This document shows positions 1 to 47,598 of a DNA stretch of 47,598 bases, piece by piece. A program made the position numbers and the translations under genes. The stretch is taken from IMG/VR virus record IMGVR_UViG_3300021478_000046, positions 1 to 47,598 of that record, one strand, 5' to 3'. The notes beneath the pieces are model-generated. The model saw only the letters and a program-made list of their open reading frames with translations. It was not told the origin of the DNA and ran no database searches. Positions within the stretch are counted from its first letter, which is position 1; every line of letters begins with the position of its first letter. The DNA is from a virus.

Positions 1-127
1 AAGCTGCCGGGTAACTTGCGACAGCAAGCCGTACTGAAGATGGATGTACTTCTTGGTGCCGCCCTGCAAGATGCCGTCTGAAAGCGGCCGAGTCCCTTCC
101 GGCATTTCGGGCATCGGCCCGGTGCCG
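1..127. repeat. Terminal overlap A (copy at 46660..46786)
   Basis: These 127 bases are identical to 46660..46786 inside the capsid gene. Identity stops abruptly at base 128. An exact match of this length flanked by diverged sequence is what an assembly-graph branch point gives when two alleles share one k-mer, so it marks circularity and not a biological direct terminal repeat. Confidence 0.85.
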
Positions 128-294
128 CTCAACTCATAATCAATTTCGTAGGCATCCTCAGAATCCATTACGTTGAGGTAATGTGTATATTGAGCAGCCC
201 TTTGTTTTAAGTCAAAAAATTGCACGAAAATGTGTCTCAGGCCAGGCGCAAGAAGCGGAGGGAAATTGGCGCGAGACATCTGTGTGATTGGCAT
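1..294 (-). CDS. Major capsid protein, 5' part (left-end allele)
   Basis: This is the first 98 codons of the capsid gene, cut by the window edge. It begins with ATG at 294 behind a GAGGAG ribosome site. The encoded residues match the full capsid protein at 45991..46953 with one change (M6 here, L6 there), but bases 128-294 differ from 46787-46953 at about 49 of 167 positions, almost all silent. Bases 1-127 are identical to 46660-46786. It is therefore a second allele of the same gene and not a second copy on one genome. Confidence 0.9.
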   Translation of the reverse strand, partial: MPITQMSRANFPPLLAPGLRHIFVQFFDLKQRAAQYTHYLNVMDSEDAYEIDYELSGTGPMPEMPEGTRPLSDGILQGGTKKYIHLQYGLLSQVTRQL

Positions 295-309
295 TTATTG
301 AACTCCTCT

Positions 310-323
310 CCGCTCGAAAGCGG
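310..323 (-). other. UUCG-tetraloop hairpin before capsid gene
   Basis: On the minus strand CCGCT-TTCG-AGCGG forms a perfect 5-bp stem with a UUCG tetraloop. It lies between the stop of the capsid-associated gene (326) and the GAGGAG ribosome site of the capsid gene. No U-tract follows, so it is more likely an RNA stability or processing element than a terminator. It is absent from the right-end allele, where the HNH gene sits. Confidence 0.5.
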
Positions 324-325
324 TG

Positions 326-955
326 CTACGCGATGATCTGGATTGCCGAGTTCAGGAACACAAATAGAACGTGTCCGCCAACCGTGCCGATGGGCTCGCG
401 CGGGTCGATACCGACGATTTGCAGTACAGCGTTGGCGCCGGTCTTGTTGGTGTCCACGTACCAGAAATTGTTTCCACTGTCCTTGGTCAGGCCGAAAGCT
501 GCTCCCACTTGCGTTTGCGCTGTGGCTATCGGAGTCACCGAAACGCTTGTGCCAATCTTCGCGCGGAACACGGTGGTTTGCGAAGCGACAAAGAATCGAA
601 GTCTGCCATCGGACATGGGAACCATCGGAGGAGTGATGACCGCCGAAGGCTGGTTCGAGTTTGCGGTATAGTTTCCAACCACGGAGCCAATACCCAGGAC
701 AGGAGAGAAGCCGACAGGAGCTCCGGAGCCAGTCGAGCCAAGGTTGTTGGCGATGATTTCCGCCATAATACCGGCAATGCCAAACGCTACGGTCGTACCG
801 TCCCAAGCCTGGAGTCCGCCATCAGCCGCCTTCACCATAACTGGAGTGCCATAGACAAAGGTTTGGCCCGCTTCTTCAATCTGCGCGCGGACCATAAAAG
901 AGTTGGCATCGCCCACGTTTTGCTGCGGATCAATGGCATCACTGAAATTGGCCAA
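326..955 (-). CDS. Capsid-associated (decoration or stabiliser) protein
   Basis: A 209-residue beta-rich, Gly/Ala/Thr-rich protein without a clear signal peptide. It starts at TTG (955), with a perfect AGGAGG seven bases upstream that fixes the start. Its position directly upstream of the major capsid gene, and residues such as the N-terminal NFSDAIDPQQNVGDANSF, suit a head decoration or stabilising protein. The role is inferred from position; no family was recognised with certainty. The last 32 codons recur at the right end of the window. Confidence 0.65.
   Translation of the reverse strand: MANFSDAIDPQQNVGDANSFMVRAQIEEAGQTFVYGTPVMVKAADGGLQAWDGTTVAFGIAGIMAEIIANNLGSTGSGAPVGFSPVLGIGSVVGNYTANSNQPSAVITPPMVPMSDGRLRFFVASQTTVFRAKIGTSVSVTPIATAQTQVGAAFGLTKDSGNNFWYVDTNKTGANAVLQIVGIDPREPIGTVGGHVLFVFLNSAIQIIA
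327..425. repeat. Terminal overlap B (copy at 47500..47598)
   Basis: These 99 bases are identical to the last 99 bases of the window. Together with overlap A they bracket the variable arm, 128-326 on the left and 46787-47499 on the right. Confidence 0.85.
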
Positions 956-966
956 AATTGCACCTC

Positions 967-1617
967 CTAAGAATTCTGCGTAGAAACTTTATTTGCCCAC
1001 CGCTTGCGTTGACCGGCACTAAGATTTGCTAGCCATTCTGCGGAGAAAGGTGGTCTTTTTCTCCCAGACAATGCAGCACTTACTTTAGCGATGTGTTCTG
1101 GAGATTGTTTCTTACCCAACTTCGCTGCTCTCATCTTTTCTTTGGCTTCAGCGGTATGCGGCGTATTGTGCGCTCCTCCGCGAGCAGCAAGAGCGGCATG
1201 TGCGGCTGCGGTATGTTCCGGAGAGAGTTTTACTCCCTTGTGGGCATCGCTGAGTTTTTTCCGATACTCCGCGGAAAGTTTCTTTCCTTTGTTCCAGGCA
1301 ACCCGCACAGTGGGACCGCCAGCGCCGCCGTCGCAAAGATTCAGGAGTTTTTCTCCGGCTGCTTTTACTGTGGCAATCCAGAACTTTTCCCAATTCATCC
1401 ACTGTTCGGCAGAGCATTGCGTAAGCACCGTCATCCTTGGCTTCAATCCTAAAGACTGAAGCTCGGCAACGAATGCCCGCAACCCTTTATTGACGTAGCC
1501 CCGGCTTGGTTTCATATGCCCACGAAGCCGACCAGGTAGACTGTTAGTCTTGCCGACATATCGAATCGCCCAATTCCGTGGGTCGTGGAGAGCGTAGATG
1601 TAGGCGCTCTCAGCCAT
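967..1617 (-). CDS. GIY-YIG homing endonuclease with NUMOD3-like repeats
   Basis: A 216-residue GIY-YIG nuclease. The motif appears as YIY at residues 6-8 and YVGKT at 20-24, followed by the catalytic Arg region RLRGH at 30-34. The C-terminal half has repeated Gly-Lys/Ser-x-Glu-His helices of the NUMOD3 DNA-binding type (for example around residues 115-135 and 165-190). It overlaps the upstream gene by 8 bases and sits between structural genes, as expected for a free-standing homing endonuclease that invaded the capsid operon. Confidence 0.88.
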   Translation of the reverse strand: MAESAYIYALHDPRNWAIRYVGKTNSLPGRLRGHMKPSRGYVNKGLRAFVAELQSLGLKPRMTVLTQCSAEQWMNWEKFWIATVKAAGEKLLNLCDGGAGGPTVRVAWNKGKKLSAEYRKKLSDAHKGVKLSPEHTAAAHAALAARGGAHNTPHTAEAKEKMRAAKLGKKQSPEHIAKVSAALSGRKRPPFSAEWLANLSAGQRKRWANKVSTQNS

Positions 1618-2188
1618 TGTCGGTTGCTCCCTTTATGGTCGAAGTATTTGCCTCACTCGACCGGTTCTTGAGGTCTGCTACCACGGCATCATCTGTCAGC
1701 ATGGTCTTGATGCCAGGGGTAAGTTCTTCTGTGCGCATGACGCCGCGGTTGCCGTCCTGCCAGCCTTGCCGCGGACTGGTCAGCCGGATTGCGTCCATCA
1801 TTTGTGACTTGCGAATCTCCGCCCAACGCTGCTTGGCTACTTTCATCAGGCGCCGGTCGCCATTGCGGATTTCGTTCTTGTCCTTGACCGTATCCTGAAT
1901 GGTCATCTCGACATCATCAGTCGTGGCGTACTGGAACCCAACCGCGCGAAGCTGGTCAACGCGCTCGTGATACGGCTTGTCGCCGCCTTTGTCGAGTGCC
2001 CAGAAATACTCGAAGTCCTTGTTCTTGCGGAGCCGGATAGAGCCGGATTGCGGAAGGTGCAGAGGCTTGGCTTCGATGGAAGGATTGAGCAGAATCTTCA
2101 GGTCATCGGACCATTTTGATTCGTGCGGAGAACTCTCCGCCAGTTCCTTGATGATGCGCTTTGGAACTTGCGGATCGATGCCGGCCAT
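1610..2188 (-). CDS. Conserved structural-operon protein, unknown
   Basis: A 192-residue charged, largely helical protein of unknown function. Its ATG overlaps the previous stop (TGATG), so it is translationally coupled to the scaffold candidate. It lies between that gene and the GIY-YIG insertion, upstream of the capsid genes. It has no membrane segment and only basic/acidic helices. A head-assembly role is possible from position only. Confidence 0.7.
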   Translation of the reverse strand: MAGIDPQVPKRIIKELAESSPHESKWSDDLKILLNPSIEAKPLHLPQSGSIRLRKNKDFEYFWALDKGGDKPYHERVDQLRAVGFQYATTDDVEMTIQDTVKDKNEIRNGDRRLMKVAKQRWAEIRKSQMMDAIRLTSPRQGWQDGNRGVMRTEELTPGIKTMLTDDAVVADLKNRSSEANTSTIKGATDNG

Positions 2189-2877
2189 CAGTGGACTCCC
2201 TTATTGGCTTCGGCAAACTCTTTCGGGTCTATTTTTAGCCTGCGCAGTGTTTCCGCTTCTGAAGCGTCAAAGCCTTCAGTCTTTCCGTCATTCTTCGAGC
2301 TGCCATCTTCCAGAAAGAAGCGGCGAGACTTGCCATCAGCCTTGAGTCCAGCTTTCAAAGCTGCGTCGCCAATAACCATCTTCACTACGTTCGAGCAGTA
2401 AGCCGGATAGTCCGTTCCAGCTTTGCGCTGGATAGGTGTCTGTTCATCGAAAATCTTGCGGATGTCGGGCTTGAGGAAGTCGAACTCCGGGCCAAGAGAG
2501 TCGAGACATTCGCGCTCGGTAAGCCGCGCGTTTAGCTGCGTGGTCTGAATAGCTCCTGGCAAAAGGTTTTGTTCTTTCCACAACTGTTCCGCTTCAGGGC
2601 TCATCGAAGCCTCTTCGAGCGTGACACGCTTTGGAGGATCGCCGTCTTTCTTTTCTGGAGGAGTTTTCTTTTCGGCAAGTGCAGTGAGGTCGGTGCGCCA
2701 TTTGTCGATAGCCGAAACTTGGTCGGCTAGCGGTTTAAGTTTGGCTTCGATGGTGACACCGAGGCGCTCGATCAGTAAATCCGCTTCAGTCTTGGACTGG
2801 TCTTTACTTTCGGGAGGGGTTTTGCTAACTTCCGTCTTGCCTTCCGTGTCCTTTTCCTTCTTGTCGAACCATCCCAC
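2188..2877 (-). CDS. Putative scaffold-like protein
   Basis: 229 residues. The N-terminal 90 are very Lys/Glu/Asp/Ser-rich (GWFDKKEKDTEGK...), followed by a helical region. The start is GTG at 2877 with AGAGG eight bases upstream. High charge, low complexity and a place between portal and capsid genes are typical of capsid scaffolding proteins. No sequence family was recognised, so the name rests on composition and synteny. Confidence 0.55.
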   Translation of the reverse strand: MGWFDKKEKDTEGKTEVSKTPPESKDQSKTEADLLIERLGVTIEAKLKPLADQVSAIDKWRTDLTALAEKKTPPEKKDGDPPKRVTLEEASMSPEAEQLWKEQNLLPGAIQTTQLNARLTERECLDSLGPEFDFLKPDIRKIFDEQTPIQRKAGTDYPAYCSNVVKMVIGDAALKAGLKADGKSRRFFLEDGSSKNDGKTEGFDASEAETLRRLKIDPKEFAEANKGVH

Positions 2878-2924
2878 AGAGAATGCCTCTAGAACGAAAT
2901 ACTGAGCGTAGTTCTAGTACTTAG

Positions 2925-3197
2925 TCAAGTCTTTCTTTCGTTGAGGTTTTTCTTCCAAACTGCAAGGTCTTCCGGAAAGCCGATATTCATGCGAATGGCA
3001 GCTAATTGGCCGCGGATAAAGTTCACTTCTTCGATGGTCTTGGCGCTATGTTCGAGCCGGTCCAGTAGGTCCGCCACCTGCCCCTGCCATTCCGCCAAGA
3101 GCCGCGAGTAACCCGGCCGGTCCACTAGATCCTGAGCCGTCTCCAGGTCCGCCAGCAGCAGGGGCCACAGCTCCGACACTGGGACTTGCTTTGCCAT
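2925..3197 (-). CDS. Small helical protein overlapping the portal gene
   Basis: A 90-residue, Leu/Glu/Asp-rich helical protein (MAKQVPVSELWPLLLADLET...). I chose ATG 3197 because GGAG lies six bases upstream; a longer reading to 3251 lacks this. Its first 152 bases are inside the portal gene in another frame. The C-terminal portion, which mentions no known motif, is outside the overlap. The function is unknown, possibly portal- or head-related. Confidence 0.65.
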   Translation of the reverse strand: MAKQVPVSELWPLLLADLETAQDLVDRPGYSRLLAEWQGQVADLLDRLEHSAKTIEEVNFIRGQLAAIRMNIGFPEDLAVWKKNLNERKT

Positions 3198-5091
3198 CTT
3201 CGTCTCCAAACTTCGGCTCCGGAGCGTAAGCTTCCGGCTGGTCGAATTCAAATTCTCTCAGCACTTGCCAGAAGAAAGCGTTCTGCCCGCGCGCTACCGC
3301 AATGAAATACTCCTTGAACTGCTCTGGGATAGCTGCGCTCGAGATAGCCTGCAAGAGATTGGACATGCCCATATGATGCTGGCGGAGCGTGGCATTCAGC
3401 AGCAGCATGTTTTGTTTGCGAACTTCTCTGTTTGCCGCCGCGCTGCTCGCGCGAATAGGTATGCGGATTCTGCGCTCAAGGAAGTCTGATAGCGCTTCTT
3501 CGAGAATCCGGTCGTCTACCCCAAAGAGAGCTCCCTTGCCGCCTGTACCCATTGCTCCGTACATGTCGGTGTCGAGTGAAACCAGCCTGACATGCGAATG
3601 CCGGAAGTCTGAAGTTCTGTGCCCTACTCGGGAGTTAGCGTCCTGCATCACCGCTACTGTGCCCATCGAGCCGAAGCGGCCTTTCTTGTCCGCGCTGCCG
3701 GCGCCCATGCCGGCGACCGCAGGACCAACGCCCGCGCGATCTTGCGCTTGCCGCTGGATCATTTGTTCGTTCTCGATCGACACACTCGACATATTCGGCT
3801 CGCCAATCGAGATGTGCTCGAACTCTCCTGCGCGGAAGGGCGCCGCGGCGCCTGGGTAAACCTGGAAATTACGGTCGATGTTTTTGTTGCTCGGGTCTAT
3901 GCGGTTCATTCCCAGGATGCCGAAGGCTGTTGCATCGTGCCGCTGGTTTTTAGTTGTCGAGAGTTCTTCCTGGTAGTGGTCCAGCATCCAGGCATAGCCT
4001 TTGCCAAACTGTCCTTTGCGGTCGTTAGAAAGCTTTGTCTTGACGATCGGCAACTGGTTGTACGGAATGAAATTGAAAACCAGACGCAGGACGGTTTTGG
4101 TCTCGAAGTGATACCACATGATAAGCCGATACTTCACATCGTTATGGAACCAGGAGAAATAGCACTCGTACACATCCCACTCGGCCATCGAGGTTTCATC
4201 GGCTGAGTCGATGCCTTCTTTTTGTTGCGCGCGCTTCTTGATTTCACTCGCCCCGTAGCGATCGGGATGCGACAGGATCTTGTTTACTTCTTCTTGCGGG
4301 TACATCTTGTCGGCAACGCGTTCGACAAAATCTCTGCGGTCAAGAGACAAGACATGGTAGACCACTTTAGATTCATCGAGCGTATCTACTTTAGGATCGC
4401 AGCCGACGTCTTCGTGCTCGAGATTGACAACTTTCGGCCCGCGGTACATCACTGTCTCTTTCATTTCGGTTTTGCGCGCGTCCGCATCGTAGCCAACATA
4501 TTCCGCTTCGATCTTTACTTCTGGACGCACCTTGACAAAAGCTGTGCCCAGGCGCGAAGAATCCGCAAACCAGATGTTTTCTACGCGGTAGAGGTCGAGT
4601 TCCGTGGGCTCGTAAGCGGTGTAGTCGGTGAAGGTTTCTAGAGCCCGGCACTTGTCGAGGTTGTGTTGCGCGGCTTTTGCGTCCGCAGCTTTCTCGAGCC
4701 ATCGGTATATCGCAATAGGACTAGTGAGGTAGACAATTGCCATGACTCGAGCTGCGATGTCGTCGATGGTTTGTCCGACAAGTTGAACCACCAGATTACT
4801 GCATCCCGCAAAAGGAAATGACTTTTCACGTTCTTTTGGCTGGCCGTCCGCGATGTCCCGGTATCTTGGGATTTCATGCTTGTTCAGCCTTTCCAGTTGC
4901 TTTTTGTACACGCGAATTTTTTCATGCACCCATTTGCGAATGCCTTCCTGGACTTCTGCGCTGAACTTGGTGTCATGCAACTCGAAGCTGCGTGAGCGCC
5001 GGAAACTGATTTTAGTTGGCGTCAGGTCCTTGGAAGGTAGCGGGAGAGCCTTGGGGACAGCAGGCTCCGGAATCGGGGGCATAGTACTCAC
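3046..5091 (-). CDS. Portal protein
   Basis: A 681-residue portal, the dodecameric ring through which DNA enters and leaves the head. Near residues 90-100 it has the FPFAGCSNLV segment typical of P22/podovirus-type portals (P-[FW]-x-G-x-S-N). It also has the long mixed alpha/beta body and helical C-terminal part expected for the family, and follows the large terminase directly. The last ~50 residues are Gly/Ala/Pro/Ser-rich and lie wholly in the overlap with the next gene, so this tail may be recent. Confidence 0.88.
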   Translation of the reverse strand: MSTMPPIPEPAVPKALPLPSKDLTPTKISFRRSRSFELHDTKFSAEVQEGIRKWVHEKIRVYKKQLERLNKHEIPRYRDIADGQPKEREKSFPFAGCSNLVVQLVGQTIDDIAARVMAIVYLTSPIAIYRWLEKAADAKAAQHNLDKCRALETFTDYTAYEPTELDLYRVENIWFADSSRLGTAFVKVRPEVKIEAEYVGYDADARKTEMKETVMYRGPKVVNLEHEDVGCDPKVDTLDESKVVYHVLSLDRRDFVERVADKMYPQEEVNKILSHPDRYGASEIKKRAQQKEGIDSADETSMAEWDVYECYFSWFHNDVKYRLIMWYHFETKTVLRLVFNFIPYNQLPIVKTKLSNDRKGQFGKGYAWMLDHYQEELSTTKNQRHDATAFGILGMNRIDPSNKNIDRNFQVYPGAAAPFRAGEFEHISIGEPNMSSVSIENEQMIQRQAQDRAGVGPAVAGMGAGSADKKGRFGSMGTVAVMQDANSRVGHRTSDFRHSHVRLVSLDTDMYGAMGTGGKGALFGVDDRILEEALSDFLERRIRIPIRASSAAANREVRKQNMLLLNATLRQHHMGMSNLLQAISSAAIPEQFKEYFIAVARGQNAFFWQVLREFEFDQPEAYAPEPKFGDEDGKASPSVGAVAPAAGGPGDGSGSSGPAGLLAALGGMAGAGGGPTGPART

Positions 5092-5108
5092 AGAGCGAGC
5101 CTAGCATC

Positions 5109-6791
5109 TTACCACCCTGTAACGGAAGCATGTCTTTGACGGAAGGTTTGATTCTGCTTTTGCAAAAAGCCGATGACGTCGTTGCTAGTGGTCGAATCAA
5201 GGGTCTGCGGAACGTAGCCGAAGGTGTCCAGCACATCTACGGTTGCGGACGCAGGATAGGCAAGGTACTCGGAAATGAAAGCATCCTGGCTGCGATGGCA
5301 GAACACATTGAAGTTCCTGAAGAGAGGTTCAGTGGCTTCAATCCTGTTCTTCTTGGCGTTTGCGGAATTGTCGTAAGGCAGTTCTATGACATGCACAGGC
5401 CACTTCGCGCGGTCGTTCCTGTCCTGAATGTAAAACTGCATGAGGTTCTGCGCCGCAACCAGTTCCATGTACGCTGACCGTAAGCCCCACTTTTCAGCCA
5501 GTTCATAGAATTTGTCCACCAACTCTCCGTACCCGGTCGCTTTGGCCCACACTTCGCAAATGTAGATGCGCTGCGTTTTAGCGTCATAGCCGACAATCAG
5601 GATGACGTGGTTGGCGCGCTTCTTTTTTTTGTTATGCGCGAGGTCCACAAGCATTCTGAGAGAAAGTGAACCAGCTTCAATGTCCGGGATAGTCTCGCCG
5701 CCCTGTACTTCGTGCTGAATCATCAGAACGTTGCGCAGGTCTTCAAGCGGCAAATCCGGCCGGCTGGCTTGGTAGCGAAAGTATTTCAGCCATTCAGGCT
5801 TGAATATCTGCTCCTCCGGAAGCATGGAGACATTACGCATTTGGTGCGAGTAGTTGTAGGGTCCGAGGCGGGTGCGGTAGCGCGCAAGCTTGGCCATCGT
5901 CCATTCTTCAGGAAAAATCGGCACGCCGTGCTGTGGATGTTTTCGGCAACAGCCACCTTCGGCATCGTGCGTTTCCCACTTGAAAGCTGGTTCGTGAACG
6001 CGAATCCAGCTATTCAGGTCGTCATGGCTCCAGCGGTTTCCGACGATCAACTCTTCGTCAATCTTGTCTGCAACAGATATTTTGTTTCCGAGTTCGTCTT
6101 CCTGCGGCTCGGTGTCGTAGACTCCGGTAAGCAAACAGTGATAGTCGATGGTGTCCTGCATGACCACTTCAGACTTCAGTGCGTCGCGGCCTACCAGGTC
6201 GTCTTCAATAATCAAGTCAAAGTGTTGCGACTGGATAGCTTGACCGACACCACGGTAGGTGAAGGTAGCCTCCGCGCGGTCCATCGTTCGTTTTTGGTAT
6301 TTCCCTTTTTCATTCCAGGTAGCTTCAGGGCCTGGAAGGATGTCCGTAAACGCTGCCCGAAAAAGAGAATTGTTCTGATAGTGGTTGTCCACGTTCTTGG
6401 CCATGATGGCCGCATTGTCGCCGGTCTCGGTGACAATCAGGATGCGGATGTTCTGATTGTGAACCCGCTTCATCCAGGAAATGTAGGCGTCATCCATGCC
6501 GGCCGCGCGCATCAATAGTTCGTCGTGGACCGTGAATGGCAGCGCTCGCCAGATCGCATAGGCTTCGGTTACGCAGGTGGACTTAAAATGACGCCGCGGG
6601 CATTCAAGGCCCAACTGCACGTTGTCGCGTTCGAGCGACATGGACATGCATTCGTAATGGAATCGCGCAAGGCGGTGACGTTTCAGGGTGTGGCGGGTGA
6701 AGAAGAAGTGGCTGGCTAGGGAATTGAGGCGCACCGCCGTGCGGTATTTCTTGTCGTCTTCAAAGTGTAGCGGGAGGAGTTCCCACTTCAT
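5109..6791 (-). CDS. terL: Terminase large subunit
   Basis: A 560-residue packaging motor. The ATPase has a Walker A-like CPRRHFKST at residues 64-72 and a Walker B DLIIEDD at 192-198. The RNase H-like nuclease domain begins near 380 (LVDLA, Asp383) with a second strand around VGYDAKTQ (400-407). ATG at 6791 has AAAGG upstream. It overlaps the 71-residue gene before it by 32 bases and precedes the portal, the standard order. Confidence 0.95.
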   Translation of the reverse strand: MKWELLPLHFEDDKKYRTAVRLNSLASHFFFTRHTLKRHRLARFHYECMSMSLERDNVQLGLECPRRHFKSTCVTEAYAIWRALPFTVHDELLMRAAGMDDAYISWMKRVHNQNIRILIVTETGDNAAIMAKNVDNHYQNNSLFRAAFTDILPGPEATWNEKGKYQKRTMDRAEATFTYRGVGQAIQSQHFDLIIEDDLVGRDALKSEVVMQDTIDYHCLLTGVYDTEPQEDELGNKISVADKIDEELIVGNRWSHDDLNSWIRVHEPAFKWETHDAEGGCCRKHPQHGVPIFPEEWTMAKLARYRTRLGPYNYSHQMRNVSMLPEEQIFKPEWLKYFRYQASRPDLPLEDLRNVLMIQHEVQGGETIPDIEAGSLSLRMLVDLAHNKKKKRANHVILIVGYDAKTQRIYICEVWAKATGYGELVDKFYELAEKWGLRSAYMELVAAQNLMQFYIQDRNDRAKWPVHVIELPYDNSANAKKNRIEATEPLFRNFNVFCHRSQDAFISEYLAYPASATVDVLDTFGYVPQTLDSTTSNDVIGFLQKQNQTFRQRHASVTGW

Positions 6792-6975
6792 TTTTTACCT
6801 TTGCGTCTCTTCGAGCTACCCAGTCCTTGTACCACACCGGGATTCTCTCACGGTAATGGTTGGCTTGCTCCTCGGCAAACTGTTCCACGGTGATACCGCG
6901 CTGCTTCAGGTACGCCTCGAGAGTCGGATAGTGGATCAGCGTGGTAACGATTTCTTCTGCGTCGCGGAGGCTCAT
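6760..6975 (-). CDS. Small acidic helical protein, unknown
   Basis: A 71-residue helical protein with sequence such as YLKQRGITVEQFAEEQANHY. It is coupled upstream by ATGA and overlaps the start of the large terminase by 32 bases. It is too short for a usual small terminase, though its place makes a packaging accessory conceivable. Confidence 0.6.
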   Translation of the reverse strand: MSLRDAEEIVTTLIHYPTLEAYLKQRGITVEQFAEEQANHYRERIPVWYKDWVARRDAKVKNEVGTPPATL

Positions 6976-7235
6976 GCGGTTGTTCCCATTTCATGCTTGA
7001 TGGCTTCCAGTATTTTCTTGCCAGCCTCGTAGGAGTCAGAGACTAGATATGGACCTTGAATCGTGAAATTCACTTCGCATTTTACGCAGATGAACATTTG
7101 CCCGTAGTAGTAATCTCCTTCGCCGTGTTCTTCCCAAACTCCATGCTCACCGCACGCGGGACAGAAAAATTCGCTCTTTTCGTAAGAGTGCTCGGTAGTG
7201 TGGCCAAGTTTATGCCTTACTGTGATATTCAGCAT
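6972..7235 (-). CDS. Zinc-ribbon-like small protein
   Basis: 87 residues with a CPAC pair near residue 25 and a CVKC pair near 51, separated by an acidic/aromatic strand. This is a treble-clef or zinc-ribbon arrangement. It lies eight bases downstream of the GroES-like fusion and is coupled to the next gene by ATGA. The partner is unknown. Confidence 0.65.
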   Translation of the reverse strand: MLNITVRHKLGHTTEHSYEKSEFFCPACGEHGVWEEHGEGDYYYGQMFICVKCEVNFTIQGPYLVSDSYEAGKKILEAIKHEMGTTA

Positions 7236-7242
7236 TGCGCTT

Positions 7243-7779
7243 CTACGCGGTAGTGCTCGCCGCGACTTTCTTCTTGAGGCGCCGGAGTTCCAAGTGCCCT
7301 GACACCTTGCAGATTACTTCGGTCTCGTGGCAGATGACTACCAAATATTTCTTTTCTTCTCCCGTCTCGGGATCTTCCCCGCCAAGTTCAAGTTGATGGC
7401 CCGCATAGCTTGGAAACATGACGGACTGTCCGTTCGAGAGTAACTTCACGTCAGGACCGCAGGAAACGATGGTCCCGGTAGTGGGCTCGTTCTGCTTGTT
7501 GTCGGGGATGTGGATGCCGCCTTTGACTACGCCTTTGCCCTTGCAATCTTCGCAGACGACCTTGCCGCGACCGGAGCACATGGAGCAGCGCGCGCCCGTC
7601 GTTACTAGGCTTCGGCCGGCGCCGAGACAGGACGGGCAGCGGTTCTCCCCCTCGCCTTCGCAAGCCGTGCATTCGTAGCCTGAGCGAAACTCGTCACGCA
7701 CCACCACGATGTAATCGTGGAAGGCTTCGAGTCCGAGTGGGCCGACTTTCAGGGTATTGGATTGCTCAACGATGGGCAT
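7243..7779 (-). CDS. GroES-like co-chaperonin with inserted DnaJ-type zinc finger
   Basis: 178 residues that read as a Cpn10/GroES fold interrupted by a DnaJ cysteine-rich domain. Residues 14-31 (LGLEAFHDYIVVVRDE) match the first GroES strand. Residues 37-83 hold four perfect CxxCxGxG motifs (C37/C40, C48/C51, C65/C68, C76/C79). Residues 87-92 (GGIHIP) resemble the GroEL-binding mobile loop (GGIVIP), then GTIVSCGPD and FPSYAGHQLEL continue the barrel. ATG 7779 follows GGAG. No GroEL is encoded, so the host chaperonin is the expected partner. GroES family membership is from motif order; the insertion at the mobile loop is unusual. Confidence 0.8.
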   Translation of the reverse strand: MPIVEQSNTLKVGPLGLEAFHDYIVVVRDEFRSGYECTACEGEGENRCPSCLGAGRSLVTTGARCSMCSGRGKVVCEDCKGKGVVKGGIHIPDNKQNEPTTGTIVSCGPDVKLLSNGQSVMFPSYAGHQLELGGEDPETGEEKKYLVVICHETEVICKVSGHLELRRLKKKVAASTTA

Positions 7780-7993
7780 TCAGGCTCCTTAGCAAATCTT
7801 CTCCGCTAGGGCTTTGCTCGAGCGCGGCTGGCGGAGCGGGGCGAATCGACTCAAAATAAAGTAGCAACGCAGTCCGTATAATGTCGCTTCTCGTCGCTCC
7901 CGGACGTTCGCGGATGAGCGCATGGAGCTGGTCGAGTACATCGCGCTGCAAGCGGACATGAATCACTTCATTTTTTTTCCAAGTCTTGACCAC
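7766..7993 (-). CDS. Ribbon-helix-helix DNA-binding protein
   Basis: 75 residues. The strand EVIHVRLQRDVLDQL, then the helix ending in RPGATRSDIIRTALLLYF, is the pattern of CopG/Arc-type ribbon-helix-helix regulators, which dimerise and insert a beta-ribbon in the major groove. The start is GTG at 7993. It overlaps the genes on both sides. It probably regulates this small-gene block or itself. Confidence 0.75.
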   Translation of the reverse strand: MVKTWKKNEVIHVRLQRDVLDQLHALIRERPGATRSDIIRTALLLYFESIRPAPPAALEQSPSGEDLLRSLNAHR

Positions 7994-8147
7994 GTTCCGC
8001 TCTCTCTTCGGCCTGCATCAAATGGGCTTTCTTGGCTTTCTCCGCGTCTCGCTCAGCTTCGAAGCTACCCACCCATCCGCAAGTACAGGTTGCGTAGACC
8101 TTGCGCACAAACTTTTCGTCGCGGTCGATTTTTACTTCATGGGTCAC
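7968..8147 (-). CDS. Small CxC protein, unknown
   Basis: A 59-residue protein starting at GTG (8147) that overlaps the previous stop as GTGA. It has CTCGW near residue 21 and a Lys/Glu/Ala-rich helical tail. Unbroken coupling to both neighbours supports it. The function is unknown; a small metal-binding protein is possible. Confidence 0.65.
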   Translation of the reverse strand: MTHEVKIDRDEKFVRKVYATCTCGWVGSFEAERDAEKAKKAHLMQAEERAERGQDLEKK

Positions 8148-8419
8148 GCCGGTAGGCCGCCAGCTTCTCTCGCTAATTTCTCCGCTTCCGCCATCGGCAA
8201 GAATCGGATAAACAGCCGTCCACTATGTTCGTGAATCACGACAGCCATATTGCGCTTGTCCAGCCGGTCAATCTCGCCGACCGTTATCTCCACTTCTGCT
8301 GCTTCCATCTTTTGCATGAGTAAGGCGCAAACCTTGTGCCACTGGCTCCGAGCAAACTTCGTCATCGGATGATTTGGATTCACTTCACCATCGAGCGGCT
8401 CATGTTCCAAGTTTTTCAT
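8144..8419 (-). CDS. Hypothetical protein
   Basis: 91 residues from ATG 8419, overlapping the previous gene by 20 bases. A central segment AVVIHEHSGRLFIRFLPM looks like a beta-hairpin flanked by helices. No family recognised. It belongs to the tightly packed small-gene block ahead of the terminase. Confidence 0.65.
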   Translation of the reverse strand: MKNLEHEPLDGEVNPNHPMTKFARSQWHKVCALLMQKMEAAEVEITVGEIDRLDKRNMAVVIHEHSGRLFIRFLPMAEAEKLAREAGGLPA

Positions 8420-8753
8420 CGGTGCCCTCCCACACGAATTCATCAAGAGGAAAGTGTGTACGGCAGTAGCAGCAAAATGTACCGCCGTAAAAACCAGGGT
8501 CGCGGGCATATGTTTCAGCAAGGGCCAGTCCCATGTGCGTGTCCGTATTGCACTTTAGGTGTGTGTAGGTTTGGCGAACAGGACGGACAAATCCTTTTTT
8601 ACGTTCTTCAGGGCAAAGCGCTACGTACCCCTTCTGCATGCCAGTTCGCGGGTCAATCTCGCGGTGATCCTCAGTAACAGGAGAACCATCCGTCATGCAG
8701 CGCTTTGAACGGTCTACTGGAGGAATTTCATTTCCGTTCATTCGATTCTCCAT
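8400..8753 (-). CDS. Conserved Cys/His-rich phage protein
   Basis: 117 residues from ATG 8753. A C-terminal CCYCRTHF segment plus the earlier C-x-T and H residues suggest a zinc site, and the stretch GFYGGTFCCYCRTHFP has the look of a widely conserved phage hypothetical family. The biochemical role is unknown. A longer start up to 8879 exists but overlaps the neighbour more. Confidence 0.65.
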   Translation of the reverse strand: MENRMNGNEIPPVDRSKRCMTDGSPVTEDHREIDPRTGMQKGYVALCPEERKKGFVRPVRQTYTHLKCNTDTHMGLALAETYARDPGFYGGTFCCYCRTHFPLDEFVWEGTDEKLGT

Positions 8754-8941
8754 GTGCCAATTTCCGAGACCATATAGAGCTGGCCATCCTCGATCGGTTT
8801 GCCGTCCGTTGTCTCCGTGACTGCGTGCTCGAGATATTTCGACACGCTTTTCAGTGTCGAGCCATCCAGGTACAAGCAAACAGACTCGGTGCGACCGAAT
8901 CTAAGCTCCTGATAGACGGCTTCGAGGTCCGCTGCACTCAT
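8738..8941 (-). CDS. Hypothetical protein
   Basis: 67 residues from ATG 8941, with AGGTGG five bases upstream; GTG at 8950 is the alternative. It overlaps the Tat-signal gene by four bases. The predicted content is a helix then a beta-hairpin. Function unknown. Confidence 0.6.
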   Translation of the reverse strand: MSAADLEAVYQELRFGRTESVCLYLDGSTLKSVSKYLEHAVTETTDGKPIEDGQLYMVSEIGTWRIE

Positions 8942-9216
8942 GCTTCCCACCTAGTTGAAATGATGCCGGGAGGGTATTTCTCCATGAACTCCGCGAAGAG
9001 GTGGCGCAGACCAGGTTTAAGCAACTGAGGAAGGGTGGCGTGCAGATTGTTCACCGTTACCAGTCCGAACTCGCAGTCATCCACAAGTACCCTATCGAAG
9101 TGGTAGCCCAGTACAGGAGCCGAAGGAAAGCTAAACACCCGGAACGGAAACGTGCGTACCGCAGCGCCCACAGCTACGCCGCCAACCATTGTCCGCAAGA
9201 ACGAGCGCCGGTTCAC
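8938..9216 (-). CDS. Twin-arginine-signal protein with a capsid-N-terminus-like motif
   Basis: 92 residues. GTG 9216 overlaps the previous stop as GTGA and gives the N-terminus MNRRSFLRTMVGG, a textbook twin-arginine motif followed by a hydrophobic stretch (residues 11-33). Residues 65-77 (LLKPGLRHLFAEF) share 9 of 13 positions with capsid-protein residues 14-26 (LLAPGLRHIFVQF). Tat signals target folded proteins to the membrane, which is unexpected for a virion-like motif. The function is unknown. Confidence 0.7.
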   Translation of the reverse strand: MNRRSFLRTMVGGVAVGAAVRTFPFRVFSFPSAPVLGYHFDRVLVDDCEFGLVTVNNLHATLPQLLKPGLRHLFAEFMEKYPPGIISTRWEA

Positions 9217-9503
9217 GGCCTCACCACACACCAGATACTCTTGTTTTCCTCGACAGTAGAGAATTTACTGACATGCCGCACGCCGCGCTCTCGCAAGGTC
9301 CGGAATCTTTCGTTGCGGGCTTCCTTGTCGATGAACTTCTCTATCGTCATGCGCTGTTCGCCCGAGCCGCGGACGCGAGAGGAAGAGTACGGAGTGCGCG
9401 AATGCCTCGTCCTGGTAGGCCGGTGCGCCCATCCAGGAAGGTCAGAAGCTTTCTTCCAGTCCTCGAAATTCAAAATCGACATGATCTTGTCGAGTAAATT
9501 CAT
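9213..9503 (-). CDS. Basic hypothetical protein
   Basis: 96 residues, Arg/Ser/Glu-rich, with a helical N-terminus and a central Arg/Thr/Ser tract (RPTRTRHSRTPYSSSRVR). It is coupled to the Tat-signal gene by GTGA. It could bind nucleic acid on charge grounds only. Confidence 0.6.
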   Translation of the reverse strand: MNLLDKIMSILNFEDWKKASDLPGWAHRPTRTRHSRTPYSSSRVRGSGEQRMTIEKFIDKEARNERFRTLRERGVRHVSKFSTVEENKSIWCVVRP

Positions 9504-9506
9504 GGC

Positions 9507-9698
9507 CTAGTAGTTCTCGCCCTTCAGCCGGAAGGTGGAATAGTCGATCGGCTCCGAGGACCGAGAATCCAGATAAAAGCGGTGGTCCTGACACGTCGCG
9601 CAATTACAGGATTGCCATTGAGACTCGGCCACGTGCTTCTCAAGCGGCTTGTAATCCCGCTTCACTTCCTCAAATTTCCCTACTTGTCCCTTTGGCAT
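9507..9698 (-). CDS. Small CxxC protein
   Basis: 63 residues, with CNCATC near residues 31-36 and a basic N-terminal half. It may bind a metal ion. It is separated by three bases from the next gene and by three from the previous one. Confidence 0.6.
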   Translation of the reverse strand: MPKGQVGKFEEVKRDYKPLEKHVAESQWQSCNCATCQDHRFYLDSRSSEPIDYSTFRLKGENY

Positions 9699-9701
9699 CT
9701 C

Positions 9702-10115
9702 TCACCCCGCATAGTAGTTTTTGCATTTCGCGTACCGGCAAAGCCCCGGAGCAGCCCCGTGCGAACAAGGAGCCCCCAAAGACTTTGCCGGAGTCTCGAA
9801 TTTTATTTTTCCGCGTGAGGATTTTTCGGAAGCAACGGCGTCAAGAGAAACACCAGCCTCATCGCTTCGGTTGGCGCTTCGCAGGCCAACTCCATTAGGT
9901 CGGTCGAGCGCACCAACGCCCCCTCGATCCAGTGCCACGTCTGGAGTTCTCCGCACCGCTTTGTCGTCACCGTTTGCATTTCGAGGCTTCCTCGCCCATA
10001 AATCCAAAGTTTGCCGCATCCACTCCGCTAACTTCAACTGCGATGTGTCCGCGGCTTTTTGCCACTCCGCCTGTTGCTCGGTCGTCGTTCGCAGTTTGTA
10101 CGTCGTCGGCGGCAT
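9702..10115 (-). CDS. RHH-like/relaxosome-type small DNA-binding protein
   Basis: 137 residues. The N-terminal 35 (TEQQAEWQKAADTSQLKLAEW) resemble the strand-helix-helix of MobC/Arc-type regulators. The C-terminus ends in CSHGAAPGLCRYAKC, a likely zinc knuckle. The start at ATG 10115 is immediately downstream of four GTACCCAC repeats (minus-strand reading) with a TTGACA inside them, so this protein may bind those sites. An upstream in-frame start would put coding sequence through the repeats and is rejected. Confidence 0.65.
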   Translation of the reverse strand: MPPTTYKLRTTTEQQAEWQKAADTSQLKLAEWMRQTLDLWARKPRNANGDDKAVRRTPDVALDRGGVGALDRPNGVGLRSANRSDEAGVSLDAVASEKSSRGKIKFETPAKSLGAPCSHGAAPGLCRYAKCKNYYAG

Positions 10116-10116
10116 T

Positions 10117-10179
10117 GTGGGTACGTTCTGTGGGTACAGTCGCACCGCGTGGGTACAATGTCAAGAAGTTTGTGGGTAC
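10117..10179. repeat. Four GTGGGTAC direct repeats
   Basis: GTGGGTAC occurs at 10117, 10130, 10149 and 10172, all in one orientation (starts 13, 19 and 23 apart). On the minus strand they read GTACCCAC and the last lies next to the ATG of the RHH-like gene. A perfect TTGACA (minus, 10164-10159) sits between the third and fourth copies. They look like operators or iterons. Confidence 0.75.
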
Positions 10180-10384
10180 AACGAAAGGGCGACTTTTAGA
10201 AGAAAATTTTACAGCGTATGGGTCCCGAACCCTAATCAAATCCCTGGCAGCGAAATACCCCCTCCGGGCTCAAAGCATAAGGCGGAGCGCTCGAAAGCAT
10301 GCTTTGCCATTCGCTCGCCGATTGATTGCCAGTCTCGGAGCTCGCGCGCGGCCGGTCTTTCTCAATCTATCTTGACTCAGTGTG

Positions 10385-10393
10385 TGTGGATAA
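10385..10393 (+). promoter_or_regulatory. DnaA box
   Basis: TGTGGATAA is an exact match to the reverse complement of the bacterial DnaA consensus TTATCCACA. It lies in a non-coding stretch next to an AT-rich segment and 200 bases from the GTGGGTAC repeats. A single 9-mer can occur by chance. Confidence 0.45.
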
Positions 10394-10497
10394 TGACGCG
10401 CGTCCGATAAGGTATAGTGTGTTTACTAGAATGTAGAGTATTTATTGGGCTTTTCTCAATGTTGCACCACTATTGTGCAGTGCTATAGTCCTGGTAC

Positions 10498-10932
10498 TTA
10501 ATCGTTATCTTCTGTTTTCTCTTCTGCGAGCTCGCCGGCGATTGCTTCACTTGAACTAGATTCAAATGCGCGAATTGATTCAATCGTTGTTTGCGCTGTT
10601 TTCTTTTCAGATTCGCTTGCAAGATGAACTACAAGCGCGCGCACGTCCACTTGCTGCGAAACTTTCCCTTCGATACGGTCTGCAATTAACTCCCAAAACT
10701 TCGCAGAAGGGTTCTTTCCAGTGGAACGTCTATGTGCTGCATTGATGAATCTTTTGAATTCAACTGGATTCTCATAATAAAAGGTCTTTAGTCCTTCACT
10801 TACGGCTTTATCTGGAAAGCGGCCGGCCGGGTTCCCACTCTTTCCTTTTGGCCATTGAGTCTTTTTGGATATTTCTCTCATGCGCTCAGGGGAGACTCCC
10901 TTACGCTTTGGTGTGGCTTGTACTTGCTTCAT
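10498..10932 (-). CDS. DUF5681-type protein, putative terminase small subunit
   Basis: 144 residues. QWPKGKSGNPAGR near residues 25-40 is the signature of DUF5681-type proteins, which are often found near the large terminase gene. ADRIEGKVSQQ further on is also typical. The C-terminal third is Ser/Glu-rich. I used ATG 10932; TTG 10968 is possible. It is about 3.7 kb upstream of the large terminase but in the same direction. The small-terminase role is an inference from family context. Confidence 0.7.
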   Translation of the reverse strand: MKQVQATPKRKGVSPERMREISKKTQWPKGKSGNPAGRFPDKAVSEGLKTFYYENPVEFKRFINAAHRRSTGKNPSAKFWELIADRIEGKVSQQVDVRALVVHLASESEKKTAQTTIESIRAFESSSSEAIAGELAEEKTEDND

Positions 10933-11007
10933 GGGTCGATTGTTACCTGTTCTCGAGCTCGAGCGCAAGTGCGGCCGATCTCTTCTGTTCTCTGTATCAC
11001 GCCGTCC

Positions 11008-11023
11008 TAGTACCGCAGTACTA
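11008..11023. promoter_or_regulatory. Palindromic operator-like site
   Basis: TAGTACCGCAGTACTA is a perfect 6-bp inverted repeat with a 4-base spacer, midway in the 140-base divergent gap between the DUF5681 gene (minus) and the RHH regulator (plus). It is a natural operator for the neighbouring RHH protein. A second, CAATC-10-GATTG, is at 11052-11071. Confidence 0.5.
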
Positions 11024-11072
11024 CGCTAAATTGAACCTTGCAATGTGCTATCAATCGCCATACCTTGATTGC

Positions 11073-11267
11073 ATGCGTCGCACTACTCTCAGTCTTACGG
11101 ATGAACAGTTCAGCGCTCTGCGTGCACGGTCTCAAGAGACTGGCGCGCCTATTGCTGAACTAATCCGCCGTGCGATTGATGAAAGTCTTCGCAATCTACT
11201 CCCTTCCAGGGGAGACAAACTCGAAAGGAAACACAATGGCGCACAATCTAATGAACCGAAACGGTAG
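11073..11267 (+). CDS. Ribbon-helix-helix regulator
   Basis: 64 residues beginning MRRTTLSLTDEQFSAL, with the second helix PIAELIRRAIDESL: the classic RHH layout. It is the first gene of the rightward unit. ATG 11043 is an alternative start; neither has a strong ribosome site. The last 32 bases overlap the DUF932 gene. Given the palindromes just upstream it is probably autoregulatory. Confidence 0.8.
   Translation: MRRTTLSLTDEQFSALRARSQETGAPIAELIRRAIDESLRNLLPSRGDKLERKHNGAQSNEPKR
11199..11214 (+). other. Hairpin with TTCCAG loop before DUF932 gene
   Basis: CTCCC-TTCCAG-GGGAG lies 21 bases before ATG 11236. The loop TTCC can pair with GGAA in the downstream ribosome site (AAAGGAAA). The same loop sequence recurs at 12487-12492. 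Confidence 0.45.
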
Positions 11268-12303
11268 TACTGCAATGTTCTGCACGGGAGACAGAGACTC
11301 CGCTTGGCATAAACTAGGTCAAAGGACTCCTGGCGCGGTCTCTTGGCAAGAGGCAATGAAGCTTGCAGACCTTGACTGGCCGGTTTCAAAGCATCAATTG
11401 ATGGGAGCTCTGCCGGGCACTACTCTTGCAGAAGTAGCAGCATGGGGAGTCTTCAGAACAGATGACGGCCAGTTTCTTGGCGCCGTTGGCGAGCGCTACA
11501 CTCCAATACAGAATAAAGATGCGTTTGAATTCGTTGATGTCCTCATGGAAGCTACAGACGGAGCGCACTATGACTCTGCCGGAGCGCTTGGCAATGGCGA
11601 GCGCATTTGGTGCTCTGCCAAAGTACCGTTTGACTTTGAACCGGTTCCCGGAGACAAGACCGAAACTTATTTAATGTTCACTACTTCGCATGACGGCTCT
11701 GCGAGCGCTGTCTGCAAACTAACGACTGTGCGAGTCGTTTGCCAGAATACTCTATCTCAGGCAATCGGCTCGGCCGGCCAGTTTGTCCGTGTCAAGCATA
11801 CTCGCAATGCACAAGACCGTATGGTACGCGCGGCCGAATTGATGAAAGGCATAGGCGCAAACGTTTCGAGTCTGAAAGACAAGCTTGTGAAACTCGCGCA
11901 AGTTAAAATGACGCGCGAGTCTATGAAGTCTATCCTTGACCGCATCTTTCCTGAGTCTAAAGACAAAGAAGCCAATACCACGCGCCGCGAGAACATTCTT
12001 GGCGATGTTCTTCGCCTGTATGAGCGTAACGACAATAACGCTTTCCCGGAGATTCGCGGAACTGGGTATAACTTGCTCAATGCAGTAACCGAATATACCG
12101 ATCATCTCCGCACAGCAAAGAATCACGGCGGAAACGTTCTTTTGGCACGCGCGGACTCGAGCACGTTTGGCTCTGGCTGCATGCTGAAAGAAAATGCATT
12201 GGAAGTTATCCTTCAGGAGTCTGCGAAACTTCCAAGCTACATACCGCAGAGTACAGGGAGTTCTCTCCTGGACTCAATCTGCGATAACTCGCGACGCAAT
12301 TAG
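11236..12303 (+). CDS. DUF932 / phage-plasmid-like protein
   Basis: 355 residues. The N-terminus has SAWHKLGQ (about residues 21-28) and VSWQEAMKLADLDWPV, followed by a long alpha/beta body with YTPIQNKDAFEFVD and the C-terminal helical region. These are marks of DUF932 (TIGR03299), common in phages and plasmids near recombination genes; the biochemical function is unknown. ATG 11236 has GAAAGGAAA upstream. It is preceded by a hairpin and overlaps the regulator gene. Confidence 0.88.
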   Translation: MAHNLMNRNGSTAMFCTGDRDSAWHKLGQRTPGAVSWQEAMKLADLDWPVSKHQLMGALPGTTLAEVAAWGVFRTDDGQFLGAVGERYTPIQNKDAFEFVDVLMEATDGAHYDSAGALGNGERIWCSAKVPFDFEPVPGDKTETYLMFTTSHDGSASAVCKLTTVRVVCQNTLSQAIGSAGQFVRVKHTRNAQDRMVRAAELMKGIGANVSSLKDKLVKLAQVKMTRESMKSILDRIFPESKDKEANTTRRENILGDVLRLYERNDNNAFPEIRGTGYNLLNAVTEYTDHLRTAKNHGGNVLLARADSSTFGSGCMLKENALEVILQESAKLPSYIPQSTGSSLLDSICDNSRRN

Positions 12304-12315
12304 AGTGTTTCATGG

Positions 12316-12343
12316 GCGAGCCGTATAGGTTGCGACGGCTCGC
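12316..12343 (+). other. 9-bp inverted repeat in the leader of the 31-residue gene
   Basis: GCGAGCCGT-10-ACGGCTCGC is a perfect 9-bp stem, followed at 12346-12358 by a second hairpin GGGAA-ACA-TTCCC. There is no U-tract, so a leader RNA structure or mRNA-stability element is more likely than a terminator. Confidence 0.5.
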
Positions 12344-12373
12344 ACGGGAAACATTCCCTGAAAGGAAAACAAC

Positions 12374-12469
12374 ATGGTCTCTTTTATGCTGTTCCTGGTA
12401 ATTGTTGTTCCTGTCCTAGCAGGTTCGATGCTCGCACGGCAGCCTATCGGCCGGTATGGTCTCAAGTAA
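12374..12469 (+). CDS. 31-residue membrane peptide
   Basis: A short gene (MVSFMLFLVIVVPVLAGSML...) with one hydrophobic helix at about residues 4-19 and a basic, polar C-terminus. GAAAGGAAAAC precedes ATG 12374. It follows two hairpins and has no recognised family; a membrane-acting or holin-like peptide is possible. Confidence 0.6.
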   Translation: MVSFMLFLVIVVPVLAGSMLARQPIGRYGLK

Positions 12470-12480
12470 ATTTGAAACTA

Positions 12481-12498
12481 TCTAGATTCCAGTCTAGA
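12481..12498 (+). other. Hairpin with TTCCAG loop
   Basis: TCTAGA-TTCCAG-TCTAGA is a perfect 6-bp stem with the same loop as at 11204-11209. It ends right before GGAAAGAGGAAAGCAA and ATG 12515. Confidence 0.5.
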
Positions 12499-12514
12499 GG
12501 AAAGAGGAAAGCAA

Positions 12515-13093
12515 ATGGCGCACACCAAAACAGATATACGGAAGTATCCAGGTATCCAGGAAGTTTCTGAACTCTTTGGCTTGTCTCTTCTAACCGATTT
12601 AATAGGCGAAGACGGCGAGCCATTCAGCACGGTCTTCTATATCGGCCAGCAATCAGAGCTTGCGGCCGGTCTTCGCGGATTTGACATGACACCGTGCTTC
12701 AATTCCCTTGCCAAGCTCGAGCAATTCTGCCAGAGCCATATCGCACGTTTCAGGCAAGAGGCCGAAACGGACAGTTATCCAGACGCTACAAAGTGGGAAC
12801 AGACTGACCGCATGCCAGAAAAGTTTTGGCACGTGTATAACTTTTTGGCTGATCGCTGGTACGCGGAAGAGTACGGACAAGTTGAGACTGCTGATCGCTG
12901 GTACTTTCCTGCGATGCTGGCACTCGAAAAGCTATCGTACCAGACTCAGACTGACATTTGCCTGTGCGGCGCTCCGTCACAAAATGGCGTTTGCTCTGTC
13001 CCTGATTGCGTTTGCACGGCAAACTCGGAACAGACTGACACCTGGACTGCTATCAAGGATTGGGATAGCGGAAAGCCTATGGTGCGGCCGTGA
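12515..13093 (+). CDS. Cys-rich-tail early protein, unknown
   Basis: 192 residues, aromatic and acidic. Near residue 150 it has CLCGAPSQNGVCSVPDCVC, six cysteines that could bind a metal. GGAAAGAGGAAAGC sits before the ATG. No family recognised. It overlaps the next gene by four bases (GTGA). Confidence 0.7.
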   Translation: MAHTKTDIRKYPGIQEVSELFGLSLLTDLIGEDGEPFSTVFYIGQQSELAAGLRGFDMTPCFNSLAKLEQFCQSHIARFRQEAETDSYPDATKWEQTDRMPEKFWHVYNFLADRWYAEEYGQVETADRWYFPAMLALEKLSYQTQTDICLCGAPSQNGVCSVPDCVCTANSEQTDTWTAIKDWDSGKPMVRP

Positions 13094-13488
13094 GACAAAC
13101 TCTCGCGTTTGTACCAGACAGCGCTTATCCTTCTGGCGTTATTGGATGGCTCTGCGTAAGGAATTCTGACACCTATTCAGACCGGCCGGAAATGACTGTA
13201 CTTTACTGGCCGATTGAACACGGCCGGCTGAGAGATTACAAAGAAGCTTTCCCGGAGCTCGATAGCGACGCCGAACTGCACGGCGATCACAGAGGAGGAT
13301 ACTCCCTGTACCGTGGCTTTGGTTCCTACTCTCCTGTTCTCCGCTTGCTAGACGGTGGTAGCACGAAACCTGTCAAAACCGAAAACATCCTGATTCCCTG
13401 TCCCAAAGTGCGAAAAGGAATTGAGACACGTTGGAGATTTGGCGCATGGCAAAAGTACCTGAAGTCTGAAGGATGGGTGCGCGCATGA
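13090..13488 (+). CDS. Hypothetical protein
   Basis: 132 residues, GTG start overlapping the previous stop. Beta-rich in the first half. Function unknown. The start of the AAA+ gene overlaps its stop. Confidence 0.65.
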   Translation: MRQTLAFVPDSAYPSGVIGWLCVRNSDTYSDRPEMTVLYWPIEHGRLRDYKEAFPELDSDAELHGDHRGGYSLYRGFGSYSPVLRLLDGGSTKPVKTENILIPCPKVRKGIETRWRFGAWQKYLKSEGWVRA

Positions 13489-14138
13489 GTCTCTTTCAAA
13501 CTCCGCAAGCTTCGCTCAGTTTCCCTGTTCCACTGGCTGAAAAATACCGGCCGCGGACGATTGCTGATTTTATCGGGCTCGAGAAACAACGCAAGGTCCT
13601 GTCTGCATTTGCTAAGCGGCCGTGTTCTTGCGCTTGGCTGTTCCTTGGGCCGTCTGGCATTGGGAAGAGTACGATGGCTCTGGCTCTGGCCGATGAACTC
13701 AAAGCCGAACTACATAAAATCCCTAGCCAAAAGTGCAACCTACAATCCATTGAGGATACGGTGCGGATGTGCTGGTACGCCACACTGACACCGGGAGGGT
13801 TCCACGTCATTCTGGCCGATGAAGCCGATCAAATGACACCGGCCGCGCAACTGGCTCTCTTGTCCAAGCTGGATTCGACTGACCCTGCACCTAATACCAT
13901 CTGGATATTCACAGCAAACGACACGTCAAGACTGGAGAAACGGTTCCTGTCTAGGACTCGCGTGCTGGAGTTCTCTGCCTACGGCATGCGGAACGAGCTC
14001 GCCGGCCTACTTGCCAAAGTTTGGGAATCTGAAACTGGACAGATTGGAACAGTAGACTTCGAGCGTATGGCGAAGGACTCGACAAACAACGTGCGCGATG
14101 CGCTCCAATGTCTCGAAATAGAATTGCTGGCCGTATGA
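13485..14138 (+). CDS. Clamp-loader-like AAA+ ATPase
   Basis: 217 residues. LAEKYRPRTIADFIGLE (17-33) is the clamp-loader (RFC/gamma) N-terminal box, then Walker A GPSGIGKST (55-63), Walker B with D112-E113 in ILADEADQ, sensor 1 FTAND (142-146) and an SRTR near 156-159 corresponding to the RFC arginine motif. It ends after the AAA+ core and lacks the C-terminal collar domain of full clamp loaders. No sliding clamp or polymerase is encoded here, so it may load a host clamp or act in another DNA transaction. Confidence 0.85.
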   Translation: MSLFQTPQASLSFPVPLAEKYRPRTIADFIGLEKQRKVLSAFAKRPCSCAWLFLGPSGIGKSTMALALADELKAELHKIPSQKCNLQSIEDTVRMCWYATLTPGGFHVILADEADQMTPAAQLALLSKLDSTDPAPNTIWIFTANDTSRLEKRFLSRTRVLEFSAYGMRNELAGLLAKVWESETGQIGTVDFERMAKDSTNNVRDALQCLEIELLAV

Positions 14139-14570
14139 AAACTCTGACTCTTACTCAGCCGTGGGCCACGTTAGTTTCGCTTGGCGCGAAGACGTTTGAA
14201 ACGCGCTCATGGAAGACTGATTACTCCGGGCCGCTGGCAATTCATGCGGCTAAAGGGTTCCCTGGATGGGCGAAAGACCTGTGCTCCATTGATGATGAAT
14301 ACTTCTATAAAGCTTTGCGGCCAGCAGGAGTCTAATACCTATCCAGAATGGACGCTTGGCGTAGTGGTCTGCGTCACTTCGCTACTCTATTGCGTGCGCA
14401 CCGAAGACGTGAGAGGAAAACTGACTCCATCCGAATTGGAGTTTGGCGATTACTCCGATGGGCGCTGGGCATGGAAACTTGGGCCAGTTCTAAAACGCTT
14501 TGGAATGGCTGAATATCCCGTCAAAGGCAGTCTTGGACTATGGGACTGGAAAGGACCTGACAATGGCTAA
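14135..14570 (+). pseudogene. ASCH-domain gene with a frameshift
   Basis: The first 66 codons (MKTLTLTQPWATLVSLGAKT) are the N-terminal ASCH domain, including the GPLAIHAAKG segment, and stop at TAA 14333-14335. The continuation in the +1 frame (about 14320-14570) encodes TYPEWTLGVVV to the conserved ending GSLGLWDW, as in intact ASCH proteins. One extra base near 14320-14335 is enough to explain the break. ASCH domains are proposed RNA-binding domains. Sequencing error or true decay cannot be told apart here. Confidence 0.75.
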
Positions 14571-14796
14571 CTTCGCAAGGAAACGCCCTGGTATGGGCCA
14601 GACTGACCGCGAGTACGCTGCGATCGAATCCTTTGGGCACAAGACCGCGCGGCCGATTCTGACCGTGGCAATGGAGCGCGGAGGCATGCTCAGTTACGGT
14701 GTGGACTCCGGGCTCTGCCGGCAACTGACTGACACTGACCGCGAGGCGATTGTGGAGACTGTGCGCAAGATGCTGGAGGAAAGGAAGCGGACATGA
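14563..14796 (+). CDS. Small protein
   Basis: 77 residues, with a basic N-terminus (ARKRPGMG) and a helical C-terminus. It overlaps the broken ASCH gene by 8 bases. GGAAAGGACC is upstream. Unknown function. Confidence 0.65.
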   Translation: MANFARKRPGMGQTDREYAAIESFGHKTARPILTVAMERGGMLSYGVDSGLCRQLTDTDREAIVETVRKMLEERKRT

Positions 14797-15065
14797 ACAG
14801 AAAATTACTGACTGCCGATCAGATTGTGGCGCGCGCGACTGACGTCAAAGCCGTACCGTGCCATATCTGCGATGGCGAGGGCTTTACTGACACCGACACG
14901 CTTTGCTGGAATTGCTCTGGCTCTGGCGCCGTCCTGGTGACGACCGTGCGACCCAAGCGGCCGGTCGAGATTACCGGACGCATGGTGCTGGGTATCTTCG
15001 TGGTCTTTGCCGCGGTTCTCTCGATTCTCTTGATGAGTCTATCTGAATACCTGTCCTCGCGGTGA
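14793..15065 (+). CDS. Half DnaJ-type zinc finger with membrane helix
   Basis: 90 residues. Two CxxCxGxG motifs (C23/C26/G28/G30 and C38/C41/G43/G45) could make a single zinc site as in DnaJ cysteine-rich domains. Residues 64-84 form a hydrophobic helix. ATGA overlap with the previous gene. A small membrane-anchored zinc-finger protein is predicted; no function is known. Confidence 0.72.
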   Translation: MNRKLLTADQIVARATDVKAVPCHICDGEGFTDTDTLCWNCSGSGAVLVTTVRPKRPVEITGRMVLGIFVVFAAVLSILLMSLSEYLSSR

Positions 15066-15069
15066 GCGA

Positions 15070-15465
15070 ATGGCTAAGACGCTGGCCACACAACGGAGCT
15101 TGCGCTATCTAGAAAAGAGTGGCTGGCAGTGCGCCATTGTCGAGAAGTGGATACCGCCGCGAGGCAACATGAAGTTTGGAGTACGCAAAGATGTTTGGGG
15201 ATTTGCGGATATTCTGGCTTGCTTTGTTCCGAAAGCTTTTGAAACTGCATTGGGCTGGGTTCAGACTCCAGGTCAGATTGCCCTGATTCAGACTTTCCCG
15301 ATGGCGCGCTGGAAGGACCACAAAGAGAAGCTGGCTGGAATTCCTGAATTGCAAGTCTGGAAGGCCGCTGGAGGAGCGGTCTATTTGCATGGCTGGGCTC
15401 TCAAGCCAAAAGGTGGAATTCGCGGAGCGAAGAAAGTCTGGACTCTCCGCGAGGAGCAGCTATGA
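15070..15465 (+). CDS. Putative PD-(D/E)XK-like nuclease
   Basis: 131 residues in the layout of phage resolvase/VRR-NUC-like proteins: an N-terminal helix (RSLRYLEKSGW), a beta-hairpin with VRKDVWGFADILA (Asp in the core strand) and IALIQTF, then a K-x-K helix (WKDHKEKL). The active site is not certain because the usual E-x-K is replaced by Q-x-F. It fits a recombination neighbourhood with RecT downstream. Confidence 0.6.
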   Translation: MAKTLATQRSLRYLEKSGWQCAIVEKWIPPRGNMKFGVRKDVWGFADILACFVPKAFETALGWVQTPGQIALIQTFPMARWKDHKEKLAGIPELQVWKAAGGAVYLHGWALKPKGGIRGAKKVWTLREEQL

Positions 15466-15644
15466 ACCACGCTTTCGAAGGAAGACGAGAAGTTGAGTGC
15501 TCAAACCACACCGGAACTGTCTTTGCCTGTACCTGCGGTGAGAAGCGAGAGAACCTGGGCGAGCTCGAGGAGCACATAGCCGAAGAGACCACCAAAGAAG
15601 CCCTGACTCGTGGGATAGCTGAACGACGGAAGGAACTGGAATGA
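15462..15644 (+). CDS. Small acidic CTCG protein
   Basis: 60 residues with FACTCGEK and an acidic, helical C-terminus. ATGA overlap at both ends. Unknown. Confidence 0.6.
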   Translation: MNHAFEGRREVECSNHTGTVFACTCGEKRENLGELEEHIAEETTKEALTRGIAERRKELE

Positions 15645-15850
15645 CTCCGGAGCAGGTTCAAGAGTTACTTGACTGGCTGAAGCAGAAGGAAAAGTTTCAC
15701 AGAGAACTGGCTGACACACACCGGCATAGCGACGCCTACCAGTTGAATCACGATTCGCGCTCTCTGGCGTTTTATGAAGTTCACACGGAAATAAGACTGA
15801 GGTTTCTGAAGGAGACACCTGATGGCGACCGGAAGCGTAATAAAACTTGA
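15641..15850 (+). CDS. Small helical protein
   Basis: 69 residues, predicted all helical (EQVQELLDWLKQKEKF). It overlaps the coiled-coil gene by 29 bases. Unknown. Confidence 0.6.
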   Translation: MTPEQVQELLDWLKQKEKFHRELADTHRHSDAYQLNHDSRSLAFYEVHTEIRLRFLKETPDGDRKRNKT

Positions 15851-16580
15851 AAACAAGAAGTTTGAAGCACGCAACGCTGAACTGAGACGCATGGTCGATA
15901 GCATCGTGGTGCGCGATGCCGAGACTTGCGCACTGGCCAAGCGCGGTCAGAAAGACCTGCGAGACGAGATGAAAGCCAGGAAGCTGGTGCTCGATCCGTT
16001 TGTCTTCCAGGCCAAGACTGCCTACGAAGCTGCCCGAGACGAGCGCGACCGCTGGATTAAGCCGCTCCAGGACGACGACGACGCACTAGCCGTGAAGGTT
16101 CGAAGCTGGGAGCGAGAAGAAAGAGAACGCGCTGAACAGGAACAGCGTAGAGAACAAGAAAAGATTCGCCTTGAAACCGAACGCAAAGCGCGTGAAGAAC
16201 GCATGCGACTCGAAGCTATTGCCGAGGAAGAACGCAAGGCCCGCCAGAAAGAGATTGAGGCCGCGCGTAAAGCTGGCGAGTTGAAAGCGGCTGTAGCCCG
16301 GGCGCTACAGAAGAAAGCGGAAGCCGAAGCGCTCCTTCTGAAAGCCCAAGCCAAACAGGAAGAGAAAATAGCCGCAGCCAATGTACCCGTGGTTGAAGTT
16401 AAGGCCAACATTCCCGTGCAAAGCGGCGTGCCATCCAGAATTAACTGGCGCTACCGCATCGTGAACGCGAGTCTGATTCCAGACGAGTACTGGACATTAG
16501 ACGAACAAAAAATAGGCGCTGAAGTGCGGCGCCTGAAAGAGAAGACGGACATACCAGGATTGGAAGCATACCCGGATTGA
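15822..16580 (+). CDS. Long coiled-coil protein of the recombination block
   Basis: 252 residues. Residues about 85-185 are a long Glu/Arg/Lys/Ala coiled coil. The last 50 (RINWRYRIVNASLIPDEYW...IPGLEAYPD) form a small conserved C-terminal domain seen in phage proteins near RecT and ssb genes. The exact role is not known; a recombination accessory is the best guess. Confidence 0.72.
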   Translation: MATGSVIKLENKKFEARNAELRRMVDSIVVRDAETCALAKRGQKDLRDEMKARKLVLDPFVFQAKTAYEAARDERDRWIKPLQDDDDALAVKVRSWEREERERAEQEQRREQEKIRLETERKAREERMRLEAIAEEERKARQKEIEAARKAGELKAAVARALQKKAEAEALLLKAQAKQEEKIAAANVPVVEVKANIPVQSGVPSRINWRYRIVNASLIPDEYWTLDEQKIGAEVRRLKEKTDIPGLEAYPD

Positions 16581-16613
16581 GTTTCTCCTGGTGAGGACCA
16601 CACTGGAGGAAGG

Positions 16614-16669
16614 CTGGCCAGCGACCGCGGACTGACACTAACCATGTTTGAAGTGGCTTCGCTGGCCAG
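16614..16669 (+). other. 11-bp inverted repeat in a 108-base gap
   Basis: CTGGCCAGCGA (16614-16624) and TCGCTGGCCAG (16659-16669) are perfect complements separated by 34 bases. The structure ends 13 bases before an AGGAGG ribosome site of the KTSC gene. It may be a leader RNA element or processing site; no U-tract follows. Confidence 0.55.
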
Positions 16670-16688
16670 AATAAAAACAGGAGGCTTA

Positions 16689-17093
16689 ATGGAGCGCCGA
16701 GAAGTAGCAAAAGAGAAAGCTGGACAGGTTAAATCCATTGGCTACTCCCCTGAGACAAATGACCTGGAGATTGAATTCAGCTCTGGTGGAGTTTACAGGT
16801 ACGCTGGCGTTCCTGAATCGGTTTTTCAAGAGTTCATCCACGCTGAATCTCTAGGGGCGTTTGTAGCGACTCGTATCCGTGGCGCCTACGAGTTCACGCG
16901 CCTGCACATCGAAGGTTGCTCCGAGTGGTATCAGATCGAGGATTGTCACTCTGGTTGTTTTTGTTGGTGCCACAAGATCACCAAGGCTGCTAAGAACGCG
17001 CAGGAAAGGAAGCCAGATGAGCAAAGCAAGAGCCAAAAGAAGCGTAAGGCCATCCAGAAAAACAAGAAGGCCGCAAAGAACTGGTCCGTCTGA
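16689..17093 (+). CDS. KTSC-domain protein
   Basis: 134 residues. Residues about 10-65 show the KTSC fold: SIGYSPETNDLEIEFSSGG, then YRYAGVPESVFQEF and the SLGAFVATRIRG segment. AGGAGG four bases before ATG 16689 fixes the start. The C-terminal basic tail (rich in KK) overlaps the RecT start by 77 bases. KTSC domains are found alone or fused to lysyl-tRNA-like proteins; the phage role is unknown. Confidence 0.85.
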   Translation: MERREVAKEKAGQVKSIGYSPETNDLEIEFSSGGVYRYAGVPESVFQEFIHAESLGAFVATRIRGAYEFTRLHIEGCSEWYQIEDCHSGCFCWCHKITKAAKNAQERKPDEQSKSQKKRKAIQKNKKAAKNWSV

Positions 17094-18534
17094 GGCTCAG
17101 GCTATCGTCAAGGTTGCTGCGCCCACAGAAAAACCGTGGGAATTGAGCAATGAACAGGTCGTACTGCTAAAGAATTACCTGAAGATAGCGGATGCCAGCG
17201 ACGTGGAACTGGCAGGCTGCTTGGAGGTGTCTCGCCGCTACCGTCTAGATCCATTCAAGCAGGGGCAGATTTGGTTTGTGAAGCGCTGGGACAAAAACGC
17301 TTCCAGTGTTGCTGGTCCTAAAGGCGCGTACGTATATACCCCCCAGGTCGGCATTTACGGGATGCTGCACATCGCGGCCAGGGACCATGCGGATTATGGC
17401 TCTGTATCGGAACCTGAGTTTGGGCCGATGTTCATGCACGAAATAGAGGGCCACAAGTTCAAGGCGCCGGAGTGGTGCCGGGTAAAGGCTTTCAAGAAGA
17501 ATGTCGGCGAGCCGACAGTGGCCACTATCTACTTTGAGGAGTTCTGCCCTGCCGTATGGGATAACGCGCGGCTATTCTGGGCCAAGATGCCTCGTGCACA
17601 ACTGGAGAAATGCGCCAAAGCCCGCGTGATACGAACGGCATATCCCGACCTCGGCGGGCTACTAATCCCAGAGGAGATGGACCGAATCAAGGATGAATAC
17701 ACCGAAAGCGGCCGGCAAATTATCGTCAAAGCCACTGAGGGCACGCACCTTGGCACGCGCGGAGCAGCCCAAGCGGTCCTTGAGGCGAAACTGGCCGGGA
17801 AGATGCCGCTGAACCCGGAAGCCCCTATCGACGTTCCTAGCCAACCGGCTGCTCAGCCAGCCCCAAAGGAGAACCCTGTGGCAAAGAAACCTGACCCGAA
17901 GCCCATAGAAACAAAGTACGTGCTAACGATTGACTGGAGCGCTGGATTGGCTTCGCCAATTCTCACCGGGGATCTCGAGGAGCTTGGCGTCCGTCTGGCC
18001 GCCGAGAATCCTCCGCTAAAGATGGAGTGGGGCAAAGACGAATTTTGGCACGTTCCTGCGGCAATGGTTCCTGCGGTCATGCAGATTGCCAGCAAGAACG
18101 CATTCGCGGTACGCGAAGTCCATCCGAATTCCTCTGCCGGCCAGCAAAGAAGTGCGCCACCGGCATCTAGGAAGCCTGCGGCAACTGGAGGCGGGGCGTC
18201 CACACAACGCCCTGCCGCCGCGGGACCTGAGATTGTCACTGGAACCATAGAACGTGTTCAGCCGTCTTCGGATGCTTCGCGCGCAGTCGTGACGTTCGTA
18301 AAGAGCACGGGAGGCAAAGCTGGCTGGACGTGTTTCGACAAGGACATTTACGCAATCCTCACAAACAACTTGGGCAAGCTGGCTACGGTCATCATTCAGA
18401 CGCGGGAGTCCAAAGGGAAGACCTACACCAATCTGATTGGGCTCAAGAAGGTTGGCTCGACCGAGTATGACGACGACGGAAAGACTCCTTGCATCCAGAG
18501 AAGCCAACAGGAACCTGGAAGGACGCTGTTCTGA
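17017..18534 (+). CDS. recT: RecT-family recombinase with C-terminal OB-like domain
   Basis: 505 residues. After a basic N-terminus, residues 45-235 match RecT/Bet single-strand annealing proteins: YRLDPFKQGQIWF, GAYVYTPQVGIYGMLHIA, and FWAKMPRAQLEKCAKA leading to AYPDLGGLLIPEEM. Residues 300-370 form a small extra domain, and after a Pro/Ala linker residues 405-480 (VTGTIERVQP...TNLIGLKKV) look like an OB fold. GGAAAGGAAG precedes ATG 17017. It would promote annealing in recombination. The OB assignment is by pattern only. Confidence 0.88.
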   Translation: MSKARAKRSVRPSRKTRRPQRTGPSEAQAIVKVAAPTEKPWELSNEQVVLLKNYLKIADASDVELAGCLEVSRRYRLDPFKQGQIWFVKRWDKNASSVAGPKGAYVYTPQVGIYGMLHIAARDHADYGSVSEPEFGPMFMHEIEGHKFKAPEWCRVKAFKKNVGEPTVATIYFEEFCPAVWDNARLFWAKMPRAQLEKCAKARVIRTAYPDLGGLLIPEEMDRIKDEYTESGRQIIVKATEGTHLGTRGAAQAVLEAKLAGKMPLNPEAPIDVPSQPAAQPAPKENPVAKKPDPKPIETKYVLTIDWSAGLASPILTGDLEELGVRLAAENPPLKMEWGKDEFWHVPAAMVPAVMQIASKNAFAVREVHPNSSAGQQRSAPPASRKPAATGGGASTQRPAAAGPEIVTGTIERVQPSSDASRAVVTFVKSTGGKAGWTCFDKDIYAILTNNLGKLATVIIQTRESKGKTYTNLIGLKKVGSTEYDDDGKTPCIQRSQQEPGRTLF

Positions 18535-18794
18535 TGATTGCCAAAGTGAAAATCGCTCCAGTGGAGCAATGGTGCGAGTACTACCGGAACAACACGGACA
18601 TGATAGCTGCTGGCGAAAAAATAGAAATCATCACGGAGAGTTGCCAGATCGACCCGCCGTCTTTGTCCTTGGACGGACATCCCCCTGGAGCAAGGTGGTG
18701 GAGGGTCACAAATGAACAAGTGCGTCAAGCTGTGGCCAAAGGTGGACACCCAAACGAGAACATGATTTGCGAGCACATGTTGGAGATAGATTGA
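18534..18794 (+). CDS. Hypothetical protein
   Basis: 86 residues starting at ATG 18534, overlapping the RecT stop as TGATG. Mixed alpha/beta. Unknown. Confidence 0.65.
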   Translation: MIAKVKIAPVEQWCEYYRNNTDMIAAGEKIEIITESCQIDPPSLSLDGHPPGARWWRVTNEQVRQAVAKGGHPNENMICEHMLEID

Positions 18795-18795
18795 C

Positions 18796-18993
18796 ATGCC
18801 TGACGCTCGCCAAGAATGGTTCTGTCCTGTCTGTGGGAGCACGAATCATCAGCACTGCTCGCGCGGTTGCGCGAGTTGCGACGACCCGAAATCTCCATAT
18901 CCGCATTACGCTTCGACATTTTGCGGGACGTGCTGCAAGTCGTTTTGTATCGACTGCATGGACAGACACGTTTGCGATGGCAGGGTTCAGTAA
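18796..18993 (+). CDS. Zinc-binding small protein
   Basis: 65 residues with many cysteines: CPVC, CxRGCASC, CGTCC and CIDC, enough for two zinc sites in a ring- or ribbon-like fold. Unknown function. Confidence 0.7.
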   Translation: MPDARQEWFCPVCGSTNHQHCSRGCASCDDPKSPYPHYASTFCGTCCKSFCIDCMDRHVCDGRVQ

Positions 18994-19271
18994 TGCCAAA
19001 CTTGACGCCAGAAGAAAAGGCCGTATTTCTTTCAGCTACCAACCGGCGCAAGGCCAACGGCGTGCGGCTTCGGCGCTGGACCGTGATGGCTGAAGAGAGC
19101 CAGATTGAGGCGCTGAACGAATTGTGGTCAGCCTGGATCGACAGATTCGGAAAGATCACCGCGATAGACCATCTTATTGTGCTGTGGTCGAGATCTGAAG
19201 CAAGATTGCGCGACGCAGACGAGCAAAAGGAAAAGAAAAATGCCAACAGGAATTTACTCGCACAGAAGTAG
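18993..19271 (+). CDS. Hypothetical protein
   Basis: 92 residues, helical and basic in the first third (TNRRKANGVRLRRW), with an amphipathic helix IDHLIVLWSRSEARL. It starts as TAATG on the previous stop and overlaps the HNH gene by 32 bases. Unknown. Confidence 0.65.
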   Translation: MPNLTPEEKAVFLSATNRRKANGVRLRRWTVMAEESQIEALNELWSAWIDRFGKITAIDHLIVLWSRSEARLRDADEQKEKKNANRNLLAQK

Positions 19272-19737
19272 GCCAGCAGAGGAACGATTTTGGGAGAAGG
19301 TCAATAAGAATGGCCCGCTTCCAGCACAGCGACCAGAATTAGGTCCATGCTGGCTCTGGCTGGCTGGCAGAACAGCTAAAGGGTATGGAAGATTCAATAG
19401 AAGCGGCAGGGCGCATCGTTTCGCGTACGAGTTATTGATTGGAAAGTTTCCGACAGGTAAGGTCCCAGACCATTTATGCCGCGTTAGGCATTGTGTAAAT
19501 CCTTACCATCTTGAGCCAGTGACGAGTTTAGAGAATTGCTTACGTGGTGAGGGTACTTGGGCAATCCATCGTGGTAATTGCTGTTCAAGAGGACATGTGC
19601 TTGAGGGCGATAACTTGGGGAGACATTTAGTACGCGGAAGGTATCGCCGTGAATGTAGGACTTGCAGAAAAGTATGGCTCAATGCCGCTTATCGAAGACG
19701 AAGCAAGACTGAGAGACCGAGACGATGCACGAACTAA
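19240..19737 (+). CDS. HNH homing endonuclease
   Basis: 165 residues. The HNH core is seen as CWLWLAGRTAKGYGRF, followed by HRFAYELLIGKFPTG and DHLCRVRHCVNPYHLEPV (His-Asn-His with CxxxxC). Cysteines in the C-terminal CSRGH and CRTCRK could add a zinc site. It overlaps both neighbours and is probably an invading gene in the early unit. Confidence 0.9.
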   Translation: MPTGIYSHRSRPAEERFWEKVNKNGPLPAQRPELGPCWLWLAGRTAKGYGRFNRSGRAHRFAYELLIGKFPTGKVPDHLCRVRHCVNPYHLEPVTSLENCLRGEGTWAIHRGNCCSRGHVLEGDNLGRHLVRGRYRRECRTCRKVWLNAAYRRRSKTERPRRCTN

Positions 19738-20117
19738 AAATAGATGAGGTTCGCACCGCAGTAGCTTACCAGGCGGGGATCTTCAAGGACGCGAAGCGCC
19801 GCTCGCACTGGAACAATCTTGGGCACGTATTCTTGCGTGGCGTGGATCGCACGGAACGATGGGATGTGCTCTACCGTCAGGAAAAGGGGTTGTGCGCTGC
19901 GTGCGGTCTGTGGAGACCAGCACGTAAACTGGACATGGACCACACACAAGGGAACACGCCGCGGACCCGCTGCGACTGCTACAAACAGCGGCTCAACGAT
20001 GGCTCAATTTGCACAGGAATTCGATTGCTCTGCACGATGGACCCGGCAAAGGGCGGCAGTCCGAAGTCTTGTCACGCTAGGCGCCACAACCGGGAGGTGA
20101 AACATGCCAGCGCGTAA
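19725..20117 (+). CDS. HNH-like nuclease (recombination endonuclease VII-like)
   Basis: 130 residues. CAACGLWRPARKLDMDHTQGNTPRTRC with LLC and CHARRH at the C-terminus follows an HNH/endonuclease VII pattern in which DMDH holds the metal-binding residues. It is immediately after the HNH gene and overlaps it by 13 bases. It may cut branched DNA or be a second HNH. Confidence 0.7.
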   Translation: MHELKIDEVRTAVAYQAGIFKDAKRRSHWNNLGHVFLRGVDRTERWDVLYRQEKGLCAACGLWRPARKLDMDHTQGNTPRTRCDCYKQRLNDGSICTGIRLLCTMDPAKGGSPKSCHARRHNREVKHASA

Positions 20118-20322
20118 TCCGCAAGAGTACCAGCGCGAGTGGCGCAAGGAACACTACAACTACGGACGCGACCGCAGACGCAGAGAGCGCGGCTGGCGCC
20201 CGGACAGGTGCCGCGTCTACATCTTGGGAGTACTCTGCAAGGTGCGCTGGATGCCGATACCCGCTGTTTCCAAGGAACAGGCCAACGAAGAGTTTCTGAG
20301 GCTCACCGATGGACAAAACTGA
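20104..20322 (+). CDS. Small basic protein
   Basis: 72 residues, very Arg-rich in its first half (REWRKEHYNYGRDRRRRERG). Overlaps both neighbours. Possibly binds nucleic acid; unknown. Confidence 0.6.
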   Translation: MPARNPQEYQREWRKEHYNYGRDRRRRERGWRPDRCRVYILGVLCKVRWMPIPAVSKEQANEEFLRLTDGQN

Positions 20323-20422
20323 ATTCCTTGCGTTCTTCTGCACGGCTTGGCTGGCGATCATGCTCTCAGGTGTCAAGGGTGCGTTGAAAGATATCCTTGA
20401 CGAATTGAAGAAGGGGAGGTAA
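20309..20422 (+). CDS. 37-residue amphipathic/membrane peptide
   Basis: MDKTEFLAFFCTAWLAIML followed by a charged helix. One membrane helix. Overlaps the previous gene by 14 bases. Unknown. Confidence 0.5.
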   Translation: MDKTEFLAFFCTAWLAIMLSGVKGALKDILDELKKGR

Positions 20423-20894
20423 ACATGAAATGCGAGCTGGCGCGGCGGCAATCAGTTCTGTCGCTCCGGTCAGTACTTGGCAGGGGGGTTGCCTACACAA
20501 CCTCCCTTCCAACCCTTGTAGGAGGGTGCATTGTTCTCCCACAAAACTTTATTTCTTCCTGCAAGCAGGTTCACGGCCTCGACTCCTGTCCCAATCGAGG
20601 GTGCGGTTCATGTAGGGAGTCGGTTTCTGCTATCGTCCCCACAAGGTTGCAGAGCGCGACGTATTCCTATTTCCGCAGGAAGACAAGCCAAACCCTATCC
20701 GGTGGCATACGTCTACGCCTGGCGTGTGAGCGAGCAAGTTTGGCGCGCGGAACTATCTCTATTTGCATCCTTGCCTGTTCGGGATCTAAACACGACTCTG
20801 TAATGCTAAGGGGCTCTGCCCCTCGCACCCCGAAGTCAACGGCAAGGAAAAACCCTGGGTGGGGGAAGTCAGGCGTGTATCTAGGGAGGGAGAA
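20423..20894 (+). other. Structured, mostly non-coding region
   Basis: About 470 bases with no convincing gene. It has several hairpins: a GGGGGTTG/CAACCTCC stem at about 20480-20505, CCTCGA/TCGAGG at about 20577-20600 and GGGGC-TCT-GCCCC at 20810-20822. A GGGGAGGTAAAC ribosome-like site precedes ATG 20425, but the reading frame from it runs into the next gene and has no protein-like features. It could encode a structured RNA or be a decayed gene. Confidence 0.5.
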
Positions 20895-21083
20895 ATGGAG
20901 AAACGTTATGGAGATGAACGACTCCCTGACGATTATTTCGAGGACGACATTGACGACATCGAAGAAGACGAGTTTGAATCCTTCGACTGCCACCGCGACC
21001 GGCAAGGCTACTGCGGCAAGGCAGGCAGCGAAGAGTGCGAGTTCGAGTGTCCGTACAACAGGATGAAGGGAATAAAGAATTGA
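20895..21083 (+). CDS. Acidic Cys-rich small protein
   Basis: 62 residues; about one third Asp/Glu at the start (DDYFEDDIDDIEEDE), then six cysteines (CHRDRQGYC, CEFECPYN). AGGGAGGGAG precedes the ATG. Unknown. Confidence 0.65.
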   Translation: MEKRYGDERLPDDYFEDDIDDIEEDEFESFDCHRDRQGYCGKAGSEECEFECPYNRMKGIKN

Positions 21084-21457
21084 GCAAGCCAATGACCCTA
21101 GCCGAAGCTTTGAGCCAAGTTCCAGAAGCCTCTCTGCGTGTGCTTGAGGTGCAGTATGGCGTGGAGATCCTGAAGTTCCTGCCCGCGCGTCCAAAGGATA
21201 TCCTAAGCGACCTGGACGAGCTTAGGAGGCTATCCAAGGAGATGGGCGAACTGTCCAAGTTGCTGGAGGAGCGGGTCAGCGACTGGATGAACCTGGCCAG
21301 CCAACAACCGCAAAGACGCTGCACCGTCTGTCATCACGTTCTAGCCCTACACAAGTTCCCGAATGGGGACCTTGGCGGGCGGTGCTGGAACCTGCTGGAC
21401 GGTGCTACGGATGCAAGATGCGATTGCAAGGGATTTGATGGGATGGAGGAGGCATGA
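21080..21457 (+). CDS. Helical protein with Cys-rich C-terminus
   Basis: 125 residues. Helices in the first 70, then CTVCHH and CRCDC-like cysteines at the C-terminus (zinc site). The start is TTG overlapping the previous stop, with AAGGGA eight bases upstream; ATG 21092 is the alternative. Unknown. Confidence 0.6.
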   Translation: MSKPMTLAEALSQVPEASLRVLEVQYGVEILKFLPARPKDILSDLDELRRLSKEMGELSKLLEERVSDWMNLASQQPQRRCTVCHHVLALHKFPNGDLGGRCWNLLDGATDARCDCKGFDGMEEA

Positions 21458-21747
21458 GCAAATATCGCAAGAAGCCAGTGGTGATTGAGGCAATGCAGTT
21501 CACCGGCCATAACTATCAGGAGATTCTTGACTGGCTGGGGAGCAAGTGGCCGTTTGACCGAGATGCCAAAGCCGGAGCTTACGGGAACGGCGCAGGTAAG
21601 AACTTCGTTTCCATAGGTCTCTGGATTGCGACGCTGGAAGGGAAGATGGACGCCATGCCTGACGATTGGATCATCAAAGGCGTGAAGGGAGAGTTTTATC
21701 CCTGTAAGCCGGATATTTTCGCCGCAACGTACGAGGCGGCTGATTGA
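21454..21747 (+). CDS. Conserved phage protein (MSKYRKKPVVIEA type)
   Basis: 97 residues. Begins MSKYRKKPVVIEAMQFTG, a signature start of a very common phage hypothetical family, and keeps its DDWIIKGVKGEFYPCKPDIF end. Function unknown. ATGA overlap with the previous gene. Confidence 0.85.
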   Translation: MSKYRKKPVVIEAMQFTGHNYQEILDWLGSKWPFDRDAKAGAYGNGAGKNFVSIGLWIATLEGKMDAMPDDWIIKGVKGEFYPCKPDIFAATYEAAD

Positions 21748-21800
21748 CGGCGCTAGCTAAAAGCCGAAAGAGTTTGCTCGGTGGTCTAAATGGGGGGCCA

Positions 21801-21817
21801 GCATGGATGAGTTGAGA
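21801..21817 (+). repeat. 17-bp direct repeat, copy 1
   Basis: GCATGGATGAGTTGAGA, identical to 22054-22070. Copy 1 reads MDELR then stop, a truncated copy of the start of the 22056 gene. The two copies flank the gene at 21817. Confidence 0.85.
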
Positions 21818-22068
21818 TGAGTGGCGCACTGTACAGATTGAAAATGCGAATCGGGCACTGCTTTGGCTGGCATTACATGCCCATCCATGGACCCATTTTG
21901 CCTGACGGAGATTATCAACGTTGGTGTATGTGGTGCGGTCTTCGTCATTCATGGGCGATAGACCCACGTTCCAGACAAGTTGATGCTGAATACCGAGAAA
22001 AAGGCTGGATATGGCTGGGTGATTGGTTCAAACATGCGCGCAAAGGAGGCAGGGCATGGATGAGTTGA
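21817..22068 (+). CDS. Cys/Trp-rich small protein
   Basis: 83 residues with RWCMWCGL (metal-binding pair), aromatic-rich throughout. It is flanked by the 17-bp direct repeats, so it may be a recent insertion. Unknown. Confidence 0.6.
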   Translation: MSGALYRLKMRIGHCFGWHYMPIHGPILPDGDYQRWCMWCGLRHSWAIDPRSRQVDAEYREKGWIWLGDWFKHARKGGRAWMS

Positions 22069-22070
22069 GA
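22054..22070 (+). repeat. 17-bp direct repeat, copy 2
   Basis: GCATGGATGAGTTGAGA, spanning the ATG of the 22056 gene. Confidence 0.85.
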
Positions 22071-22700
22071 GCGCTAGTTGCGAAGTGGCTGAAGTCAGCG
22101 GAAGGCTATGACTACATTGTTGACGACGTAGGGGATTGTGCAGCAGCGTCACAAAGAAAAGTCTGTGCTGATGAACTTGGTGCTCTGCTTGCCGCCCAGC
22201 CCGTCCCGGCAGAGGGGGCGCAGGGTGACAATGAAATCAGCATCACGATAAGTGGCCGTGAGCAGGTAGCTCTTGCGTTAGAAGCTCTACGAAAAGCTGG
22301 CTATGTGACGAGAGGCCAGCAGCCTCCAGCTACGGCAGCGCCAGCGGAGCATCTCCTGCTGGATTCATTGAAAGACAGTGAGCAGAAATGGGAACGGGAG
22401 GGGATTATACCGCCAGCAACGAGTGCTCCGGCAGCCGCGCCGTGGTTTTGCCGATATGGTGTTCCCTGCGATAATCCTGCGCTGTTTGCCGCTCACCCGC
22501 CGACTGATCTGCTGAAGGAACTGGACGGGCAGCGGGGGGCTTTGGCGACGGCAATCATGTTCATGCGCTGTACGCCGGAATGTAGTGGCGGGCAGTGCGA
22601 TGGCAAGCAGACAACTTGCGAATGCGGAACAGAACAAGCTAGAGCGAACTGTCAGGAAATACTCGACGCCATCCTCACTCGCGCCAAGGAGGGAAAGTGA
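22056..22700 (+). CDS. Hypothetical protein
   Basis: 214 residues. Begins MDELRALVAKWLKSAEGYDY, central helix EQVALALEALRKAG, a variable Ala/Pro linker, and a Cys-rich end (CTPECSGGQCDGKQTTCECG). AAAGGAGGCAGGG upstream. Several domains joined by linkers are likely; function unknown. Confidence 0.6.
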   Translation: MDELRALVAKWLKSAEGYDYIVDDVGDCAAASQRKVCADELGALLAAQPVPAEGAQGDNEISITISGREQVALALEALRKAGYVTRGQQPPATAAPAEHLLLDSLKDSEQKWEREGIIPPATSAPAAAPWFCRYGVPCDNPALFAAHPPTDLLKELDGQRGALATAIMFMRCTPECSGGQCDGKQTTCECGTEQARANCQEILDAILTRAKEGK

Positions 22701-22852
22701 TGCAATCAAAAGAGTGGCTGTTGAACGAAATGGCAACAGACGTGGACAAGGAGATTGGCATAACGCCGAGTCAGTTCGATTGGCTCCAAGAGAGGCTGAA
22801 ACGGCTGGCCAGCGACCTGGAGAAACTCACACCGGAAGAAGCAAGGCAGTAG
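22700..22852 (+). CDS. 50-residue helical protein
   Basis: MQSKEWLLNEMATDVDKEIG and a Leu/Glu helix. ATG overlaps the last base before the previous stop and GGAGGGAAA is upstream. Unknown. Confidence 0.55.
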   Translation: MQSKEWLLNEMATDVDKEIGITPSQFDWLQERLKRLASDLEKLTPEEARQ

Positions 22853-22884
22853 GGCTAAGTTCAAATCAAAAGGAGAAAACGAAG

Positions 22885-23247
22885 ATGCCAAAGCAAGCCA
22901 GAAAGAGAGCAGCCGCCAGCCTCCCGAAGCGCGCGCCAAAGCGCACCGGGAAGCGTGGCGTAGGACCAGCGCCAGAATCCAGTGAGCCGCAGCCGGACGT
23001 TCAAACAGAGTTACCGGGTATGGAAGACAGACACATTGAAGAAATCGAGGACGCCGCCAGGAACTACGCAAGGATTAGGGACCGCCGCATGGCGCTCACA
23101 CGGGAAGAGACCGACCTAAAAGACCTGCTCCACCAGATCATGCTGCGCAACGACAAGAAACTCTACCGCGTAGCCGAGATGGAAGTGAAGATCGTCGCCA
23201 AGGAAGAGACGGTTAAGGTCAAGTTGACCGATCCGGACGAGGAATAG
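22885..23247 (+). CDS. Basic-N-terminus helical phage protein
   Basis: 120 residues. A Lys/Arg/Ala/Pro-rich start, then an acidic helix region (IEEIEDAARNYARIRDRRM) and a beta-hairpin VEIKVKEETVKV-like at the end. This matches a family of small phage proteins that carries the segment RDARMxLTxxExxxKxxL. AAAAGGAG precedes ATG. Role unknown. Confidence 0.65.
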   Translation: MPKQARKRAAASLPKRAPKRTGKRGVGPAPESSEPQPDVQTELPGMEDRHIEEIEDAARNYARIRDRRMALTREETDLKDLLHQIMLRNDKKLYRVAEMEVKIVAKEETVKVKLTDPDEE

Positions 23248-23251
23248 CCAG

Positions 23252-23881
23252 ATGGAACGATACCCGCTTAGTTGGCCGGCTGGATGGAAGCGTACCGCAA
23301 TTCGAGCGGAAGCGCGTTTCGCTCGAGAAACTCACAGCTACATCGACGGAAAAAGGCAGCGAATCGGACGACGCGAACTGAGCGTGTCGGAAGCTAATGA
23401 TCGAGTCCTAAAGGAACTCCGGACAATGGGAGTCTATGACTCGCTCATTTCCACAAATCTCAAACTGACATCTTTCGGCACTCCTCGAAGCGGCCAGCGC
23501 GAGCCACAAGATCCTGGAGTGGCCGTCTATTGGGAACAAAAAGGCAAGCCGCAATGCATGGCTATCGACCAGTACGACCGCGTAGCCGACAACCTAGCCG
23601 CAATCGCAGCATCCCTGGAAGCGCTCCGAGCGATCGAGAGGCATGGAGGGGCTCAGATCATGGAAAGGGCATTCCTGGGCTTCGCGCAGCTTCCGCAGAG
23701 CACCGCTAGGCCGTGGCGGGAAGTCTTTCACTTTGCTCCAAACTTCAATCCAACACGGGAAATTGTAGAAGTCACTTTCCGTGGACTAGCCAAAAAGTGT
23801 CATTCAGACCACGGCGGTTCAGACGCAGAGATGGCTGAATTGAATGTTGCTCGTGATGCTGCTTTCCGCGAATTGCAGTAG
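23252..23881 (+). CDS. Conserved phage protein with J-domain-like C-terminus
   Basis: 209 residues. The first part (YPLSWPAGWKRT, DPGVAVYW) belongs to a common phage family. The end (residues 174-209) resembles the second half of a J domain: CHSDHGGSDAEMAELNVARDAAF, with the HPD motif changed to HSD (184-186). J domains stimulate Hsp70; loss of the Pro may weaken that. The main function is unknown. Confidence 0.72.
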   Translation: MERYPLSWPAGWKRTAIRAEARFARETHSYIDGKRQRIGRRELSVSEANDRVLKELRTMGVYDSLISTNLKLTSFGTPRSGQREPQDPGVAVYWEQKGKPQCMAIDQYDRVADNLAAIAASLEALRAIERHGGAQIMERAFLGFAQLPQSTARPWREVFHFAPNFNPTREIVEVTFRGLAKKCHSDHGGSDAEMAELNVARDAAFRELQ

Positions 23882-23928
23882 ACACAAACCACCGGGAAGC
23901 ACAGACTCGCAAGGAAGGGAGACATCCA

Positions 23929-24567
23929 ATGCTCAATCGAAGGCAGATGATCCAGCGAAGCACTTTGACGATTGTAGGGCTCAGGCTCGCTCAGGGAGCA
24001 GCCATTCTAGGCACCGCTGAACTGATGGGCGGGTGCAATGTGTTCACGGATATTATCAACTGGATTCCAGTGGGCGAGGCTTCCGTAAACGCCATGATTG
24101 CCGTGCTCACCTCGAACGGCATCGCCATTGCCCCGGCAGTGACCACCGCGGTAGCGCTCACCGAGGCCGGCCTCAATGCTCTTACGGCCGCAGTCAAGGA
24201 GTACCAAGCCACCACACCGCCGCCCGTAGGCGCCGTAGCCAAAGTCCAGACGGCCTTGAAGGACGTCGTAGACAACTTCCAGACGTTCCTAGCCTCGCTC
24301 AACGTGCCCGGGAACATCTTCAGCGTAATTTCAGGGCTTGCTCAAGTCGTTTTGAGCACCATCGCAGCCTTTGAGGCTCAAATCCCCGTAGCGCCAGCCG
24401 CTGCTTCACGTACCACCATCGTAGCGAGCAGCGTGCACATTGGACAGCAAACTATCACCATCGTGCCCAAGCACCGCACCGTGCGGGCCTACAAACACGA
24501 TTGGAACGCCACGCTTGACACTGGAGTTAAGCTGGGCGTGGTCGTGCCGGCTTCAGCAAGGCTCTAG
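23929..24567 (+). CDS. Tat-type lipoprotein
   Basis: 212 residues. The N-terminus has RRQMIQRS and a hydrophobic stretch ending in LMGGC (C36), so a twin-arginine or Sec lipoprotein signal is likely. The body is Ala/Val/Thr-rich and helical (AVTTAVALTEAGLNAL). The frame appears to end too early: in frame 0 from about 24549 to 24680 a protein-like stretch (FSKALEFAQEKGKTVVG...) follows. It sits just before the endolysin and may act in lysis or exclusion. Confidence 0.68.
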   Translation: MLNRRQMIQRSTLTIVGLRLAQGAAILGTAELMGGCNVFTDIINWIPVGEASVNAMIAVLTSNGIAIAPAVTTAVALTEAGLNALTAAVKEYQATTPPPVGAVAKVQTALKDVVDNFQTFLASLNVPGNIFSVISGLAQVVLSTIAAFEAQIPVAPAAASRTTIVASSVHIGQQTITIVPKHRTVRAYKHDWNATLDTGVKLGVVVPASARL

Positions 24568-24594
24568 AGTTTGCCCAGGAGAAAGGGAAGACCG

Positions 24595-24646
24595 TTGTAG
24601 GCGCAAAGGGCTGGAACGCTCCCGAATCAACGTTTCAGCCCTACAA
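24595..24646 (+). other. Hairpin bridging the endolysin ribosome site
   Basis: GGGCTGGAACG (24608-24618) pairs with CGTTTCAGCCC (24631-24641; one G-T pair), with TTGTA/TACAA at the base (24595-24599 and 24642-24646). The endolysin ATG 24653 has no Shine-Dalgarno within 15 bases, but AGGAGAAAGGGAAG lies at about 24577-24590, just before the hairpin. Folding would bring the two together. Confidence 0.5.
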
Positions 24647-24652
24647 TAAGTC

Positions 24653-25153
24653 ATGGACTCTATCTCTAAAGCTCGCCTAGCCGAAGTTCACCCGGAACTA
24701 TCTCGCCGCATTCACCAGCTTTCAGACATGCTCGGATTCGACATCCGTATCACGCAGGGACTAAGAACCTATGCTCAGCAAGACGCACTGTATGCCCAAG
24801 GTCGCTCTACTCCTGGCGCCGTCGTCACTGAGGCTAAAGGCGGATATTCCATGCATTGCTTCGGGCTGGCGGTAGATGTCGCCCCGATCAGTAATGGCGT
24901 AATCGACTGGCAGGACAAGGATGCCAACTGGGCTGCGATCCTCGCTAAAGCCATAACCTGCGGCCTAGCCGAAGGCGCTGAATGGAGAACATTTCCAGAC
25001 GAACCACATTTATATCCACAGGAGGTTCCTGCGTCTCCGACCGATGCTATGCGTTCTGCGATGATTAGCGGAGGGTTGCAGGCCGTGTGGGAGGAAGTGT
25101 TGCCAACTTTGCCGCAGCAGCCCCTAAGCGTAGATCAGAGCACCGACGAGTGA
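24653..25153 (+). CDS. Endolysin, M15 peptidase (VanY/L-alanyl-D-glutamate type)
   Basis: 166 residues. Zinc peptidase M15: ITQGLRTYAQQDALYAQGR (33-51), the SxHxxGxAxD motif S66-M-H68..G71..D75, and H119 in PDEPHLYP. It should cleave peptidoglycan stem peptides for lysis. An in-frame TAA six bases upstream fixes the ATG. It is the last gene of the rightward unit and the predicted partner of the holin-like genes beyond 25.5 kb. Confidence 0.92.
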   Translation: MDSISKARLAEVHPELSRRIHQLSDMLGFDIRITQGLRTYAQQDALYAQGRSTPGAVVTEAKGGYSMHCFGLAVDVAPISNGVIDWQDKDANWAAILAKAITCGLAEGAEWRTFPDEPHLYPQEVPASPTDAMRSAMISGGLQAVWEEVLPTLPQQPLSVDQSTDE

Positions 25154-25256
25154 CTTCCAGCCGGCGTTCCTTGTCTAGCCCGATGATGTACTTCAGCCAG
25201 CGCCAGCCGCGCGAGACACGGCGATCCCGGACCCGGGCAGGGCTGTATACTTTCAC

Positions 25257-25493
25257 TCAGCGGCACGTGTTCCACTCAAGACTTCCTGCGCCGAAGCGTT
25301 CTGCAACGAGGTCCTTGACCTCTCTAGCAACCGAACTCAAATAGATAACGCGAAACTCTGGCGGGTCGGTTTCCCGGCAATAAACAACACCAATTCCTTT
25401 CCATTCAATAGAGGGTGGGGCAGCTTCCGATGAGCCGGATTTACCGCCCCGAGTGGGAATAGCAGAAAGCGGAGTTGTGGTGGCGGGAGTCAT
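25257..25493 (-). CDS. Short protein with an SWIM/KTSC-like strand pair, unknown
   Basis: 78 residues from ATG 25493. Pro/Thr/Ser-rich N-terminus then a beta-rich domain (GIGVVYCRETDPPEFRVIYL). Last gene of the leftward unit, convergent with the endolysin. Its name is tentative; function unknown. Confidence 0.5.
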   Translation of the reverse strand: MTPATTTPLSAIPTRGGKSGSSEAAPPSIEWKGIGVVYCRETDPPEFRVIYLSSVAREVKDLVAERFGAGSLEWNTCR

Positions 25494-25545
25494 TTGTCCC
25501 AATTTGGCACAATCAGGGAAGGCGCGTCTGTTCCCGATTGCACAG

Positions 25546-25728
25546 TCAGTGCGGTGACTTCAGGTAGGCCAGGAGAGCCAACAGGAAGCCCGCGATAGCG
25601 ATATACAGCGGAGCCTTGCTGGCCAGGAGTTCGATGGCCTTGTCCCGGGAAGCAAACTTCTCGTTGATGTTCTTTTCGAGGTGAGCAATCTCGCGCAGCA
25701 CAAACTCTTTTGAGGCAGGCTCATCCAC
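25546..25728 (-). CDS. Single-TM protein, holin/antiholin candidate
   Basis: 60 residues, GTG start with AAGGGAAG upstream. Helical charged N-terminus and a hydrophobic segment at about 40-56 (LYIAIAGFLLALLAYL). Located in the lysis-type block. Confidence 0.6.
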   Translation of the reverse strand: MDEPASKEFVLREIAHLEKNINEKFASRDKAIELLASKAPLYIAIAGFLLALLAYLKSPH

Positions 25729-25933
25729 TAGACTTCCCTTTTTGCTCAGCGATCCCCTCGGCCTTGCCCTTGGCGTGCTCGGCGATGCCCACAGCTTTAA
25801 TCAAGTCATCCATGCGCGAGTTGAACTGGCGGTGAATGCCGGTAATCTTGGCATGCAGGCGAATGAAAGCCAGGATAACAAACAGCGTTGGCGGAGTGGC
25901 CGTAATCAAAGCGATTTGGACTGGCTCGGTCAT
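25721..25933 (-). CDS. Single-TM protein with helical tail
   Basis: 70 residues. A hydrophobic helix at 6-24 (IALITATPPTLFVILAFI), then a long charged helix. ATGA overlap with the gene before it. May be a spanin- or holin-like protein. Confidence 0.6.
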   Translation of the reverse strand: MTEPVQIALITATPPTLFVILAFIRLHAKITGIHRQFNSRMDDLIKAVGIAEHAKGKAEGIAEQKGKSSG

Positions 25934-26154
25934 GGCGCAGGAGGTTTCGGAGGCTCCTTGGGGGCGTAGGTCGCCAGCAGCCGCGGGATAGCAAGAATCA
26001 AGGCGTGGCTCGCCGCAAAAGCCCAGTTGTAGAACTTCCCACTCTTCTCATCCGGCGAGGGCATGGAAGTGACGCAGGCGTTCGCTATAGCCATCACCGC
26101 CGCGCCCGAGAGCATGGGATGCCATTTCCAGAGTTCCTGAAGGTAGTGAATCAT
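25930..26154 (-). CDS. Holin-like two-TM protein
   Basis: 74 residues. Two hydrophobic segments, about 14-31 and 44-64, flanked by WKWHP and a Pro-rich end, in the size and style of phage holins. ATGA overlap with its upstream gene. It should make the membrane pore that releases the endolysin. Confidence 0.72.
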   Translation of the reverse strand: MIHYLQELWKWHPMLSGAAVMAIANACVTSMPSPDEKSGKFYNWAFAASHALILAIPRLLATYAPKEPPKPPAP

Positions 26155-26282
26155 GGTTTCTTTTCCTCCTTCTCTTCGACAGGTTCCTTTTTACCACCGT
26201 GAATCACAACTTGCTTGCCTCTTACCAGCTTTTGCAGAGCGTCCAGCAATTTCTTTTCAAGCGCACTCAGCTTGGCGTTCAT
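26151..26282 (-). CDS. 43-residue basic/acidic peptide
   Basis: MNAKLSALEKKLLDAL and a Lys/Glu tail. Overlaps the holin-like gene by ATGA. Predicted amphipathic helix. Unknown. Confidence 0.55.
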   Translation of the reverse strand: MNAKLSALEKKLLDALQKLVRGKQVVIHGGKKEPVEEKEEKKP

Positions 26283-26285
26283 TTA

Positions 26286-26693
26286 CTAATGCACCGCCAC
26301 TGAAGTGTTAGTAGGCGGAGCAGGATTGACCGGCAACGATGTGGGAAGGGACACCGTAGCGATATTGGAAAACACGGACTCGTTACCGGAGGCGTCTACG
26401 GATGTCGCGGCGTAGGAGTACGTGGCTCCAGGCGTCAGGCCAGCCAGCGGGACCGTGTAGGCGGTCGTCAAGTCCAGCGCCGTGTCGATCTTCGTCCACA
26501 CACCTGTAGTCGTGCAGGTTCCAGAGCACTGATAGATATTGTATCCGGCGACGGTCGATGTCGAAGCCGTAAACGTGACGAACACACCATGCTGCGTACC
26601 GGACTGAGCATTGGCCGAGGGAATCAACAGCGCGCACAGCAAGGGAAGCGTGAACCATGCAGAGAGAGTTAGCGTGAGGAGTAGTTTACGCAT
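26286..26693 (-). CDS. Exported fibronectin-III protein
   Basis: 135 residues. Sec signal (RKLLLTLTLSAWF...ANA|Q, cleavage after A29), then one FN3 domain (residues ~32-118: VFVTFTASTSTVAGYNIY ... GLTPGATYSYAATSVD) and a Pro/Thr tail. It follows the 414-residue fibre gene by two bases. A surface-adhesion or host-cell-envelope role is likely; no virion role is required. Confidence 0.75.
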   Translation of the reverse strand: MRKLLLTLTLSAWFTLPLLCALLIPSANAQSGTQHGVFVTFTASTSTVAGYNIYQCSGTCTTTGVWTKIDTALDLTTAYTVPLAGLTPGATYSYAATSVDASGNESVFSNIATVSLPTSLPVNPAPPTNTSVAVH

Positions 26694-26695
26694 TT

Positions 26696-27940
26696 TCAGT
26701 TCACAATCAAATAGTGTACGCACGCAGGATTTACAGCAAGCGTCGAATTCATCTGTATTGTAAAACTAGCCCCAGCAACCCTAAGCGTCTCAACCGGATT
26801 GACTAATGTCGAAAGCGTCGTGTTGCAAGTAACCCCAAGCGTGGTCCCTACAGTGGGAGCTTCTGTGACGTTTAAAAACACTTGGCTTGTTGCCGTAATC
26901 GCCGTGGTGTTGATCTGGAGGGTTGGAGTAGCTCCAGTTGGAACGGCAACAGATCCGGCTGCGGCAGAACCACAAACAGCAGGAGACACACTAGAAGCAC
27001 ATTTCGTAAATGTCTGGTAGGCAGTTGCGGTGATTGGCACTCCTATAGTCAGTAAGGTGCTAGACATGAGCATGTTGTTCTGACCTGCCGCCGAAAAGGC
27101 TAAGCTACCGCCATTCAAAAACATGCCTGTGTTAGCTGAGGATGTAAATTGATACGTAGGAGAGGCCGCACTACCGTTTGGGCCTTGCAAAACATTGCTC
27201 ATAGCGACAGGGTTTGTAGCTGTCCCTGCCACTGCTGGAGCTGTAAACGTAGCCGTTCCACTAGTATTCCCTGAAAGCGCTAGAACCCCATTCCCGTTCG
27301 TAGCACTGCTGACAGTTAATGTTGGACTTGAAAAAGTAAGACCAGTAGGCAACCCGCCACCTGCCGACGCCCATGTTGTGCATAAATTTCCAGATACGGC
27401 AGTACAGACCTGATTTGTAAAGCTAGTTAAGTTGAAGTACTGACTTCCAAGGACCGCTCCAATAAGTTCTCCGTTCGTATAAGCAGAGATTGGCGGGACA
27501 GACGTAGAAAGATTTATACGAATGGATGGTGGAGAGAAATTCTGTGTTTGCGTCGCTCCAGTTACTGTGAGATTCCCAAGCGTGAAGCACCCTCCGATGC
27601 CTTGCGCGCAAACTTGGAAACTCCAAAAAGAATTTATCGGAGTGATAGCCGAGTTGGATGGCACGCTAATTGAGTAAGTACCAGTTCCCGAGAGCACCCC
27701 GCTCACAGTGAAAGGTAATGTTCCGCCAGTCCAAGAATAATTACTGAAGACCGGATAGTTCACGTTAGTTACGAACGTTCCGGTAATCTTTCCTCCGTTC
27801 CATGTTTGCCCATCGGGAGTATCTGTGACTGTTCCACTTAGGGTTGTAGATTGACCAAACAAAGCGGAGCTCGCAAAGAATAAATATGCAAGAAGAACAG
27901 AAATCTTAAATAAAGAAACTGTATTTATTTTCAATTGCAT
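26696..27940 (-). CDS. Exported fibre-like protein with paralogous N-domain
   Basis: 414 residues from ATG 27940 (GGAG seven bases upstream). A hydrophobic signal-like N-terminus (cleavage near SALFG|QS) precedes SGTVTDTPDGQTW and a beta-rich body. The N-domain resembles that of the large fibre: WSFQVCAQGIGGCF and NQVCTAVSGNLCTTW. The body carries FSSANTG and TATFTAP repeats. Receptor binding is likely. Cys pairs fit an oxidising compartment. Confidence 0.72.
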   Translation of the reverse strand: MQLKINTVSLFKISVLLAYLFFASSALFGQSTTLSGTVTDTPDGQTWNGGKITGTFVTNVNYPVFSNYSWTGGTLPFTVSGVLSGTGTYSISVPSNSAITPINSFWSFQVCAQGIGGCFTLGNLTVTGATQTQNFSPPSIRINLSTSVPPISAYTNGELIGAVLGSQYFNLTSFTNQVCTAVSGNLCTTWASAGGGLPTGLTFSSPTLTVSSATNGNGVLALSGNTSGTATFTAPAVAGTATNPVAMSNVLQGPNGSAASPTYQFTSSANTGMFLNGGSLAFSAAGQNNMLMSSTLLTIGVPITATAYQTFTKCASSVSPAVCGSAAAGSVAVPTGATPTLQINTTAITATSQVFLNVTEAPTVGTTLGVTCNTTLSTLVNPVETLRVAGASFTIQMNSTLAVNPACVHYLIVN

Positions 27941-30900
27941 ACCCACACTCCATTCAGACGTTTAGCCAGAGCTCCTGTGCCTCCTCCAGCGCATGGATTG
28001 GCAATAGTACAATCGGGGCAAAATGTGAAAGTACCGTTAGGAGGCGCACCTAGAGAAGAAAATCCTAATATACCTAACTGAATAGTTTGTGCCCATAGCA
28101 GACCTGCATGCATACCGGCAGGACCGCCAGCCGCAACCGCTGGTGTCGCCTGCCCACACGGAACCGCAAAGGTGTCAATGAAAGTAGTTCCGGTCGTTGG
28201 ACTGCAACTCACGGTGTTCCCGTTACGGTAAATACTATATTGAGTTACTCCTGGTATTGCAGACCAATTTATCGTTACTGTCTGATTACCTAATGTAGTT
28301 GTTGCCAGGCATACAAGGGAACCAGTTCCCTCCGACCCATTAGGGAAAATTGGAGCAAATTGATACTGAATGTTAGCAAACACAGGAACTGAACCACCGG
28401 CAGAAACAGGGCAAGTCGGGGCCGGTGGAGGGGCTGTGACGCTAAATAGAGAGTACCCAGGTCCTACAGAAAGGCTTCTATTGAATATATCGACTCCCAA
28501 GTTCACCCTTCCGAACGTCCCGTCATTGACAGGGAATAACTCGTTGACCTGAGCCACGCTCACATTTTGCGGAGTTCCTTGAGCAGCATTAGAACCAGTT
28601 CCGCTCATGGTAACAGTCATCCGTGGAGTGCCACCTGGAGGAGACGAACCAGTTATCATCGAAGATGAAGCTATGCCATTGACGATCTGTAAGTTTACGG
28701 CTTCACCGCCGTAATCTGCCAATAGCGGAAGGATGGTAGTATCAAACGTCACGTCACTGACATCCATAAACAAAAAAGAACCAGAGTTCACTACGGAAAA
28801 GTAAGGCTCATAGTTACCTTGGCTGTAAACAGTGTCGGCTTTTATAAAACTACCCTGAGGGCTTACCCTTGTGGCGATTCCTACGCCGCTTAAATTCAAC
28901 TTGTCAAATGTAACATTACCAACGAGATTGAAATACATCCCCGGTGTGGTTCCTACCAAGGTGCCATTCTGCGATGACCCTAGAAGGGTTTTTGTGAAAT
29001 AGAATCCTGCGCCAGCCCGAAACATTGCTCCCATATTTGAATAGGAAGTGGATGTACTCAGACCAAAGGTTATGCTGTCAAAAACACCCGCCACTGGAGT
29101 CCCACCACTTTCTTGCATGAAAGCCACGGAGCCATTTGTACTCAGCATCCCAATGGCGAGGTAGGAAAAATAAACGTTGTTAGTTGCATAAAGGCAGGGG
29201 CTACACTTTCCCATAGTTAGGGCAGGACTTTCTTGGAATCCAAACGATGATGCTGACAGATTAGAAGTTGGTTGACCAAACCAAGAGATCGTGTTCAGAG
29301 TGATTGGCTCATTTACAATGACTGAACCTTTTTGTAGTACAGTAACTCTAGATGTCGGTCCTAATCCCAAAGAAATAGGGGAATTGAACGGATAGAAAGC
29401 GTTACTACCAGTTTCTGGCAGCATTAGAGGACCGTTTGTACCTCCGCCTACGTTAGCCGCATAGGTTGCAGCAGCAAGGAACGTAACTGCGTCGTCAAGT
29501 ACGATAGTTTGAGAACCAATGGAATTCCCGGCATTGGAAGCCAATACTAGCGAAGTAGTTCCAGCTCCAGATACTATAGTGGTAGCTAACATGTCGTGAG
29601 TTGGTGTGGTAGGAACAACTGTCGGAATATATAAGGGAGGATTTGGAAACGTGGTAACAGGAGATCCAAAGTCATCGAATGCCAGATAAGTGGCATCTCC
29701 AAGAAAATTTGAGTTCTGTGGCCACATTGTTCCTATCAGAGTTTTGGTTCCACCGGTGACACGACCATAGACGTAATACTGGAAATTGTTGGCCGTCTCA
29801 GTAGCCGTAACGTGGACGCTATTCCAGTAGTTTACCGTACCTCCTGTTCCAGCAGCAACCTCCCCATTACGCGTATCACTCATTAGGTTGATGGTAAAGT
29901 GCGTGTTGTCAGGAACAGTAGAGACCGTAAACCAGCCATTAAATGGAGTAGATACTGCGTTACCTAAGTTCGCTCCAGCTATGAGGGTAGATACCCCAGT
30001 TATTACGACATGAGCACCGACAACAAGACCATGTGGAGCAGATGTAAGATAAGTTGCTGTCGCATTGACCAAGGCAACCGATGTAATCGTATTCGTCTGA
30101 AGACCTAGCGATGCTGGCCCGGTCACTGTGCATGTTTCCGGGCTAACATTGGTAGCGCCGGTAATACTTCGGGCAAGTAATTGGTAACAGTAAGTTGTAG
30201 AACCCGTTGGTCCGTTCACATCTAAAAGAGTTCCGGTCTGAGCAGCAGCCACACTAGGAACCACGGTCGGGGCGGCTGGCGCCACAATTGTTCCAGGACC
30301 GCATCCGTATAAGGCTACCCCATCTCCGTTCTGGAATGGGGCTGCTACCCCAAGGGTAACGGTTGGCAGTCCACTGGTACAGCTAACCGTTGTAGTGGGA
30401 GTGACGGTAATCGCTCTAACTCCGAACAGTGTTGCGTCAACGTACGGGTTAGGCCCTTTGAAAGAAGCGTTGCAGTTGGTGTCCACCGGACCAGTGGCTA
30501 TGTTTGGAAAAGTCATGCAAGGCGACCCGCCAAAAACACCGCCGTTATTGACCTGCACCTGAGTCGTAAGCCCTCCAGGGTTACCAGCACCAGCAATCAG
30601 TGAGACCCATACGCAGACCGGAAAAGTGCAAACGTGCTGCGTTTGGTCGATGAGATTCCAGTACGAGGACCCTACTCGAGCTCCAATAATTTCTGCGTCT
30701 ACGTAGGCCGATGGAGCTTGAGGAGGATTCGTAAGATCCACAATAATTGGAGGAGGTACGAGAGACGAAGTGACGGTTTGATTGGCGCCTGAAATCGTCA
30801 AGTTTGCAATAAAGCAGCCGTTCGTCGCCGTCGCCAACGGACAGACTTGCAGGCTCCACGTGCTTCCACTGGGAGTAATCGACGTGTTGCTTGGAACGGC

Positions 30901-31161
30901 AACGTTCGTAAAGCTCCCAGCACCGTCAAGAAGCCCTGGACCCAACGCAGGGATGGTTTGAAAACGGTTGAACGGTACGCCATTCAGGAAGTACTGAGCA
31001 TTGGGGTTCGATGGCGATGGTTGAAACGTAAACTGATAACTTCCATGAATCCATGCCTGCCCTGAACTGTCAATGACCGTGCCACTAACGAGCGTGGTTT
31101 GAGATACGGCCAGAGGGCAGGCAATCAGAACCAGCACAGCAAGACAAAGAGCACGCCACAT
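27931..31161 (-). CDS. Large exported tailspike-like protein
   Basis: 1076 residues from ATG 31161. Signal-like helix MWRALCLAVLVLIACPLAVS, then SGTVIDSSGQAW and Cys pairs WSLQVCPLATATNGCF and QHVCTFPVCVW shared with its smaller neighbour. The middle (about residues 350-500) has the APHGLVVGAHVVITG module of tail proteins, and from about 560 it looks like a parallel beta-helix (tailspike or depolymerase type). The end is GALAKRLNGVWVCN. It likely binds or degrades host glycans. Confidence 0.72.
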   Translation of the reverse strand: MWRALCLAVLVLIACPLAVSQTTLVSGTVIDSSGQAWIHGSYQFTFQPSPSNPNAQYFLNGVPFNRFQTIPALGPGLLDGAGSFTNVAVPSNTSITPSGSTWSLQVCPLATATNGCFIANLTISGANQTVTSSLVPPPIIVDLTNPPQAPSAYVDAEIIGARVGSSYWNLIDQTQHVCTFPVCVWVSLIAGAGNPGGLTTQVQVNNGGVFGGSPCMTFPNIATGPVDTNCNASFKGPNPYVDATLFGVRAITVTPTTTVSCTSGLPTVTLGVAAPFQNGDGVALYGCGPGTIVAPAAPTVVPSVAAAQTGTLLDVNGPTGSTTYCYQLLARSITGATNVSPETCTVTGPASLGLQTNTITSVALVNATATYLTSAPHGLVVGAHVVITGVSTLIAGANLGNAVSTPFNGWFTVSTVPDNTHFTINLMSDTRNGEVAAGTGGTVNYWNSVHVTATETANNFQYYVYGRVTGGTKTLIGTMWPQNSNFLGDATYLAFDDFGSPVTTFPNPPLYIPTVVPTTPTHDMLATTIVSGAGTTSLVLASNAGNSIGSQTIVLDDAVTFLAAATYAANVGGGTNGPLMLPETGSNAFYPFNSPISLGLGPTSRVTVLQKGSVIVNEPITLNTISWFGQPTSNLSASSFGFQESPALTMGKCSPCLYATNNVYFSYLAIGMLSTNGSVAFMQESGGTPVAGVFDSITFGLSTSTSYSNMGAMFRAGAGFYFTKTLLGSSQNGTLVGTTPGMYFNLVGNVTFDKLNLSGVGIATRVSPQGSFIKADTVYSQGNYEPYFSVVNSGSFLFMDVSDVTFDTTILPLLADYGGEAVNLQIVNGIASSSMITGSSPPGGTPRMTVTMSGTGSNAAQGTPQNVSVAQVNELFPVNDGTFGRVNLGVDIFNRSLSVGPGYSLFSVTAPPPAPTCPVSAGGSVPVFANIQYQFAPIFPNGSEGTGSLVCLATTTLGNQTVTINWSAIPGVTQYSIYRNGNTVSCSPTTGTTFIDTFAVPCGQATPAVAAGGPAGMHAGLLWAQTIQLGILGFSSLGAPPNGTFTFCPDCTIANPCAGGGTGALAKRLNGVWVCN

Positions 31162-31205
31162 TGAACAAGCATAGTCGTACCAGTACCACGTGTAAATGGA
31201 TTCCT

Positions 31206-31274
31206 TCAGAGAAACCAGTAGGGCCAATCCGGGTCGGGCATGCCGAGTATCCATAGTTCTTCTTCGTGACTCAT
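31206..31274 (-). CDS. 22-residue peptide (possible)
   Basis: ATG 31274 overlaps the ATP-grasp stop as ATGA and encodes a short acidic, Trp/Pro-rich peptide (MSHEEELWILGMPDPDW...) that ends before the fibre start. Only the coupling supports it. Confidence 0.35.
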   Translation of the reverse strand: MSHEEELWILGMPDPDWPYWFL

Positions 31275-32854
31275 GCGACTCTCGTTCCTTCGTTCTTCTC
31301 GACCTGTGTTACGCGGTCGTCCCAAAGCTGAATCATCTCTGGATCTTTCTGCGCGGTAATCTCCAGCGGATGTCCAACATGCTCATTCAGCCAGTCGTGA
31401 ATCTTGCGAATCTGCGTGAAGCGTTCATCTCCCGCAGCGCCGCGCGCTGTCATTACCCGTACTTCTTTGCCGTCGCCTACCCAGCGCCTTACTCTGCTGA
31501 CCATTTTGGGAATTGGCTGGCCAATGTTCTCTGAATAGCGGTAGTACTCCGCTAGAGTGCCGTCGAGGTCCACACCTATCCAGCTACCGTCAAGGTCGCC
31601 CATGACGCGCGCGAGCTCCCGGAAGTCTTTGAGGCAAGCTTCCGCAAGATCGGTGCGGTACTGCTTGTTGGGCAACCGCAGGCCAGTCAGGATGCGGTAA
31701 GCGTCCGCGAAGGCGCCGGTAATGCTTTGGCCATGCCCGTTCACTACGCCAAGGATTCCGTAGCCTCCAGAACTCTCGAGCTCTCCAGATTCATTCAGTT
31801 GCACGTCTTCAGGATAGAACCAGCGGCGATCGGCAGGTGATAGGCCGGCTATCGGCACACGCTCTTTGGCGTGGAACTCTTCAGAAGGCCACGGCGGGAT
31901 GGTCAGCCTAACTCCCGCTGCAAAGCCCGAGCGAAGAGTCTCGCTGCACGCATAGCCACGCGCCAGACTGTCCAGGAAAACGCCAAAATTAAAATCACAC
32001 AAAGCAGTGAGTAAAGTCGGGAAAGCGTCGTAACCCATGCGCGGTGTAAATTCGAGCGCATAGCAGCCCTCCTCATTAACAACCGCATTGACGTCGATTG
32101 CTCCGCGGTAGACTTTCTCCTGGAGCAGTGGTGTGATGGGAAGCAACAGTTCTTTTACCAGCGGGTCTTTTCCAGAACAAGCCCACACCAGATTCCCGGT
32201 ACAGCCGCCAGACGGTCCAAGATCATCGTTCAAGAACTGCTTGCGCTCAATGGTGTGATTAAACATGCCGGCGCACCACTCTTCGCCGTTGAACCAGCCT
32301 TCGGTCGAGATAGCGACACCTTTGATGAACTCCTGGATGAGTAGTTCGACTTCATCTCCGCCAATGAGCGCGTGGAAGTGTTCGAGCATCTTCAGTGCAT
32401 CTTCAGCGTCGTAGGAAACGTAAGACGGAATCACGCCGCTTGAATGACCTTCCGGCTTCAGTACCACGCGGCCGGAGTCTCCGCCAAGTTTCTTGATGGC
32501 TTTTGCGGCATCGTCCCAGGAAGCGACACGAAGGGATTTAGGGGTAGCTATTCCAGCTTGCTTGAAGATGGCTTCAGAGAACTTGCGGTCGGATTCAAGT
32601 TTGTCACAAAAGGACGAGCCGCCCACGGTAGGTACGCCGCCATCTCGGTATGTATCCAGAAGGGGACCTGCTCCGGTACAATCGGCAATAATGGTTTGAC
32701 CGAAGGAATACTCGGAGGCGGTGTCGACGAGCCCGTGGCAGCGTCTATCGCATTCTGCTTCTCTGATCCAGATACGCGCATCGTGGCCTTCCTCTTTCAG
32801 TCTCAGGGCGAGACCGCTTCCGTCGCCGCCCTGACTGAGCAAAAGGAATTTCAC
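31271..32854 (-). CDS. PurD-like ATP-grasp ligase fused to a HAD phosphatase
   Basis: 527 residues. Residues 1-~370 follow the PurD-type ATP-grasp order: VLKPEGHSSG (nucleotide loop), LIQEFIKGVAIS and YALEFTPRMGYDAF (metal-binding). Residues 425-520 are a HAD domain: D429-L-D431-GTL, MTARG with T469, K503, and WDDR (D512/D513). ATP-grasp enzymes make amide bonds; HAD domains remove phosphate. The start is GTG 32854. It lies between fibre and ejection-type genes, which is unusual for a metabolic enzyme; substrate unknown. Confidence 0.85.
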   Translation of the reverse strand: MKFLLLSQGGDGSGLALRLKEEGHDARIWIREAECDRRCHGLVDTASEYSFGQTIIADCTGAGPLLDTYRDGGVPTVGGSSFCDKLESDRKFSEAIFKQAGIATPKSLRVASWDDAAKAIKKLGGDSGRVVLKPEGHSSGVIPSYVSYDAEDALKMLEHFHALIGGDEVELLIQEFIKGVAISTEGWFNGEEWCAGMFNHTIERKQFLNDDLGPSGGCTGNLVWACSGKDPLVKELLLPITPLLQEKVYRGAIDVNAVVNEEGCYALEFTPRMGYDAFPTLLTALCDFNFGVFLDSLARGYACSETLRSGFAAGVRLTIPPWPSEEFHAKERVPIAGLSPADRRWFYPEDVQLNESGELESSGGYGILGVVNGHGQSITGAFADAYRILTGLRLPNKQYRTDLAEACLKDFRELARVMGDLDGSWIGVDLDGTLAEYYRYSENIGQPIPKMVSRVRRWVGDGKEVRVMTARGAAGDERFTQIRKIHDWLNEHVGHPLEITAQKDPEMIQLWDDRVTQVEKNEGTRVA

Positions 32855-32860
32855 AGAGGC

Positions 32861-33115
32861 TTACTTTGGAGCGCTGCTCGAATCGAGGCCGTACATCCTG
32901 CGCACTGGCTTGTGACCTTGCTGGCCGGTCGGCTTTCCGTGGTCGCGCACGTTTTGGAACTCTGTCGTGCCATGCGAGAAAGAAGAGCCGCCAGTAGCTT
33001 CTACGGTAGCTGCACCGCCATCTCGGACCGGGCTCGTGGCGTCTTCCCCGTCAATGATTTTAGTGGCGCGGTTAGCATCCTTAATCGCGTCCTCTTGATT
33101 GCCAAAATAACTCAT
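32861..33115 (-). CDS. Hypothetical protein
   Basis: 84 residues, polar, Gly/Ser/Thr/Asp-rich, likely partly disordered. GGAGGAATCAC precedes ATG. Unknown; virion-associated by position. Confidence 0.6.
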   Translation of the reverse strand: MSYFGNQEDAIKDANRATKIIDGEDATSPVRDGGAATVEATGGSSFSHGTTEFQNVRDHGKPTGQQGHKPVRRMYGLDSSSAPK

Positions 33116-33155
33116 GTGTGATTCCTCCTGCGACTCTGAGGTTAGTCTTTATGCC

Positions 33156-33353
33156 CTAGTCGGTCAAGCGCCTTCTGGGTCCCATGCGCGGGATGGGCAT
33201 GCGGGTTCGCTTGTCGCCCTCTGGAGCGCAGAGAGTTCCCGTCATTTCTATAGGTTCATTGTCCCGAGTTGCGGAATACGCTGGATGCTTTCCTTTTACG
33301 GGCTTCTTGACGTGACCACCTGCGGTTACTTGCGTGCTTCCTGCGTGGCTCAT
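33156..33353 (-). CDS. Small basic protein
   Basis: 65 residues, basic and Pro-rich (KKPVKGKHP, RPRRRL-like end). ATGA overlap with its upstream neighbour. Unknown. Confidence 0.55.
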   Translation of the reverse strand: MSHAGSTQVTAGGHVKKPVKGKHPAYSATRDNEPIEMTGTLCAPEGDKRTRMPIPRMGPRRRLTD

Positions 33354-35026
33354 GGGACCGGAGCTCCTTTCGATTTACTGTCAGTGATTAGATGATACAG
33401 TATTTCTGCTCCAATAATTGCTGATCCACCTATCCCAGCCTTGCGGATGATGTCGATGGTTTGCTGGCGTGCCGCGGCTTTGCGGTCGAATGGCGGCACT
33501 TCTTCTTTGACAGGAGCCTTGGGCATCTCCGGCCGCTTTGGCGCTTCTGGCCTTGCTCCCGCCGAGGCGGGCATGGACTTTACTTGCTCGATAAACCCGC
33601 GAAGCCGGCCCGCCAGGGATTTATCTGCTCCATACTTCGAGTACTGGCCAATCTCCTCCACAAGCCGCTCGCCAGCTTTGCCTTTCAACTGGTCAATGAC
33701 GAATGCGGGATCTTCCGCATCGAGAATCCTGCGAATTGGCGAGCCGCCTTTAGCGATAGAAGACTTGTCGTGGAATACAGATTTGTAGTCGCTCCATTCC
33801 CGCATGGTCTTGCTGAACTTCCCGCCAAGGCCAACGCTGTCCGCCGCGCTCTGAGAAACTTTTCCTAGAGCGTCCCGCACAGACTTCACGGCTTTGTACA
33901 GGTCAGTTGGTACTTCGCTGCCGCCGTAGAGATACTCGTTCAGCTTCGTGTAGGCTTTCCGGACGTCGCCGTACTTCGCTGCGGTGACTGTACCGCCTTC
34001 CGGCTCGATCGAGGCCATCACTTTATCAAACGCCGCTGCGCTGTCAGGGAACAGCAGTCCCTTTCTTGCGTTCTCTGCCGCCTTAGTGACAGGAGAAATC
34101 TCCACCTTGGGATTCTTGGCTTCTACGGATGCATGGACCTTCTCGAACTCTTCTCCGAGTTTGGTTGCGATGCGCTCATCGGCCAAGGCGAGATTCTCTT
34201 TGAGCAAGCCTGCCATTTCGTTCTGGTGCTTGAGGGCTGCTCCGGTCTTGGCTTGCGCAGCGGATTCCTTGGCGGAGGCTTCCTTGGAGGCTTCTGCATG
34301 CTTCTGGACGTCCTGTTTGTAATCCTCCATAACCTTAGCTTTGGCTTCTTTGTGCGCGCCAAGTTTCTCTTGGTAGGCTTTGTCTGCCTTTGCCGTTAAC
34401 GCCGCGTGTTCCTCTTCGGCTATCTTGACTTTTCCTTTGGTGAGGTCTTTCATGAACCGCGCTACCGGCTTGGCTACCTTAGAGACGACCTTGGCGCCTG
34501 TCTCACCGCCAGCTTCCATTGCGGAAAATTGACTAGCAGTGGCGAGCGCTTCCTTTGGAGAGCTGCCCGTCAGTAAAGCTGTGCCTCCAGCTCCGGCGCC
34601 GGCCCCGCTCGAGCGTGCCAGCATCGGCAAAAGAAATCTCAGGAACTTGGAACTTCCGGCAGCCGCTTCCGCACCAGGGACAAGAGCGCCAACCGCTTCG
34701 CCGCCAATCATGCTGCCGGCGCCGATCGCTACGTTTTTCTGTGCGCTTTCTACTTGCTTGAGTTGTTCAGGGGTTCCGCTGATTCCTGTTGGCGTGAAAA
34801 TGCTGTAGCGCTTCTCCTGTAACTCATCTAGCGGCCTGCGCACTGTTTCTTGCGCTTGCTTTACGGTATCCGGCCTTTGGCTTTCGGGTGTCTCCTTGGG
34901 AGCCTGCGATGTACGGAATGCAGATACTTTAGCTTGGACCTGCTCAGGAGAAAGGTCCTTGCCTTTTAGATGCAGCGTGGTTCCGTCCTTGAGGTGAACG
35001 GTTGTGGTGTCGTCGCCGTTCGGCAT
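33350..35026 (-). CDS. Ejection-type internal virion protein
   Basis: 558 residues. ATG 35026 overlaps the upstream stop (TAATG). Gly/Ala-rich hydrophobic stretches (AIGAGSMIGGEAVGAL, GAGAGAGGTALL), a long Lys/Ala/Glu coiled coil (about 190-290) and a C-terminal hydrophobic helix (GIGGSAIIGAEILYHLIT). Such mixed membrane/coiled-coil proteins near nozzle genes in short-tailed phages act in DNA ejection. Identified by type, not by family. Confidence 0.65.
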   Translation of the reverse strand: MPNGDDTTTVHLKDGTTLHLKGKDLSPEQVQAKVSAFRTSQAPKETPESQRPDTVKQAQETVRRPLDELQEKRYSIFTPTGISGTPEQLKQVESAQKNVAIGAGSMIGGEAVGALVPGAEAAAGSSKFLRFLLPMLARSSGAGAGAGGTALLTGSSPKEALATASQFSAMEAGGETGAKVVSKVAKPVARFMKDLTKGKVKIAEEEHAALTAKADKAYQEKLGAHKEAKAKVMEDYKQDVQKHAEASKEASAKESAAQAKTGAALKHQNEMAGLLKENLALADERIATKLGEEFEKVHASVEAKNPKVEISPVTKAAENARKGLLFPDSAAAFDKVMASIEPEGGTVTAAKYGDVRKAYTKLNEYLYGGSEVPTDLYKAVKSVRDALGKVSQSAADSVGLGGKFSKTMREWSDYKSVFHDKSSIAKGGSPIRRILDAEDPAFVIDQLKGKAGERLVEEIGQYSKYGADKSLAGRLRGFIEQVKSMPASAGARPEAPKRPEMPKAPVKEEVPPFDRKAAARQQTIDIIRKAGIGGSAIIGAEILYHLITDSKSKGAPVP

Positions 35027-36819
35027 TAGTTCTCCGTGTAGGAGCCATCTTTGTTCTTCTTGAAGCCAGCCGGAGTCTTCTTGTCGCCTGGAGCGTTCGC
35101 GCCAGCCTTGGGAATGCCCTTGTGCAGAATGGCGGTTTGGTTGTCGAAGGCATCCAGTTGCTTCAACATCAGCTTTTCGTTTCCGCTTCTGAGTCCAGGC
35201 AAGATGCCGCGGATTGCATTGCGCAGGTCCTGTGCTCCTTGTCCCATGCCGGCCACGGTACGAAGCGACATTGCGCGCTCGTTCAGGTGTCCGGTCCAAA
35301 CAACGAGGTCCATCTGCTTGTCGGTCAAGTCGTCTGCGGCCAGCGCGGCCGTTTCCGTTCTAACCAAGGTTTCGTCGTCCGAGTGCATAATCAAATACAG
35401 TTTGGCAATCTGTGATGGCGTGAACTTCTTGTCCAGGTTAGTGATAGCTTCGCGTTCCTTCTTGGACGAGAACTCGATGTCCGTCATTTGCGACTCGCGC
35501 GTAGTCAGTTTCGTTCCTTCGCTGCCGCCAGCCATGCCCTCCGCCACAGCTTTCCCTGCCGTAGTCCATATCTCGTGAGGAATTCCCTCGGCATCATAGT
35601 CGATCGCCTGGACTGGCTTGGTGGCGTTGTACGCGGTGCCACGCGCCGAGGCCAATGCAATGCCATTCTTCAGTCGGATGTCGTCAGCTTGCTTCATGTA
35701 CTTCTTGAGTGCCTCGCCATAGCCTGGGTCGCTGCGTCCCTTCGGGAAGTCTTTCGGGTCGGGAGGCACGCCAATCTCTCCGGCAATGATGGGGTCCATG
35801 CGAAGGAGTTGCTTTTCTTTTGCGGCGTCCATTGAACCGTCGTACATTTTTTGGTCGTGGTCCGTCCAGTCCGGATCTCCAGGAAGCACCGGCTTGCCGT
35901 TATGCCACACGCCTACAGGAATTCCGGCCTGCATGATAGGACCTTGTTTCCCAGTTTGCTTGCCTTCGACTTCCTTTCCGGTCTCTGCGTCACGCAATAC
36001 GTGAGCATCCTGCGGGTTTGTTTTATTGACAGCCCACACCCGGCCGTCCTGTCCAGGGACAAATTGGTAGTTCTGCCGCGCCTCGTGAGCCGCCTTCTCG
36101 ATGTCGAGGACGGCCCTTGCTGCCTCTAACTGGTCTTTTGCATTCATACCACCGCGCGTTAGCGGGATCTTGTTATAGAGCTCCGTACTCATACGACTCT
36201 GTTCATCCGGCGTCAGCTTCGGCTGCGGCGGAGCAATCTTGTTCTTCATCTGCTGGAAGACTTTCTTGATGCCGTCCGCGGCGCCCTTCTTGCGCATCTC
36301 CTCTTCTTTGGCCTGCTTCATCATCCGGTTGAGACCTTCGGTGTAAGCGTCGGTCTTACTCGGGTCGAGCCAAGACATCTGCAAAGCCTTCTGCATGCGC
36401 TTGACTTTTTTCGGGTCGCCCAGGATGGCCTGGACTTTGGATTGCGCTGCGGCGATTCCTTTCTGGTCGCCACTGGTCTTAGCCGCTTCGAGTTCGTCTC
36501 CAGCTTCTTTCAGGTACTCCCAATCGGCGGTAGCTTGACTGACTTGTTTTTCTTTCTGCGCTGCGACAGCGTTTCTAACGTTTCCTGCTACTTCGCCGGC
36601 AAAGCGCTCGAATCCCCAAGCGTGCGGCCATTCCGTGTTCATGCCAATGTTCTGAGCCGCCTGCGCATTTACCCGGCCAGGAACGGGCATGGGAACAGGC
36701 TTGGCGGCAATTTGCGGTGTCTGCGCAGCGCGTGTCAGCATCTCGAGCAAACGCTGCGTAGTGTCGTTGGGATTCGGGTTTTGTCCAAGCGTAGCGCCCG
36801 GAAGCGGTGTTGTGGTCAT
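35026..36819 (-). CDS. Internal virion protein
   Basis: 597 residues, helical and charged, without membrane segments, with Gln/Ala/Lys-rich repeats. Paired with the previous gene; probably the second ejection or internal core protein. No enzyme motif was seen. Confidence 0.6.
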   Translation of the reverse strand: MTTTPLPGATLGQNPNPNDTTQRLLEMLTRAAQTPQIAAKPVPMPVPGRVNAQAAQNIGMNTEWPHAWGFERFAGEVAGNVRNAVAAQKEKQVSQATADWEYLKEAGDELEAAKTSGDQKGIAAAQSKVQAILGDPKKVKRMQKALQMSWLDPSKTDAYTEGLNRMMKQAKEEEMRKKGAADGIKKVFQQMKNKIAPPQPKLTPDEQSRMSTELYNKIPLTRGGMNAKDQLEAARAVLDIEKAAHEARQNYQFVPGQDGRVWAVNKTNPQDAHVLRDAETGKEVEGKQTGKQGPIMQAGIPVGVWHNGKPVLPGDPDWTDHDQKMYDGSMDAAKEKQLLRMDPIIAGEIGVPPDPKDFPKGRSDPGYGEALKKYMKQADDIRLKNGIALASARGTAYNATKPVQAIDYDAEGIPHEIWTTAGKAVAEGMAGGSEGTKLTTRESQMTDIEFSSKKEREAITNLDKKFTPSQIAKLYLIMHSDDETLVRTETAALAADDLTDKQMDLVVWTGHLNERAMSLRTVAGMGQGAQDLRNAIRGILPGLRSGNEKLMLKQLDAFDNQTAILHKGIPKAGANAPGDKKTPAGFKKNKDGSYTEN

Positions 36820-37661
36820 AGCGCCGCCGCCGCGCCGGCAATCGCGTCAAGAATACCTGTGTCAGCGCTTGGATTTATCGCTGAGATTCCAGCCGAAACG
36901 CCTTGCCCTGCGGCTCCTCCAAGTTTAAGAGCGCTAAGAATCTGGTCAAGAGTCGATGGCGTGCTGGCGATACGCTTTGCGGTTGTGTTCGCAGCACCCG
37001 TCAGGATGCCCAGAAAGTCTTGAATGGACTGCTCATACATGCCCGTTTCGAGTTGCCCTTCGTTCAGGTTGACTTGCGAAAGGAAGTTGGCAAGCCCACC
37101 AGCCGCAGGAGAGCCGAACCTGTTTCCCATTGCGCTGAACTGCTCCATGATGTTTTCTTCGCCCGACTGGATTCCTGGCTGGAGTGCGGCGAACAGGTTG
37201 TTGATGGCATCTTGATTGAAGCCTGCTCCACCTTCAAGAAAACTCTGAAGCGCTCCTGCGACTCCCGGCCCGTAAGTTTTCTTCAGAGAGTTCCAAAGCT
37301 GTGTCCATGCCGCAGGACTCATCCCGCCAAACGAACTGTTGATTCCCGTGCCAAAGCCAGAGCCAGTCGGAGAAGCTCCAATCGGCCCTGAAGGCACAGG
37401 CCCAGCATTCGCTGGAAACGGCGTAGCTGCCGAGGTCGATGGCGCCGTCATCGGCGTAGCCGAGCCGGGGGCAGAGCCGCCAGTCCCGGCCACGTAAGGA
37501 TTATTCTGAGGCGTCGATGGTGCCGAGCCGCTTGTGCCTACGTTGGGGATGAGCGCATTAGGGCCTTGCTGCGCAAAGTCGAGGATGGAAACAGGGTTGC
37601 CGAGGTTCGCTCCAGTGGGGTTATTGCCCGTCAAGAGAAGCGGATTGATAGTCGTCGCCAC
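36816..37661 (-). CDS. Virion protein with disordered N-half
   Basis: 281 residues. The first ~110 are Gly/Pro/Ser/Thr/Asn-rich and low in complexity; the rest is helical (GGLANFLSQVNLNEGQLETG). Resembles phage structural proteins preceding ejection proteins. ATGA overlap. Confidence 0.6.
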   Translation of the reverse strand: MATTINPLLLTGNNPTGANLGNPVSILDFAQQGPNALIPNVGTSGSAPSTPQNNPYVAGTGGSAPGSATPMTAPSTSAATPFPANAGPVPSGPIGASPTGSGFGTGINSSFGGMSPAAWTQLWNSLKKTYGPGVAGALQSFLEGGAGFNQDAINNLFAALQPGIQSGEENIMEQFSAMGNRFGSPAAGGLANFLSQVNLNEGQLETGMYEQSIQDFLGILTGAANTTAKRIASTPSTLDQILSALKLGGAAGQGVSAGISAINPSADTGILDAIAGAAAAL

Positions 37662-38422
37662 TAGGCACGCTCGATTCTCATGGTAACACTGCGAGTTGAG
37701 AGCCGCTGGTCTCTTTCCTGTTGATTCTCTAGGGACGCAATAAGTCCGGGTCGTTTATCTGGGTTGTCAGGTGAACCGTAAAGGAATTCATGCAGTTTAT
37801 CGCTCTGTGACCACCACCTGAGTTCTTCAGCGCCGCGCCTGGCGGCATCGTAGACAGCTACTTGCTCCCATTCGGACGGAAGGTAGACAGGAGACTCCGG
37901 GATGTTGCCATCCACAAAAGGATGTTTCTTTTGATACGGTACAAACACTGCGAAGTTCCGTGTCGGCTGCGCGCCAAACCAGAAGTTTCCTCCGTAGCGT
38001 GTGTACTTGAAAGGAATCCCTCCAGGAACGTTCATCAAGGGCTGAATGGCCTTGGGTTGCATGTAGTCCATCGGGTACGTTGGCCCAGTCGCAAGTGTGG
38101 CCACGGCGGCGGAAGCGGTGTTGCCTCCAGAAAAGTAGATAACCGGATCTTCGGTTCGAGAGTAGTCTTCGCCTGAGTTCAGGAAGTAACTCACCGGATA
38201 GATGTTCGCACTCCCATTAAAACCAAGTCCGGGGCCGATGAGCACCGTTGAACCGATAAGTCGCAACTCCTCGAAAGGATATTTAGGCGTGAGTTCCTTC
38301 AAAGTGTCGGCCAGCCAGTCGGATGCTTGCGGTAGAGTAACGTCTTGGCGGTTTTGCAGCGCCCGGATAACGCGCGGCACCAGGTCTTGAATCAGCTTCG
38401 AGTAGGAGCCAGGGTTATACAT
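37661..38422 (-). CDS. Head-tail connector/adaptor-type protein
   Basis: 253 residues. Helical N-terminus (SYSKLIQDLVPRVIRALQNR), then beta-rich middle and a helix with DAARRGAEELRWW. Size and place (before nozzle and after fibres in the operon order) suit a connector; the family is not certain. Confidence 0.6.
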   Translation of the reverse strand: MYNPGSYSKLIQDLVPRVIRALQNRQDVTLPQASDWLADTLKELTPKYPFEELRLIGSTVLIGPGLGFNGSANIYPVSYFLNSGEDYSRTEDPVIYFSGGNTASAAVATLATGPTYPMDYMQPKAIQPLMNVPGGIPFKYTRYGGNFWFGAQPTRNFAVFVPYQKKHPFVDGNIPESPVYLPSEWEQVAVYDAARRGAEELRWWSQSDKLHEFLYGSPDNPDKRPGLIASLENQQERDQRLSTRSVTMRIERA

Positions 38423-38847
38423 TAGAATGCGTACATATACTCCATTGTGACTGGCTGGCCGACGACTACAGCAACCTGCACGGTACTCAGCGCCGTAAAC
38501 GGAGTCGCTGTGGCGATAACTGAATTCGCGTACAGGAAGATTCCACCGGGATACAGATTGGGATTCTGTCCTCCGACAGCGCTACCTTGCGCAACAATGC
38601 TCAGGATAAGCACAGCGTTTCCGGAAGTGTTCGCGTTCCGGATATAGACAAACGAGCAATTCACGCCAGCCGGAACAACGTTGATAAACGTTCCCAAAGT
38701 AACAAGCTGGTAGCCACTGTAGTTGACGGTGTTGAGCGACGGAAAAGTAACCGAAGCCGCCACTCGTTGCGCAAGGATCGCCGGAATCGTTACGAGAGCG
38801 TCTTGGTCCTGAATCGTTACCGTCGCAATGGCATTGCTATTCGGCAT
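38422..38847 (-). CDS. Beta-rich virion protein, paralog of next gene
   Basis: 141 residues. VYIRNANTSGNAV and YPGGIFLYAN match the gene at 38854 (VYVRNLDVAANL, VPGGIFLYLQ), so the two arose by duplication. A small beta-sandwich, tail or decoration protein is likely. Confidence 0.65.
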   Translation of the reverse strand: MPNSNAIATVTIQDQDALVTIPAILAQRVAASVTFPSLNTVNYSGYQLVTLGTFINVVPAGVNCSFVYIRNANTSGNAVLILSIVAQGSAVGGQNPNLYPGGIFLYANSVIATATPFTALSTVQVAVVVGQPVTMEYMYAF

Positions 38848-38853
38848 GAAGCC

Positions 38854-39243
38854 TCACTTCGCTACAACCACGTCGGCGCTGGTGGTTCCCGCAGAAGGCG
38901 TCAGGCTTAGTGCGGTAATCCCTCCGGCAGCTTCGCTTGGTTGCAAGTAAAGGAAAATCCCTCCAGGAACAAGCAGCAAAGTCTCTGAAGCTCCGAGCGC
39001 TGGCGTGAACGTGACCGTAAGATTTGCCGCGACGTCAAGGTTTCGGACGTAGACATACCATACCGTAGCCGCAGGAAGCGGAACGACTGTCAGGCCAGTG
39101 CATTGAAAGAAAGCATCATAGAACGCCACCGTCGCAGCCAGCGTCGGATTGTTCCACTGGCGAGTGATGATCTGTTGCGAAGGCGTCAGCGTGGTGTCGG
39201 TTACATTGATTTGCGCTGCGGTGACGATCGAGAGGTTAGGCAT
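38854..39243 (-). CDS. Beta-rich virion protein, paralog
   Basis: 129 residues. Shares the conserved FLYxx/PGGIFLY block with its neighbour. GAGG 9 bases before ATG 39243. Just upstream a CTCGC-TAC-GCGAG hairpin (39254-39266) overlaps the preceding stop. Confidence 0.65.
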   Translation of the reverse strand: MPNLSIVTAAQINVTDTTLTPSQQIITRQWNNPTLAATVAFYDAFFQCTGLTVVPLPAATVWYVYVRNLDVAANLTVTFTPALGASETLLLVPGGIFLYLQPSEAAGGITALSLTPSAGTTSADVVVAK

Positions 39244-39257
39244 GTACTAGTACCTCG

Positions 39258-39620
39258 CTACGCGAGAATAACATTAAAAACCGCGCTTCCGGTGGTTGAT
39301 CTAAGCGTGACTGTCGTTTTCGTCCACGCAACTGAACCTCTGTAAAGTAGACCGCCGTTGTTCGTGTCTTGTCCCACAATCGTAATGGGAATTCTCGGAA
39401 GTCCGTTTGGACCCGTCAGGGCATGGGTAATTGTGAAATCGGTGTTAGGTGCGGCAGGCGATGTCCCGCTGGCTTTCCAGGCAGACATATTTCGGTCAGT
39501 TGCGGAGTTCGACATGTCGCTTCCGAAAGACACGTTTCCGCCGAGCACGCGCGCATTAGTTTCCGCCATGCGGCGCATGTTCTCAGGAGTCGGCGTGAGT
39601 ACCGAGCGTTGAGGTCTCAA
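39258..39620 (-). CDS. Small structural protein
   Basis: 120 residues from TTG 39620 (overlapping the previous stop as TTGA, with AAGGAG eight bases upstream). Helical N-terminus (MRRMAETNARVL) then a beta-rich region. Unknown virion role. Confidence 0.65.
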   Translation of the reverse strand: MRPQRSVLTPTPENMRRMAETNARVLGGNVSFGSDMSNSATDRNMSAWKASGTSPAAPNTDFTITHALTGPNGLPRIPITIVGQDTNNGGLLYRGSVAWTKTTVTLRSTTGSAVFNVILA

Positions 39621-40093
39621 CCGTAAGGCTCCTTCTCGACTCGGCCGCAAAGCACGATGCTGGCGATCGAGAGCGCTCCAGCTCCAGGCCGGCGAGTAAT
39701 TGAAAGCTGTAAGTTCTGCGCCGAAAGCACAAGCCCCTGGACAGTGGTCATAAGCACGCCAGTAGGAATAATATTCCCAATGGTGACTGTGGCTGAAGAT
39801 GCTGGAGGAGTTCCGTTGCCTACCACTTTGCCCTGGTCGGTAGTCCCTGCAAGCGCAAACGTTGCCGTCACTTGGCCAAGATCCCGGTAGGTAAGAATCA
39901 TCCGGCTGATAGTTGGTATCCTGCCAGGAATGATTTGCTCGACTTTGAATTTGTAGACTGAAGGATTGACAGGATCGTTGAAACCTTGCGACGGGTCGAA
40001 AGCGTAATAGCCAATCGCTCCCGATGCAGCGTTCTGCATGGGGAAGAGATAAATCTTGGTGCTTGCCGAAACTCCTCCGAAGGATTGGGGCAT
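39617..40093 (-). CDS. Beta-rich structural protein
   Basis: 158 residues, beta-strand-rich (VTATFALAG, SATVTIGNIIPTG). Coupled to genes on both sides. Possible tail component. Confidence 0.65.
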   Translation of the reverse strand: MPQSFGGVSASTKIYLFPMQNAASGAIGYYAFDPSQGFNDPVNPSVYKFKVEQIIPGRIPTISRMILTYRDLGQVTATFALAGTTDQGKVVGNGTPPASSATVTIGNIIPTGVLMTTVQGLVLSAQNLQLSITRRPGAGALSIASIVLCGRVEKEPYG

Positions 40094-41445
40094 TAGAAAA
40101 TTGTCCTTGGCGGTCTTGGGTTTCCGCCCTGCCCACCACCACCGCCGCCCGAGCCTCCACCGCTACCGCCTGTTCCACCGCCAGCCATTACCGAAGGCGG
40201 AAAGAGCCCTGGAACGCCCAGTGAAGTAAGCGCTCCGGTCCAGCACTGCTCCGGCCTGCCGGTAATCAATAGCCCTTGGGTATCAAACACTGCCCAGTTC
40301 TTATCCTCGATCGAGTAGACATAGTGCCGAGTAAAAGTCTGAAGCGGAATAGAAATCATGTACACCATGTACGTGTAGCCAAAGATAAGAAACGGGATGA
40401 TCTGCCCGACAGGATTGCCGCTGGTGCGCGAGAGGTCGGTCATAATCGCGTCGCGCGCTGTCCCGCCAATGGCTTCAAATGAAGCCACACCCATCTGGTA
40501 AATCTGCTCTGCGGAGATAAAGCATCCAATGGCGCCGTACTGCGAAATGCTCCACTGATACACCGAGCCAATGCCGCGGTCTGAAGCCCACAAGTGATCG
40601 AACTGAAACGGAGCAATGCCTTGCCCGGTCGGAGTTACCTGCGTAATCCCGCTTGACCGGAAGATGAATCCTTGAATTCCAATAGTGATGAATCCGGTAA
40701 TCAAGTCAGGAACGTCAAGGAAGTCGTTCTCGCCAGCATTAGTGTTAGCTGCAAAGTCCCACTGTGTCGGGATGCCGTTGGCGCTCCACCATACGCGCTG
40801 CGGAAAGTTGTAGACTACGCCGGTTCCGTTGTCGAGCACATTGACATTAGCCAAGAGTAGATGGTTATCGAGTTCTGCTAGGTACATCCCGCCAATAGAA
40901 AGTGGACCGGTTGAGCCGGCAATGATTGTCGGAGCATCGGCAACGGAAATGGCGGCAATGGATGTCGAGATACTGCTCACCGCATTTGTCGCTGTAGGCG
41001 CGTTGGCGATGCCGTCCCAGGACGCTAGAAACGTTCCGCCATTGGTGTAGTACAGAATGTTGGCAAACGTGCGGTAACTGACAGGATTCTCAAAAACTAG
41101 TCCCGGGCCGCCAAGAATAGCCCACGGCGCCAGAGACCCCGGAGGCGTTCCGAGTGGCGCAAGCTGCCACAGCCCGCGCGTGGTAAAAGCAACGGTATGC
41201 GCGATGAAGTTGACATCGTTGAAAGTGGTCTGACCAAGGCCAATGTTGTTCGTGTCCGTGCCAGGAAACTCCAGAGCAAAGACCGGCGCCGAGCGCAACT
41301 CGGCGTTTCTGAACATGAAGCCTGAAGTGAAAGGAGTTGCGGTATCTGGGATAAGAGTTTCAGGAGCCTGGACGTGAAGTCCAGTAAAAGGGCTCTGGTA
41401 GGTCAGCTCAAAGTAGCCGTCCGCGTCCATCCGGGTAATTGCCAC
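40093..41445 (-). CDS. Tail nozzle / hub protein (P22 gp10 or T7 gp12 type)
   Basis: 450 residues. Repeated beta-blades with aromatic and Asn/Asp turns (WWSANGIPTQWD, YQWSISQYGAIGCF, FGYTYMVYMISIPLQ) point to a beta-propeller nozzle protein. A Gly-rich run (about residues 415-440) ends it. Named by fold-type resemblance and place. Confidence 0.65.
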   Translation of the reverse strand: MAITRMDADGYFELTYQSPFTGLHVQAPETLIPDTATPFTSGFMFRNAELRSAPVFALEFPGTDTNNIGLGQTTFNDVNFIAHTVAFTTRGLWQLAPLGTPPGSLAPWAILGGPGLVFENPVSYRTFANILYYTNGGTFLASWDGIANAPTATNAVSSISTSIAAISVADAPTIIAGSTGPLSIGGMYLAELDNHLLLANVNVLDNGTGVVYNFPQRVWWSANGIPTQWDFAANTNAGENDFLDVPDLITGFITIGIQGFIFRSSGITQVTPTGQGIAPFQFDHLWASDRGIGSVYQWSISQYGAIGCFISAEQIYQMGVASFEAIGGTARDAIMTDLSRTSGNPVGQIIPFLIFGYTYMVYMISIPLQTFTRHYVYSIEDKNWAVFDTQGLLITGRPEQCWTGALTSLGVPGLFPPSVMAGGGTGGSGGGSGGGGGGQGGNPRPPRTIF

Positions 41446-41462
41446 ATGCGTTCCTCAATGAA

Positions 41463-41984
41463 CTAATTGACCGTGATCTGCACATACCCTGTGGCCGGTA
41501 GGGCGTTGATGACCAAGCCGCGAATCCAGAAAACTTTTCCGTAAGTAAAAGGAGCAAAGTCGGCGGTCGCTTGCGACGTCGGATTCCAAACAATGTCCCC
41601 CATGACGTCGGTTAAGAGCAAGGTCTGAGCCGCCGCAGTCGGTTGCCACAGGATCTGTTCCGCACGAATCATGTCCATGTACGCTACGGTGAGCATGTTG
41701 CCGACTGCTCCAGAGTTCGCCAGTCCGCGATTCTTCATCTGGTTTTGCAGCAGTACGGTTGTCGCGCTCGGCACAGTAATAACTCGGTAGCCGCCATTGT
41801 AGCCAAGCCCAAGCGGCAGAGTACCTTGAATGCTGACGGCCTGCCCTTGCGAGCCCACCGTGAACCCGTGCGCCGCACTTGTCACCAAAAGCGATTCGCC
41901 CTGATTGACGATACTGGTCAAAGCGAAACTGCTGGCCTGATCAGCATTCAGGAATGACCAAGGATTCGCGCTTATCTGAGCCAA
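41463..41984 (-). CDS. Tail protein with AHGF module
   Basis: 173 residues. AAHGFTVGSQGQAVSIQG...YNGGYRVITV is the HG-type beta module of phage tails and fibres. It precedes the nozzle gene in the operon. Confidence 0.68.
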   Translation of the reverse strand: MAQISANPWSFLNADQASSFALTSIVNQGESLLVTSAAHGFTVGSQGQAVSIQGTLPLGLGYNGGYRVITVPSATTVLLQNQMKNRGLANSGAVGNMLTVAYMDMIRAEQILWQPTAAAQTLLLTDVMGDIVWNPTSQATADFAPFTYGKVFWIRGLVINALPATGYVQITVN

Positions 41985-41993
41985 GACTAACTC

Positions 41994-42902
41994 CTACGTG
42001 TAATTAAACTTGCATGTCAGGATAAATGCAAGAATGTCCACGGTCCCGGTGCTGTTGGTGAAGTCAAACTCCACGGAAACCTGCGTGTTCGGCGTGACGA
42101 TAAAATTCTGCGCAGCTATCGGAACAGGGACAGGAATCACGTAAGGCTGCGCTTGCGTTGCCGTTTGTAGTCCGTTTGTGGCCTGAGCAATCAGCGTCGT
42201 AGTCACCGGAGCCGCGTTATTGAAATACTGCGTAGCAAAGAGTCCCACAGTAGGAACGGTGATGGCGGTCGTAGTGACCTGATAAATCACGCTCAGTTGC
42301 AGGAAAGAAATGCCCTTTGGTCGAGGGACAGTGACAGGAGTAAGCTCCGAAGCCCCGGTAAACGGAGGCCGGCCTGTTGCTCCCGTATAGGTCGTGAACA
42401 GGTTGGCAGCAACCGGAAAGAACGCAGTGTGGCTGTTAACAAGCGTGCGCACCACCATTACCGTAGGGCTCGTGATCGAAAGAATCTGGGTGAATTCCTG
42501 CACGCCGGAGGCTACCGTGTCGATGGTGACGTACTGAAAGGGCAGGAATCCTACCGTGCTAAGAACGGTGATGCTCACGGAGGAGCCGGCAACAGTAGAT
42601 GCGGTCGCTAGGGTCTGCGGACTCCCTATCGGCAGTCCTTGCGCTCCGCCTGCGCGGCTCGATCCGAAGAAGGATTGCAAATCATCCTGTATCCCAGTGC
42701 GGAAGATCATGCCACCAAGGCTTCCGAAGATGACATAGGCGGAAGCGGCAGCAGCCCGCAAGGAAAATTCTCCCGTGGCAATTTTGAACAGAGTAGTGGC
42801 TCCGGATGCGGAAGTGGCTACAAAGTCCGCTCCGGGAAGCAGCGAGACTGTTCCATCAGCTTGCGGGGTATCGCCTTGAATTATTGCTTGCGTGCGGCTC
42901 AT
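41994..42902 (-). CDS. Structural protein, unknown
   Basis: 302 residues. Helical AASAYVIFGSLGGMIFRTG, then beta-rich with Val/Thr repeats. Virion component by position. Confidence 0.6.
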   Translation of the reverse strand: MSRTQAIIQGDTPQADGTVSLLPGADFVATSASGATTLFKIATGEFSLRAAAASAYVIFGSLGGMIFRTGIQDDLQSFFGSSRAGGAQGLPIGSPQTLATASTVAGSSVSITVLSTVGFLPFQYVTIDTVASGVQEFTQILSITSPTVMVVRTLVNSHTAFFPVAANLFTTYTGATGRPPFTGASELTPVTVPRPKGISFLQLSVIYQVTTTAITVPTVGLFATQYFNNAAPVTTTLIAQATNGLQTATQAQPYVIPVPVPIAAQNFIVTPNTQVSVEFDFTNSTGTVDILAFILTCKFNYT

Positions 42903-42965
42903 CTATTCTCCTCCCACCGGGTCTGTACTTCGCTCCGGCACTTGGGTTAGTCGAGGAATCAGTTG

Positions 42966-43442
42966 CTAAACTTTCTTCCAACATTCTCCCTTGGTGATTT
43001 GCACAATCGTCATCCTATGAACACCAAACTGTTTTCCGAGTTGCCCATAGGACATTCCCAAACTCCGAAGCCTACGAATTTCCTCGGCTTGGTCCATCGT
43101 CAACTTACTGGCCCAATGATTCTCGCCGTGCGCCACGCGGCCTTTACTCATGGCGTCGTGGATGTTATCCAAGTTTGTCCCCAAGAAAAGATGCGATGGA
43201 TTCACGCAAGCAGGATTATCGCAGCAGTGGAGAACATGGAGACGCTCATCGAACGGTCCAAATGCTATTTTGAAAGAAAGACGATGAGATGATGTCCTTA
43301 CTCGTTGCCGTCCCGCTCCTCGCCAAATGTCAAAAGCCCCGTAACCCTTGCCCATTTTACTGCCAGTCCACGGCCAGCACTTTTCAGGAGTACGCTTTTC
43401 AACGCCGCTCCAGAAGCGTTCAATTACCGAGCGTGGTTCCAT
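42966..43442 (-). CDS. HNH homing endonuclease with HTH end
   Basis: 158 residues. CWPWTGSKMGKGYG, then HVLHCCDNPACVNPSHLFLGT is the HNH core; the C-terminal LTMDQAEEIRRLRSLGMSYGQLGKQFG is a helix-turn-helix that helps target DNA. ATG 43442 used; GTG 43448 is possible. Inserted between structural genes. Confidence 0.88.
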   Translation of the reverse strand: MEPRSVIERFWSGVEKRTPEKCWPWTGSKMGKGYGAFDIWRGAGRQRVRTSSHRLSFKIAFGPFDERLHVLHCCDNPACVNPSHLFLGTNLDNIHDAMSKGRVAHGENHWASKLTMDQAEEIRRLRSLGMSYGQLGKQFGVHRMTIVQITKGECWKKV

Positions 43443-43447
43443 GTTCA

Positions 43448-43720
43448 CTAGTATACGCCCGCTCTCGCACTGACGTGTTCCATTTGTGAGAGGACATCTG
43501 TGGGGTTAAAAGTTTTCGGGTCTGGCGTCAACTCCCTTCGGTCCTTGGAAATTTCTCTGGCCTCGCGCAATTCAAACGAGCCATTGATGTCCCGGTCATG
43601 GCATCCGTAAACGTTGCAAACAAGCAATCCCGCGTCCCAATGGCACATGCTGAGAGGCACCTTTCTTTGGCATCTCTGGCATGTCCAGTAGGTAAATTCT
43701 AGATAGCCTCTCCAAATCAT
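43448..43720 (-). CDS. Zinc-finger small protein
   Basis: 90 residues with CQRC (15-18) and CNVYGC (36-41), a zinc-ribbon pattern. ATG overlaps the previous stop (TGATG). Confidence 0.65.
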   Translation of the reverse strand: MIWRGYLEFTYWTCQRCQRKVPLSMCHWDAGLLVCNVYGCHDRDINGSFELREAREISKDRRELTPDPKTFNPTDVLSQMEHVSARAGVY

Positions 43721-45234
43721 CAAGACTCCGAAACAATCGCCAAGCCAGTCGGAGCAGCCGGAGCTACCGGCGCGGCTACGGGCTGCGACGGAGGCAATTG
43801 CAACGGCGAGCCAATCGGCGGGTCAAGCGTCTGCCAGACTACGCTGCCATCCTGCGTTGTTCCGCCAATGGTTGGGTTGAAGGTAATCGTCGTACCAACA
43901 GGGCTGGTGATTCCAGGAACAATGACTTCCTGATACGTTCCGCTGGCGCAATCGAAGAAAACATTCCCAAGACTGACAGGGACACCATGCGCGTAGATGA
44001 TGAGCGTGATCGGAATGAACATCGCCACATTGTTATCCTGCATGGTCACGGCGCCAGTGAGTGCAAGCAACTGGCCGTCGATGTTCGCTCCGGTAACAAG
44101 CGTGATCGAAACCTTGGCAATCATGATGCCGCTGAAGAGAGAAGCTGTGCCGATGGTTGCAGAACTGCCAATGAACCAGTACACGTTCGCAGCTTGCGCG
44201 CCGCCGCGCAGAACAATTGTTCCAGCCATCGTCAGCGCGGTACCGACCTGGAAGACCCAAACCGCATCGGCATTTCCGTTGGCGTCGAGGACCAGGTTCC
44301 CGGTAATGCCCAGCGAATCAGGAGCAAAGTAGACCCCCGGAGCAAGCGTCATGCCGCCAATGTTGGCCGCAGTACCAAGATTCGTGTTAGGACTTCCGGC
44401 AGTAGCCGCAACCATCGCCGAGCCAGCCGCCGTTTCCGCCGTCGCTGCGGTATTCCCGAGAGCCAGTGAGGTGATGGTCTGAGCGGTACAAAGGAACGTG
44501 CCATTGTTCGCGGCATTCGTAAAGCCGGAAGTAGTTACCAAGCGCCCGACAAGTCCAGTGCCAACAGGAAAAGTCCCGAGATAGTTCGCCGAGCCAGCCG
44601 CCGAAGTGGTGCAAGACGTCAGCGGGAACGGACCTGCCACTGGCAAGCCACCGATTCCGGGAGCGTTTACCGCCGCCATGCCAAGATTGAAAGCTGCCAG
44701 GGCATCCGCTTGCGCAGCGATAGCCACAAAGTCGTTGATATGCTCCGAGCCGGTATAGAACCCCGGCCCGCCCGGAGTATCGAATCCGGTAATCGAAGTG
44801 CCCGGAGCGACGCCAATGTCGCCACGTACTTCGGTTGCTCCGGTATTGGTGATGGTCGTCGCGGCCAGCACGCCAAATCCGGAAGCGCGTCCAAGCGAAA
44901 TGTTTGGAGTGCCCGGAGGGAAGGGTACAAAGACGGTTTCTACTTCATTCGAGAACGGACTCTCGAGCCCGCTGACAAAGGCTGCCACGCGGTAGAAATA
45001 CCTGGACCCAGCCAGCACCGTAGAATCGGTGTACGACGGCTTCGTGCCCAAAGCAAAAACCAATGGAGACGAGTTGAGCGGCAACGGCCCCTCGCCATCG
45101 GACGAAGCGCCGCGGAAGACGTCATAAGAGACATTGACTTCCGTATTGGGATTCCAATTCAGCGTGACTTGTGACATTTGTTTTCCCTCTGGGGCTACTG
45201 TGAGCCCAAAAATTCTCGAAGCTGTCTGCGGCAT
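43720..45234 (-). CDS. FN3 + DUF3494 ice-binding-type adhesion protein
   Basis: 504 residues. FN3 at about 20-107 and a DUF3494 (type-I ice-binding) beta-solenoid at about 111-403: LGRASGFGVLAATTITNTG, GDIGVAPGTSITGF, MTLAPGVYF, NADAVWVFQVGTALT, NVYWFIGSSATIGT, GANIDGQLLALTGAVT. A non-family stretch at about 205-285, resembling tail beta-modules, interrupts it. A further beta-rich C-terminal part follows. It lies among capsid-proximal genes and likely decorates the virion. ATG 45234 chosen; 45177 has a good AGAGGG too. Confidence 0.85.
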   Translation of the reverse strand: MPQTASRIFGLTVAPEGKQMSQVTLNWNPNTEVNVSYDVFRGASSDGEGPLPLNSSPLVFALGTKPSYTDSTVLAGSRYFYRVAAFVSGLESPFSNEVETVFVPFPPGTPNISLGRASGFGVLAATTITNTGATEVRGDIGVAPGTSITGFDTPGGPGFYTGSEHINDFVAIAAQADALAAFNLGMAAVNAPGIGGLPVAGPFPLTSCTTSAAGSANYLGTFPVGTGLVGRLVTTSGFTNAANNGTFLCTAQTITSLALGNTAATAETAAGSAMVAATAGSPNTNLGTAANIGGMTLAPGVYFAPDSLGITGNLVLDANGNADAVWVFQVGTALTMAGTIVLRGGAQAANVYWFIGSSATIGTASLFSGIMIAKVSITLVTGANIDGQLLALTGAVTMQDNNVAMFIPITLIIYAHGVPVSLGNVFFDCASGTYQEVIVPGITSPVGTTITFNPTIGGTTQDGSVVWQTLDPPIGSPLQLPPSQPVAAPVAPAAPTGLAIVSES

Positions 45235-45519
45235 TTACGCTCCGCTGTCGGTCACAGAAGCCGTGAAGGTGGCCGGAGTTGTCGTTGCGGTTGTCGGAGT
45301 GCCGGTGATTAGCCCGTTGGCATCCATCGACAATCCCGGAGGGAGCGCGCCTGCGGTAATAGACCATACGTAAGGCGTGGTGCCACCGGTAGCGACAAGC
45401 TGCTGCGAATAAAGTACGCCGACTTGGGCGTTGGGCATGACCGTGGTGGTGATGACCAGCGGAACTACAGCGGCTGCTAGTACGTTCATCGAAAGCGGCT
45501 GGCTAACTGTTTGCGGCAT
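45235..45519 (-). CDS. Ig-like (He_PIG) domain protein
   Basis: 94 residues. YSQQLVATGGTTPYVWSITAGALPPGL...GLITGTPT is an He_PIG-type Ig-like domain. Its start (MPQTVSQ) resembles the following protein (MPQTASR). Likely a surface-decoration or adhesion domain. Confidence 0.8.
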   Translation of the reverse strand: MPQTVSQPLSMNVLAAAVVPLVITTTVMPNAQVGVLYSQQLVATGGTTPYVWSITAGALPPGLSMDANGLITGTPTTATTTPATFTASVTDSGA

Positions 45520-45745
45520 TTGCGGTTTCTCCTTGGACGGTTATCTTCAAACTTTGCTTCATCGGGAGAGCTGTTTCGCTCCAGCCAACGGTATTGACTC
45601 CAAAAGCCACACCAAGCTTGCTGACATGGAAATTCATATAGTCCTGCGCCTTCTTCTTCAAGTCGAAGACTCCTTCAGGACCGCAGGAACAGGATGCCTT
45701 CCATTTTCCGCCTTCCTGTTCAATGAAGATAATCTGGTGGTGCAT
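45503..45745 (-). CDS. Small protein with CSCG
   Basis: 80 residues. KASCSCGPEG and a helical middle. ATG 45745 overlaps the previous stop. Unknown. Confidence 0.6.
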   Translation of the reverse strand: MHHQIIFIEQEGGKWKASCSCGPEGVFDLKKKAQDYMNFHVSKLGVAFGVNTVGWSETALPMKQSLKITVQGETANAANS

Positions 45746-45984
45746 CAAGCGCTCCCAACTGCTGTTATTCCAGAAGGCAGCACAATCCGTTGCCCTGACT
45801 GCTTTTGCGCGACTCGCATCCGGATTGCATCCTTCGCTAGTTCGAGCATCCCGTAAGAAATAAAGGCGTTGTCGATCGGCCCGTTCACGTTAAGCGCTCC
45901 AGTAAGCTGGTCAAGCGTTATCGTCAGCACAAGCGTTGTGCTTGGGAGTTCGACCTTGGGTTGCCCGTTGCCGTTTCCATCCAT
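45745..45984 (-). CDS. Small protein downstream of capsid gene
   Basis: 79 residues, beta-hairpin then helix (ISYGMLELAKDAIRMRVAQK). Six bases after the capsid stop. Unknown. Confidence 0.6.
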   Translation of the reverse strand: MDGNGNGQPKVELPSTTLVLTITLDQLTGALNVNGPIDNAFISYGMLELAKDAIRMRVAQKQSGQRIVLPSGITAVGSA

Positions 45985-45990
45985 AAATTC

Positions 45991-46953
45991 TCACGGCCCA
46001 AACGAGCCGTATGTCCCGTAGAACGTTGTAGCGCCGACCGAAAAGCGCTGCGTCGAGAGGAACAGAAGCACCTGCGTCTGGAAGTCGTCGTCGGTCTGAG
46101 CGGCCAGCGCTTCACGCTCGTAATACTTGAGCTGATGCCCTTCCTTCTCCGCGATCATGAACCATGCGCTTTGGCTCGTCAGGTAGTTCAACTCCAGCCC
46201 CTCGAGCTTGTCTGCAAGCAGCGAGTTCAATTCGTTGTCGTTGGTTCCAGGCTTGCCCGGAGAGCCCAAGACTTCGCGCACGATCCAACGCAATTCAGGA
46301 GGATGCACCACATGGCGCGGCTGAACGTGTACCGGAATACCGCGGCCGTCTGGCATTCGCGTAAAGATGTTGATGGCTTGCTGCACCGCGGTAAAGCTGA
46401 AGTCAGAATCAGGAGTGGGCCGGTTCGGGTAAGTTCCCGCCGAGGTAATGATGTTCGAGATGCCCGGAGCAAAGCCAGTTGCTTCCGTTCCGCCAATGAG
46501 CGGCTGCGAAACATTGAACAGCGAGATTCCGGTATTGGTCAAAACCGTAGAGCCACCAAGGTTGAATAGTGACGCCGAAACTGCCTCGCGTGAGAACAGC
46601 GCTCCGCGGGCATGCGCCTTGGGCATTTCGCGAATGATCCCGTACTTGTCGTCTGCAACAAGCTGCCGGGTAACTTGCGACAGCAAGCCGTACTGAAGAT
46701 GGATGTACTTCTTGGTGCCGCCCTGCAAGATGCCGTCTGAAAGCGGCCGAGTCCCTTCCGGCATTTCGGGCATCGGCCCGGTGCCGGATAGTTCGTAGTC
46801 GATTTCGTAGGCGTCTTCGGAGTCCATGACGTTCAAATAGTGCGTGTACTGCGCTGCACGTTGCTTGAGGTCGAAGAACTGCACGAAGATGTGTCGCAGC
46901 CCGGGCGCGAGCAGTGGGGGAAAGTTCGCGCGGCTGAGTTGTGTGATAGGCAC
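45991..46953 (-). CDS. Major capsid protein
   Basis: 320 residues. Position after the decoration gene, and a body with long helices and the pattern YLNVMDSEDAYEIDYE (strand-turn-strand) fit an HK97-fold coat. The start is GTG 46953 with AGGAGG (46960-46965). It shares residues 14-26 with the Tat-signal protein at 8938. The 5' end has an alternative allele at 1..294. Confidence 0.82.
   Translation of the reverse strand: MPITQLSRANFPPLLAPGLRHIFVQFFDLKQRAAQYTHYLNVMDSEDAYEIDYELSGTGPMPEMPEGTRPLSDGILQGGTKKYIHLQYGLLSQVTRQLVADDKYGIIREMPKAHARGALFSREAVSASLFNLGGSTVLTNTGISLFNVSQPLIGGTEATGFAPGISNIITSAGTYPNRPTPDSDFSFTAVQQAINIFTRMPDGRGIPVHVQPRHVVHPPELRWIVREVLGSPGKPGTNDNELNSLLADKLEGLELNYLTSQSAWFMIAEKEGHQLKYYEREALAAQTDDDFQTQVLLFLSTQRFSVGATTFYGTYGSFGP
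46660..46786. repeat. Terminal overlap A, second copy
   Basis: Identical to bases 1..127. See that entry. Confidence 0.85.
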
Positions 46954-47005
46954 TTAAAGCCTCCTAAGCCATGCGCAGGGAGGAAAATGTGTTAAACTTC
47001 CCTCC

Positions 47006-47509
47006 ATGCCATACGCTGATCCTGAAGTACAAAAAGCATACGACCGCAAAAAGTATCTGAAGAACCGAGACAAGATTCTTGCTCGCATGAAAAAATATGG
47101 AGTACAGAACCGCGAACACATTAGCGCCTACCACAAAGAGTGGGAGAAGAAGAATCGTGCTCAAGAAAACGCACGCCACCGTAAGTGGAGAGCGAGTCAG
47201 ACTCCGGAATCCAGGGCCAAAACTCTGGAGACGACTCGCGCCTGGTGTAAACGGAACCCGGAAAAGATGCAAGCCCGTAATAGGCGGTACGCTGCAAAGA
47301 ACAGAGCGCAGTACGTTGCTCACCATGCCGTCGCTGCGGCTATTACTTGCGGGATGCTGATTCGTCCGAATGCTTGCTCCAAGTGTGGGAAAATCGGCAG
47401 ACCATTCGCCCATCACCCTGATTATTCCAAGATGCTCGAGGTCGTTTGGTTGTGCCACGGTTGTCATCTCGAAGCTCACAGCGGGTCCTTTAACCCGATT
47501 ACGCGATGA
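47006..47509 (+). CDS. HNH endonuclease, allele-specific insertion
   Basis: 167 residues on the strand opposite the structural genes. A basic helical N-terminus, then CSKCGKIGRPFAHHPDY and VVWLCHGCHLEAH give the HNH zinc core. It lies between the capsid and decoration genes, converging with the decoration gene end by 11 bases. The left-end allele has only 31 bases here, so this is a presence/absence insertion. A GGAGG at about 46980 is paired with CCTCC near the ATG. Confidence 0.9.
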   Translation: MPYADPEVQKAYDRKKYLKNRDKILARMKKYGVQNREHISAYHKEWEKKNRAQENARHRKWRASQTPESRAKTLETTRAWCKRNPEKMQARNRRYAAKNRAQYVAHHAVAAAITCGMLIRPNACSKCGKIGRPFAHHPDYSKMLEVVWLCHGCHLEAHSGSFNPITR

Positions 47510-47598
47510 TCTGGATTGCCGAGTTCAGGAACACAAATAGAACGTGTCCGCCAACCGTGCCGATGGGCTCGCGCGGGTCGATACCGACGATTTGCAGT
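47499..47598 (-). CDS. Capsid-associated protein, 3' fragment (right-end allele)
   Basis: The last 32 codons and stop of the gene at 326..955, repeated because the window runs past the circle. Stop codon is TAA here and TAG in the left copy. Confidence 0.85.
   Translation of the reverse strand, partial: LQIVGIDPREPIGTVGGHVLFVFLNSAIQIIA
47500..47598. repeat. Terminal overlap B, second copy
   Basis: Identical to bases 327..425. See that entry. Confidence 0.85.

Follow-up and report, generated by a model that had tools for sequence, protein, structure and literature searches.

The usual picture of a co-chaperonin is of a simple lid in which a short docking loop is the part that varies. Both T4 gp31 and the plain phage GroES proteins, such as that of Bacteroides phage DAC16_261, are GroES-fold lids that lack the roof hairpin and carry a hydrophobic docking motif in a mobile loop of ordinary length, free of any zinc finger. 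Gp31 substitutes for GroES in the folding of the T4 capsid protein, and its longer loops and missing roof result in a larger chamber (PMC6318259). The chloroplast DnaJ-like zinc-finger chaperones BSD2 and ZnJ2 are free-standing proteins of plants and algae, outside any co-chaperonin, and contain a compact two-zinc hairpin with four CxxCxGxG motifs. BSD2 works on a chaperonin-dependent client, acting at a post-chaperonin stage on Rubisco large subunits and stabilising their assembly (PMC5859369); ZnJ2 holds non-native clients and suppresses their aggregation, and a Cys-to-Ser form of it retained the holding activity (PMC5818400). The cysteine-rich domain of DnaJ (Hsp40) also has four CxxCxGxG motifs, with longer spacers between them, in a protein that has a J-domain and partners DnaK. 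Inserted modules have been described in two other settings. The HMO-2011-type phage DNA polymerase is likewise split by CxxCxGxG motifs forming a partial DnaJ domain (PMC9038755, PMC6918029), although there are two motifs and the interrupted protein is a polymerase rather than a GroES. An engineered human Cpn10 display scaffold carries a binding module in the mobile loop and keeps its heptamer with suitable linkers; it is man-made, and a short peptide replaces the native loop (PMC5118791).

Here we describe a viral gene that combines these elements. It lies in a 47,598-base stretch of DNA from an IMG/VR virus record (hereafter the window), and its product is, with very little doubt, a phage co-chaperonin of the GroES/gp31 type with a compact two-zinc finger of the BSD2/DnaJ type interrupting its mobile loop. 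Our preferred explanation, to which we assign a probability of roughly 0.45, is that the protein would cap the host GroEL as a lid with fingers that hold clients. An earlier note on this DNA knew of no characterised phage protein of this design, and we likewise found no description of a finger-bearing co-chaperonin among 5.39 million openly accessible papers. The two halves are known separately; what appears to be new is their combination, together with its conservation and the repeated additions of fingers at the roof.

A GroES barrel with a docking-type loop

The open reading frame is on the minus strand, begins with ATG and encodes 178 residues. The gene and the parts of its product are as follows.

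7243-7779 (-), stop included: zinc-finger co-chaperonin coding sequence (open frame, ATG, ribosome-binding site; Cpn10 E 1e-8)
7785-7790 (-): Shine-Dalgarno sequence AAGGAG, 5 nt ahead of the co-chaperonin ATG (from the sequence)
7687-7737 (-): first barrel strand region LGLEAFHDYIVVVRDEF, residues 15-31, equivalent of GroES RPLHDRVIVKRKEV (finger-removed profile alignment; strand 23-28 in the model)
7531-7683 (-): inserted zinc finger, residues 33-83, motifs at 7648-7671, 7615-7638, 7564-7587 and 7531-7554 (Pfam BSD2_CRD/DnaJ centre; finger-only model; cysteines invariant in 32 members)
7504-7521 (-): retained mobile-loop motif GGIHIP, residues 87-92 (aligned to GroES GGIVL; floppy in the model; 39 of 42 members have the hydrophobic tripeptide)
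7300-7488 (-): remaining GroES barrel, residues 98-160, lacking a roof hairpin (Pfam, AlphaFold2, Foldseek, profile alignment)
7270-7299 (-): C-terminal tail GHLELRRLKK, more invariant than any other stretch of the family (alignments)

Four approaches agree that the product is a Cpn10/GroES-fold protein possessing both the barrel and a docking-type loop. Pfam matches residues 74-157 to Cpn10 above its cut-off (E 1.1e-8) and finds the same domain in 20 of the 22 family members scanned. Once the finger is cut from all members, the family profile aligns to residues 4-96 of E. coli GroES (E 4e-6), with EAFHDYIVVVRDEF falling on GroES RPLHDRVIVKRKEV and GGIHIPDNKQNEPTTGTIVSCG on a stretch of 22 GroES residues. 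In a profile search of the PDB the closest solved sequences to the barrel are algal Cpn20 and bacterial GroES; the best of these, a chloroplast Cpn20/Cpn23 (7ekq, E 8e-15 with the family profile), differs in having two tandem Cpn10 domains and no finger. The structure prediction and Foldseek search that the earlier note had proposed as a check on its GroES barrel returned one: AlphaFold2 models the barrel confidently (about 90) and the finger at about 80, leaves the docking motif at residues 86-94 floppy, and the best PDB matches of the model are GroES and T4 gp31, the best viral matches being GroES. As neither the insert nor the tail has a counterpart, the overall TM-scores are moderate. The roof hairpin is missing from the window protein and from most family members, as it is from gp31 and DAC16_261, and is therefore not required for membership of the Cpn10/GroES group. 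In 39 of 42 members a hydrophobic tripeptide of the docking type lies 5-10 residues past the last finger cysteine, the exceptions being those on contigs L006, L045 and L059; these three apart, the family does not show the combination that the earlier note had named as fatal to its reading, homologs keeping the finger without the mobile-loop motif. The tail that follows the barrel has the consensus GHLELRR[LVM]K[KR] in the core family.

The inserted zinc finger

All four perfect CxxCxGxG motifs reported previously are present: CTACEGEG (residues 37-44), CPSCLGAG (48-55), CSMCSGRG (65-72) and CEDCKGKG (76-83). They lie between the first barrel strand and the GGIHI motif, with a docking-type GGIHIPD right after them. 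The earlier note had placed them just before the mobile loop; they are indeed directly ahead of GGIHI but, since GroES aligns end to end once the finger is removed, the insertion point is inside the N-terminal arm of the loop rather than in front of it.

The assignment to a DnaJ-type finger also needs some refinement. Pfam matches to residues 37-87 of the window protein are below the respective cut-offs for both DnaJ_CXXCXGXG (E 9e-4) and BSD2_CRD (E 1e-4), and the DnaJ centre was found at E<=0.01 in 18 of 22 members scanned. BSD2 and DnaJ are the closest solved sequences to the finger (E 1e-7 for the DnaJ profile match); anti-TRAP gives a weaker match to part of it. A structure model of the finger alone (pLDDT 90.2) is closest to chloroplast BSD2, with a TM-score of 0.86, and DnaJ fingers come next. 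The insert is accordingly best described as a predicted two-zinc finger of the BSD2/DnaJ type, DnaJ-like in its four motifs but nearer to the compact BSD2 form than to DnaJ in length. No J-domain gene (PF00226) was found in the window, and hence the window protein is not a DnaJ. The likeness to BSD2 is one of domain only, for the finger is embedded in a phage GroES barrel and is not a free-standing Rubisco assembly factor.

Conservation and variation of the family

The finger-in-lid design occurs in about 45 distinct IMG/VR contigs, gathered by walking along terminase relatives and by two viral scans with patterns outside the finger. All 42 members that are readable through the loop have the finger, and in these the insert opens with [ST]G[YFHM][ED]C; very divergent finger-less homologs could have been missed by the scans. 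Tblastn with three members retrieved no relatives from 50,697 phage records, among which plain phage GroES genes do occur, and two genome scans found no cellular relatives in 84,980 genomes. Two candidates were set aside: gp78 of Arthrobacter phage Bolt007, which has CxxC motifs but is unrelated, and DAC16_261, a GroES of the plain kind.

The loop contains exactly eight cysteines in most members, four in a few and nine in one; counts of eight or four are as expected if the motifs pair into four-cysteine zinc sites. Reduced forms, in which the loop has only one CxxC pair, arose in two separate groups (L048, 763-1413; L072, 7857-8411; L073, 1-411). Conversely, an additional CxxC pair is located where GroES has its roof hairpin in L010 (2947-3768), L047 (4908-5678) and L069 (5049-5729). 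In a quick tree of the barrel only, the roof-pair members fall into three separate groups, requiring three changes, and a single clade uniting them is rejected (p-AU 1e-6); the roof pair was thus gained separately in three sublineages, with recombination of the roof segment as a possible alternative.

The co-chaperonin is under purifying selection. Between the window and the 95%-identical contig L001 the finger has accumulated 16 synonymous and 0 non-synonymous changes, and dN/dS is below 0.3 in deeper pairs, the non-ligand residues of the finger varying more than the barrel. The single open frame, the ribosome-binding site, the roughly 45 homologous contigs and this selection together rule out a chance or frameshift artefact.

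A place in the head and packaging block

The window encodes a terminase, an SU10-like portal, a capsid protein, an endolysin and RecT-like and clamp-loader proteins, and the co-chaperonin gene resides within its head/packaging gene block. The genes of interest are these.

5109-6791 (-): terminase large subunit, conserved downstream neighbour (PHROG 38, E 1e-44; synteny)
3046-5091 (-): portal protein of the SU10 type, conserved downstream neighbour (Pfam SU10_portal, E 1e-11; synteny)
7766-7993 (-): ribbon-helix-helix protein gene, overlapping the co-chaperonin start by 14 nt (Pfam RHH_1, E 3.5e-5)
45991-46953 (-): probable major capsid protein, which may be a client (Pfam Phage_capsid_4, E 5e-9)

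This arrangement is widely shared. In 40 contigs the terminase gene lies in the same direction at most 2.2 kb downstream of the co-chaperonin gene, down to a slight overlap, with the portal gene next after it in nearly all; only in the most distant group (L071-L074) is the co-chaperonin gene placed elsewhere. Each searched record with a co-chaperonin gene has at most one Cpn10. GroEL was not found in the 29 records searched (28 records and the window), and the protein presumably uses the GroEL of the host. The co-chaperonin gene is also adjoined by a gene for a small zinc-ribbon-like protein (6972-7235, minus strand) with a weak Lar match below the cut-off.

What the finger may do

Since gp31 caps GroEL for the T4 capsid protein, the window protein should by analogy cap the host GroEL for virion proteins encoded nearby, and docking to the host GroEL is probable. 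Seven subunits would form the lid, bringing seven fingers, and with them 14 zinc ions, to the mouth of the chaperonin, where the fingers might retain phage clients or set their orientation, either ahead of encapsulation or as they are released; virion proteins such as the capsid or portal protein would be the likeliest clients. The design suggests that the lid has a site of its own for contacting a partner, which might be the phage proteins undergoing folding. Capture of clients by the finger, which the post-chaperonin action of BSD2 and the suppression of aggregation by ZnJ2 make plausible, is our best single guess as to its role, at somewhat under even odds. Counted in favour of the lid with client-holding fingers are the profile and fold matches, the finger-removed GroES alignment, the near-universal docking tripeptide, the wholly synonymous changes in the finger, the cysteines in fours, the synteny and the lack of a phage GroEL in the searched records. 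Counted against it, docking could be hampered by a loop that carries a finger, the tripeptide is missing from three members and the non-ligand residues of the finger vary more than the barrel. Furthermore, at 320 aa the probable capsid protein is small and has no obvious need of a special cage, and zinc need not matter for holding given that Cys-to-Ser ZnJ2 still holds (PMC5818400).

The same variability outside the zinc ligands, which are themselves fixed, would suit the chief rival explanation, namely that the finger is a spacer or docking adaptor: an arm, stiffened by zinc, that makes the mobile loop longer and so raises the lid, altering the cage volume or fitting an unusual host GroEL, with no client contact. 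Gp31, with its longer loops, absent roof and larger chamber (PMC6318259), offers a parallel, and most family members are equally roofless. A simple spacer would have no need of a BSD2-like fold, however, and the recurrence of a second CxxC pair at the roof is left unexplained; overall we consider this account unlikely.

The fixed position beside the terminase and portal genes, the extreme invariance of the tail and the partial resemblance of the finger to anti-TRAP, a zinc-binding regulator, could instead be read as signs that the protein is not a working co-chaperonin and that the GroES barrel has been turned to a new use in packaging, in the virion or in nucleic-acid binding, its contact surfaces being the finger and the basic GHLELRRLKK tail. 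Retention of the docking tripeptide by 39 of 42 members speaks against such reuse, as do the commonness of plain phage GroES genes and the fact that gp31 is also a head-assembly factor, and we judge it improbable. That the finger is an assembly or stability element, tying neighbouring subunits together or ordering the loop for ring formation, perhaps in a redox- or zinc-dependent manner, has only a slim chance of being correct: the cysteines are the conserved feature and the heptamer assembly of human Cpn10 changes when its loop carries a designed insert (PMC5118791), but GroES and plain phage GroES proteins assemble without a finger (PMC6318259).

Returning to the lid with client-holding fingers, we propose tentatively, with rather more doubt than assent, that this phage lineage has merged two activities that are separate proteins in cells, substrate holding by a BSD2/DnaJ-like finger and chaperonin capping by GroES; client capture would thereby be situated on the lid itself, at the mouth of GroEL, and the number of fingers would have been altered by repeated gain and loss in the mobile loop and roof. 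A natural family with a structured zinc module at the docking loop, and in some members more at the roof, makes client selection or holding by the lid directly testable, and the finger-bearing lid represents a natural template for programmable chaperonins.

Other features of the window

A homing-endonuclease-like gene (967-1617, minus strand; phrog_314, E 4e-17) is situated within the head gene block, and near the capsid gene a 504-aa protein (43720-45234, minus strand) contains an Ice_binding-like domain (PF11999, E 3.6e-49) that is unusual in phage. A small protein in which a CxxC..CxxC pair is followed by a hydrophobic, membrane-like stretch (14739-15062, plus strand) is kept in the near relative L001 (686-1066, minus strand). 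No tRNA was found in the window. The contig ends overlap imperfectly, positions 327-425 being the same as 47500-47598, and the map is therefore probably circular; positions 1-297 are 84% like 46660-46956, the start of the capsid gene. Only one of the two end copies contains the ORF at 46964-47479, which may thus be a variable insert.
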